A program made the position numbers and the translations under genes. This document shows, in pieces, positions 1 through 64,000 of a stretch of 64,000 nt of DNA. This stretch comes from Gorsachius magnificus. Lineage: Eukaryota; Chordata; Aves; Pelecaniformes; Ardeidae. The notes under the pieces are model-generated. The model saw nothing but the letters and a program-made list of their open reading frames with translations. It was not told the DNA's origin and searched no databases. Numbering within the stretch: position 1 is the stretch's first letter; each line of letters starts with the position of its first letter. The stretch spans positions 1 through 64,000 of the forward strand of contig CM067083.1 of assembly GCA_034008185.1 (NCBI GenBank), given 5' to 3'.

Positions 1-127
1 AACAAACCCCAGTATTTTTTACACGTTGTCGTTATTAAAATGTAAATAATCTACTGGCTTGAACAGAACTGCTCACCATAGTGGCTTAGCCTGTATCTCG
101 TCTAAGTTACTGTTTGTTTCTTGGCAG

Positions 128-256
128 GGTACACAGGACTATAAAACCTACGATAAAACATGGAGGGAGAAACATGCTTACAGGGATAAGCTAAACGGAT
201 TACGTGCACAAGATCTGATATTACTTAGTTTTAATTCTAGTGAATCAGAACACTAA
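128..256 (+). other. possible plus-strand terminal exon (unrecognised)
   Basis: A good acceptor (TTTGTTTCTTGGCAG) at 127 is followed by an open frame of 42 codons and a TAA: it starts GTQDYKTYDKTWREKHAYRD and ends LLSFNSSESEH. I do not recognise the protein. It would lie antisense within the third intron of the NAA20 remnant. It may be chance; there is no clear AATAAA close downstream. Confidence 0.15.
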
Positions 257-364
257 AAGCAAAATTCTGGGTCTGTTTCATGCAAATCAAGTACCTAAGC
301 CATAGACAGGTGTCTGTAGAAAGATTACTTTAAATGTAAGTTTAAAAATAAGTATAGTACTCAC

Positions 365-502
365 TTTTCTGAAATGTCTTCCAGTAGTTCCATCGATTTA
401 GCAGCCAAATGCAGCCATCAAAATTCTGGTGCAACAGAGAGAGAGCAGCAACATGTCCATGTCATTCTTCTCTAGCCACAGAGCCTTCCGCTTTACCCAC
501 TG
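365..502 (-). pseudogene. NAA20: NAA20 remnant, exon 3
   Basis: After an intact acceptor (TGTTCACAG) the frame reads VGKAEGSVAREE, TGA, HGHVAALS. A 2-nt insertion in a CT run shifts the frame, after which it continues VAPEF, TGA, WLHLAAKSMELLEDISE and a GTGAGT donor. The family sequence has Trp at the first stop and Arg at the second; CGA to TGA is typical CpG decay. This is the acetyl-CoA-binding core of the GNAT fold, so the product cannot be functional. Confidence 0.88.
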
Positions 503-520
503 CTGTGAACATACAGAGCC

Positions 521-1372
521 TCAGAGCAGTGGCACCTCTGGAATAATGCGCCACCCACAGCTATACACCTTTACAAAAGAACCATGCAGCGTATAAACAA
601 ACATTTCAGTGATTGTGGTAAAGGCTCAAACAGGCATGTCTATGTTATCATTCTGTGATTCAGCAACCACTAAAACCGTCATTTTGCTCAAGTATTACAC
701 TAGTTTCTTGACTAGCGTACAAAAAAATATTTTTTTTTGCAAATTCATTGTCTGAGGCGTGACTGCCACATGCAAATTTTAAGCAATTCTCACTAGTCTT
801 TAACTGAGCAGAATTCAGGATCGTACTAAAATAATGGAGGAATGGAGGGCTAGAAGCCTAAAACTAACTCACCATCCTGGCAGCTACTGGAGACTTTTGG
901 TGACTATGGGGGAATAGAGTTTGGGAAGCTTTGCCAATCTGACAACTGAAAGCTAAGGCCCTGCAAGCACAGTATGTTTGAGAAAAAAAAAAAAAGAGGG
1001 GGGGATGTTTTTTGGGGGGCTTCTTTGTACTTCCTCTCCTTTCTACACAGAACCAAACCAGTGTTAGTTCACTAATATTCACACTTCCACATGGTACGCT
1101 TATATCAGTCACTGCTAATAACCAACTGATGTGGCAAGTACAGAGAAAGCTTCTGTACAGCAAATGCTTTAAGCTTTATTAAGTACTTTATTTCCCAGGT
1201 CCCTGCAAAGACCCTTACTCTGCCTCTTCCCAAAGGAATAAACAAACCAACAGTTCTAATTGGAACAAATTCTGAAAAACATGAACATTCCATGGCAAAT
1301 AAGCAACTGACATCCTGACCCAGAGCTTTCCCTTACAAGACAATACAAAACCCAAGCCCAGCATTTTTTACT
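521..1372. other. no gene seen; NAA20 remnant intron 2, 3' part
   Basis: AT-rich sequence with an A/G run near 978-1007 and nothing recognisable. Confidence 0.6.
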
Positions 1373-3048
1373 TAGAATCATAGAATTGTTAAGGTTGGAA
1401 AAGGCCTCTAAGATCATCAAGTCCAACCATCAACCCAACACCCCCATGCCTACTAAACCATGTCCCTAAGTGCCATGTCTACACATTTTTCTGAACACCT
1501 CCAGGGATGGGGACTCCACCACCTCTCTGGGCAGCCTGTTCCAATGCTTGACCACTCTCTCAGTAAATAAATTGTTCCCAATGTCCAGTCTAAACCTCCC
1601 CTGACACAACTTAAAGTCATTTCCCCTCGTCCCATCGCCTGTTCCCTGGGAGCAGAGCCCAACCTCCCCCCGGCTCCCCCCTCAGGCAGTTGAGGGCGTC
1701 CCCTCAGCCTCCTCTGCTCCAGGCTGAACCCCCCCAGCTCCCCCAGCCACTCCCCAGCAGCCTGGGGCTCCAGACCCCTCCCCAGCTCCGCTGCCCTTCT
1801 CTGGACACGCTCCAGCCCCCCCAGGTCCTTCTGGGAGTGAGGGGCCCAACACTGAACCCAGTATTCCAGGGCAGGCTCACCAGTGCCCAGGACAGGGGCA
1901 TGGTCACTGCCCTGCTCCTGCTGGCCACACCAGTCCTGGTACAAGCCAGGATGCTGCTGGCCCTCTTGGCCACCCGGGCACACTGCTGGCTCATGTTCAG
2001 CCGCCTGTCAAACAGCAAACCCAGTATCACTGGGCAGCTTTCCAGCCCCTCTTCCCCACGCCTGTAGTGTTGCGTGGGGTTGTTGTGACCCAAGTGCAAG
2101 ACCCAGCACCTGGCCTTGTTGAACCTCATACAGTTGACCTCGGCCCATCGATCCAGCCTGTCCAGGTCCTTCTGCAGAACCCTCCTACCCTCGAGCAGAT
2201 TGACACTCCTGCCCAGTTTGGTGTCATCTGCAAACTTACTGAGGGTGCACTCGATCCCCTTGTCCAGATCATTGATAAAGACATTAAACAAGACCAGCCC
2301 TAGAACTGAGCCCTGGGGGACACCGCTTGTGACTGGCCACCAACTGGATTTAACTCCATTCACCACAACTCTCTGGGCTTGGCCATCCAGCCAGTTTTTT
2401 ACCCAGCGAAGAGTACACCCATCTAGACCATGAACCGTCAGCTTCTCTAGGAGAATGCTGTGGGGGAGATGGTGACAAAGGCTTTGCTGAAGTCCAGGTA
2501 GGTAACATCCACAGCCTTTCCCTCATCCACTAGGCAGGTCACCCAGTCATGGAAAAAGATCAGGTTGGTCAAGCAGAACCTGCCTTTCGTGAACCCATGC
2601 TTGGCTGGGCCTGATCCACTGGTTGTCCTGCACATGACTGGTGAGCACACTGAAGATGAAGCGCTCCATAATCTTCCCTGGTACAAAGGTCAGGCTGACA
2701 GGCCTGCAGTTCCCCCATCGTCTTTCCACCCCTTCCTGTAGATGGGTGTCACGCTGGCAAGCCTCCGGTCATCTGGGACCTTCCCTGTTAACCAGGACTG
2801 CTGATAAATGATGGAGAGTGGCTTGCCAAGCTTCTCCACCAGCCCTCTCAGTACTCTCAGGTAGATCCCATCCAGTCCCACAGACTTGTGGGTGTCCGGG
2901 TGGCACAGCAGGTTGATAACTGCTTCCTCCTGGATTATGGGGGGGTTTATTCTGCTCTCTGTTGCTGTCTTCCAGCTCAGGGGGCTGAATACCCTGGGGA
3001 TAACTGGTCTCACTATTAAAAACTGAGGCAAAGAAAGCACGATGACTG
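1373..3048 (-). mobile_element. CR1 LINE, longer truncated copy, in NAA20 remnant intron 2
   Basis: Minus-strand pieces match the CR1 reverse transcriptase in order. They run from about 3048 (LSIIYQQSW, VTPIYRKG) through [12 protein letters not shown] and YLDFSKAF to [10 protein letters not shown] and the catalytic FADDTKLG. The 3' end at 1373 has the CR1 terminus. Frameshifts break the ORF into several frames, so the copy is dead. It covers more of the RT domain than the other copies here. Confidence 0.93.
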
Positions 3049-3405
3049 ACATGACAACTTACTGATGACTGTGTGAGATCAGAACTGAGTGCAGGGGCTT
3101 AATTCCAGGATTACAGAAATATTTGTACACCTACTTTCACCTGTATAAAACCTGGGTGGACATTAGCGCAGTCAAGAGCCCTTGCCATGCTAGGAACATC
3201 CAACCAAAACCTACTGCTGTAAGTCCTGCATAATACCTTTAGACATTAACAAAACAGGAAGATGATACATAACATTTCTCTTCCCTGTTGGGTATTTGGA
3301 AAATGCAAAGAATAAGAGAAGCTCCTGCGTTATAACCCCACAGGTGTCACAGAGTGAGATGGTAACACCAGAAAACCAAGCACCGTAGAACTGCACCATG
3401 CTCAC

Positions 3406-3514
3406 TGTAACCCATCAGCTCCCCGCCGGGCACCTTGGCAGCAGCGAACTACTCCGGCCATTGGTACTGCAGGCAGAAGGGCGGTCCGTACTGGGGCGCC
3501 CAGTAAGGAGCAAG
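3406..3514 (-). pseudogene. NAA20: NAA20 remnant, exon 2
   Basis: The translation reads LAPYWAPQYGPPFCLQYQWP, E, stop (TAG), F, then AAAKVPGGELMGY. Family landmarks YG.PF.LQY, WPE.F and PGGELMGY are in order. Two codons are lost before WPE, and the Tyr after WPE is a stop. The exon ends at GGTTACA|GTGAGC, a good donor in the phase needed by exon 3. The 5' boundary is poorly defined because the acceptor side is GC-rich and decayed. Confidence 0.78.
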
Positions 3515-3725
3515 CTGCCACTGCCACGGCGGCTGCTGCCCGTGCCAGGCCCCGCGCCTCCTCCTTGGCGGCAGCGGGAAGGACACGGTCTCTGCCAGTG
3601 GGTCCCAGTTGTTGCTGGGGAAGAGCAAGGCTTCCCGCAGGCCCGGGCCCTGGGGGCTGAGGGGGCACCTGAGGGGCGGAGGAGCCGCCTGTGCGGCACA
3701 CGGGCCGGGCGTGGTGGAGGGCGAG

Positions 3726-4453
3726 AATCATAGAATCACTTTGGTTGGAAAAGCCCTTTAAGATCATCGAGTCCAACCGTTAACCTACCCCTGCCATCCC
3801 ACCACTAAACCCTGTCCCTCAGCACCTCATCTCTCCTTCTTTTAAATACCTCCAGGGATGAGGACTCCACCACCTCCCTGGGCAGCCCATTCCAGAGCCT
3901 GACAGCCCTTTCGTGAAGAAGTTTTTCCTAATGTCCAGCCTAAACCTGCCCTGGCGCAGCTTCAAGCCATTCCCCCTCGTCCTGTCATCTGTTACCGGGG
4001 AGAAGAGGCCGACCCCCACCTCGCTACAGCCTCCTCTCAGGCAGTTGTAGAGGGCGATCAGGGCTCCCCTCAGCCTCCTCTTCTCCAGACTAAACACCCC
4101 CAGCTCCCCCAGCCGCTCCTCGTATGACTTGTGCTCCAGACCCCTCCCCAGCTTGGTTGCTCTCCTCTGGACCTGTTCCAGCAAGGCAACATCTTTCTTG
4201 GAGTGAGGGGCCCAAAACTGAACACAGCATTCGAGGTGCGGCCTCACCAGCACCGAGTACAGGGGCACGATCCCTGCCCTGCTCCTGCTGGCCACACCAT
4301 TCCTGATACAGGCCAGGATGCCATTGGCCTTCTTGGCCACCTGGGCACACTGCTGGCTCATACTCAGCCGGCTGTCAATCAGTACCCCCAGGTCTTTTTC
4401 CACCAGGCAGCTTTCCAGCCACTCTGCCCCAAGCCTGTAGCGCTGCGTGGGGC
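3726..4453 (-). mobile_element. CR1 LINE, 5'-truncated, in NAA20 remnant intron 1
   Basis: Minus-strand translation gives the C-terminal part of the CR1 reverse-transcriptase ORF over about 190 codons, ending at 3819 with the frame still open. The CR1 3' UTR follows, and the element ends in the ATTCTATGATTCT-type terminus at 3726. The 5' end is truncated near 4453, as usual for CR1. It splits the CpG-rich block in two. Confidence 0.93.
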
Positions 4454-4454
4454 T

Positions 4455-4810
4455 CAGCAGCAGGGACAGGAGGCGACGGCGGCCTGCGCTCTTGGGTGGA
4501 AGCAGAAGAGATCGTCACTGGCAAAGGCGCCATGCCGCCGCCGGGCCTGCCACTGCTAGGCCTGCCGCCGCCCCAGGGCCCCTTCCGCCGGCCCCCCCCC
4601 CGGGGCTGCCGCTGGGCGCGGGCGCCGAGAGCAGCAAGCGGGCGGCCGGGAAGGCTGAGCCCGCCGGCGGCGGAGGGAGGAGCGGCGGGGCCGGGCGGCG
4701 CTGGGAGCCCGGCCCCGGGGCAGGGGGAGCCCGCGCAGCGCCCAGCGCCACCGCCAGCAGCACGGCCCGGGCCAGCGCCCGCTCGGCTTTACCTTCCTGT
4801 CTAAAAGGGG
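4455..4810. promoter_or_regulatory. CpG-rich block at the 5' end of the NAA20 remnant
   Basis: Very GC-rich, CpG-dense DNA continues in character at 3420-3725 on the other side of a CR1 insertion. Together they look like one CpG island, about 0.7 kb without the insert, spanning NAA20 exons 1-2. Long overlapping ORFs on both strands here are a by-product of high GC content. Whether it still initiates transcription cannot be seen. Confidence 0.65.
4495..4533 (-). pseudogene. NAA20: NAA20 remnant, exon 1
   Basis: An ATG at 4533-4531 is followed, two bases later and therefore out of frame, by codons for [12 protein letters not shown]. The family N-terminus has AFTCDDLFRFNN at this point. About ten bases between ATG and the Ala codon are missing. 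No clean splice donor remains after it. It sits inside a CpG-rich block, as expected for a housekeeping first exon. Confidence 0.7.
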
Positions 4811-5289
4811 CGGTCTGACGAAAACTCGGTAGCAAACAGCTGTTTCCGAAATATACAGGCGTCCCTCTGCTTCAGCAGCTTACCCTGCTCCCCACCTCTA
4901 TCTCGCCCTCCTGGCAAGACCTAGGAGAGCAGCACAGTAACTTTTTTTTTTTTTTTTTAAATCAGGCTAATCTGCCAATTTACACACCGCAGGCTTTGTG
5001 CACTCCTAGTGTTCTGGAATTACAGAAATGGCCTCTCCCCACTGCAGTAATGAATCCTCACCCGGTTTGTGATGCTGCAACTCCAGCACAGAAAGAACGA
5101 TCCACTGAATGTAAGACTTGCCCGGAAGGCTGATGCCTTTAAGATGAAAAATAAGAAAAGCAACGTGGGGAAAGGACAAGAAGTAGTGGCATTTTATGAT
5201 TCTGCAGTATGTTCTTTTTGTGAATTCACAAAAAATCCCCTAATGTAGTGTTAACTTTTCTGTTAAGCCTTTGCATTAGTAAGATTAAG

Positions 5290-7567
5290 GGATTTATTAT
5301 GTCCAGCTTTATTTCCTTTAGCCTTTCCAGTTACTGCTCTAATGCAAAAAGAGGGAGTAATAAATAGACCACCTCAACTATAGGCTTTTTCTTATTTTTC
5401 ATTATTTCCTAACATCCAACAACTCACACTGGAGAAGACGGAACAGCTTATTTTTACAAGTCCAAATTCCTTCCAGAGTTTCTGTATCATCTGTTTCCTG
5501 GCATTATGAGAAGTGAGAAGTATTTTGCACAGCACAGTGAATAAAATGTTCTAATTTTCAAAAGAAACAATTGCTCAAGAATAGACAGCGGAATCATCTT
5601 GAGGTGGTTTGGGCACACATTTCCCTTTTTGCACTCTTGCTTTCCTTCGTTTCTGAGTTTCTTAATACTTTGCCTTTCTGCCCCCATCCTTCCCTCCCCT
5701 AACAGAGCTGCCATCATATGAAAAATAGTGGAATATTCTTTAGCACTGAATGTCAGTCTTGGCTTCGCAAGAAATGGTTCAGCAGTCAAGATACCTGCCT
5801 GCTTCTTCTACTGACTGTTCAGGTCAAGCACATTAACTAGACAGTAATGTTACCACATCCTGCCTTTGCAAAGAGTTTAACGTGGGCTGAGCAGTATGAA
5901 AAGCAGCAGCGTCAGAGTCTACTGCTACACAAAGCATTCCAAGTGTGAATCATTTCTTAAAAAAAAAAGGAAGAAAACCACCCCAAAAACCACAGCACAC
6001 AAAATCCCAAATTATAGTTCAGTATTACAATGTATTATTACGTGCAAAACTCACCATTTACAAAATGAAATACAAACACGTGCCAGGGGTTTCAGATACA
6101 TGGCAAACTGACGAAAATGCTACAGTTCTCTGTCTGTACAATACACATGCTGCTCATGACATTTTTGTAATCATCTGCCTTTTGTTACACTAGTCACACT
6201 GGACTGGGGAGAACCCCGTGTCCCTCTAAAGAGAGTAGCCCTAATTGACTTAAGTGGGGTCCAGAGCGTCACCCACGGCATCAGCTATCTTGGTCAAATC
6301 TATAGAACACACACATTTATTACCATTTTATCTTTGCATACGTAGGACTGACTTTCACATCTCACCTACTGAGCAACTTAGAACCATGAAATGCTACAAC
6401 ACATTCTTCAGTCCAAGACACATTTTGGTGTCAGTGACAGACTATACAAAATAGTGTTCTCCTTCACCTTACTGATATATTTAATCCTCCTCTGCTAACA
6501 CAAATAGTATCTGAGATAGGTGCTGTCAACCCCCTCTGCAAATCTACAATACTGCTTGCATGAAAGTTCCTTAGCAACCTCCTTCGCTTATTTTCTGCAA
6601 GGAGCCTGAACCAGCAGACTAGCACATTTTAATCCTGAATTAGGTTCTCTGCATTCTTTCTCTGCCCCTTCTCTACGTCCTTTTCTTTCAATTTCCTCTT
6701 CCAACCCCTTAGTTCCAACTAAAACAATGTGTATAAACAATAATGCAGATAACGTACATCAAGTTCAGATAAAGGCACTGAAATTGCCCGTGCCAATGTT
6801 ACAGTCTTCTTACAGATAACAGAAGTTTCATAAAAACTCTCCTGTAACAGGAAAAGAAGAATCAGAGACTTTTAATGCAATACTCTAAAACCAGCAAGAG
6901 ATTTATTCTTGTATATTAAATGTTAAAATCGCATGCATAATTATAGAATACTTTATAGTTAAAAAAATATTTTAAAAACCAACCCTGACAGTTTACCTGC
7001 AACTGCTATAAAATTTCTATGAGATATATATATATATATATATATATAAAAAAAACCATGGTGATTTTCTGTAATTAAAAAAATTAGGAAAGGATGCAAT
7101 CATCCAAGTAATTATGAGTTAACTGATGCCCTGCATCGGACAGTCTTGTCAAAATCATGCTGGTGAAACTGAGCTCATACCAGCCAGTTTACCAAAATAC
7201 TTTTGTCTAGTGTACATATATTTAAATCTGAATGACATTTGGCTAAAAGATGAGTGTAAGAAAATAGATTTTTGCACACTACAGCAAGAGACCCACAGAG
7301 GGCCACAGTATAGTATGCTTTCAAAAGAGTCTGTGGTACAAGAAATTCAGCCTCATGGACTGTTTACTCAAACACGCCGGTGGAATATTCCGCATAACTG
7401 GCCATATATATGGTTTACATAGGTTTTTGTAAGCAATGCTGGAAGTGTCTGCGTGTGTTTTACTAGGCTTTACGGTTTAAGACCATTTTAGCTCCTAAGG
7501 AAGGCAGCCAACAAAAATGTTTTCAACGGTTAACAAGGAGCAGAAATTAAACGACGAGTTGCTGGTT
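5290..7567 (-). other. RIN2: probable RIN2 3' UTR (end uncertain)
   Basis: AT-rich sequence follows the RIN2 stop without a recognisable gene. Minus-strand AATAAA signals lie at 6907-6902, 6321-6316, 5313-5308 and 5298-5293. A (TA)n run is at about 7024-7048. I cannot tell which signal is used. The region ends about 0.5 kb above the GC-rich block that marks the NAA20 remnant. Confidence 0.45.
7024..7048. repeat. (TA)n microsatellite
   Basis: About twelve TA repeats followed by an A run lie within the likely RIN2 3' UTR. Confidence 0.9.
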
Positions 7568-7885
7568 TTAAGAAGCTGAGTCACCGTTGTTTTGAAAAAT
7601 GGCACCGTATGGATCACTGTTAATGCGCTTGTAGACAAAATGAAAGACCTGGGGTTGCGGACGGCTGTGCAACTCTGCCTTAATTTTCTGAGGGTAGGTG
7701 TCCTCTGTCAGTTGCTGCCAGGTGTCATCAACAAAAAGAAACAGGCTATATTCTTCTGGATTGTCCACTTTAAACTTTTCAGCACAAAGCTGACAGACAT
7801 CTTCGGTAGTGATATATGGCCTAACTAGTAAGGTCTTTCCTGTACATCCGCTGTTAACTTCCTGGAATGCCACACGAAGGTAGTT
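7568..7885 (-). CDS. RIN2: RIN2 last coding exon: Ras-association domain and stop
   Basis: The 318-bp coding part encodes residues 786-890 and a TAA stop at 7570-7568. It begins NYLRVAFQEVNSGCTGKTLL and runs through RPYITTEDVCQLCAEKFKV and YSLFLFVDDTWQQL to FHFVYKRINSDPYGAIFQNN and GDSAS. This is a ubiquitin-fold Ras-association domain at the C-terminus. The acceptor is TTCTCATCCTACAG. The exon continues into the 3' UTR. Confidence 0.97.
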   Translation of the reverse strand, partial: NYLRVAFQEVNSGCTGKTLLVRPYITTEDVCQLCAEKFKVDNPEEYSLFLFVDDTWQQLTEDTYPQKIKAELHSRPQPQVFHFVYKRINSDPYGAIFQNNGDSAS

Positions 7886-10800
7886 CTGTAGGATGAGAAA
7901 ACAGACATCAGAAACTCAAAAAACCCAAACTCATCCTCTAAAAACTGGAGAGTCAGCAACAAACAGCAAGCCCCTCAATGTTCAAGTTGTGAAACGCACA
8001 CTGGTGATTCCTGTACATTATGGCCACCTTTGTGAATAGTGATGATCATGGTAAAACTGTGGCAAGCCTGTGGTGGTCGTAACAGAAATTCATAGGCCGA
8101 CGTCCTCCTTTCCTTAGCTTACATTCTAACCTTGCAATTAAGAGTGAACAGATACAGCCTTAAAGCCACATGGAAAACACCAGTGCTTTTAATGGGCCTT
8201 CCTAGTTTGGCCTTACTAGGAAACAAAATGCTGTGAAGCAAAGTAAACATCTGAGGCAGCACGCCCGAGAGATGATGCTGCCACTGCTGGGGCAATACTA
8301 GAGAACAGAAGCTTCATGCAATATGTTAGTCAGAAGGAAAAAGAAAAAAAAAGCGTGGGCTGGCAGCACACAAGGATGCTGATCCACAAGTTACTACACG
8401 ATAAACTGTTTGCACTGATGCTGCAAGTATGGAAAATCCATCCTCACGCAGGACATTTTCATTGTGTTAACCAGTGGCAATTTGGTGTCTGAGCCTGATG
8501 GAACCAAGTTTCGTGTGACAGCATTTTCTTTTTTTAAATAAGGCTTAGAGGGATGCAGAAAGAAAATTTACTCTGCAATGCTCGAGTAAATCCGTATGAT
8601 CTTGAGGCAAAAGCTGGGTCTTTTTTCCCTGTGGACACATGCCCACAACTCTGATAATATGGATAAATTTTAAATATGCCCTGCAAAGAAGAAATGCAGT
8701 TCTACCTTTCAAAAGGCATTTCAAAAGTAAAATAAAAAGCAACAACTGGAGAAAAAAAAAAAAACACCCCACACTTTTGGACACATGAGCAAAGCAGCCT
8801 GCTGCCGCATACTTTTTTAAAAAAGAAATTAGCTGCAATTAAAGACTAAAAAGCAGCAAAATTAAAGGAGGTGGAAAGAAATGACAGTGAGAAAGACCTG
8901 TTTATTGACTGAGCTGGTACCTGTGTTTATGCTAAATAGCAATGGTAAAAATTTACATTTCATGAAAACAAGCTGTTAAAAGCTAAGCTGAGAAGAATGT
9001 TCATATGACACAGTTCCTTAAATTTTTTATAGCTTGGAGACTGAAACACTGAAGCTTTGCAGCAGCATTTAAACCATTGGGACTGAACCTGACTGAATAG
9101 AACTAACCCATTTTTGTTACCCAGCGTGAATAAATGATAATAAAAATCAGTCTTAGAGAAGGCAATACACACTACAGTTTTAACTTCTAATGTAGTTAAC
9201 ACACAGAAGACCTGTTTTTAAATGCATGTGCTTTTAGATGGACAGGATTGCTTCAAGGAGAGGCTGAACTTTGTACAAATGCCTGTAACTCATATACTAA
9301 ATATCAAAATTATTTATGCAGTATGAGAAAGTTATGTTTAATCATCATCAAAATGGGGGACTTTTTGCTTTTCCATCCTTTTGAGGGAGGGAGGATGAAG
9401 GCCTTCCAGGACCCAAAAGCTGATAATGCTGTGAGACCGCATCACAGAAATGCAGCAGTCACATCCTGGTTCAACATGGGAAAGATGAGTTGAGCTGAAG
9501 TTGTGTTAAGCATTGGTTGTAGGGAAGGCGCTTCACTTCAGGACTGCAGAATGTGGAGAAGGGAGATGCAAAACTGACACTCTGAGCAGGCAGCAAAATG
9601 CTTGAATTTGTGCCAAGCATAGCCTGGAAGTGGTGTGATTTTACTGATTCGAGGTGCCGTTTTGGAAGAGACAATAGAAGGAGAAGCACTGGACACACTC
9701 AGTGCCAGCTCTTCCCCCACCTCCTTGTATCTTCCCACATCCAGCATGGCATCTAGCTGGACGTACAATTAGCTTGGCTGAAGTTCATTTGCTGAGGAAG
9801 AGAAGGCGAAGTGAAATACAAGATCTTGCTGAAAGAAACTTCTGTCATTCAGTCATCCAGCAGAAATGCAAGGTGATGAATTTTCTTATGAACAGTGTAG
9901 TGTTTTGCTAGAGAAGAGCAAAGACTCATGCTACTTGAGTCTGATACCTAACTACAGGTAAGCAGAATATAAAATAGATCCCAGTAAGATGGACTAGATT
10001 TGTGCACTGTCCATAGTTTGGAATTTCTGTTAATCAGTTCTCCTCTTCCTAAGAGAGGCAAATTGTGGAAAACTGCTGCTTTTCCCAACTCCTTCCTGTT
10101 CAGTCTTGTGCTGTAGTCATTTGCATGGGCACTGATAAAGCAGAAGGAGCCTCAACTGAAAGGTTTCATCATCTCCTGATGACCCCCCACTTTCATTTCT
10201 CAAGGTCTTCACTACATCATAACTAACTGATGGTTGTCGTTAGCCTGTCTGGCAACTTTGTGCTGTGGTAAGAACTGTAAACAAGTGAACACAGAAGAGT
10301 AAATCCTTTCTTCTCCATTCCAACATCCTCCTTGCTTCAGTCCACAAACCGATGCATCTGAATAATCAACAGCACACTATATGAAAGACATGCAGGCCTG
10401 GTTTTAAAAGAAGAGGTAATCCCAACTGTTTTGTTATTCTTCAGTTGAAGTTACTGCCCTACTCTGAAAGAGCAGTAAGAAATGGAGGGGAAGGAAAAAA
10501 CACAAACAAACATGAAGACATCCATAGTATAAAACTCTACTCCTTGCTTAAACTTTAAAACCATAGGCAAGCTTTTCTCCCACACCTCTCCTCTCTATTA
10601 CCTGCTGTATGCCGCCATTAGCTACTGGGGAATTGTGCTGATTTATACCACTAGAGATCTGGATTTGTTCTTTTTAGCAGTAAAGCATACAAAGCAGCTG
10701 ACTCTAAGATATGATTCAGTTTGTCTTTGCTCTGTGTGACTTAAATAGAAGGGAGGGTGGGAAAGCTCCATTATTTAGTGTTTTCTTTGGACCATCATAA

Positions 10801-10984
10801 TCAAGCTCTATTATAAAGTGCAGAGACTTCGAAACAGAGGCAAATTTGCCAGCCATATTCTCAGCACTGCTTCAATCCATTTACCTTGTGGCCCCCATGG
10901 GAATAGTTATGAATCATACCTCTCAAATGGGGATTTCCAACAAAACAATCATCCCCTGTTTTTCTCTTCAGCCCTAAGCTCTAC
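7886..10984 (-). other. RIN2: RIN2 last intron
   Basis: About 3.1 kb between the VPS9 and Ras-association exons. GT-AG borders are in phase 0. No repeat family, RNA gene or further exon was recognised. Confidence 0.85.
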
Positions 10985-11148
10985 CTGAAAATCATCAACT
11001 GAAGGTATCGTCCTGTTAGTCGTCCTCCTCTTATGCCATTGCCGGAGAGTATCTCTGGCTTCTGAACTTAGCAGTCGGGCAGCTTGTTCTTCCTGGAAGT
11101 TCTTGATCAGTGAAAGTGCTCCATAAGCGCTGGTCAAGTAATAGCCTC
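10985..11148 (-). CDS. RIN2: RIN2 exon: VPS9 catalytic core, part 2
   Basis: The 164-bp exon encodes residues 731 (part) to 785: [20 protein letters not shown], then a basic segment [20 protein letters not shown]. Tyr733 and Thr736 (YYLT) have the spacing of the conserved Tyr/Thr pair of VPS9 domains. The acceptor is TGTCCTTCCAG and the donor TTTCAG|GTAGAG, phase 0. Confidence 0.96.
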
Positions 11149-13305
11149 CTGGAAGGACAGCAAAGGAACAACTTCTCAGAGTGGTCACAAACACCGCATT
11201 AGTTCTGACTAGTCACAGTCAGAAGTGCAAACACAAATTTTTATATAAATATATATATATATACACACACACATATACACACAGACATATATATATGAAA
11301 ATCCCCAAACTCTATTGCCAAAATATTTATATATAAAGAAAAACAGCTCACTGGCCTGCAAAATATTGGGTGGTATGTTCTCAGCTGCTAAGAGACATGC
11401 AGAGGCTGCATGTGCTCCATATTATCAACTGGTGCAATGGTATCTAACTCTGGGTCCACTAGTGCTGGGGATAGCTGGTTACTTAAATGACTGGTTTCAC
11501 TCCTTTACTCCTGAGTGTTTTTACAGGGTTGGAACATGAGTTTTCTTCTAAGCAATTTCCAGACAGCAATTTGTTTTCTTCTAGAGCTTCACGTATGGAT
11601 GAAATAAACATAGTTGTTTAAACAAAGGAAAAGACAATCTACCACTGTTCGGGAACTTAAAAGCAAACCACCTTTAGTGGCAATAAAGCAACGACTGAGT
11701 GTGTGATTTGCACCCTGGAAGCATCCCAAAGAGTTTGCTTTTGTTTTTAAATGAAAGACTGTGTTTGTCACATTTTTAGAGTACCCCATAATGTCCCACT
11801 AGCTCAGGAGGTGATGTGTACAGCCCTCCATACTCCACCTCTATTACATGAGTGGAGAACAAATTAAAACAGAGTTGCTGATATACAAAAGAACCTGCAG
11901 GTCACAGAGGAAAAGGAGTCTCAACAGGAGGTAACAGACATCAACAACAAATGACATGCTATCATTTATTTTTCTCTCTCTTTTTTTTTTTTTTAAAGTA
12001 ACCTATTTGAGTGGGAGTGTCCAATTAAGAGGCAGTACAGTCTATTCATGGAGTCATTCAAAGATGCGTTCTAGGCTCACAGTAGTATTTTCTGTATTAC
12101 AATAGCATCCTCTTGGCCTTTAGCTTTCCAACAAGTTTCATACATAAAACACATGCAAGACCCATGAGACAAATTGGACAATATATTACATTTGAACTGC
12201 ACAACCCCAAAGCACTAAACAACCTTTCCTGCACAGTATAGTTCAGCTGGTGCCAAAGACAGGGCCAGCCAATGGATGGACTTCTTTTGCTGCCTTAAAA
12301 CCAACTTGACTTAATAAGTCCTGTAAATGTTTTTGCCTTTCAAGTATGTGAACGATCTCCAGCTTCACATCTCAAGTATTTTCTGTGCTAAGATTCCTGA
12401 ACGATGCACTAGAGGATGCTCTGTACACAAAGCAGGGAACAGATTAATGCCAAATTGTGGGGAATCCTGGCACGGTTCTCTCATGCACACTGGCGTGTAA
12501 GAGGATACAGCAATTTCAGCAAGCCAAGAGATAGCATGAATGGGAAACGTACACGTATACTTGAAGTCACAGCTGAGCCTGGTCACAAGAACCATTAAAA
12601 TTCCTCATAAACTGGTAGATTCTGGAGCCTACCAAGGGCTTGCAGAATACCTCTTTGTTAAAAACACCCTCATGAAAACAGAAAGGAGGGAGATTTCCTT
12701 GTCTCTAGCAGACTTCAGCCATCATTCACGAGTGCCTTAGGAAGCATATTCCTAGGGCTCATAAAAATACTTTGTGAGAAGCAAATACTGAGAAGAAGCA
12801 AAAATCGTTAAGGGGGGCAATATTCTCAAAAGCACTTCCCTGGCAAAGAATTCCCCCAGAATTTTTTACAAAGCACCTAACCCAAGTCCCATTATGTGTC
12901 TCACAATTTAACTGAATGCTGTGGCCCTATAGATACTCTCAGGATATTTTCAGGCACAGAAGCATAAACGCATTTGGCACCCGCACAGTGTATGCATGTG
13001 CTTGCTAAGTCACAATGCCTCCCCCTCCTTGGCTGAAAACAACATATTCCTTCATACGGTAGTACACATCAGTAGATCCCCAGGACAATCATGCCTGTAC
13101 TCTGCAAGCTAACCAGCTTTCTCTTAGTTTAAGGTGGAAATAATTACGAGTTTCTCATTACACCCTACCAACATCGCTGACTTTAGGACTCCCCTTGAAA
13201 GAATTTCTACTCAAACAAGGTTAACAGTAACTGTGCTATGAGGAAGAATCCCCCCCCTTTCCTAATCCTTCACTCACTTCTAATAAAAATAAATAAAAAG
13301 ATTAC
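11149..13305 (-). other. RIN2: RIN2 intron between the two VPS9 core exons
   Basis: About 2.2 kb. Holds a TA/CA compound microsatellite near 11236-11296 and a T run near 11982-11995. Nothing else recognised. Confidence 0.85.
11236..11296. repeat. (TA)n/(CA)n compound microsatellite
   Basis: Alternating TA and CA dinucleotide runs, about 90 bp upstream (plus-strand right) of a RIN2 exon end. Confidence 0.9.
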
Positions 13306-13437
13306 CTTCTCCATGCAGCAAAGATGGATCCAGCAATTCCATCATGTATTCAATTTCAGTATCCAGCTCCAGCATATCACACTGGGCTAGTACGTACGTC
13401 AACACAGGCAAGAAGTCATCAGCTCCATACAGCCTCC
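13306..13437 (-). CDS. RIN2: RIN2 exon: VPS9 catalytic core, part 1
   Basis: The 132-bp exon encodes RLYGADDFLPVLTYVLAQCD, then MLELDTEIEYMMELLDPSLL and HGE (residues 688-730). Asp693 and Pro697 in ADDFLP have the spacing of the Rab5-contacting Asp and Pro known from the VPS9 domain of Rabex-5. The acceptor is CCTTCAACCCAG and the donor GAAG|GTAATC. Confidence 0.96.
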
Positions 13438-15573
13438 CTGGGTTGAAGGGAACACAGACAGTAGTAAAACAAACCACACCCTTTTACCAGTTGCAGTGTT
13501 TGAAAGGAAATCATTATTCTGCTGCCTTCACTGACCAGTATGTTTGTATTACTCTAGAGCTTCCTGTTATCAATGTGCAGCAAAGAGAACGTCATCTGAC
13601 ACTCACTGGACAGGAGACCAACACCAGCTTCATCCTGTACTTCTAATAAGCACAGATCCAATGATGCACACTTTGAGGCATGCAAGGGAATTTAAAGACT
13701 GGGTTCACCTTGGGATCAGCTCAACTGGTCAACTCACAAAAGGCTGTCATGCCAGCCTGGCCTGACCCCCACCTGCACTTCTATCACTGGCTAAGAGATG
13801 ATGAATAGTGCATTTTCTTTATACATGCAGGGATCACATCCTCTTTCTGGAAGCATCCAGCCACAAACACCAGTTTCTTAGTCTGAATCTCTGCAGAGAA
13901 GCCTGGATATAAAGCCTATTAGATTTTACATGAAAACTTAGCTCATTTCCTTGACAGAGCATAGTCAAAAACACCAGTGAGCAAAACCTCGTATCATATA
14001 CAACTAGCCAGTGAACCATCATTGTCAATGGCAGCATGCAGCTAACACACAGAGACTACGCTGTACCTCGGTCTGTCTGTGCTCCTATCACTTTTATTGC
14101 ATTTAAACTTTATTAGAACATACTATGTGGCCAAATCTCTGGGTCTGGCCAACCTGTGTTCATTGCAGAACTGCTGTGGTGGTCACTTAAAACCACCAAG
14201 AGCAGAAGCCAGCTTAAACTTTGGTGAAACTCCAGATGACTGAAGGGCTGATATCTAAAGTTACGCCAGCTAAGGCGTACCCTCCAGGTATTACACTATT
14301 ACCTGGCTGAGAGTACATGACAAAGCAGATACTCAAACAGCTGCTGGCTCAGTGCCTTTTTTCTTTAAAAAAAAAAAAAAACCAAAAAAAAACTAGCTTC
14401 GTGTGACAAAACAAGACAACCCAAGGAGCATTTGCCACATCTTAGCTCAAGTCCCTCAGTGCAACAGTTAACTGGCAGCAACCTCTCAATATTTTTCTTC
14501 TGCATCTTGGAAATACCTTACCCAATGTGATAACACAGCATGCAGAAAAGAGTTTACAGCACTCGAGGCCAAGATTCCTCCATCCATTTTAAAATGCAGG
14601 ATTTTGCGCAGAAATAATAAGCTGGGCAAGAGCTCGGACCTAAATCTTGCAGAAGTGTATCGGGTATTTAACAGCTGCCACAAGCTTTCACCATTCATCT
14701 CAAATCTCAAAAGAAAGTAGGTGTTTTGGTCAGCACTGGACCCAGCTGCACATTCAGTGCTCACTTAGAAAGAAAACTGCCAGCCACCTGCAGCAGCTTA
14801 TACTTGCTTAGGGAAAAAAAGTCTCCCACTACCACCAGCATTGCTTCACCTTAGCTAGACCTACCACAGCAGTGTATGATAAGACATCAGGCAACAGAGT
14901 CCCACCTATGAATTCATGCCATCCAGAACAGCATTTTAATTGTTCCACTGACCACTCAGCAGGTCTTAACTGGTCTGTAGTTCCATTTCATTATCTAGGT
15001 TTCAAGTTCACATTTGGACTCTTGCTACAGTGTAGAAATAGATGTTACGTCTGTTCCAAATAACCCGAGAGTGTCCAAATGAGTACATTCAGAGGCACAG
15101 CAAGCCAAAAATACTGCATCAGAGGCTGCCTTCCTCCACCCATTAACACAGTGCCCTTGTAGTTGTCATATTGCATACATGCTATTGAATTATTATAGCT
15201 AAATACAGGGTGTTACCTCTATTACAATTTCCAGAAAAATACTCATTTAGAACCAGTGTCAAATTCAAGGCTTACAGGACAGTCTTTCTGATAGCCAACT
15301 TCAAAAGTTTATAGTTAAGCAAAGCTGGTTTTTTTTAAGCTGCTTCAGAACTCTGCTTTACCCGGAATTTTTAAGATGTGCTGCCAGATGTATCAGGGAA
15401 ATCAGGAAAGAAGCAAAGACAAGGAATCCCTCTCAAAAGGTCAAGGAGATGCTAGGGGAGCTCCAGGAGAAGCAGACTTATCTGCAGAATCAGGTGGTCC
15501 GATTTCCTCCACCCCAGAAAGACAACCCCAGGTTTGGAATACCAGTGAACTTGAACCATGAGAAGCACCATAC
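13438..15573 (-). other. RIN2: RIN2 intron before VPS9 core exon
   Basis: About 2.1 kb with an A-rich run near 14366-14391. No gene or repeat family recognised. Confidence 0.85.
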
Positions 15574-15879
15574 CTGAGTTATTCTCCATAACAGTGTAGA
15601 TCAATTTGCAAACTCTCAGCAGCAGCATGACTTTCTTTTCAGGTGAATACATTTTCTGCATGGTCATGAACTTGACTTTAATCTTTTCAACATCCACAAA
15701 GTCTGGTGTTGGAACAAACACACCCAGTTCCTGAGGATTCCTCTGCCGCACCAACTGCAGGTTTTCCTTTAGCTGTTTCCAAGAACCATCTGCAGTATGA
15801 AACTCTTTCAACATAGCTTCAATGTGGCCCTTCAACGGCTTCAGAATGCACTTATGCATCGCCTTCTCCAGGACAACAT
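15574..15879 (-). CDS. RIN2: RIN2 exon: RIN homology to VPS9 domain
   Basis: The 306-bp exon encodes residues 585 (part) to 687 (part): VVLEKAMHKCILKPLKGHIE, then NLQLVRQRNPQELGVFVPTP and KVMLLLRVCKLIYTVMENNS. This is the helical bundle leading into the VPS9 exchange domain. The acceptor is TTTTCCTGTTGCAG and the donor TCAG|GTATGG. Phases match both neighbouring exons. It is followed by a 2.1-kb intron. Confidence 0.96.
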
Positions 15880-17030
15880 CTGCAACAGGAAAACACAAGT
15901 CCAGCTGACTTCTTCCTCTAGAGCAGAGCCAATATTAATATAACCATTCCCAAAAGAGACACTGTAGAGCAAAACCTACTTGCTAAAGCCTATTTATTAT
16001 ACAAGCTGAGTTTCCAGATGCTTGTTAACAAGAAAACCAAAGGCAGAGCAGAATCTGTATTCCATTTTCATTTATGGCAATGTGGTAAATACAAAACAAA
16101 ACCCCCACAAAGACAGACTACAGACTGTCACAAAAAAAAAAAAAAAAAAAAAAGCAAAGCAAGCTGTGGCTCCAGTTAACTTTTTCTTTTGTTGGCCAGA
16201 AGTCTCTGAGTTTTATTTTACTTTGAGCTTAGCCTTTAACTCCCGAACTTAAAGTAAACCACATTCAAACCCGTAAGTTTTATCTGCGTTGGCATGAAAG
16301 CCCATCCTTTTTGCATAGTTTCCATCAGAGAAGCACGGTCTCCTAAAACTTGGCTCACTTTGTCAAGATCTTTATGAACTTGGACAGATTATGGGCTTTA
16401 AACTATAAATGAAAACCAAGCTGTGTTTGTCCAGCTTCAGATTTCATCATGCAAGCTTATATACAGCTTTGTCATCAAGTTTGCAGTTCTTTGTTTGGCA
16501 ATAGTGTGCACCACTAACTTAGGGTGGGTTTTTCTATTCTTGTTCTACTCCAGTTTTCCTTTAACAGTTGTCCTCTGTTTTCAAAGTATGGACCACATCA
16601 ACAGAGAAAGCTCTTTGCTAAACATTTTCTCTGTAAACCTTTACTTTATAAGCTAATGTCCTCTCCTGCTCAGTGTCCTTATGGCAATATAGCTTACATT
16701 AATTATTAGCTTACATGAATCATTTGTACCATGGTGAACTCCCACAAGCACAAAAAGAAACTGGTGATCCTTCAGCCTGGCCACTGCACCAATACCCTGA
16801 CGGTGGGGCAGGACCAGCGCCTAGAGTAGGCAGATGTACTAGGGGAGCACAAGGGACCAGGAGCAGAACGAGGAGAGACTCTGACACTGCCAGATCACAC
16901 ATGTATACAAGCTAGCAGCGGACACTCCTGCTACGAGTGGTGACTCATTAAAGTTTCATTAAACCTCGTGCCCTTTCCAGGTTCTTCGTCTGTTCTTATA
17001 CCACGGTCTCTTTCTTGTCTCTACTCACTC

Positions 17031-17051
17031 CCCCCCCCGCCCCCCCCCCCT
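17031..17051. repeat. poly-C tract (G run on the transcribed strand)
   Basis: Two runs of about ten C separated by one G, followed by T runs. On the RIN2-sense strand this is G-rich and could form a quadruplex. Confidence 0.8.
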
Positions 17052-20000
17052 TTTTTTCCTCCTTTTTTTAATTGCAGACTGTCTCTAAGGCTCGGGATTT
17101 ACACCCACACCCAAACAAGCATTAGCTATTTCTCTTTTCTTGCGTTTGCTTTATGTTTTCATTTATTTTATCCTTGTGTTCAGCCATTTTTCCTTTTAGG
17201 TCTTTATACCTCTCTCTCCCACACAAACACACCCTTCACACACTCCTCCTCTTATGGTGCCTTTGCTTCATATGTAGCATTTATTCTCTGTTTGTCTGGC
17301 ACACAATTCCTAAACATCCAATTCTACTGGGAGCTCCCATCTCCCCTATCCCAGTTCTGCTGGGGCTTCTGTAGCATCTCTTGCATTCCAACCACCTGGT
17401 CTTGCTTAAGTCAAAATTAAAGCAGTTGGTGCTGCCAAACGTTACGTTAAGCGAGAGAACTCTCTATCCTCATGAAATTTTAACTCCCACGGGCTTCCAG
17501 TGGAAGTTCTGCACATAAATAGTTAGCGTCAGTCATCCCTCATCTCGGTAAAGCTGGGTCACCACCACATTTGGCCACAGGGGCCTCGATAAATTGTAAA
17601 GAATTCAGCATATAAATGAACGTACATAAATGTGAAGAATTCAGATCAGAAAACTCAGTACACTTCCGTGACTGATCCCTACAGGCTCCAGGCTGGAGCT
17701 GGTTGGGCTGCTGACTGCAGTACCAGTACGGAGGGAGCTGCAGAAGCAGTCCCTCCACAAAGGCTACAGGAGCTGGATGCTGCTGGGAGGGAAAATTCCT
17801 CCACAGAGACCCAGTCCTTGATTGGGACCAGGCTTGTTACCTGTAGGCAAGAAGTGGAAGCCTTAAGTCTTCTGCTCTCAACGCTGTAGTGAGTCAGCGT
17901 CACTCCCACAGCTTGCCGCTCAGATGAATCGCACAGATTTTTACAGCTGTGCAAGATGGCAAGGAGGCATTCTTTCATATTTGCAATTCGTCACAGGCTC
18001 CAAAAGCAGTGCCCGGAAATTGCTTTGAAATTTACTCGATCACATTCCACAATTTCTCCAGGAACTTAATTGATTTGCAGCAGCACAGAGGAAGAGAGCA
18101 GACAGCTCAAAGCTCTGCACAGGATCCAAGTACTTATTGCTGAAGGCTCTTCCTAATGGTTTCTGTGCTGTTAACACAATCAGGTAAATAAAAATAAGAT
18201 GGGAAATTCAGTAAAGCATCCTTCAGTGCTGTTCAGTGACTATATTACAGCTAATAAGAGACAGATGAAATAAAGGACAGATAGCTGTGATGGCTTGGTA
18301 AGGGTAGGCTCAGAGAAACTGTCATTTTAATGCATTTAACGTTTGCACAGAACTGGCCAGCAAATGAGGAAGTGACTAAGATATGGCAGTTTTAAAAGAC
18401 AAAACCAGCCACCTGCCACCCCCCTCGCAAACAAAGCAACCAACCCACCAAACCAAACAAAAAACCCACCCCCAAACTCCCTCATGAATTCTTGGCACAG
18501 ACATAAGAACCACGGAGTTCTGCCCTCAAATTAAAAAATGGCAAATTCTAGCAAGCCGATGAGGCCAACAGCACAGCAAGATTGATAGGGACTGGACTTT
18601 TTTTTTTTTAAATGATTAATAATAACATCCATATGCATCCCAATTAATATATAACCTATATCAATAATTATATTATTATTAAAGCCTGGAAGGACAGTGT
18701 TGCTCATGATCTGGGTCTTAGACCAATATTCAGTGTCAAAAGACACCCATAAGCATGTTTGGGATAAGACCATCCAATTATTTACCCTTTCCTTCTGAGC
18801 TGCTGTTCCTGGCTCCTTTCAGAGAAAGGTGTTTCTGGATATGATCCCACAAAAAAATTCCCAGCCAGCAGCAGCTTTCACTGTTGAACTTCTAATCTCC
18901 CAGGCAAATCACCACTTAAATTGCGAATTGAGGACTGATCCGTTGCATTACCATCTCTATACATTTCTCAGATCCAAACTGGCAACAAAAATTCCTATTA
19001 TTTTAGCATATGCAAAGTGTTTTCAAATATCCTCCCAGGATGCTAAACACTCCATAACCAAAACAGGCGCTCTTCACATTATTATTTTTTTTATAATTGA
19101 ATATCATTTGTGCTGAGCACCATGTAGTGTTCCTGAAATGATATTTATAATTAGCCTCTAGCCTCAAAATGGGAACTGGAAATGCTTTGATAAATGAATT
19201 GTAAAGGCCAGCCAGCTAGTTTCGTTGTGACTTGTGGACACACATCTGTATCCTGTGCTGACACGCTATTTTGTTTTGCTGCAAACCACATGAGTCTGCA
19301 TCTAGAGAGGACAACACATTAGTCATCGCAAGTGTCCTTACGCAGCCTCTTTACAACCCTGGCTGCCTGAAATTGCAGGCACACTCTCACCTTCTCCAGG
19401 CTGTCAGTTCACCTGTTACCAACTGTTGTTGCTCCACTGAGATTACCTGCCAGTTTCCAGTCCCTGGATTTACACATGGGCCCTGTTCATCACCTCAGAT
19501 GGCCAAACCATTCATCAGTAAAAGAAGGGCTCACTAAGAGACTGAGCAAGCCTGGGAACCATCACAAAAAAGCGCAGTCCTGAATTAGTAACATTGCCTG
19601 GGAGGCTGAAAGCAGAAGGTTGCTTTGGAACACCGTGGCATGTACATGCAGGATGCCTGACTACACTGCATTTGCTTTGTTTTCCTAATTTTTTGCATGT
19701 TCATAGACCAGCATGACTGATACAGATCTATTTTAAGACAGCTCATGTCAGTACAGCCGAGTGTCCAGTTTCTTGGCGGACGTCTACAGCGATACATGCC
19801 AAGCCCATGGTGCAGACAAGGGCATCTCCTCCGAAGGAGCGAGACTTGAAAGTAAGACCTCACAGAACCCACATTCCTTGATAACCTGCACAACCTTGAA
19901 AACAGAGCTAGGACTGAGGTGGGCAATGGATAGGCGGCGGTGGCAGAAGCTGAGCAACTAGGGAAGAAAGGTCTCTAGGGTAAACGACCCCTCACTTACC

Positions 20001-20654
20001 TACATAAAGCATACCAATGAATCACAGAACTATCTGTGCTAGGTTTGTTTTGCTTTAACCAGCTGTGGGTTAATTACAACTCACACTACGGCTGTGTGGT
20101 AAACACACATCTTCTCTTAAAGAAGTAGTAATAAAGGAGCAGGGAATAAGTCACAAAGCAAATCAAAGGGATGGTTGGGAAAGGGGGAACCAAATCCTCT
20201 GCTTCTGCTCAGCATTTTTTACCACTGCTTCTTACTTGCCCTATCCCCTCGCTCCTGTAGTGAAAGGAAGAGGGCTGGGAGACACGTTGGTTGGTCTCAA
20301 CATGAAAAGATACTAGGACGAATGACAGGGTTGGGGGACAGGACACCTAAACAAATGTACGAGCACCTAAAAAGTAACACAGTGCTAAAATAACAGCCAA
20401 TGTGTTTTTCAAGAAGAAATGGTGGCATACCATTCCCATTCCTCTAAGAGGTTAATTAGATCAGTGAAGAGGGGAGCAGGGGGTGGGCTGTATCTTAACT
20501 TTTTTAAGACCCATAACCCTATTCCATGCAAATTCCCTATAAGCAAACAAGGGAAATACTGTCTTGCTGTAATTACCATAAGGTGGGTGCATGAACGGGT
20601 GCATAAAATACTGCACTGAGAGCCCAATTATCAATGGTTGACTGTCAAACAAAA

Positions 20655-20815
20655 GAGATATTTGAAAAGAGGTACCATGGGGATCAGCCCCGGGCTTTAG
20701 TCTATTTAGTATTTTCATTAAAAATTTGTATGATAAAGCAGAGAGTACATGAACAAAATCTGCATGCAGTATCATGGTGGGGGTGGGAGAAGGCATCACC
20801 AGTCCTTTGAAGAGC
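20655..20815 (+). mobile_element. ancient CR1-like RT fragment
   Basis: The stretch from about 20670 resembles the CR1 segment that encodes G(V)PQGS.LGP.LFN.FIN.LD (for example TTTAGTATTTTCATTAAAAA). It is riddled with stops and small indels. It is more diverged than the other CR1 copies in the window, so it is probably an old subfamily. Resemblance was judged by eye only. Confidence 0.5.
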
Positions 20816-21899
20816 ATGCTTAAAAGTTATTTTCCAAAGTGGGAAATGGGCCTAAAGCTAACCTGATAAAATCTCGTAAGAAGAAAAGTAAAAGATTGCC
20901 TCTCAGCAAGAGGAATACAAAGGCAAACGAGCTGCTCAGAGAAGCCTCCCTCAGGACGGCTGGCACACCGGCTCCCACAGGGAACAGAGGATGGCCCCTC
21001 TGAACAGCCTCCAGCTCTGCCTGCCTGCAACTCCTCCCAACAGACCCAAGACCCTGCCGACAAGGCATGCCCTGCAGCAAGGGGTCAACACCTTCTCCCC
21101 AAGCTTCTTTGAACATTCAAGATTTAAAAATCTGTTATGTGTTAGAAATACCGAAACAAATAACTGGCAGTATTGTTCAGGCACCTTCCCACACGATCAG
21201 TTAATACCTTATTGCCAAATTATTTAAACCAGTCATTTCTTGGGCTAGGCCCAGATTCAGGCATTGAGACTGAAGTTGTTCAGGTGTCAGATCCTGGTGA
21301 TCACCTGGCAAAGCGATGACAGTCAACTCGCCTCCTTCCTGGTCACAGCCAGGAAAAGAAGAAACACAAACAAAAACTCCCAAACATTTGCTGTTCAAGC
21401 AGCTGTGGACTACTGGGGTGTCCTCTGACCAGCCCAGGTCTTTATTCGGTGGATACATATTCAGGTGTGGATGACTTTAAAAAGAACACTTTGCATTCAT
21501 CCTTAAACAAAAAAAAAAGCTGTGCGCCTTACTCTTGATTCTGTCCCATCAGTGGGAATCCTGTTGTCTCAGGAAGGGTTAACAATCTACAGTGCTAAGA
21601 TTAGGAGGCACCTGTCGGGAATAATTAGAAATGCTGATGCACATTCTCCAGATGATTTGGCAGAAGTTAAACAATTTGATATGCCCCCTGTCTGGGAAAC
21701 TTAAAAGATCTCTCACATAAGTCTTTTGCTTGGAAAAGTCTGGGAAGTCCGTGATGCAGTTCGGTAAGAAAAGCTACAGGACCACAAGGATCATTACACA
21801 GACACAGGAGGAAGTCCCAAACAACAAAGGCTTCACTAAGCCCAGGGTGGGTGCCGTTCCAGCACATACCAAGATTCCGGAGACAACAGTGGGATACGG

Positions 21900-22330
21900 T
21901 GAAGTCTGGCTGCCCCAGAACGGGCGAGCAGCAGCAGCAGTTCTGCTGGGTGGGAGCCGGAGGCAAGGACTGGCTCCAGCTCCTCTCCACAGAGGCAGGA
22001 CCGGCCCAGGGAGCAGAGAGGCCCAAACATTTTCTGCGACAGGCTCCCTCCCTGCGCCGCTGGCCCCAGCAGCGGGGTCTGAGTCGCAGGGTGAAGCTCA
22101 GGTAGGCGAGCGCGCCCGGCGCCTCCTCCTGCGAGCCCCCGGCAGCACACAGCCGCCGCGGCCCGCTCCACTGGCCAGAGCCTCTGAGCTCTGGAGCGAC
22201 TCGCCACCGCCGCGGCCCGCTCCACTGGCCAGAGCCTCTGAGCTCTGGAGCGACTCGCCACCGCCGCGGGACAGCACACGAGCCAACAGAAGGAGGGAGC
22301 GTTTTCCCAGCAGCACACATCCAGCCCTAG
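21900..22330. promoter_or_regulatory. intronic CpG-rich block
   Basis: GC-rich, CpG-dense sequence sits isolated in an otherwise AT-rich intron. It includes a 54-bp tandem duplication. ORFs of about 200 codons are open on both strands (21730-22335 plus; 21667-22320 and 21836-22444 minus), which is expected of such composition. It could be an internal promoter of RIN2 or of an antisense transcript. No TATA box or conserved protein was recognised. Confidence 0.4.
22154..22261. repeat. 54-bp tandem duplication (two exact copies)
   Basis: Copies at 22154-22207 and 22208-22261 are identical as read. A third copy begins at 22262 (CGCCGCGG) and breaks off. The unit is a multiple of three, so it adds an 18-residue repeat to whichever frame is read. 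Perfect identity suggests a recent or gene-converted duplication. Confidence 0.93.
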
Positions 22331-24141
22331 GCTGACGTGTCGAGAGAAAGAACCTGCTCCGCAAAAGCATAAACTGACAAGAGAGGATAAATGACTGCTC
22401 ACAAAGTTAAAATTCAGGCTGCAATTCCGTACTGAAATAGTCAAGCAAAACCAGGGATAATAGGCAGGGCTACCTCATAAAAAGTTCTCTATAGGGATGA
22501 CTAAATCTTGCTGTCACATAGTTATCTGCTTAGATCAGCAACATCTGACGTTCCTGATCCACTGTGGTTGTTTGCAGGCTCGAGCCATAGGCAGGCGATG
22601 ATTCAAAAGCAAGTTCTTCCTTTGTTTAAACTATCTCACTTTAGAAATTAATGCATTTAATCACATGATAGAAGCCAGACTTTCTGTTGCTGAAGAAAAC
22701 CAATGTAGTTATTACGCTTCATAGCTTATGCTACTCCAAACTACTGAAATATTTGAAAGCAGACAGCATTTTGCCAGTCTTCAGAGACCCACAGTCTGAT
22801 TTAACCACACCCTTACAATGAAAATTACAAGTCAAACCAAGCTATCATAAAATTACAAGCAAACTAAATCTGTATTTCTTTGTCAAATATCCAGTACTCT
22901 GCAGAAATCCAGGCAAAAATGTGCCTGCGCCACTGCTCAATTTGCCGTTTTTTCTTCCACGTTAACACCCACATAATATTCTTTATTATTCTAGTGAGAA
23001 CATTACATGTCTTTGAAAGAGTCCTGATTTCAAGGACACTCTTCGTAGTGTTATGTTTGCTTTAGCAGTGCTTATTACTTTTACTTGACTTTGTGTAGAT
23101 GAAGTTGAGGTTATGTGAGAATATTCTTATTGGTCAAGGACAAACAGAAATGACAACATAAAATCACGCTCTAGTCCCAGAGAAAGAACTATCTGCCAGT
23201 TTTGCACTGGGCCAACTGTTGGGACACTGGGTACAGGAGAAAAACAAGCAAATTAGGACTGAAGTGAGCTCACAAGGAAAGTATTCTGCCCTGAGGGATG
23301 TTTACCTCCTAAATGTGGCTTATAGGCTCTTTTACAAATACTGCTCAGACTCAGCAAGCTAGAGGGGCAGTGAGATTTTATGCAGCAACAATGATTTCAC
23401 TTTTGTGGATACACAAGTCTCTGTTGTTAGAACATGTATTCAAACATATAGCTTACGCGCAACCATTTATAAACACGCACATGTAACAGAGAGATATAGA
23501 AATCCTGAGATTAGCAGCCTCTTCTCTCTCTTGCACACATTTCTTTGTTTTTTAAAATTCGTATCTATCTTTTTATTTAGCTTTAATGTAGGGACAGTGC
23601 AGCTTTGCTAGGAGTGAGTGAGAATGTCTGGAAGAATGCGATTTCAAAAGTAAGTTGCTGTGAAATGCGTCTCTGCTCTTACCTGTCACTGGTTTCAAAT
23701 AAGTTCTAGTTTTACAGCTACAACCCGTATGGTTAAAATTGGCACAGTTTTGGTCAAAGCATTGAGAACAATTTCATCCCAGTTCAGGGAAAAATACATG
23801 TATGCCAGCAGATAAAGGATCCTGTATTGTTAACAGTACAGCTGCTAAAAAATAAAATAAAAAAAACCCAGTAATAATCACAGGTAAAAAGTCCCTACTG
23901 CAGCTATTTTAAGGATAACTTTTTATGTACAACTTCGTAGCGTAGTTCTCCTGAGCTGCTAGGGTGACTGGGGGCAGTGGGGGTGTGTGGGTTTGTTTTG
24001 TTTTCAGACTCAAATACTCAATGGCTCGAATTCTGATAGCAAAAAGTCAACCCCACCTTTCCATCTGGCACAAAGATTATCACCGTAAACACAGATTACA
24101 TGTTTTCACCTGCCCCCAAAACACAGGACAGAGTTTCTTAC

Positions 24142-25272
24142 CTATCCGGTCCTCGGGAATCAGCGATTCAATTGGGGGATCGAGTTCGGAGCTTTGGGAC
24201 AAATAGTTCTTGACTTGGGTCATGAACTGCCGAATCGTTTGCAGCATATCAGTGCTTGAAACATGGCACTCCTTGTTTTCCTGGAGAAAGCTGACATAGT
24301 CCTGCACTAGGCATCCAAAATAAGTGCGTTTGTCCTGGGACATCTCTGCAATTTTCTTAATCATCCTCTTTTCAGGGGTCATGAAGGAACTGAAAACTCC
24401 ACTGACTTTCCGTAGCTGAGATTTCACAATCTTGGGGAGAACAAACGAACTGTTTCTTTTCTTCTTGGGCTTCAAAGGGGGTGCCATGCTCTCTTGGTCG
24501 CTTTCCCCCTCAAAATCCTCCAGGCTGCTGTTAGTGTCCCCCTCATAGCCAAACAGCGGCATGCTCCGATCGAAGTCCAGCGAGTCGGACGAGGAGGTGG
24601 AAATGCTCATGTCGCTCAGTCTCTGCCTGCCTCCATTCCACGGTATGTGTGACTCAGAGCCAGGAGCTACCGTCGTCTTGGCAGCCGCTGGAGCCGGCTC
24701 AGGCAGGGTTTCACCTGGAAGGCCAGCAGCTTCGGGCACGGCCACTGAGCCGCAGCCAGGTCGTATTACTGCCGCGGTCTTTGAGCCGCCTTCCGCCTCT
24801 GAGCAAACAGCCTGCTTCTTCAGCCGAGGAGGTGGAATGGGGGTTGGTTTATTCTGCAGCAAATCCAAGCCTCTCTCTTTCTTATGGTTGACTGTTTCTG
24901 GCATGCTCGCCTGCTTTATAGTCCTGGAAAGCTGTGGACTCGTGAGGATGCTATTAATAGAAGGAGGTGGTGGCCGGGGCGGGGGGGAGCGAGGCCTCAC
25001 TGTGCCATTCACGTCTTGAGTTCTCGGGCTCTGCCTTTTCAGACTTCCACTGACATCCTGGCTGTGCACTTTTAAGAAGAGGGGATTAATGAAACACAGC
25101 GCTCCGTTGGTCTGGCTGCACTCCAGCTCCGAAGGCGTTCTGGTTCGTATAGAATGCACTCCATTTATAAGGCAGAGCTGACGCGAGTCTTTACAAGCAC
25201 TGTCCAAAGGCACAGGCCTGCAGGGAGGTGAAGGATCCGGGGGGTTGCTGTTAGCCGGGGAGCTCCAGAAGT
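24142..25272 (-). CDS. RIN2: RIN2 large exon: proline-rich linker and RIN homology region
   Basis: The 1131-bp exon encodes residues 208-584 and is the longest coding exon. After FWSSPANSNPPDPSPP comes the conserved block LINGVHSIRTRTPSELECSQ. Proline-rich SH3-binding-like motifs follow: SPPPRPPPPS about 303-312 and PTPIPPPRLKK about 350-360. A variable Ala/Pro-rich stretch, the serine-rich RQRLSDMSISTSSSDSL, an acidic patch, a KPKKKR basic patch and the start of the RIN homology domain (SSFMTPEKRM through DPPIESLIPEDRI) come next. The acceptor is GATGATTTTCAG and the donor GATAG|GTAAGA, phase 1. The middle is probably disordered. Confidence 0.97.
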
Positions 25273-28200
25273 CTGAAAATCATCATTGCGTTAACATAAG
25301 AATGCAAAACGGCACGCAGACGGCTTTCAGAACATTCAGCTCAATGTCACCAGTTTCAAGTTTTAAGAAATCTTGACAAGCTTTTATTAATTCGGGGTGG
25401 GGGAGTTGGGGGGGCAGATGGAGGGAGAAATTCCAAGCAAACTTCTTCAAGCACCAGACAGAACTGCATGCTACACTCTGGGGGCTGCTCTTACTCATTT
25501 ATAAATATCATGAGCAATGCACAGCTTCAGATCAGCCCACTGAACTAAGCTTAAAAATAAACCGAGAATCAAAGAAGGAATGGAGACTGCAACAAAATAA
25601 TTCATACCAACTCAAGACTGAAATGAACATAAACTACTCACTAGCATCTCACTCAGGAGAAATAAGCTTAGATTCTCAGCTGGTATTAATAAGCTCACTC
25701 CATTAAAGACAAACGTTAGGCTCATTTACGCCAGCCGATGGACACTGATGGCAGCTCAAACATTTTGGTTTGGTTTCTTTTGATGGTGAACAAACGAAAC
25801 TACACATGAAAAGACAGCTCACATTTTGCTGTGGTGGGTGCACACACAATCTTTAGCTACGCAGACCAAATGCTCAAGTGTCTTTAAGAGCGCTGGCCTG
25901 CAGCCCTGCTTTTGCACTGGTGACACAGTTTGCCTGAGGTTTTAGACACTCAGCAGCACATAAATAGACCAAATGTGCAGTCCCACAGCAGCGGCGTGGA
26001 AAGTCTGTGCTAAACTAGCAAGTTTCAGCTCCAGCCTCTGCACTTGTCCCAGCAAAGCATCAGTTTGTGAAACTGCGTCAACGGTAAAGCCCGTCAGCTA
26101 CTGACAGTATGAAGTTTGAAAGCAGACAAGCCCTTGAGGACAGCAACTGGACCGAAATAAGAGTGGAATAGCAGAGATTTTGCTAAAATTTGCCAGTCCT
26201 GACATGGCCCCTTCTCCTTTAGTGTCAAGACGCCTCATGTGGGCTGTGGAGCAATGACACCTGGGCCCAACTGCACGAACGTCAAGTGCTCCACAACAGG
26301 TCCTTGCCCAACTGCGGTGTCTTGCCTACGGGGCAGAAGACAGCAAATGGCCTGGGTGACAGGCCACTGCCAGAGAACACGTGAAGGCACCAACATATTT
26401 CTCTATGTAGTCATGCAATGCTGCTGGTTTTCTCCTGCTCCGTGACTTCACATCCTGCCTGCAGATCCCTCAGCAGACTGGCTAGCGTGCCTGGCACGTG
26501 GGCTGTTGCAAACACACGTGATGTTAAGTGCCACTGCAGGTGAAACACAAGCGAGACGGAGAGAGAGAATGTTATGCTCAGCATGCGAAACCTTACAGGT
26601 TGGCAACAGCCTTGAAACCTTTACCATCAGTTCTTCCTGATACACTTTGCTAGGCTACATACTGCTGACCTGCCTCGTGCAGTTCTCCCTCTGAGTCTAC
26701 AGCATAACAGAGCTATAACAGGAGCTACAACCCTCTGCGTTCAGACCAGGGTGCTTTGTGCCTATGTGTTGCTTAAGGAAAGCTCACACTTAACAGAAAG
26801 GGCCCTTGGGAGTTTTTAGGCATCTCATGGTTCACAGCGTTGAAGGGCTGACTTCCTGGTGTGCTCTTTTGCATGGGGACACCTAAAACTCCATCAAAAT
26901 TTCAACTTTGTTGTTGGTTTTTGCTCACAGAAACTGTGATCTTAATCTGGTGTACAGTAGGTAACTGATCCCAAATACACCAACCACACGGTTAGACGCT
27001 GATCCATCAGTCTCCTTCCTCCTCAGCTTTCAAATATACTAACTTAAAGAAACGACACACACAATGTAGACAGAGACCATTCAAAAGCAAGACTAACTCT
27101 GCAGCAAGTAGGCCGTGGTGCTCTCAGGACAACGACAGTGCGGTTAGTCTAGAGAGCTTGCTCAACCCCACCATTATCATCTCCTAAGAAGAAACTCACC
27201 TAATGTCACGTTAGGGCTTCCAGGTGTCACTGGGAGACTTGTCTTCACTACACTGTAACCCAGCCAGACTTTTTTTTTTCCCCCTGTCCAAATATTCACC
27301 TAATCAACAGTTCCATGTTTGCCTCTATACCATGAAAATCCATAGTTCCGTATAATTACCTAAATTTGCAGATAAGCAGTGCATAAGTCCTTTGTCTCCT
27401 CTCTAAAACAAATCCCTTAATTGCATCACTACTGCAGCAAAGTAGTGAAAGACTTCCTTGTACATGGCTTTGCTGTGAAGTTCCACCAAATAGTTCTAGA
27501 GAGCCTCACGCTAACACTCTTGATTTAGTGAGGATCTGCTTCTAAAAAGATGATTCAAAAAAATCTACTGGGGCAAACACTGCTGACAGTCAACCCTCCC
27601 TTCCTGCAAAAGGAAATGAGGCCATTCAGCACTTTGCAAGCAGTTGCTTAATCCGGGTGGAGCCTGTGTTTCAAAATCCCACCAGGCTTTGCATCTCCTG
27701 CAAGCTCAAGGCACATTTTCCAATGATCCTGTATTTGGTTGTAGCAGTCAAGCAATGCAAGGACATGTCCTTGCATTTTCTTTCTTTTGTTATATTAAAC
27801 ATTTCACCAAACCAATGCACATGGATACATTCTGCAGATCCAATGTATGCACTCCTCCTCCTATTAATATGCTACTGCACTGAGCCACTGATCTAAAAAA
27901 ACCCAAATCAGCACTCTAAAATTACTTGTCAATCTGAAAGACATTTTATTAACAGTGAACCTCAGTTCCTACGCTCTCCTAGCAATTCCAGCAAATGATC
28001 AAGCTAGTGCCTGCTACGTGAGCCTGCAGCCAGCGTTAGCCCTTGGAGGAGAGGCTACATCAAACCTCTGTCTGGGGACTGTAAGACTTGCTTTTCTCAA
28101 GGGCTGCCCAGAGAGGGGAGAGGAGAAGGGAGGAAAGAAACAGCACTAACAAAAATGTCACAGAAGGCACAGAAGGAAGGAAGAGCACCAAGGTCACCAT

Positions 28201-28360
28201 TTGGCAAGTACAAAGTTTGGCCTTCCCAGTAAGAGAAACTGCCTTTCCGAATGAAATCTGCATCATCACTGACTACTATGAACTACTTACTGATACAGGC
28301 TATTTCCTCAAGCTTACAGCACTGATACAGGGAATGGCATCTATGTACAGAACTACTTAC
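25273..28360 (-). other. RIN2: RIN2 intron before the large exon
   Basis: About 3.1 kb. A G-rich run at 25395-25415 lies about 120 bp from the acceptor. No repeat family or further exon recognised. Confidence 0.85.
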
Positions 28361-28452
28361 TCAGTCCAAGCTGAGCAATCTCTTCAAGTTCAGCTTCTGT
28401 CTTTGCTGCAGCAATAGCATGAGGCAACTTCAGGGTGAATGGAAGAACATCC
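28361..28452 (-). CDS. RIN2: RIN2 exon: SH2 end and linker
   Basis: The 92-bp exon encodes DVLPFTLKLPHAIAAAKTEA and then ELEEIAQLGL (residues 178-207), with split Arg177 before and split Asn208 after. It leads from the SH2 domain to the proline-rich linker. The acceptor is TGTTCGACAACAG and the donor CTGA|GTAAGT. Confidence 0.94.
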
Positions 28453-31284
28453 CTGTTGTCGAACAGAAAAAGATATGGTTTGCACAACATCCATAGTTTT
28501 AAAAACATTTGTTTTCAACATTGGCAGTGGCTGAGCTCTAATTCTTATCTTCTTATTGAGCAGGTAGCAAGAGTCTTAAACACACAGCGAAAATATTACC
28601 AACCCCAGGGCTACCTACATTGGAAAGTGGTGTGAAGTGCAAATGACAGTCAAGTCCCTATGACTCTCTTTAGGCTCATTTCCACAGAGCCATCCAGTAT
28701 TTTCTCCTATTACAGCACAAGCTGTTACACCTGGTCTTTTACAAGCATATCAGTGAGATGTTTAAGTGTTATCTGCCCTTAATCCTTCAGCGAAGCTTCT
28801 TATTTTCTGAATACGCTGTTGATTGCTCTCGAAGCTGAATTCCAGCTCTCAGAATAAAAATGTAAATGAGTACTTGGGCAGCTACCCTAAATATTCTAAG
28901 CTATGATGTTTTGGTGCTACTCTGTCCTAGGCTGAAAACACACTTAATTTAAGAAAATATTTGTAATTTATTCTCATGTGGTTTCTCTTCACTGCATACC
29001 AGAAGTTCAGTAGATGTTTGCAAAGGGAGACACATGAATGTGTGAACGACAACATAAGCCAAACCTGGTGTAAAAACCTTTTAGACAGAGATTTTAAGGA
29101 ATAAAACTACTTAACCGTATGTACATTGTATGAGTACTACCATCAACCAATTCTACACCTCTTGCCTGCCTAACTGGTACTGATACACCCTCTAACAACA
29201 CTGCACGATAAACTGCAAAATCTGTAGTAGAAGTACCTATCTACTTAAGAGTAAATGAGAACAAATGGAGCACAGGAATCCTACATACAACTGGTATCAG
29301 CATAATTTTTTTTTAAGGCTGCGAACAAGCCAACCATCTGTGGAAGCACAGGCAGTGGGTTTTTAGTCACATGAATATTCTCTATGTTATATATTAACTT
29401 GTTGAAATAACAGGATCTCAGAACGCCACTCCAATTCAAATCAAGCATATGCACGAGACCGATTGATAGACTACCTAAATTGTATTTTAAAAGACATTTT
29501 CAACATCTTACCACAGATAATCTAGAGTCTAGAACGTTGTCACAGACTCAAGGCAAAGATAGGCAACTCTTGACTCATACAAACTGACTGGGTATCTATC
29601 ACAAGAAATTCCCTCTAGTTGTAGGAAATCATCCTGGTTTTGCTGTGATGTACCAAATGGTACTCCCTCTTTCTCACAATAGCTACCTATCTGCTTCCCT
29701 GAGAAGTCTATACATTTTCCTCTTGCACCCACAGCAATCCTATCCTGCTGCCTGAAGAGGACAAGGGTGCTGGGCAGATGCTGCCACCTAAGAAACATTA
29801 GGCAAACAGAAACGCTTGGGATGTTTCTCCACTGAATGGGGAAATAAGCATCTGCGTCCAAAAGCACACCCGTGAGCAAAGAGTGAGCTTCATTGACTGA
29901 AATCTATGGACACGTTTGCAGTTGAAATTGTATTTATTACTGGTATCTGTGGATGGGCTTGCAGCTAAAGTTGTGTTTAAGAAGATGCACTACAAAAGCT
30001 TTAATGCCATGTGTAAGTTGTGATCACCACCCTTTCCACTTCCTTCCCCAAAGGGCAAAAAGAAAAGGAACAGAACAATAAACAGGTGAAGAGCCTTGTT
30101 ACGCAGTTTTGTATGTGCTTCCTGAATGGGAGGCCTGACTGCATCAGGATACTAAATTCACACTTGGCTGACTGAAACACCATTAAGAAAATTAGAGCCA
30201 CTTTGCAGAGAGAGACTCTCAGTTATGACACTCATGAGCAAGGCAACAAGCTGCTGTGTGTTTGCGGGCTTACTTTTAGCAAATGTGAAGCAACTTGGAG
30301 CCTTCAGCAAAAGAAAAGGGATAAACTAATGAAAAAACCTAAAACCAAAAAACCAAACCCCCGAACAACCTCTACGTTTGCTGCATGCTCCCTGTAGGCA
30401 CTTAGAGGGAATTTACCAGAGCCTGGCTGGTGCGCAGAACTGAAAGGTTGACAAGATAAGGAACCTCTCATCAATAAGCTGCTTTTTAGATGCAGTTTCA
30501 GCTCATTTCTCATCTGAGTGCTGATCATTACTTATGTGGTATAGATGCTTCTCTCATCACACGTATGTACAGCTTGGCAAAATGGAGGCCTGTAACAAAG
30601 CAGGTCTAGATGCTTCACCACCACAAACCAAACCAGTAAGCACAGCAACCGAAGTGCAGCTGTGCAGCTCTAGTGAGCGTTTCCCACAGCAGACGTCACC
30701 ACTGTCAGCACTAATTGGAAACCTCGATGCAGTAAAAGGACCGAGACCATCAAAGTTGCCTCTCCCCCCTCCCTTCAGAAAACGTGCAGATGTGCAGTTT
30801 GGCCGTGTCCTGGCTGTGGATAAATGTAAGGCTTGAGCATCAGTCTGGAAGTTTTCACCAGTAAAGTCAAACTGAAAACAACTTAAAAGATAAAAGCCAC
30901 CAGCTATTTTTTCTCTGCATACTGCCTGGAAAACAAGTTGGGCAACCATAAATTGGAAAGCTCCATTATGCTCCAAAAATGTTTTTTTGCTAGCAATTCC
31001 AAGAAACGGGCATTGCAAGATAGCTTATGGTGCTTATTAAATGAGTTGCAGAGCAGGTAAGAAAGCATTACAAGATACCAGTTAAAGTAAAGCTCAACTT
31101 GGCAACACCTCACGGTTGGGTGGGTAACGTAACACCAGCCTTCCAATAATCAGTACCAAATAAGGCAGACAGATTTGCTTCCAATTCACATCTCTTATTT
31201 CTCCCATTACCTTCTTCTAAGACTCTTGAGACTCTCATTTTTTCAAGAGTCTAGCAAATGCAACTCAGAACATAACCATCTTAC
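28453..31284 (-). other. RIN2: RIN2 intron within the SH2 coding region
   Basis: About 2.8 kb, with an A/C-rich patch near 30334-30366. No gene or repeat family recognised. Confidence 0.85.
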
Positions 31285-31357
31285 CTGCTAATACAGTAGA
31301 AAGCAATGAGCCTGAATAAATCTGCAAAACTTATTCCAGACCCCTCCAAGGAAAATG
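31285..31357 (-). CDS. RIN2: RIN2 exon: SH2 C-terminal half (small exon)
   Basis: The 73-bp exon encodes FSLEGSGISFADLFRLIAFY and then CIS (residues 154-176, plus split codons at both ends). It closes the SH2 fold. The acceptor is CTTTCTTTGCAG and the donor AGCAG|GTAAGA. The split Arg codon AG|G joins exactly to the next exon. Both ends match the SH2 sequence expected for RIN2. Confidence 0.94.
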
Positions 31358-33910
31358 CTGCAAAGAAAGTTACAAGAGGGAAAGAATCATGCATCTATCC
31401 ACCATTTCTTAGAAAAGCTTAATAAAATGAATCTCAGATTTTTGCATAAAATTAGTAAGTTTGCACCCTCAAACTAGCTACTGTTCGGTTAAGAGAAAAC
31501 AACTGTGTGGAGGAGTACGCGTCTCTGCTAAAGGCATTTTCAAGAATAGTCTTGGTGGTGGGTTTGTTTCTGTATTCCAGACATATGGTCTAATTCCCAG
31601 GAAACAGGTCAAGCGCGATTAGAATTGCACAACATTTTGCTAATAGGCAATAAATCAGTAACTGAGGATTTGTTTGCCCACTGTACTAATACACCTAATT
31701 TTAAATCTCTTATTTCCTCCTCTTGCATTCCATCCTACTCTCTTGTCTTCTCCCCAGATGTGTGAGCACCCAACGGGAGACGATAAATTTTCATTGACAT
31801 GAAGAAAACTCAAACAATTCTGCTTCGTGCCATTGCCTGGCACAATAGGGGAGGAAGACACATGCAATGCCTTTTGTTTTTTCCCCTCCATACCACCGTT
31901 TCTCATTGATATAAATACTCAGTCACAGTAATGATGACACAAAAGCGATCGCCGCCTCACTTAGATTAAGCGCTCTCCAATTCCAGCAGCAAGTCTCACC
32001 CAGTGGCCACAAAGATCAAGCGGAAGCAGCTCCTAGAGTGAAACGATCTAGATCTTTTGCCTCTGGACATGACTGAGACCAGAACAACTAAAGGAAGAGC
32101 ATTTATGAAATGTAACGGCAGCGTAAGACAGGTCCCTGAAGTACACCAACGCTGGTCTCTTGCAGCCTCCGGACAACTTCTACTGGGGGGAATGTGAAGT
32201 CTGTGATTGTTTCAGCCCATCACAGAATTAGAGAACCCAGATCACGGGGGTGAATCTCCAGCTGGTGTGGTGCGCACACTGTCACCATTTAACCGGCAAA
32301 GGAATGCTTTTGAAATTCATCTCCCGAGAAAAGTACTTCCACTGCTGCAGAGGCTTCAGACATCTGGGCTGAAACAAGGCAGACTCCTGGACTTGGTGGG
32401 GAAAGACCCACGCCACGCAGCAGCTTTGGATACCTCAGCAACACCTCTCAGTGAGTAGCGAAGGCGTAATTTTGGCAGTACTCCATGCTAAGGCCAGCTC
32501 CCCCCCACAAGGCTCCAGTGCTACTGACTATAAAGTCTGCATGTGAATCAGAGGAAAACCCAAGTCAGGTACTGATCTTTTATCCAACTTTTACACTGAA
32601 GGACAGGTCAGCCTGGTCATTTATGTGCCTGGAAAAAGGGGTATCTAAGAGAGACACTAAAATGCAGACATTAGGCATGCAGGTGATCCGGGGGCAGGCT
32701 AAGAGAAGATGGATGTTCGGACCCCTGACTACAATTAAAACCTCAGCTATGAGTGGTGAGTAAACAAAAAAAAAAAAAAAATTAAAAAAAAAAATTAAAA
32801 ATCAGTAGATACTTCCCCCTTGTGGTAAAATTTTGTTCATGAAAGCCAATATCTTATTATTTTATTTTCTAGATGGGAGAGAGGGAATTCATCAGTATAA
32901 CAAACCTACCACCACAGCCTTATATCACACAGATTAAACAGCCTGCACTACTCCCAGTCAAGCAGCTTTCCACAAATAATTAATTCACTTACATGAGAGA
33001 GATGCCTTTTTGGCTGAAAAAAAACCAAAACAGAAGAAACCCTATCACTGATAGCTTTCTCTTCTCTTTGCCATGCCTTGTTTGTAACTGGAGCCAAAAC
33101 CAGACACATAGAATTAACATTTTGTTGCTGGGGGTGGGGAGGGAAAGGTAAAAAGGAAAAGCTCAACTAAAATTATCTCAGTTTACCAATAGAAATTAGC
33201 TACAGACCCTCTGCTTCAGGGAAGCTGAATTGAATTTGTTGCTCATTTTCTCCAGTTTTCACTTTCTTGTTAAAATGAACCATTTGCTCCACTTGCAGTT
33301 TCGGCACCACATACACTCACCAGCTGCAGCTTCCTTTTTTCATTCCTATATCCTAACATATTTTTCACACCCTCCCTCTAAAGAGATGGGGGCAGTGTTG
33401 TTTTGAAACTGACTGGAACTCTAACATTTCCTCATTTCTATTAGAAAACAGGGAACAAATATAGTTGGAATTAAAAAAGAAAATTAATTTACCTTGCATC
33501 AGAAACAGTTCCAAAGGGTTAAAATCCATCTAGTTATTAAGTTTAAAAAAAAAAAACACACCCAAATTTGTGGGCAGAGAGAGCTCATGACAGAGTTGCA
33601 TGCAAGAACAGTCCCCTGAGTACAAGGAAATGCAAGGACATTTCATTGAGAGCAGACAGAATTATAGACACTGTTTCTATAGAAGAGGATAACTACCCAT
33701 CCAGCACAGACTTAAGCTTTTCTGCCTATCTTCCCCTCTCCAGGATACACCTAACCCATGTGCAAAACCCTCTGCAGAGAGCACCGCAGGCAGTCTGTGA
33801 CACTGTTTGCATGACTTTGGGTATCTTCTGCTGTGGGTTTCACCAGTGCAGAGTGCTCCTGGCTCATACAGGGTGACAAATAGCTGAAAATTATGTAACT
33901 CACAACTTAC
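31358..33910 (-). other. RIN2: RIN2 intron within the SH2 coding region
   Basis: About 2.55 kb. An A-rich run lies at 32764-32802, with poly(A) near 33545-33556. Nothing else recognised. Confidence 0.85.
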
Positions 33911-34022
33911 TGTATGTGCTTTCTTTTATGGCAAATTCCTTTAGGCAGGACCCACAGTCACCAGGCAGACGCAGAGAGATTACTTTCTTCTGCAATCTTG
34001 CAGATTTCCTAACCAGAAATAT
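33911..34022 (-). CDS. RIN2: RIN2 exon: SH2 core (FLVR strand)
   Basis: The 112-bp exon encodes residues 116-152 plus one base. It starts IFLVRKSARLQKKVISLRLP and ends FAIKESTY, the SH2 beta-B to beta-D region. Arg120 sits in the phosphotyrosine-binding FLVR position. It is too short and without an internal ATG to stand out as an ORF; it was found by matching SH2 residues and splice sites. The acceptor is CTCCACGACAG and the donor TACA|GTAAGT. Phase 1 joins to the next exon and creates a Thr codon. Confidence 0.93.
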
Positions 34023-34556
34023 CTGTCGTGGAGAAGGCAAAAGGACGCGGTTTTAGCATCATCCACAGATACCTTAATAGAGACAATTTACACACAAAGG
34101 GAACCAGAACAACTTTGTGACCTCTGATCCATCTAAAACGTCTCAGAATTTTACTCTGTTGTTACTGTATCAGGTCCAACAGCTTGCTGTAAACCAGCAG
34201 CAGAATATTTAGGAAAGCGTCTCATCCTTGTGTAACACAGGCACATGACACCAAGTCTATTATGCCCTTCGCCAAGCTCTCCAGTTTAACACACAGCAAA
34301 GCCCGAGCCTTGAGTCAAGCTGCAGAGTCTGGAGGAGACTGATGGTGGAGTGCTCCCGCGTCCCACCAGCCCATTCATGCAGTCCTGCACCAGGATGGAG
34401 GCAGCATTAGAAACACGCCAGCCGCCTCATCCAAGCAGACAGGGCCTGGTTTCCACCATGGCTACTTTAATGCAGGCACCAGTGAAGGATAAAATGCTGG
34501 AATTTCCCATTTATCTATTGCTTTCTTGTTATGGTGGAAATACATCTGTTAGATAC

Positions 34557-35142
34557 TGTGCTGGTTTTGGCTGGGACATAGTTAATTTTCTTCATAGCAG
34601 GAAGTATGTGGCTATGTTTTGGATTTGTGCTGGAAACAGTGTTGATAATTCAGTGATGTTTTGGTTATCATTGAGCAGTGCCTACACAGCACCAAGGCCC
34701 TTCCTGCTCACCCCACCAGTGAGTGGGCTGGGGGTGCATCAGGAGCTGGAGGGGGACACGGCTGGGAGAGCTGACCCCAACTGACCAAAGGGATATCCCA
34801 CACCGTGTGACATCATGCTCAGCATGTACAGCTGGGGGAAAAGGAGGAAGGGGGGGACACTGGGAGCGATGGCGTCTGTCTTCCGAAGTCACTGTTATGT
34901 GTGATGGAGCCCTGCTGTCCTGGGGATGGCTGAGCACCCACCTGCGGATAGGAAGTGGTGCATGAATTCCTTGTTTTGCTTTGGTTGTGTGCGCAGCTTT
35001 TGCTTTCCCTATTAAACTGTCTTTATCTCAGCCCACGAGTTTTCTCGCTTTTACCCTTCTGATTCTCTCCCCCATCCCACCAGAGGAGAGCAAGTGAGTG
35101 GCTGTGCAGGGCTTAGTCGCCAGCTGGGGTTAAACCATGACC
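34557..35142 (+). mobile_element. solo LTR of an avian endogenous retrovirus (antisense to RIN2)
   Basis: It begins TGTGCTGGTTTTGGCTGGGA and ends near CAGCTGGGGTTAAACC, the same ends as the LTR at 51096-51656. It also shares an internal ATTAAACTG poly(A) signal (35011) and the block before the TATA position. The TATA region has decayed to CATGTACAG. No target-site duplication is clear and no viral gene is next to it. The family assignment (ERVL- or ERVK-like) is tentative. Confidence 0.85.
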
Positions 35143-35336
35143 CATGCAACCCTGCTTAGCAAGGTCCAGCTTTGGAGCTGTAATTGCAGCAGTCTAGTTG
35201 TCAGGTCCAGAGGACCCCAAACTAGTGATCCAACTCATCAGCCCAGGTAATGGGTCACTCTCCAACTGGCCCAGCTGCCAAGCGCTCAGGAAGCCCTCAC
35301 TTGGATTATCCAAAGCACAGAAGAGATGGAGGTGGG

Positions 35337-35432
35337 GTGGTGGTTGGTTGTTTTTTTGTTTGGTTGGTTGGGGGTTTTTTTGTTGGGTTTTTTTGGGGGG
35401 TTGGGCTTTTTTTTGTTTGTTTGTGTTTATTT
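35337..35432. repeat. T/G-rich low-complexity tract
   Basis: Runs of T broken by GG or GGGG. On the RIN2-sense strand it is A/C-rich. Confidence 0.85.
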
Positions 35433-35483
35433 ATTTACTACAACTAACACTTGCATCAAATAAATTGAAATACAACTTCTTAC

Positions 35484-35676
35484 CCCAGGAGGCTGGGCCT
35501 GCAGAATTTCCATGGCTTCAGCATCATTCAGACCAAGCTGCAGCCACACAGGGTGAGTATGAAGAAGCTTGTCCAATATGCTTAGCTTGTTTGATAGACT
35601 GTCATATCCAGAGTCCCGGGGGCAGCTTTTTACATCGTTTTTCTCAGGAGAGACATTATCCATGTCCTTTACTAGA
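35484..35676 (-). CDS. RIN2: RIN2 exon: start of SH2 domain
   Basis: The 193-bp exon encodes residues 51 (part) to 115. It contains the hallmark DSGYDSLSNKLSILDKLLHT and then HPVWLQLGLNDAEAMEILQ, the start of the SH2 domain with Trp95. The acceptor is TTTTTTCACAG and the donor TGGG|GTAAGA, phase 0. The sequence before it (LVKDMDNVSPEKNDVK) is less conserved and acidic/polar. About 340 bp downstream in the intron lies a solo LTR. Confidence 0.95.
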
Positions 35677-36315
35677 CTGTGAAAAAATGTTTAAAAGTTA
35701 AGACATGCTAATCTCCTATAAACGATCATTCAGTTCAGCAAACAGTTGTCATGAAGCTAATGGCACTACTGGCACCCTGGCCTGGTATTTCTCCTACTGA
35801 GAATTCCTACAATTAGTATACACAAAAATTCTCTTATCCATAATACTTCTTTCTTTCACTTGTCCTCAATTTAACAGCTAGCTTTAAGATAAGCCTTAGA
35901 ATTCTTCTATTAGCTTGTTGAAATTCGGCAATCACTTCAGATACAAGTGCATATGCATATGTGATTGAACATTTCACCTCCTTTCCTTGTTATGTTCACA
36001 TTTGGAAAAACTTCTCTTCAAAGGTATTTATGCAATTGAGGTATTTTTATTCCCAGATACACTGCAAAAGCTGCAAGCCACAGAAATCCTCCTCCGTCCT
36101 GCCTGACAGAAAAATCTGTTCAACACACTGCCAACGGAGCGTCCCGCTACCTGCTGGCAAGTGCTGCACCAAACACGAGCACTTTGTTTACTTGTAGGAG
36201 TTATTTTCACAACAAACTAGCGTCACTTCGGCTTATTCCCAGACTACTCTATCTGCTCCACCAACCCTGTCATCTTCGCAGCTGCATGTCCATCTCTATT
36301 CCCCTCTGCTAACGA

Positions 36316-36418
36316 GCGGTCAGAAACAGGAGAAAACAAAAAGGGGAAAGAAAAGAAAAGGAGAAAGAAGGAAAAAAAAAAAATAATAAAAGAAAAAAAA
36401 AAGAAAAAAAAAAAAAGG
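36316..36418. repeat. purine-rich tract (polypyrimidine in the transcript)
   Basis: About 100 bp of almost pure A and G ending in long A runs, 640 bp upstream of an acceptor on the transcribed strand. Confidence 0.85.
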
Positions 36419-37259
36419 TTAAATCCCCCAAATAAGTCTCCCTAAGGCACAGCTTCGTTAAGAAATCATCCTAAGTGGTAGTAATTTTTTATGGTCCATG
36501 CTCTAAATTCTCTAAGTATTCACAATTTTGGCATTTTGCCATGAAAGGTCCTTACCTCTCATTTTAGTACCACACTTCCTGGGATCAGAAGCAAGTAAGG
36601 AATTGTATATTTATGTTACTTAATATCCTTTGGCTCCAGAGTGACTCTTTTGTGATGAATAAAGGCTAAGCTAAGTGTGAATGTGGCAAACTAATGTAAG
36701 GTTAAAATTTATTTGGGGCAGGGCAGCTAAAGTTACTGCTAAATTCAGTAATGAAGTACAGTTCTTGGAGGCTACAGACACTTGTTATGCCTTAAAAATC
36801 CAAATAAATGGAATACTTTGAGAGCTGCTTTTGTTATACAAAGCTTCGCCATCATTCATATAATACAGAACACCCAGTTCGATGGCAAGCGTGTGGCTGG
36901 TTCAAATTCCTCATTTTTCAGCTAGAAGTACATCCTATGATTCTTCCAGTGCTAGAAATCACTGCAGAACAGTTACTCTGGTAACAGCTTCCTGGTGGCA
37001 GTATTTGAGCATAGACAAAAGACACCCTGCAAGCTCAAGATCTGCCTCGCTGAGAGGCACAGAGGCTGCGTTCTCCCTGCAGACCTTTTCGGACGGCAGA
37101 ATAGGCCCCAAGCAGCAGAGGGCAACACAGCTGCATTACCCCACTGCAAACTGTCGCGCAGCTAAGCATCATTAACAGCATTTACCACCTTCATTATGCC
37201 AGTTACTGTACCCAGAGCAAGCGGGTAGAGACTTCACAAGCACAGAAGCACCGAATACT

Positions 37260-37345
37260 GAAAACCAATCAACCAAACATCCGTGCCAGTGCCAGCCCCC
37301 CACCCCCATCAACCAAACAAGAAAACCCCCAAACAACCAAACTGC
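37260..37345. repeat. A/C-rich low-complexity tract
   Basis: CCAAAC- and ACCCCC-type words without strict periodicity. Similar tracts occur near 18410, 30334, 41030, 49088, 56643 and 57716. Confidence 0.75.
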
Positions 37346-40300
37346 TTTTTTCTAGCTTTGGTCAGCAACTTGCAGCACCTCTGGACAGGGCTAGAAAGGA
37401 AAGTAAATGGGGTAAAGAACTTTCACTGCATGCTCAGATAAGAACAGGCACAATCAATCAAACTTTACTACCTGGATCAATTATCACTACCTATGCACCT
37501 CTCCCTTTTTGTTCTCTTCCTCTGTTTGCTTACTTATGATGTGATGCCTTTTAGATTTGCAAGGCATCTAAAATGCAGGTGATCCCTGAGAGCCAAAAGC
37601 TGTTAGTAACTGTCACTATGCCTTCAAGGGGCACAAAACACACAGGCACATGTTGTGTGCAGAAGGGAAGTTGTGTTTACATCAGTTACGACAGGGCTCT
37701 GGAACGGCCATAATAGGAATCCTGGGTTCCCCTTTCAACCACGGTGCCAGCAGAACCTAGTGTTGTAACCCAAGAATCCCCACAAAAGCCAAACTGTGAA
37801 TCACAAAAGTGTTTTCATGAGCTGTACCTCCAGTAAATATTGCTCAGAAACTTCCTGCTCACCTTCAGAGCCAGTTAGCGATGTTACAAACCAGAGATAG
37901 CTGTGGCAAAGAGCAAGTTACACACAGACACTGGCTGTGGGCTTACCTAGATAGAACTTCCCTCCTTGGTCAAGAGGTGGAAACAAAACATGTTGCAGAG
38001 GGAACTTTTTTTGCCTACAAAAGAAGTTACATCACATGCAAAAGAAGGTGCATGACTGGTGTCAGCTATAAGGACTGGCGCTGCTTGCTACCACGAAACA
38101 ACCTAAAGCTAGTAAGAGTTTGCACATGTACAGAGGGTGACAGCGTTCCTCTTCGGTATGGCTGGCTTAATGTTGTCAAACACACCCAAACTGTTATAAA
38201 CCGGAAGATCAATTTGAGTAGGGTGCTGTTGGGTTTTTGGAACCTCCAGGTACTTACACAGACAATCCCTCCCACACGCTGAGATCCAAGGAGGAATGCA
38301 ATCTGTGAGCCCACACCTTGCTGACTTAGATACACATGCACCTCCGTGTTCCAGCTGCTTCTGCCCCTCAGGAAATAAGCCAAAGATTACGAGTATCTGA
38401 TCATGACGAGACTTTCTGCCGCTCCTAAACAGTACCAGTTCAAACGTCCCTGATGCACCTCAGCTAGACCGGTACTAGTATGTCACTGCAATCCACAGGA
38501 AGGTAAACTAGGAACAAACAACACTTTAAAAAAGTATTTCCTACCCAAATAATAAACAGAGAGGCAAAGAGAAAGATCAGACCTGGTGAACTCTGGCAAG
38601 AGCATAGCTTGGGAAAAACCACATCTGGCAAACCACATCCAACCTATGAGAAGCCACCTCCCCAGGTCCAGGAGGTAAATGCAGTCAGAAGTCCACTGGT
38701 CTGTTCTGACAGCCTATTTGCAATGGTCTAGCACTACTGAGCATCATCATCTGAGTTTGGTTTTTATTCTTAACAGTATTTTAATTAATGATCTGGGCAC
38801 TAAACACACAGTCAAACCCTGACACACGCGAGTTCTTGAAATTTCTCATGTCAGAGTTAGACTGCAAAATTATTTGGGACTGCGATGTGCGTGTAACTTC
38901 TTTGGAAACAACAGCATGGAAAGAAGAACCGTCTGAATTCCTCACGATCACCTGATTAATTCAAGCCTACAGAATAAGAAGTAGCTATAACCTGAACGCT
39001 ACCACAATATGCTGCATGTTATGCAACAATTAAATTTGTCTCCTAGTTTTACTTTTGGGGTCTTTTTGTTTGGCTTCGTTTTTGTTTGTTTTGGTTTTTT
39101 TTTCAGTGACTCCCAATAAAAGAAAACCTGACTAGGTCACATTAAACTCAAAATCAAAACACAAATCAGCCTCCATGGATGGTCTACCTTAACGCAGGGG
39201 TACTACACTGGTTCCTCTCCAGTGGGACAGGAGTTTCAACACAACTTACAAGGAATTAACAAAAATACATAATTCATGCAAGTTTCCTTAGATTTGAGAA
39301 AACCCCTAAGCTGTGGGAAGTAAGCAGAGGTAACTGCCAAGATAAACAATGCTGTCCTGCATCCTGATTAGACTTAGCTGACAGTAAAAAGGACAAGGAG
39401 CAGGCTGAAGCCTGTAACCAGGATGATCCTCTCTCTCGCACCCACAGGGCTGTAACACACACCTCGGTCGCGTACCTATGAAGCAAATGCTCCTGCCCTC
39501 CTGCTCGCTACAGCAATTGTCTTTTGGACTCTGAAATCCTACCTACGCCTCTTGCTCTGAGCCTTGTAAAACCTAACCTTCTGACATTTCCCCCATTTTT
39601 TTGTGGGACTTGGGACAATGAGCCGATCTGCTCTCTGAAACTACTGCCAACCTCCCCAGTCTCCTGCATTGACAAACACTGGCCTGAGGAATGGACTCTT
39701 CTCTCTTTGGGGTTACGGACACAGTGAAGGTGCATCCAGCTTGTGTGCACATCCTATCAGGATGACCAATGCTGTTCCATGGGTTTGCTGTGTTGAATTA
39801 AACTAAGCCAGCTGCTGTAGGGTTTACACACACACCTCCCGCTCTGTGGAAGAACTTACCCGCCCTTCTGAGGGCATGAGAGGAGCTGTAGGATGACCTA
39901 GATGGCCATCAGCATTTGAGGGATTCGCTCTGCTCCCGCTCTGTGGAGCAGGCTGGTTATCAGCCCAAATGAAAGAGCGACCCTGGGTTTAGCCTATCAT
40001 CCCAGATGCACTCACTAGCCAGGAGGAAGGTCCTAGTGAGAGACCAGGTTTGATACTATAATGAAGATAAGGACTCTTAACTTGCACTTGAATGGGTCCA
40101 CATTTCCTCACTCCATTTTTTGCCTGGATTGGCCTCTGGTTTTAGGGTACTTGCACACCAGAATCGTTACAGCTGAAGGGACAGGACAAAGCTGCTGGGG
40201 AAAAGGTTGCTGGATACTGGCCTACCTGTCAACAATAACGAAAGCAATTCACCATGCAAGACACAGAAGGGGACTCTACTTAAGTTAATAACTGCTGTGG

Positions 40301-43189
40301 AAAAATGTAGAAGACACAGGCACGAGGGCTGTCCAGTGCAAAAAACGAGGGAGTGAGCAAAGTTCCGCCCTTGTTTCTGTCACGGTAACAGAGCAGGAAG
40401 GGAATAAGCTGCAGCAGCTGCCCCCTCCAGCAAAGCATCCCCAAATCATTGCACAGGCACCAAACGCTCCAGAAGACTGGGGCTTTACAGCCTTCCCCAC
40501 AGAGGGACAGCAGCAAGCTTCTTCCCCTCAGTGTCATTCACAAGGACGACAGACACGCAGGGGTCCTAGGGCCCCCGAGGGAGACTGAGTGCCTCCTAAA
40601 AGGCCACCTGGATGCCACCAGCCCCATCATGTGTGCTCCCCCATCCTACGTGGACCGGAGCTGCCATTGCACGCAGAAGCTCTCTAGCTGCCCTTTCAAA
40701 GGTCACCGGTACAGCGCAGGTCAGAAATTTATCCCATTTATGCCCCCTTCTGACACCTCCGCTCATTTGCACTACTGAGATACGTGTCTGTGCTGGGAAA
40801 AAGTCCAGGCGTCCAACACCAGGGAGTACAGTAACAGACGACGTGAGCACCCCACTTCAAACATGTTTTTACAAGCCTCTTTTTTTGCCTGCTTTTATGT
40901 GCTTACAAGCCAAAGTTGTAGGCCCAGTTACTTGAATCATTCTCAGTATTACTTGAGCCACAGATGTAAAAAGGGGAGACAAGTCCAAAATACAACTAGG
41001 GGGAGAAGTATAAATCTGAAAGTCACCACATAACCACAAGAAAACCCCCAGCAACAAAACCAAACAAAACCCACACCACAATACTAAAGATGCAGACATG
41101 CGATTTCAGGTACTTCTTTTTCTGAATACAGTCGAGAGGTCTTGCAACCGCTGCCTTTCTAAAACTGTCCCGGGTGCACGTGGATATATGCTAAAGCGAA
41201 AAATGAGCGAGGAGAACAGACGTTCCTTTAAGCTCAGATTTCTCTAGATGCAAATCCAAATGCCACATCAAGATACCAACTTCTGAACAGCAGAACAGAC
41301 AATAATCAGAGCAGCCTACATTAATTACGAAGTTTTAAATTAAGTACAAAGAAATAAAGTTATGATAGCAAACAGATCCTTGTGGGGCATCCAGTTTAAA
41401 TAAGAACTCTGGAAAACCTTAGCTGAAATGACTGTAATCTTGCTCTGTAGTTCTGTGTAAACAAAATATATCAGTGCACAACTACTTATATCATTTACAC
41501 CAACTTTGATACAACTTCGTGCTTACATGGAGTTACATACAGTTCAGAATTATGTAGTCATACAAAAACTGACCTTAATTTATTCAGATTTCACAGTTTA
41601 CATTCATCATCTTAAAAGTAACAGAAAAGAATGAATTCCTTTTTTTATTGGATGGCTATTATTTCAATATGAAACAGAATTCAGTTAAGTAGCCATGGAA
41701 ATGGCATTATTCATTTTTTTGTGTTAGCTTTACTTAGATATTTTAATCAAAATATATTTTGCACTCAAAATTAACAAATTTGGTTTAAAAAAAATCTATA
41801 AAAAAACCAGTAAAAAAATCCGGTGGATCTGTAAAACAGGGAGACTTGATTGTTTCTAGCTAAGGGTACCCACCAAGCTTTTAGAACTAGTAGATGTTAG
41901 TCTTTCATGCATACGGCGTATTCAAAGATACAAGAAACCTTTTCTCAACTGAAAATTAGCTAATGATTGTTTAAATTAATTAACTGAACCCACCAAAATG
42001 GAGAAAGTATCCTTTCCACCCCTGTAAAACAACTGTGCTTTCAAAAACTTTAAAACTTGAGTAACGTGCCACCAGGGGCATAGCCAAGGACTTTGATTAG
42101 TTCAGCTGTCTTACGGTCTTTACTACTTGGGCAACAAAGGTGCTGCTCAGTGTTTGCTATTTAAATAATTTAAATAGATATTGTAGTAAGTTTTAGCACA
42201 TTTCTAAAGTATTTATAGAAAGAAAAAGCAAGCTAAAAAGCATGGATGTAATTCTGAATAACAAACTGTTACCCACTTCATTAATTCGCTGCCTTGAAGA
42301 ACAAAGCCCAACAGCTCCAGAGCTGGCACACACTGCAGTCAGATAACACGGAATGCCTGCATCGCTTGCTTTCCTCTTGCAACAAATATTTCAACAATCG
42401 GTACAAAAATGTGTTCTCTTGTTAACACAAAGATTAAAATACTGACTATCCTCCACATGTCAATTTAACAGATATTACCAATCAAGCATAACAGCCATAG
42501 CAAAGCCAAAATGCTGGGGTCCCACTATGCCCACTTAAAGGTACAAGTTTAACATTACAAATTTCCACAGTCCGCACCTATGCGGCATGACCTATTTTAA
42601 AAAGCCAGAACTTTTATCTGCACTGTAATATGCATCTTGAATAATTTCAAGGTTAAGGAAATGCCCCCATGTACTTAATTTTTTTTTTCTGTGCAAGATA
42701 CACACATATAAATGAACCTTAACACATAACCCACAAAAGTATCCTCTCATACCAGTCAATGCTTTACTTCCTAACCTGAGAACATAAATAAATCATGTTA
42801 CTGTACATTGACTCTTTACACAGCCACTTGAAGCAATGGACATTTTTAGTCTTTACAGTGTGAAAGCAAAGCTCATTGCCATAGACAATAGGAATAACAT
42901 CAGTAGTTTCCTGCTTTAGACATTCATCAGCACCCAAGGTTTGTCACAAGGAAGTCGAAGTGAAGTTCAGTTGCTTTTAGAAGAAATTAAGGTAAATACA
43001 CAGAACAACTGAATCTCTGGGCACTCCTCCTGCACAAAGGCAAATTCCTTGAAGAGCCAGGTTATCTACACCCCCTATGCTGCTGGGATGAAAAGTGCTA
43101 GGGCATAAGCCACCCAAGAAGAGAGCACAATGAAAACATTCCTGTCACGGTACACCTCCAAGAACTATGAAAATAAACATTTTAATCAC

Positions 43190-43284
43190 CTTCGCAAATC
43201 AGCAGATTCATCTTCCACTGTGAGATCTGTCTGTACCATCTCCTGTTTCAGTTCTCCGATTTCTGAGGCAATTGTGTCAATGAG
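43190..43284 (-). CDS. RIN2: RIN2 exon: N-terminal LIDTIASEIGELKQEM segment
   Basis: The 95-bp exon encodes residues 20-50 plus two bases of codon 51. It begins LIDTIASEIGELKQEMVQTD, a short amphipathic segment that continues GSFFK of the preceding exon, as in mammalian RIN2. The acceptor ends TTTCTAG. The donor reads CGAAG|GTGATT, which lacks the usual G at +5. Phase 2 matches the next exon, giving a serine codon AG|T across the junction. Confidence 0.93.
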
Positions 43285-45738
43285 CTAGAAAGGGACAAAA
43301 ATAGTATGACGTCAAGTGAGTGGAAGAGGTGTGGAAAAGCAGCCCGGGCAAGTTTAGTCACCAGAGATTACAAACTTTTTTTTTTTTTTAAATCTCATCC
43401 TATTTGAACTTCCCCTTGCAAAGGAAAAAGTAAGGGTTGGGGCCACTTATAATTGTTCTCAGAGGAAGACTAATTCCTGTTTTGTGGCAGTACAAAACCT
43501 TCCAGGTTGGCCAGATTTTTTATTTAAATATATTAAATCTGCATTCTCAACATCTTATACAAGAACTTAAAAGAACTAAGTTATTTGATCATTTGTAGCG
43601 TTTACTTTCTCAAACAAAAAGAAAAAATATAATTAGAAGAGTTCCATCTGCAAGAGTTATTTCAGAAGGGACGCTAAACCAGCATTACGATATTGTGGTG
43701 GATGACAAGCAGCAATGCAAGAAAGAAGTGGGTGGCTGCTTTTCACATTAGGTCTTGGACTGCCCTGGAACAGAACAACTCAATTAAGAGAGAACTGCCT
43801 CGTAACACATCAGCTCAGGTGGAAGACAACCCTAATTTTGGACACGAGGGCAAGAACTCATTTTAGAGTGGGCAAGCCTAGCACTAGGGCTGTATCTGAG
43901 AAATACGGCATTTGCGAGCCAGATGTCTGGGAAAAGTTTTATTTAACAGAAACCAACCATGAAGCTTGCAAGGCACGCTCTCTTGGACATTCTTTGCAGC
44001 GACTGCATCGTTTGCTTGACACGCCGCACCATGCCAGTATACAAACCCTGGCCGCGTTCCCCCTCTCCTGCCTGTAGTGAAACCTAATTAAAAGGTTTGC
44101 AGCGATGCCCTCTCCTCTACCACCACCCCTGCACTTCAGAGCAAATGAACAAAAACCCTGGCAGGGCAGTAAGGACAGCTTTCCAGTCCGAGTTAGAACA
44201 GCCTTCATAGTTGCCCACAAGACATGACCTCGAGTCCCAGTGGTGTTAGGTAGCTCAGTACGGCAGTGTTTTCAGAGAATTGCAGGCAACATTTGCTATA
44301 CTGCTTTATTATTGGAAGTTTACCTCAGAAATTCACATGCTCCTTTCCTGTGCAGCATTATTCTGATCAATTAAAAAAAGTTTCAGTCTCTGCTTATGAT
44401 ATGCCAACTCCGTTAATTATACCTGAAGCGAGAATGAATTCCCATAGCCTACATCCATACCATAGGCTTCTTTCTGTCCGGGTCAGAGCTCCCAGCCATA
44501 CCGTGCCACTGGCATTACAGTTTACAAACATCTTCCACCTGCTGACTCTGAAACCCCCCCTGAGTCACTGCGGCGCGACGTGAGCAATGCCTTCCTGACC
44601 ACGCCAAAGAGCAGCAGGAGGAACCCACACCGCCCTGACGGAGCGGCCTCACGCCTGGCTGCAGCACTCCCTGCCCCTACAGAACAGCACCTCCGAAAAA
44701 CAGCCACTGAGTGCCCTGCTAGGCACAGGTAAATTCATTCCTCCTTTTGCATCAGGGATGAATCCAGCCCCCGTGTTGGCTTTACACAGTGAAAATGAGA
44801 CACGCCACTGCTGTTGGATGAGCCTCTCTAGAAAGGCACTGCGCCGTCGTGCCCGTCTGACAGCGGTTACGGGCAGCAGCATCACCTCAGAGGGAAGCTT
44901 GGACCCGGGTGGGTGCTCGGAGAGCAGTACCAGGCTCTCGCCAGTACAGGGCCGACTGCGTCCTGCAGATCACACTTTGTTTTTTCTCTTTTAAAGCCTC
45001 TACCGCCTTAGCATCATCATCCCCAATACATTTATTCTTGCGATCCTGTGAAATGCAATACAGCTGCAAATCTCAGTGACCTGATGGAGAGGGAATTTCA
45101 TGCTATGGTGGGCTGCCCCAAACAGCGAGGTTCCACTTCTTCCCTCGGGCTGGCTTGGCTGTTCATCTAGCCCTGTTAGCTTGTTCAGCTTGCTGAAAGG
45201 TTGGAAGACTGTTTCACTTTGTCTTTTGGGCAGTTTTCTGCAGCCTTAATGACCTGAACCTAATCCCTGAGAGGGTCAGACAAAGCTGCAGAACAGATAC
45301 CAGGAACAGAGGACAGCACCGGGCCGGGAGCACGTCTGCCCCTCTCAGCAAGTCACTAGATCCCGTCAGCCCCAGCATGAAATCTCGCCCTGCTGCTCAG
45401 CCACCCCAGCAAACAGCCCAGGGGTTTGGGTGTTGGTGCTGACCCTGGAACGGGAACCTCTGCCCCAGCTTAGGCACCCCAAACTAGCCAATATCAGCCC
45501 CCCAAAACTCTGCCATCTGACCAGACGCCTCGGGAATTCAGGCCGTTCTGGTCTTCCAGTCATCTGCTCAGGAGCAGGAAACAAGCTTTTGGGCTGACAC
45601 TAATGACAAAAATAACTACCAGCCTCCGCAGGGAATAAAAAGCTGCACACCCCTGTCACGCACTGTATTAGGAGTGGGACTGCGCACTAACTGCTGAACT
45701 ACCAGGATATTTAATCAAATAGTTTTCTTCTTTTTTTT

Positions 45739-45804
45739 AATCATAGAATCATAGAATATTTTGGGTTGGAAGGGACCCCTAGAGGTCATCTAGTCCAACC
45801 CCCA
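45739..45804 (-). mobile_element. CR1 3' end fragment
   Basis: Short minus-oriented CR1 terminus: a doubled ATCATAGA word, then GGTTGGAAGGGACCCCTAGA and GTCATCTAGTCCAACCCCC. Confidence 0.92.
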
Positions 45805-48289
45805 TGTGGATTGCTGTTCAGGTTTTAAAGGAAAAGAAAGACATTGATCTATGGAAAGTCTTTGGCTACAAACCCAAACGACGGCTGATGTACCTAGCCC
45901 ATTTTTTTTTTAACAGCAATCCTTCTGTACAGTAATGCTTCTGGACCTGTAGAGAGAGATCTCCACTAATTCAGTTCAAGAGCCAATTAATTCAAAACAG
46001 AGAAAGTGACCACTAGCATAAAAAGATGAAAAATTGCATTTCTCTACCAAGCTGTGACTGAGCAGTAGAAGTGGAAGGATCAGCTCTACTAGGCCTAAGT
46101 CCCTGACAAGCAATCCACTCCAGGCTCTAGCCGCAATAATCACTCTTAAAGTATTAGAATGTGCCTTCTTAAAGTTAGTTCTAAATAACTAGTGACATTC
46201 TAAAATACTGACACAATGGATTTCTTTTTATTTGTATGAAGAGGTATGAAACACAAGTCAAAAAACCCTAATAAATACACGTTCAGATCAAAATACATGG
46301 TTCAGAAAGAAATATACTCTTTGCCATTTTTAAATAGGGAGTGTGACAAGTATACGTAAAAAACAGAGCACACCTTTGGTGAACAAAATCCATTCTAGGT
46401 TTAATTACAGCCTATCAATTACTTAAATCAGGATTTCCTCTTCCTGGATTAAAATCACATTTCATAACTGATGGCGCTTCACAGTGGAACACACATCCGA
46501 AGGGCTTTCTTTATTAAAAAGAAGTTCCAATGTCAAAACAGAAGCAAAAAATATTTGGTTTCAGGTACCTGCTAAATTTCCCCAGTCTTCATTCGCTGTT
46601 AGGTTTGCTAAGTGCAGTAAGGTAGCCAAACACAACCACACAAAGTGTCACTGCTAAATAAGATACAGACTGCTGACACAAGTCTTACTGCGTCTCTGCA
46701 GCTTTTGCAGCCCCCTTCGCCCTTCTGGTTCTGCTGAAGCTTTTAATTTCAGTTCCTCAAAGCAGCTCATAACCGCTCAGCACAGTCTTCGGTTTGCTTT
46801 TTTACTCCCTTATCCTTCATACCTTTGCCTGCATCTTTGCATGCATCCCACCACGTCCTTGCCTTTTTTTTTTTTTTCCCGCCATTCAGGAGCAACATGT
46901 TCAGCCCCTCTTTCAAGTACTCAAACACAAGACTTGCAAATTTTAATTGACTTCAGTGCCAGGAAATGGAACCTCTAGATTAAGAAGCAGACAGACTTAA
47001 ATTAAGGTAATATCCTTATCTCCCCAGCCATACTGGACACTGTATTTCCATCTTCCATATTAGCCTCTAAACAGTAGGGTTTCTCAAATGAAATCCTCCC
47101 AGTCCCTCCAGCAGCTGAATGAGTAAAGCGGAGTTCATTCTTCTCGTATTTTCAGATCTCCTAGCCTCCCAAGTGCTCCAATAAGGCAGCATGCAGACCT
47201 TCCTTGCTGCAGCAACTCTCTGCTGCTGTTAAAACCTCTCCAAAGTTGCACCTGAACACAACCGAGAGTTGAATTATTATTTGAACTGACCAGATTACAG
47301 CCTTTTCTCTTGTCCCACCAGATCGCCACAAAGGCTCTAACACTCTCTGCAGAGTCATGAACGCAGCCACATCAGGAACAGAACCACCTTGTGTGCTTCA
47401 TCCTGCAGTAGCGGCTAAAAATTAACTTTTCCAACAGATGAAGCAAGGCTTGGTTTTTTGTTTTAAATCACGGCATTCCCTGAAGATGTTTCCTATTCAC
47501 TGTGAGAGCATGAAGTTTTTCAAGCACCAAGTAGTGATGAATATGAGCAATTTAGCCAGCTGTAAATACACTAAGGCTCCCTGTCATGGCTTGCCTGGAG
47601 CCATCTCAGAGGGAAGGCACCACTAGCGAGCTACCAGCACACAACATGAATCGACACCTGGAGTCTCATTACAGATGGCAACTGATTCACAAATGAGCCG
47701 CAACTATATTTGACCATTTAAAACATGAACTTGTGATGGAAATCGTTACCTGAAGCTCAACATGTTATTAAACACTACTCAAGGATTTACTCTGTTAACA
47801 AAACAGACCTACTGTAGGTAAGAGCTCTGCTGTATGCAGTATTGAGTAAGGTCAGCAGAGAAGCCTTTTGGCTGAATTAGCAATACAACTCTGCTCCAGT
47901 GCTACATGTGTTGGTCACCCTGTCAGATCCCCTGTTGCAGGGCCTAACGAGGGGACGGGGGCATCACAAAGGGCCCAGGGAGAGCAGGAAACCAGAGGAA
48001 TCGCCCCCAGCTCCTTCCATTGCACAGAGCCAAGTAAAACACCAGGCCCACCACACAAGCGCCTCGAAGACAGTCCGGCTCCGAACAGCCAAGCTGGAAC
48101 TGACCATCTAGTCGTTTCCAAGGGATTACCCTCAAACCGCTGGAAGTCAGCTCTGCCTGGCGGCAGACGGGCCTCTTTCGACGGTCTTCCGTCTCGTCAG
48201 CTGTCTGCTTAGGATTCAAGCAGCGCAGGAGACAGACTGCTTGGCAATCCCCTGGCTCCGTCAGAGAAATCAGCCATCCATACAGACAA

Positions 48290-48510
48290 GCTGCTCAGGA
48301 ATAAGGGGAGAGCGAGTCAACGCCCCACCCAGCGCCCCAAATCTACCTGGCGTTTCCTTTCCCCCTGCACTCAGGGAGAGGCAAGGAGCGGAGGTGCCTC
48401 AGGAACCATGGCGCGTGGCTGCCTGCAGGCTGGGCACGGGACGCCGGCCGGGCGCCGCCTGCACGCCCACCGCAGCAGCCAGCGATCCGTGCGTTAACGA
48501 CTCCAGGAGG
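48290..48510. promoter_or_regulatory. small GC/CpG-rich patch in the largest RIN2 intron
   Basis: CpG-dense sequence around 48400-48500 (for example GGGACGCCGGCCGGGCGCCG). It may be an alternative promoter for RIN2 isoforms that use the exon at 43190, but no splice donor or conserved protein supports this. Short frames starting at CCATGG on either strand stop quickly. Confidence 0.25.
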
Positions 48511-49391
48511 CTGTGAAGATGGCAAGGGTGGGAGGTATGGGGGCACCACATACCGTGAGAAGCAGCGTGGGAAGCACACGCTCCTGCTTCAAAGGCAGAA
48601 AGGGGAAATGGCAAGCAAAGCGGAGCAACCCTCTGTGACGTTAGCAGCTGCTTTTGAATCGTAAGCTGCCAGCACCACAGCCCAGATTTCTTTCCCTAAA
48701 AAGCTTCCCACGCTGGTAACTGCATGAAAACTAAGCTGCCATTCCCCGTGAACCAGCTGCGAGGCGCAACACAGGACCGAACAGCTCTGCATAAGCAGCT
48801 TCACCTCAGTCTTTGCACCCACAAGACCACTTGCAGCCACAAAGAGCCACCACACTAGCAAGTGCGCCCTGTTCTCCAACACATCCACAGAGATTAAGTG
48901 GCTCACAGGCCAACAGTTTGCACAACAGAAGAGCTTTTCAGCATCCTTCCCCGAGAAGTACACGGTACCAGGAGATCTCCACAGAAGCACCCATGGGCTT
49001 TCAGCCACCGCCTCAACGCCTGCCTTGCTGTGTTGCTTTCTGGCTGTTGGCCGATTTAACTGGGTTAACCGGCTTCCACCTGCCTTTAGGGGAAAAAAAC
49101 CAACCAAACAAAAAAAAAAACCACCAAAAACCAAACTCATGAAACAACTGCCTTCCAGAAAACAAAATCCCTGGGCACTACAGCAAAGAATTCTAATCCA
49201 AGTTGTATAACAGCACGATAACATGCTCAAAAATTCAAGCTGACACTCCACACTATCATTCCATGTATCCGTTTGACCCCAGAAGATGGAACAATGCAAA
49301 GGAATTTAAATACTGTATCACCTCCCTACAGCGCAACTCCTTGGTTAGCTCCTTTGTTCACTGACACCTGAAAGCTAACCGCGGCAGCATG

Positions 49392-49493
49392 CTTAGGGAC
49401 AGGGTTCAGTGGTGGGATGGCAGGGGTAGGTTAACGGTTGGGCTTGATGATCTTAAAGGGCTTTTCCAACCTCAACGATTCTATGATTCTATG
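49392..49493 (+). mobile_element. CR1 3' end fragment
   Basis: Plus-oriented CR1 terminus: GGTTGGGCTTGATGATCTTA and then TTTTCCAACCTCAACGATTC and repeated ATTCTATG at the end. By eye it is the same subfamily as the copy ending at 3726. Confidence 0.92.
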
Positions 49494-51095
49494 CTTTCTG
49501 ATGCTTTGCAATATCCCATTTATCTTTGGAAGTTATTTGAAGCTATTTTTGTATGGCTGCCACTTTCAGCCTCTTTAACACAACTGCCTTTTACATCTTT
49601 GTCTGGGAAAGGCACCTGCTTATGTAAGATTAAAGTTCCTGGAAAAAATATTTTAAAACAGGTTTTAACTTATAAACGCTTTAAATCAGAATAGCATACA
49701 GGCAAGCACTGCAGAACAGTTTTATCTTGAAGACATTGTGACCTTAACGCTTTTAATGTGTAGGTCTCCCTCGAAGAGAACTTGTTAGAAACTGTCTTTC
49801 CCAGGAGGAATTCTTCTGTGTTTAGCTATTTCCTTTTTCTTTTTCTAAAGAGAACTTAAACAAAATGGCACCTTTCAAGGAGTCTTACGCTCATGTTCTC
49901 TTCTACAGGCCAAATTTCTCAGGTATACTACACATCCTCCATCACACAAGGCAGTCTTTCCTTGGTCTGTGAAAAGTCAGTGCATCCTGGACGAGGAAAC
50001 TAGGGCAAGTGCTGAGCATCAAACCTGGTCCTGACCTGCAAAGTCCCCCAGAACGTGACGCACTCCGCAGTCAAACCGTGGCTCACCAGCTACCGGCAGG
50101 TACTGCACCTGAACTAAAACATTTACCTTCAGGAATAAAAACCTCTTTTAAAAAAAAAAACCAAAAAACCACCTGCCAATATTTTCTGCAAATGGCAATT
50201 AATTTTCCTTAAATCTTTTCATGTAAAAAAAAAAAGCGCTACTTTTCTGATTAAAAGAAGTCTTTTGGAGCTGCATCATTTGGGTATTCTTGCAATTAAC
50301 TGACACATACTGTTACAACAGCACCTGACAGATTATTTTCTATCAAATAACGCAAGGTGTACTCATGATTTTATGACATAATTTCTGAAGTATTTAGGAT
50401 CAGTTAAACTTCTGGCCATTACACAGTGTATGTGATGCTTGCATGATTAGCATTATGCAAGGTGAGCTGTTAATAATAGGTTTCTACAAAACGCAGGAAG
50501 GATCCTGCATGCGTACTATTATTAGATCCAACCCTGAAAAAACAAGCAGCAGCAGAAGGCTGCTGCCTTCTTAGCGGAAGGCTCAGAATAGTTGAATTCT
50601 TCAGATTTCTCTATTCACAAAGAGTGTGATTCCTATTTTGCTGAAAATACTGGGAAAACTCACCCACTGGTTTCAACAGATTTGAAATCAAGCCCACAAG
50701 AGGCAGTTTCCAAAGTTGAAGTGCACAGATAATTTGTCAGAGGCCCCTGTTAGTGTAAAAACACACACATTAGCACCAAGACGTAAAAAGTAACCTGAAG
50801 AAATCTGTCACAGATTGTTTAGAACTATGAAATAGGTATTACCCCACTACATTACAGAAAGAAGACGTTTACATGAAAAGAAATGTATTTGAAAGTATGA
50901 CATCTTCTCAGGTGGCGAATTATTTAACAGAAAAAACACCCCCAAAATTAAAAGGAGACCTTATATAACGTGACAAACAGCTATTTCTGTGTCTGATGTT
51001 CTTCCTTTGGAGGTTATTTCTGATAAAGTACTGTTCTGGAAGTTAAAAAGAAACTACAGTACAACCACTGTAATCCCAAACAGTAATTATGACTC

Positions 51096-51656
51096 TGTCA
51101 CGGTTTAACCCCAGCTGGCAACTGAGCACCACACAGCCACTCACTCACTCACTGTCCGTCCTGTCCGCCCCACCGGTGGGATGGGGCAGCGATTCGGAAG
51201 AGTAAAAGTGAGAAAACGTGTGGGTTGAGATAAGAACAGTTTTAATAACTGAAATAAAATACAATAAAACAGTAGTAGTAATAATAATAAAAGAATACAC
51301 ACAGCAGGTGATGCATGATGCAATTGCTCACCACCCACCGACCGGTGCCCAGCCAGTCCCCGAGCAGTGGCCCCCCAGCCAATTTTCCCCCAGCTTATAT
51401 ACTGAGCATGACATCATGGTGTGGAATAGCCCTGGGGCCAGCTGGGGTCGGCTGTCCTGGCTGTGTCCCCTCCCAGCTCCTTGTGCCCCCGGCAGAGCAG
51501 GGGAAGCTGAAAAAGTCCTTGATGGGTATAAGCACTACTTAGCAACAACTAAACCCTCAGTGAGTTATCAACATTGTTCTCATCCTAAATCCAAAACACA
51601 GCACTGTGTCAGCTACTAGGAAGAAAATTAATTCCATCCCAGCCAAAACCAGGACA
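51096..51656 (-). mobile_element. solo LTR of an avian endogenous retrovirus (sense to RIN2)
   Basis: On the minus strand it starts TGTCCTGGTTTTGGCTGGGA and ends GGGTTAAACCGTGACA, a TG...CA element of about 561 bp. It keeps a TATATAAG box (51401-51394) and an ATTAAA poly(A) signal (51246-51241). The flanking 5-mers are gactc and gattc, a probable 5-bp target-site duplication with one change. No internal viral genes remain, so it is a recombinant solo LTR. It is less decayed than the copy at 34557. Confidence 0.9.
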
Positions 51657-52616
51657 GATTCAGACAGCATGAATTCACATAGCAGCCCAGTACAGTATTC
51701 CCTAACCAAACCTATCCTAAACATTAGAATGCCACAAATACCCATGTACTATAATTGTTTACATTCCTAGAATCCATGAACGAAATAATGAAATGCAAAC
51801 ATCCTAAACCACGACGTTTCCTTTCATAACATATCACGCTATGCTCATTGTCAGCTGATTCCTCATTCAACAAGTCTGATCTTTTAGAAACTGGCAGGGG
51901 TGACAACGTCATTCCTACATACAGGCCACAAACATACTCATCGCAGCTCCCCAGCACTCTCCTACCAGAGCACATACATTCCATTTCTGCGTTTTACATC
52001 TTTCAGGATGTCATACAAGCAGCAAAAATGAGAGCGAGTGTTCACGAGAAGCACCACACTCACCTTTCTGAAGCTGCTCTGTGCTCTCTACACACGCGTC
52101 ACTGCTGTGCATCAGGGAACACACGTGCCCGGGGGTCAGACACAGACCCCTGCCTTGCTTAGAAGCCCGGCACAGCTAGAGGTCTTCTCACTCAAATTCA
52201 ACTCATGAAGAGTTACCAGTCCCAAGAGGAAGGCAGGTGGCTTTGACTTGATGTCTGTTTCAGGACATTTTTAGAAAAATCATTCATCCATCACTGCAAG
52301 GCAACTGAATTCCTGGGGTTTTGTGTTGGAATAGAAATAAGCTTGTACAGAGGAGTAACGAAACTGCCATCTTTCTGAGACCACATGCGTGCTTCTAATT
52401 GGCAAGGGAACACAGGCTGAAGACAGCGAGGATCGGTATCAGACTAGACAAACGAGCCTCCACACTTACAACCCCCCTTTCCTGCCAGCATCTCATTTTT
52501 CATTCTTTCTGGAAACCTGCATCCTCTTTTCCTTCCTGTTTTGATAAGCAGAGCAGCGCAGCTCTCAAAGAGCACCCTGTGTGACAAGGTGGCAAAGTGC
52601 CAGAAACAAGCCAAAC

Positions 52617-52680
52617 TGGGAATGCTATTTCTGGACTTGTCCAAATGTCTGAATACAATTAAATATTTTGATACGCGGCT
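52617..52680 (+). mobile_element. possible ancient LINE RT scrap
   Basis: One frame reads LFLDLSKCLNTI, like the [11 protein letters not shown] motif of CR1-type reverse transcriptases. The match is short and judged by eye. Confidence 0.3.
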
Positions 52681-55283
52681 GCAATTTCTGGCTATTTTGC
52701 ACGGCGAGCTATGAATTCCCAAGACCACTAACATTATTCGGTGTCTTATTCATCACCAAGCAATGGAAGTTTTACCCAGTGTTTGATGTTGGGACAGAAA
52801 AGCTTTAGTGGTGTAAAACCTCTGATGCCCGTTGGAACAGGTTAAACGTTTTTGATGAGAAGGAGGACGGTTTGGTATGTTTTTGTCAGAGGCATATATT
52901 CAGTTCCTTGCTTTACCATAGACCCCCTCTGCAACCACTGGCAGCTACTCAGTCCCAGAATAACCCAAGCCTAACTCCACCTTTGCTTCATTTTCACTAC
53001 TTGCTGGCGCTGAGCCTTCATCAATTGCAAGGTATAAAGACTCCGAAGAATTGAGCCTATAAAACCTTCACTCTTTGTAAAATGAGGCCAATACTGTTTT
53101 CCCGGTGTACTAAGTCAAAAGAATTAACGTTAAAAAAATAAGAGATGGTTAGAAGCTGCAGCAATGGGAACTATTTAAGAACCAGAAAGAAAAGTAAAGT
53201 TGGAGTTTCCCGCTGGTATTTGCCAATGAATTTTCTCGTAAACGTTGCTGAGAATGGTAAGATACTCTCTATGACGTTTTAAGTGCCCTGAGAAACTGGG
53301 CCCCAGCATGCTAAGGGTTTCTTGGGCAACTGTAAAGTAACAAGCATGAGGAGAGCCACATGCAGAAGTACACCACACAGCCTGTGCCTCTGGGAGAGCA
53401 GTCGGAAGGACAGGTCACATGGATAAAAGGCTGCACCTTAATTACTAGGACTCCTAAACACAGACAGACAAGGCAAATTAAAATAATAGAAACTGAAAAA
53501 ATCTGATGTGCCAAGTTTTTTCTTTGCTCACCCATCCAGCTGTAGCACATGTAACTGTTGTCACAACTTTACAAATGCAGGGGAGGGAAAGAAAAGAGAA
53601 GGTAATTCCGTTGTATGCCCAAGTGCACACACAGACACCAGGTACACTACACACAGGCTGTCGCCGCTGACTGCCTGCGGTTTCTAATTCAACGCTGTAG
53701 GTTCAGAACAGTGGCCCAACAGTACAACTTCCCAGGGATGGCGAGACGTCTGAAATGGTGGCTTTGAGGCACCCTTTACTCCCACGATTCTTTAGGCTGT
53801 TCCCCTGCCAGGCTGTTCTTAGGAAAATTTAGGACAACCTTAGTTTCTGAATTGACAATGCTTCTTATGGCCTTAAGAGTCCAGTGTCTTGAAACTGCTC
53901 AGGCATACTGCATTCTTATCATTCTGAGTAACTACAACTACGACACCATGAACAGGAGGCACGCAAAATAGCTATTACAGCATCTACTTTCCACGCAAGA
54001 ATTACTTACATGAGGAAGTACCAAAAGACTGCAGAAAATTACATGGGCACTTGCTTACAGTCCCACTGACATCATCACTCCTTCAGCACTCGCTTAAGCA
54101 ACAACCTAGAAATATTGCTCGCAAGTGAGGCGGTTTCTTGCTATGATTTGAAAATATGACCATTCTCTCCGTGGACAGCCATCAAACAAGGTTGATGTTT
54201 GTGCTTATGAGGTAGGAGACATAACAAAAGTGTGTTGCAAAATGGAGAAGCTGTTCCTATCACCAGAAGACCCTGTTTATTGCTGAAGCTCTGGGCAAGC
54301 CGAAGAGGAAAACACACTGTCACTGCAGCACTGATCTTTTTTTTCCTAAAGATTGGCCTGGTAAGATTGCCTTAAGATAAAGAAAACATGCAACACGTGA
54401 AACAAACACGTCAAGGCGTATGTGCGTCACTACAACAGTACTACGAAGCTTGTGACACGGAACCTGGTCCTACTCACTGCACTGGTGGTCATTACAGCTC
54501 TCCATGTGCTAAGGCACCAGCCACCACTTGCTTGGTTCTCCTTTGCCTGTAGCCTGTCATGAATGCATTTAACATCTGCTAGAACACGCTCTCCCCCAAG
54601 CATTAGGGTCAGGTTCAGTCAGCAAGGAACAGCCTTTCTGTCCCAGAGGTACAGCGGGCACGGAGACAGCACCACCTGAACCGTGTGGCAGGGACCCACA
54701 CAGGGAGTGTGGTGTGCTAGGAGCAGCAGAGGAGGCAGCAGCCAGGAGCCAGTAAAGAGGCAGCTGCTTGCCACTGCTTAGAGCTTTTGGCTGGTCAATC
54801 TCATTTGCTGCAGTATGAGAAAAAGAAAAACTGTATGCTTCTTTTTTAGTATAAGCTGAGATGGCAGCAAATATTAGCATCCTTCACTGGAAGAAGCTAC
54901 AGCATGCAGTGAATATTCAAAGGGAAGCAATCAAGGTAAGTTAATTGAATGCTCAGAAGCAACTGTAAATTCTGATTGCTTAGAGCAAAGCCTTGCCCAG
55001 CAAGACAGCCATGTGACCTTGGCATCATATAAACAGCAAAATTCTAGTGCAGAACAGACAAATTCAGCTCTATTGAACCCTGATCCCAAGCTGGTCTCTG
55101 TGACAGTTTACTCTCATCCTCACATCAGAAAAATACACCTAACTTCCTGGCCAGTGGTAGGACCTGACGGTTCGATAGGTCAGCAGACTTTCAATGGTGG
55201 CAATGCCTGGACACTATTCTCCTGTCCTGCTCTCTAGAAGTATATGGTGTTTGCAGCTGTACTCACACGGTGCACATGAATCA

Positions 55284-55353
55284 CAAATGGCAGAATGGCA
55301 GGGGTTGGAAGGGACCTCCGGAGATCATCGTGTCCAACCCCCCAAAGGGGGGC
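55284..55353 (-). mobile_element. CR1 3' end fragment
   Basis: GGGGTTGGAAGGGACCTCCG followed by GATCATCGTGTCCAACCCCC, a minus-oriented CR1 3' UTR piece. The terminal ATTCTATG repeats are degraded to AGAATGGCAG-like words. Confidence 0.85.
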
Positions 55354-57167
55354 ATGGTTAACTACATTTCAGATCAACTAATCCTCCAGAAGAAAATGTT
55401 AGCTACAGTCCTCTCTACAATTAACTTCAGCACTGTCTCCAGACCTCCTCTGTTACACATAGATAAAACACAGTTAATGGGATTCAGTTGTATTTTGAAA
55501 ACTGTACTGATAACTCTTACTACACCTCTGCTTTTTGTGATGCCAACCTGAAAGATGACAGTTCTCCAGTCTCTCCCCTGCATCAAGTCTCTCTCTGTCA
55601 TATGAAAAGACCAAAACTTCTTCCCACATTCCCCTAGAAAACAGTAAGCTCACTGCAGCCCTGAAAGCCCTCTGACTGATCCCCCAAAGCCTTAACAAAC
55701 AGAGCAGAAGGCAGAAGAGAGGACACGGTGACCCATGCTTACTTTTGCAGTGTGATTGTTCATGCCTTAGCTCAGCTGCTACTGCTGAGCCAATCTGGGG
55801 CCAATCATGCACATTAACTCTGCAGGAAATACCAACAACAAGCAAAATTAAGTCATCAAGTTTAATCCTTGCCCGAAGTTCTCAGAGACAGAAGTGATTT
55901 GTAACTCTGCAGAAGCAAAGGTAAGCACACAAGACCCACAAGACCTAATGACAGCAGGCAGCCAATCTAAAGTATATCCCTCCTCATGCAGTTCCCAAGG
56001 TTCCATTTTCCAGCTGTAATGAGATTAGTGGGACTAAAATCAGATATTCATGCCCAGGAAAAAAAAGCATTTCTAAAGAGTTCCAGGGAATGTCTGAAGG
56101 TGCTTCAACTGAGGGCTCTAGCCCCCTGCAGCTCTGAGTACCACCTCAAGTCTGGAGAGGCCTCCACCCATGCCTGTACTCCCAGGTGTTTCCCAGGGGC
56201 ATTAGGAGAGCATATGTTGCATCCTGCCTTTCCTGGCCCCTTTCCGACATTGCCATCCACCAGCTCTATTCCATGATGAAATGGAATTGGGGGGGGAGGC
56301 AGAAGTGATCTCACTTGAAACATATTTGCCACTGGAATATGCTGTATTAGGTGTGCTGTAAGCCACATGACATCTCAAAACAGTCCCCAGAACACAGAAA
56401 CCCTAAATGGAATTCTGTTTTCTCTCTATAAGCATGACCATGCCAGAACAGAACTGCCAGCTTGCAGTGCCAGTATCATCACAAAGCTGGGCTGAGCATC
56501 TCAAGGGAGGAAGCACTAGGCTCCTTCAAAGTATGTCTGCACCTGAAGACACAGCCACCTGCCTTGCTGGACTTTTGGGAGTCGGGCAGTGAGCTAAGCA
56601 CCAGCTTCTTGCTGATTTCAACCAAGATGCACTTAGGCTTTAAAAAAACCCAACCAACCAAAACTCACAAACAAAGCAAAACCACCAAAACACAAGAAGG
56701 ACTGAAACAGACATTGAGAATACAAATACAGTATTTTTGCAAGGTGTTCAGATCACACACAAATAAGGAGCCCCCACCAATTTTTCTTAAAACAGGCAAG
56801 GAAATGAAACCAATTTTTCGATCCAATAATGGAAATCATAAATCTGTACCGCAACTTTAAGCTACACAAATCCAGGTTATGAAAGCTCTAATAATTTTAT
56901 GCCTACGCATAATAAAGCTTATGTTCTCAGCACTGGCAGCAAAGAAAGCCACAAGCTGTTTTACACCAAATATTCTATTCAGTGTACAGGAAAACAACAT
57001 ACACACAAAATAACTGGATAGTGATCTAACCATGGATACCACCTGTAAAAAGAGATGCTCACTGAAGTTCTTCCTATTGCAGAAAAGGCTCGCTACGTAT
57101 CACAGACTGTACTGCACATTCTGCATAAACCCACGTGCTTTATGTTCTGTATAAATATCCCATTTAC

Positions 57168-57259
57168 CTTAAAGAAACTTCCTCTTTTGTCCAGACAACG
57201 GGCTTTCATTGTCAAAGACGACATTTTCCCTGGAAGACTCCACTGTATGCCTTGAACTC
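57168..57259 (-). CDS. RIN2: RIN2 first coding exon with start codon
   Basis: A pyrimidine-rich acceptor ending CTTGCAG precedes the exon, so an upstream non-coding exon must exist. The chosen ATG is at 57224-57222 with A at -3. It gives MSSLTMKARCLDKRGSFFK, resembling the mammalian RIN2 N-terminus as I recall it (shared LDKRGSFFK). The donor is AAG|GTAAAT, phase 0. The 35 nt between acceptor and ATG have no in-frame stop, so a longer N-terminal isoform cannot be excluded. A second in-frame ATG lies at codon 6. Confidence 0.88.
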
Positions 57260-60200
57260 CTGCAAGTAGAAACGTTTTGTTTAATGGTTAGTCCAGCCTG
57301 TAGGAAATTCCTTTCTAAGCCGCAGAAACAGTCACGACAAGCCTTCTGCCAAAACCCTTTCTGTCAACAACATGGTGCCATTTATTTCCTACCAGAGTCC
57401 TTACATATGCCTTTAGTCTATTATTTTTCCATAAATTGCTTCAAAAAGACAGTGCTACTCAGAGTTCCATGTTTCTCCCTTCTCTTCACAGCTGATCTGA
57501 TTTAATGTGCTCATTAAAAAAGAATGCTAAAACATAACGATGGCTTTGTTTGTTTGCTTGACCTCAGTGTGAAGTACAAATAGAACAAAACATTAGATAT
57601 CACTACCATCCACTCTCAAACATTACGGTATTAATGGTGCTGACCAAGAGGGGAAGAAAAAAAAATTAAAAATCACTCACAAGGGAGAAAACACATTACC
57701 ATGAATGCAAAGAAACCACCACCCTCAAAAAAGGCATCGCCCCCCCAACCAACCCCAAACACCACCACCCCCAAAAACGTACTTGAAGTTCCTAAAGTAG
57801 AATTAAGTCTCCTGAGAGTCATGTCCAAGTGAGAAACTGAAGATGCAGCGAGGAAGCAGCTGCATTTTCCACCACCAGTTAAACCGAATGAACTGAATTT
57901 GAGAGAGGAGAATGCAGTAACATCTAACTAGAACATGTGCACACAATGAGAAATATCACTGGGGCAATCGCCAGCTGATTAGCAGAGTTCCTCTAAAGTC
58001 ACAACTGATTCACATCAGTATCTGTGAACAAGCTTCTGAACTAAACAGGCTGAAAAGTCCTAGGATTTTTAACAATGAGCTTATAATTGCATGTACATAG
58101 CCTAACTCCTCTCCTTGCTCACGCCTGTACTCACATCGCAGGCACTTTGGTGTGAGTTTCAGTTGCCTAAATGGCAAATATTGCAGGTGCAAAACATTAC
58201 AGACTAGGGTACAGACAGCTTTTGATTTGATACAGGCAGAAATTAAAAAAATAAATGGCAGTGAAAAGCAGGTTTAGTGGCACGGCTGCAGATGGAGCTT
58301 GAGCATAACAAAGCAGCCAGGACAGAGGATGCAGGGAGTTAAAAAAGCAGATCTGACATATACCCCCCCCGCACACACACACAGAGACAGGCTTCCCATT
58401 CCCTCTGACGCCATCGACAGGGGTAAATAGGAGCGAGGAGCTTAAGAGAAAAAGGGTTAAATGAAAAGCCCTGGCAAGCACAAGTACTGGGAAAGGGTGA
58501 GAGGTACAAGCAGGAGAAAGAAACATTTCTCCCTTGGCTTTAACACATAGCAGGAAGGTTTAAATTGTTCACCCTGCTTCCAGAGGTGATAGGAGAGCAC
58601 TAGAAAAGGTTACATTTTTCCACTAAGATTCTGGTTGAAAAGCAGCCATGCTGGGAAGCTCAGGAGCCAGCCTGTTTTCCAGGCAGAGTTTGCAGACTTT
58701 CAAGGTTGAAAGAAAAATCCTGAATTCTGCATTTCTGTGAAAGCCAAACACTAGAGGATGACCAAGAGAAGACAAAAAAGCAGTGCTGGGGGAAAAATAA
58801 AAATTAAAAAAACAACCAAACTTTCTTTGTAAATCAGCATATTTAAAGGTCTGCATCCCCGATGAGGCTCCAAAGCACTGTGATCCATGTTGCTTTACTT
58901 AAAATCTAACTTGACTGCACCAATCCTAGAAGAGGCCGAAGTCCAGGGAAGTGGGTGGCTTTACCGGTGCTATTGAATCAGTTTTATCATTCACCACTTG
59001 CATGAGGGTACAGAATAGGTGTTCCACTCTGGGGAGCATCAGGCATTTTGAAGACTTCTGGTATTTTATATTGGCTATTCTAAACAATGTAAAGGTTGCC
59101 TTATAACAAGAGGGTTTTTTAATTATAAAATAAAAATGTTTTCTTTCAATGAATTCTGAGAAGGGAATTTGCATCTGAAAGACTCAAGGTGGAAGGAGAC
59201 CCAAGAAACCCAAAAAGGAATTAGAATAAAAATTAAATTTTCCAAGTTGATGCTATCCTCTTAATGACAACACCAAATTCAATTCCACAGAAAAAAAACC
59301 AGAGATTTTAAGTGAGTTACATTAGGGGGTTATGAGCAAGATCATGCAGCTGTATTTGAATGTCTAGTCTCAGTTGTTAATCATTCCGTTTCCAAACAAC
59401 CACCCCTTCACAGGAAATCTAATGTTTTGTTTTGGGTTTTTTTTTTAATTTAACCACGAGGATGTTTGCATGCAATCCTATTACCAAAAAAGGACCATGC
59501 CAAGATTTTTACATACATCTTCTTTCAAAACAGAACTGAAGTTTATATGTTTCCACACTCAAATATACAGAGGACTGCAAACATACAAACACAGTTTGCA
59601 CCCCCAAGGAGCAGTATCACTCCAAGTCAGAAGAAAGCCTCAGACAAGACCACTGCTTATTCTGCTTATAAGAGGCTCCGAAGTTCTAAACTTTTCCATA
59701 GTTGCTCTTATTGCTACTATCTATGTAGTATTATTACTACCTGTATGACCATAACTCTGGGCCTCAGCTGATCTCAAGTCCTTGCTCTTCCCAGCTCTCC
59801 ACATAGCCAGCGGATCAATCCTCACCACCCTTGGTGGGCACAGTGCAATTTCAAACTGATGTAGTGTAGCCTAAACACCCTTCCCTGTTTGCGTGGGTTT
59901 TAGTATTTCTGATTAAAATCAGCACAGTGGGAAACAATGTTGTTGGTTTTTTGCGTGGTTTTTTTTTGTTGTCTGTGGGTTTTGGGTTTTTTTTTGGTTT
60001 TTTTTTTTGGTGCGCATGTTTTTTTAGGCCACCCAATGCGTACATAGACATTACATCCCACTGGTAAAATGGATGAGCTGGGGTGGGTGCAACACTCCAG
60101 AAACTGAGGGTGGGCCCCTACCTGTCTCCCGCCTCCAAGTTCAGAGGTACCTCCACATGGTGCGCAGGAACAACGGCAGAAGAACAAACCTACTGTCAGG

Positions 60201-63200
60201 AGGTTTCATTTCTCTACACAGCTGTCCACATCTGATGCTTATTCAGATGCAAAACAGGCTGAAAAACCACTGCTCTGAAGTTGTCTTTGTCAGATTTGGA
60301 CAGTATGAGGCTGTCAGAAAGGAACAATCTGCCGTCTTTGGGAAGACAGGTGGAAAAAGACAGCAAAGCATCTCTCTTCTGTACGTATCAGAGACAAGCA
60401 TTTTCTCCTTCTGTGTTTTAAGGGCTGAGGCAGAGTATATAGATTTGCTTAGACACTGCCTGGGTGACTGCTCAGAAACTCATCTGAAAATGTCAGCAAG
60501 CTGCAGGAGCCAATCCCTGCATAATTGATGTGACCTTCTGTCCGGCCATCTGGAAGGTAGCCTCTTCTGTCTTTAAGCAGTCAGTACTTTACCGACTTAG
60601 CAGTCTCCCTGGCTTCTGCCCACTGCTCCCATGTTTGGGGGGCTCCCTTCCAGCAGCACGAGTCTCTCCTGCGAGCAGAGCAGTCTTCCCACAGCTCTTC
60701 AAATCCAGGACAAAGCTCATGTGTGTGAAGGACAAGACAGGGCAGGGAAAAGGAATGATTTGTCTGCTTGGCAAATTTCTCTGAAATGCAGTGCTACTCC
60801 ATGGATGCTAACACCCATATAAGCTTTCAAAAGAACTGGTGCTTTTCATCTTCTTTCTTCCATTCCCTTCTCCTCCTGGTTTTCATTTACACAGGAATGC
60901 CAGAGCAGCGTTCAGGCACCTGGATGTAACCAAGGCTTCTGACTTCCTGCCAAAACAGCTCCTACTTCCCTCACTCTCCTGCAATTTTGTTTGGTATTTT
61001 GTATGCTCTTATACTTAACTGCAGTAGTGCCCATCACTGTCATCCTGGACTTCTCAGGATCCTTCCCTTTAACCCTCTCATTCCAATCATCCTTCTACAA
61101 GGCAAAGCATTCCATTTTCTTTAGCTAAAGGTCCCAGCAAAGGTGAGACAGTCTGTATTCTTCCCCCAAGCTGGAAAGCAAAGGCCACAGCTATCTGGAG
61201 AACTTAAAAAGTCCCTGCCCACAATCCTTCTTACCCTGCCTATGCTCAGTTTCCTAAGGAACTGAGGCCATACAACTGCACCAGCTTTCTGTTCCTTAGT
61301 TCCCAACTACGATTTTTGATCTCTTGGCCATCCTAACAAGATCTGACTGGGGAAAAGAGTGTCTGTTAACAAAAGGATAGAGGGAAGAGACTCCATTAGT
61401 GCTGTCACTGAAGGAGGAGGACATATCTGCAGCCTTCCTTTTGCTGGCTGACCAACAGAATTAGCAGAACCCACTTTTTATTTTAAGCCTAAGTTACGCC
61501 ACTGAAGGAACTGGTTGTCCCCTTCATTATCAACCTGTAAAGGCCAGGCAACCACTGAGCACAGACACTCACAGAAACTACTTTAGGCAAACAAAAAAGG
61601 GTTTTACTGTTCTGCAGCCAAGGAAGAACAGGAGAAAATATCAGTCCAGACCTTAAGTATACACTGGCAAAGGTCAGCTGATGCGGGAAGCCTAACGCTG
61701 GTCGACAGCAGTCAGTGTAGTCCGTAAGCCATCCACATTGCCAGTAGCAGGGTGCAGTAGAGGAGCCGAAATACAATTCCTACGGTCTCATAACAGAAAT
61801 GCATGGAAGCTAGGTAGAGCCTACTACATATGTACTTAAAAAGCTATGGTAAATTAGCATCATTATTACAGTCAAATTATAATAGCCATTTATAAATATA
61901 TTAAAAAAATTACAGTTAATTCAGTGAATCCATTTTATGGTGAGTTAAACTGGAAACCAGAAACAGGAAGGCTAAACACATTTTAAAAAATTAAAAAATG
62001 TAGAAAAAAACCCTTCTACAAAGCAACCCTACACTTGAGAATATGCTGAGAGATATATACAGAACTTCAGATTTTCAGCAAATTTAAGCATCCTCATGCA
62101 TTTAATTTTCCTGTTCTCCTAGCACGTTTGCACTACCCCATGGAGAGTGCTGCGTTCATCTCTAACCTACAAAGCTCTGGTTTGTCCAATTACTCTGACC
62201 TTATCTGATTCTTGGCAAAATTAAACTTTTCCTTTTGAAAGTATTTCCTCTGAGAAGTTAACTGAAAGCCTACTTTCAGGGCCACATAGATACAACTGAG
62301 CACAGTATCACTTTGAAAATCTATCAAATAAGAGCCTCAGTCTGAAAACTATCATTGGTGCCAGGATTTTGCAGACCTCTCAACTCAAATGTTGCATTGT
62401 GTTAGCACAGCTGTATCCACAAGCAAAAAGCGAGGAGATTATGCAAAAAGGATTCTAACTTCCATCATTCTTCTGGCTGCAGAAAGGGTTTATGGTCTTT
62501 TTTTTTCTTCAAATAATGGAAGAGCACATTACTTGTAGAAAACAAGTAATGCATACAGCAAAAATGACAAGTCACTCTTTACACAGCGTCATGTTTCTTT
62601 ATTTTGTCATTTTAATTAGAACATTTGAAATAGCTTGGCAATAATACACATTCCCTGATCAACCTCCTATTTCTTTAAGCACTGTTTTTACTTTTACCTC
62701 TGCTACCTGAATATAACACATTTGTGTTAGCTAGTCCCCTGAAGAAAGCCTGGTTGCCACCAGTAGGCTGCCAGTGAGCAACAGTATTTCTGCCCATAAT
62801 GAGCTAAAAAAAAATCCTACAAAGATAGACACTCCCTATGCATGTAGGCAGAAGGGCCACGAATGACTGCTTGCAATCCTTTTCAAGAAACAATGCTCTA
62901 TTGAAAAACTAACAAGGAAGCAGAAATAATCAACACTCATTAACTTTTCGAAAATCAACGAGCAGATCACAGGTCAACTGTGCTTACTACTCTAACCACG
63001 TGCCTCTTGATCCATTCTGCAAAATTTGAAATGCAACACCACTGAATTTACCACGAGTTACACGCCTCACTAATTCCTCCAAGGAAATTATTACTCTTCC
63101 CATAAAGAAGATATGAGGTAGTTAAAAGGCAACTGGCAGAATTAAACCATGTGCAAATATTCTATTGGTGAAATAAGGTTGAGTTACATCGCGACTGCTG

Positions 63201-64000
63201 ACATTCCATCTCACGCTTCTAAGCTTTTTGAGTTGCTACATTTGTCCATCAGGCACCGTCACTCTTCAGCCTTGTTTCTCGGTGCGGGTAGAACAAGGCA
63301 CTGCGCATTCCCAGAGCAATAGCTGTTCCTCTTGAGCCACCTCAGCAGCGAGCAGCCTCATCGGGGTCGGAAGCTCCCTCTGTAGGACTGCCTTGCCTCT
63401 TGCTCTGTTTTGTTCAAACTCGGCACCAGGACAGTCACTCAGACAGCCTGAATATTAAACACGAGTTACAGAAAAGCAGGCAAGTCACGGACTTTGCGAT
63501 AGCCCCATCTTTCAGACAAATCCTTGTCTCTCATTTCACTCACAACGCTAACCCGAAACCTGAATTTCCATGGGTTGGGAGAGGGCAGGACAAGTACAGC
63601 CACTGAGGATCACTACAGCGAGACATCTGGCTTTGGACATCACCTGTGCAGAAGCCCGCTGGAGGCCGGGAGTCGGTAACCGCACAGGGCCGCTGCCCTA
63701 TGGCTTGCGGTAGGGACAGGAGGCAAGTGCCGTGCAGGCCTGCTCTGATCAGTGAAGGGGCTGCCTGGAGAAGCCCCCGCTGCGGGCTCCAGCAGCCCCC
63801 TGGAAGGCAGGGAGCATGGCGAAATGGTTGACCCAAGAGAGGAATGGCCAAGTCTTGAGACCTGGCCAAGGGATCCAGGTACTTAGTAAATCAGAGGCTG
63901 CCCTTAACCAAGACACAAAGTCGGTGCCCTTCACCCGTTCCCTACTGACACCTTTTCGAGGCAGGCAGGAGATCGAGCTCCTAGAGCATGGCGGCACCAT
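57260..64000 (-). other. region upstream of the first RIN2 coding exon
   Basis: Because the exon at 57259 begins with a splice acceptor, this is RIN2 intron, perhaps including a first exon. It holds an A/C-rich tract (57716-57780), a CA run (58373-58382), a T/G-rich tract (59939-60012) and a moderately GC-rich stretch at 63640-63830. A donor-like CACAG|GTGATG exists on the minus strand near 63640, but no first exon can be supported. Confidence 0.6.
59939..60012. repeat. T/G-rich low-complexity tract
   Basis: T runs of 6-13 separated by G or GGG, the same style as the tract at 35337. Confidence 0.85.

Follow-up and report, generated by a model that had tools for sequence, protein, structure and literature searches.

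Among ordinary duplicated pseudogenes it is the daughter copy that dies more often, and it has been proposed that hybrids can become incompatible when an essential gene relocates by duplication. In primates, a functional DPY19L2 gene was copied to another chromosome, where the daughter is active, and the pseudogene DPY19L2P1 stands at the syntenic ancestral locus (PMC1475853). Relocation of a working gene through duplication, the ancestral copy then dying, is thus already known, and NAA20 in Gorsachius magnificus is a further case. Its interest lies in the gene, as Naa20 is never or rarely lost in eukaryotes according to a survey (PMC4748286), and a conserved copy exists in this bird too. We regard duplicative relocation of NAA20 between chromosomes, followed by death of the ancestral copy, as very probable. 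Like DPY19L2, the gene appears to have been copied to another chromosome with a pseudogene left in the syntenic place; unlike NAA20, a housekeeping enzyme gene of which we found two copies, DPY19L2 has its copies in eight related low-copy repeats, with six transcribed pseudogenes (PMC1475853). A partial literature search that included the RIN2 and WDR47 contexts returned no published relocation or pseudogene of NAA20 in birds.

The window, i.e., the whole stretch of 64 kb analysed here, is C3:1-64000, the first part of contig C3 (126 Mb), which begins at window base 1; the genome searched comprised 1.18 Gb in 36 contigs. The minus strand of the window carries a RIN-family gene with RA, RIN1-like and VPS9 domains, after which the NAA20 pieces come. 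The exons of this gene include an RA-domain exon at 7571..7915 (Pfam RA, 3.2e-16), an exon at 15455..15934 with the end of the RIN1-like domain and the start of VPS9 (PF23268, 3.3e-6; PF02204, 0.00073, below its cut-off), and a large exon at 24083..25279 (PF23268, 2.3e-28) that had no match in a PDB search. From its position, we take this gene to be RIN2. Two Na_Ca_ex exons, presumably of SLC24A3, lie beyond it on the same strand at C3:119254 and C3:156758 (2 of the 18 matches of the domain search). We take the mammalian arrangement to be the same, with SLC24A3 beyond RIN2 on one strand and the order RIN2-NAA20-CRNKL1, NAA20 and CRNKL1 being convergent. On that assumption the NAA20 pseudogene stands at the syntenic locus, as in the DPY19L2 type, adjoining RIN2 as the original prediction had placed it. 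Rfam at gathering scores gave no matches in the 64-kb window.

The NAA20 exons can still be read in order on the minus strand of the window, with most splice sites kept, and they have three stops, damage to the start and an insertion of 2 nt. The joined pieces match human NAA20 residues 27-102 in PDB (6vp9; phmmer, E=1.2e-29) with a query that had X at the stops and two residues typed in at the exon border; with X at that border, Pfam Acetyltransf_1 is matched weakly (E=0.0055, 17.4 bits, below the 20.7 cut-off). In the genome search with human NAA20, the three window matches are individually weak (E=0.001-0.019). The exon at 365..502, equivalent to human exon 4 (aa 57-102 by the PDB match and by codon comparison with the second copy, on contig C5), retains the acceptor TTCACAG and the donor GTGAGT (364-359), and contains TGA at 462-464 and at 418-420 and a 2-nt insertion near 437-448, with the C5 copy as reference. 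The exon at 3406..3490, equivalent to human exon 3 (aa 27-56, by the same two comparisons), retains an acceptor AG and the donor GTGAGC, and has TAG at 3449-3451 and a 6-nt in-frame deletion.

Further upstream in the gene, at 3587..3614 on the minus strand, lies a remnant of the microexon equivalent to human exon 2, in which NLDPLTET has become NWDPLAET, with the acceptor CTTCCCCAG and a donor GT kept. These eight residues are the top match across the minus strand of the window (score 31, next 21), and none of 300 base shuffles of positions 3491-4533 (1043 bp) scored as high. Alignment to C5 exon 1 places an exon 1 remnant at about 4495..4533 on the minus strand, where the bases after ATG are missing and the donor GT is gone. 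The 5' flank at 4659..4745 (minus strand) is the last part that aligns well to C5 (BLASTN, 78% over 90 bp) and lies approximately at the upstream edge of the duplicated segment. Two stretches with what we take to be CR1-type LINE sequence, both on the minus strand, are absent from the C5 copy: 1376..3096, within the intron, with an RVT_1 match in the ORF 1707-2522 and a gap in the C5 alignment, and 3724..4452, between exon 1 and the microexon, which is 94% identical to another copy at C5:56171788-56172530.

These data support a decayed NAA20 that retains introns at the site next to RIN2 and that, judged from its lesions, can no longer make the protein. The original prediction of NAA20 similarity at 365-502 and 3406-3514, of three in-frame stops, of a start-proximal deletion and of a 2-nt frameshift holds, the frameshift being the 2-nt insertion described above; the 6-nt deletion was absent from its list of lesions. 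Its limits for the exon at 365-502 were exact, whereas the second exon spans 3406-3490 and not 3406-3514. The pieces it called exons 1, 2 and 3 are indeed NAA20 exons, but they equal exons 1, 3 and 4 on what we take to be the human exon count, since the microexon remnant had been overlooked.

The genome search with human NAA20 gave eight candidates, all scored, of which five lie at C5:56139379-56143630 and three in the window; a third NAA20 locus was not found in the assembly by this protein search. The C5 exons share 17/18, 30/30, 44/46, 48/50 and 29/30 residues with human NAA20 (94-100%). Thus, of the two possibilities raised at the outset, reliance on another copy after loss of the syntenic one agrees with our results, as a single preserved locus with five nearly unchanged coding exons exists at a non-syntenic place, but the microexon was not found there. 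The two copies align across introns and exons (83% over 1181 columns, 75% over 495), so the two are related by duplication at the DNA level, not by retrocopying, and the introns of the window copy likewise rule out a processed pseudogene. On the upstream side, the C5 copy aligns well to the window as far as about 230 bp before its start codon. On C5 the gene is flanked by WDR47 (PDB 7wej, E=1.9e-134) and by a gene with MutS-domain exons, presumably MSH4; neither is known to adjoin NAA20 in mammals. A unitary pseudogene with species-wide loss is ruled out by the C5 copy, the assembled sequence of which is without the microexon. An Acetyltransf_1 profile search of the genome gave seven matches, one of which is the C5 NAA20; the protein search with NAA20 did not recover any of the remaining six, one of which looks NAT8-like by eye.

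The 3' part of the window copy ends in a deletion junction at 233..240, where a CRNKL1 intron piece is joined to an NAA20 intron and the two alignments overlap by 8 bp. The CRNKL1 fragment, at 12..240 on the plus strand and convergent with NAA20, is 82% identical to an intron of the intact CRNKL1 at C3:344470-344698, and window 1-240 is 80% identical to C5:56138216-56138449. A search with the DNA of window 1-1375 gave five matches: the query region, the CRNKL1 intron, two pieces on C5 and 44 bp on C8. Compared with the C5 copy, about 3.4 kb are lost at the junction: the C5 counterparts of the two junction points lie this far apart and enclose the last two coding exons, which shows that human exons 5 and 6 are deleted in the window copy. 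There is therefore no need to seek these two exons below position 1, where the original prediction had suggested looking for them, as part of its exons 4-6, and for CRNKL1; an intact CRNKL1 does exist, at C3:342722-354486.

The introns of the two NAA20 copies diverge by 13.7% (0.154 substitutions per site over 983 sites), and the exon 4 equivalent by 10.2%, a smaller value, in line with constraint on the C5 side. Of 28 coding changes in the two larger exons, 20 are replacements, against a neutral expectation of 71.6% (P=1.0) from a model that uses the intron's transition share, the 28 changes being a small number counted on both branches. As the C5 protein has hardly changed, most of the replacements belong to the window side, and the window copy looks, on this codon comparison, to have evolved without selection for the greater part of its history after the duplication. 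No sign of remaining function was seen in the window copy. With about 1.9e-9 substitutions per site and year as the avian rate, the duplication may be about 40 million years old, with a large factor either way, i.e., roughly tens of millions of years. The window copy resembles an ordinary unprocessed pseudogene in its kept introns, alignable to C5, in its splice sites, of which the exon-1 donor is the one lost, in its disabling lesions (three stops, a frameshift and deleted exons), in a preserved paralogue elsewhere and in changes that fit neutral decay (20/28 against 0.716). It is unlike such pseudogenes in that the copy that died appears to be the one in the ancestral place.

In the history we propose, a segment of at least 5.6 kb, holding NAA20 and its introns together with a short piece of promoter and part of the neighbour CRNKL1, would have been copied to C5 and landed between WDR47 and the MSH4-like gene. 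With this second copy present, the RIN2-side copy could lose part of its start region, acquire stops and a frameshift, receive two LINE insertions and, through the 3.4-kb deletion, lose its last two coding exons, while the C5 copy would now supply the NatB catalytic subunit. We infer both the direction of the move and the expression of the C5 copy. Since the copies differ by 0.154 per intron site, the move should be datable and traceable in relatives, and if relatives kept NAA20 beside RIN2, some of the offspring of hybrids would be without a working copy. Synteny-based annotation would call NAA20 lost in this bird.

Other histories account for the dead copy less well. As the contig starts at window base 1 and sequence to the left is outside the assembly, the gene could have been duplicated in tandem beside RIN2, the window copy having died and its live sister lying unassembled just left of C3:1. 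The genome search found no NAA20 match on C3 outside the window, however, and survival of the gene is already explained by the C5 copy, which makes the tandem duplicate suggested by the original prediction very unlikely. The C5 copy is the better preserved of the two, as it would be if C5 were the old place and the RIN2-side copy a failed newcomer. This is slightly less probable still: it is the window copy that RIN2 adjoins, with SLC24A3-like exons beyond, in agreement with the mammalian order, whereas WDR47 and MSH4 are not known as neighbours of NAA20 in mammals. Moreover, a CRNKL1 piece is attached to both copies and the intact CRNKL1 is on C3. That the lesions are sequencing or assembly errors is hardly credible, as an intron divergence of 13.7%, two LINE insertions, a 3.4-kb deletion and a neutral replacement ratio go far beyond base-calling error.

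The alternatives to duplicative relocation with a working C5 copy concern the microexon, presumably part of the substrate-binding loop. An NLDPLTET-like stretch is absent from the 145-bp intron 1 of the C5 copy (best score 9, versus 31 in the dead copy), and splicing of exon 1 to the following exon would break the frame in the assembled sequence, so the C5 gene is a putative working copy. This absence is the one finding that speaks against an intact C5 gene. We think that the absence is an assembly error in GC-rich DNA and that the 5' end of the surviving copy may be misassembled. The rest of the C5 protein is nearly unchanged, and GC-rich 5' exons are missing from bird assemblies, mainly Sanger and Illumina ones, according to one report (PMC9516821); the C5 intron, with 16 C in a row, lies in a 5' region of this type. 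The same text states that long-read assemblies recover such exons (PMC9516821), and the present 36-contig assembly may well be long-read. This last point, together with a microexon that is unrecognisable in the C5 intron though still visible in the dead copy, would fit a real deletion, leaving an altered NatB subunit or dependence on a copy outside the assembly. By eye, the frame would be restored, with eight other residues, by a cryptic AG that lies 25 nt before the next C5 exon, but this acceptor is without a pyrimidine tract. Identity of 94-100% to human in the other C5 exons means that any relaxation of selection has been short, and we consider such damage unlikely. Somewhat more doubtful is that neither copy encodes a standard NAA20, such that the moved gene, having lost the microexon, yields a variant protein in frame (or is translated from another start), NatB specificity changed in this bird lineage and the dead copy still has the original microexon.

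The CRNKL1 pieces lend internal support to the proposed ancestral position. In both copies a CRNKL1 piece lies convergent on the 3' side of NAA20: on C5 a decayed CRNKL1 exon faces the 3' end of the gene, and the window has the neighbouring CRNKL1 intron in the same arrangement. They are a trace of the order RIN2-NAA20-CRNKL1. The intact CRNKL1 is on the minus strand 343 kb away, the same strand as RIN2 (13 of 14 matches), a position and strand at odds with an ancestral block that stayed unbroken at the window. As the SLC24A3-like exons are in the expected place, the break in the old neighbourhood fell between NAA20 and CRNKL1, and part of CRNKL1 was duplicated. Such a picture would arise from a true inversion of the end as well as from a flipped scaffold (C3:1 to about 340 kb). 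C3:325000-344999 has no run of N and no doubled TTAGGG, and the four of many ORFs left of CRNKL1 that were put to Pfam gave no matches. Over 233 columns, the distances among the CRNKL1 pieces are 0.218 (C5-window), 0.239 (CRNKL1-C5) and 0.285 (CRNKL1-window) substitutions per site; C5-window is the smallest in 66% of bootstraps, so these columns do not separate the order of events. With the three pieces at roughly the same distance from one another, the events may have followed each other closely, and the retained CRNKL1 pieces are a record of the rearrangement that split the old neighbourhood.

Intact CRNKL1 (C3:342722-354486, locus L038), on the contig that begins with the window, is separated by 343 kb from NAA20/RIN2 at the contig start (C3:1) and has the same strand as RIN2. 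Therefore, C3 either carries an inversion of its first third of a megabase relative to the expected order, or is a flipped scaffold. Immediately past the CRNKL1 3' end, a 74-aa open frame on the plus strand (C3:341628-341849; L038 6629-6850) appears protein-like by eye, and had no match in Pfam.

Intron 1 of the preserved NAA20 on contig C5 (C5:56143433-56143577, locus L012) contains a C run of 16 nt. The 8-residue microexon, which is retained by the dead window copy, was not found in this intron, and its absence there is likely due to misassembly. Between WDR47 and the CRNKL1 fragment on C5 (C5:56136580-56137900, locus L011) there are many long, overlapping open frames, which suggest GC-rich DNA.

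On contig C4, C4:82555880-82556560 (locus L001, about 1840-2520) is a tandem repeat adjoining a gene that by eye is NAT8-like; one motif, e.g. VCHGGASRAGAGDKCAT, is repeated many times in translations of both strands. Window positions 34561-35137 and 51104-51657 have an interspersed element in common with C5:56149927-56150507 (71-76%) and C5:56131831-56132095 (83%).
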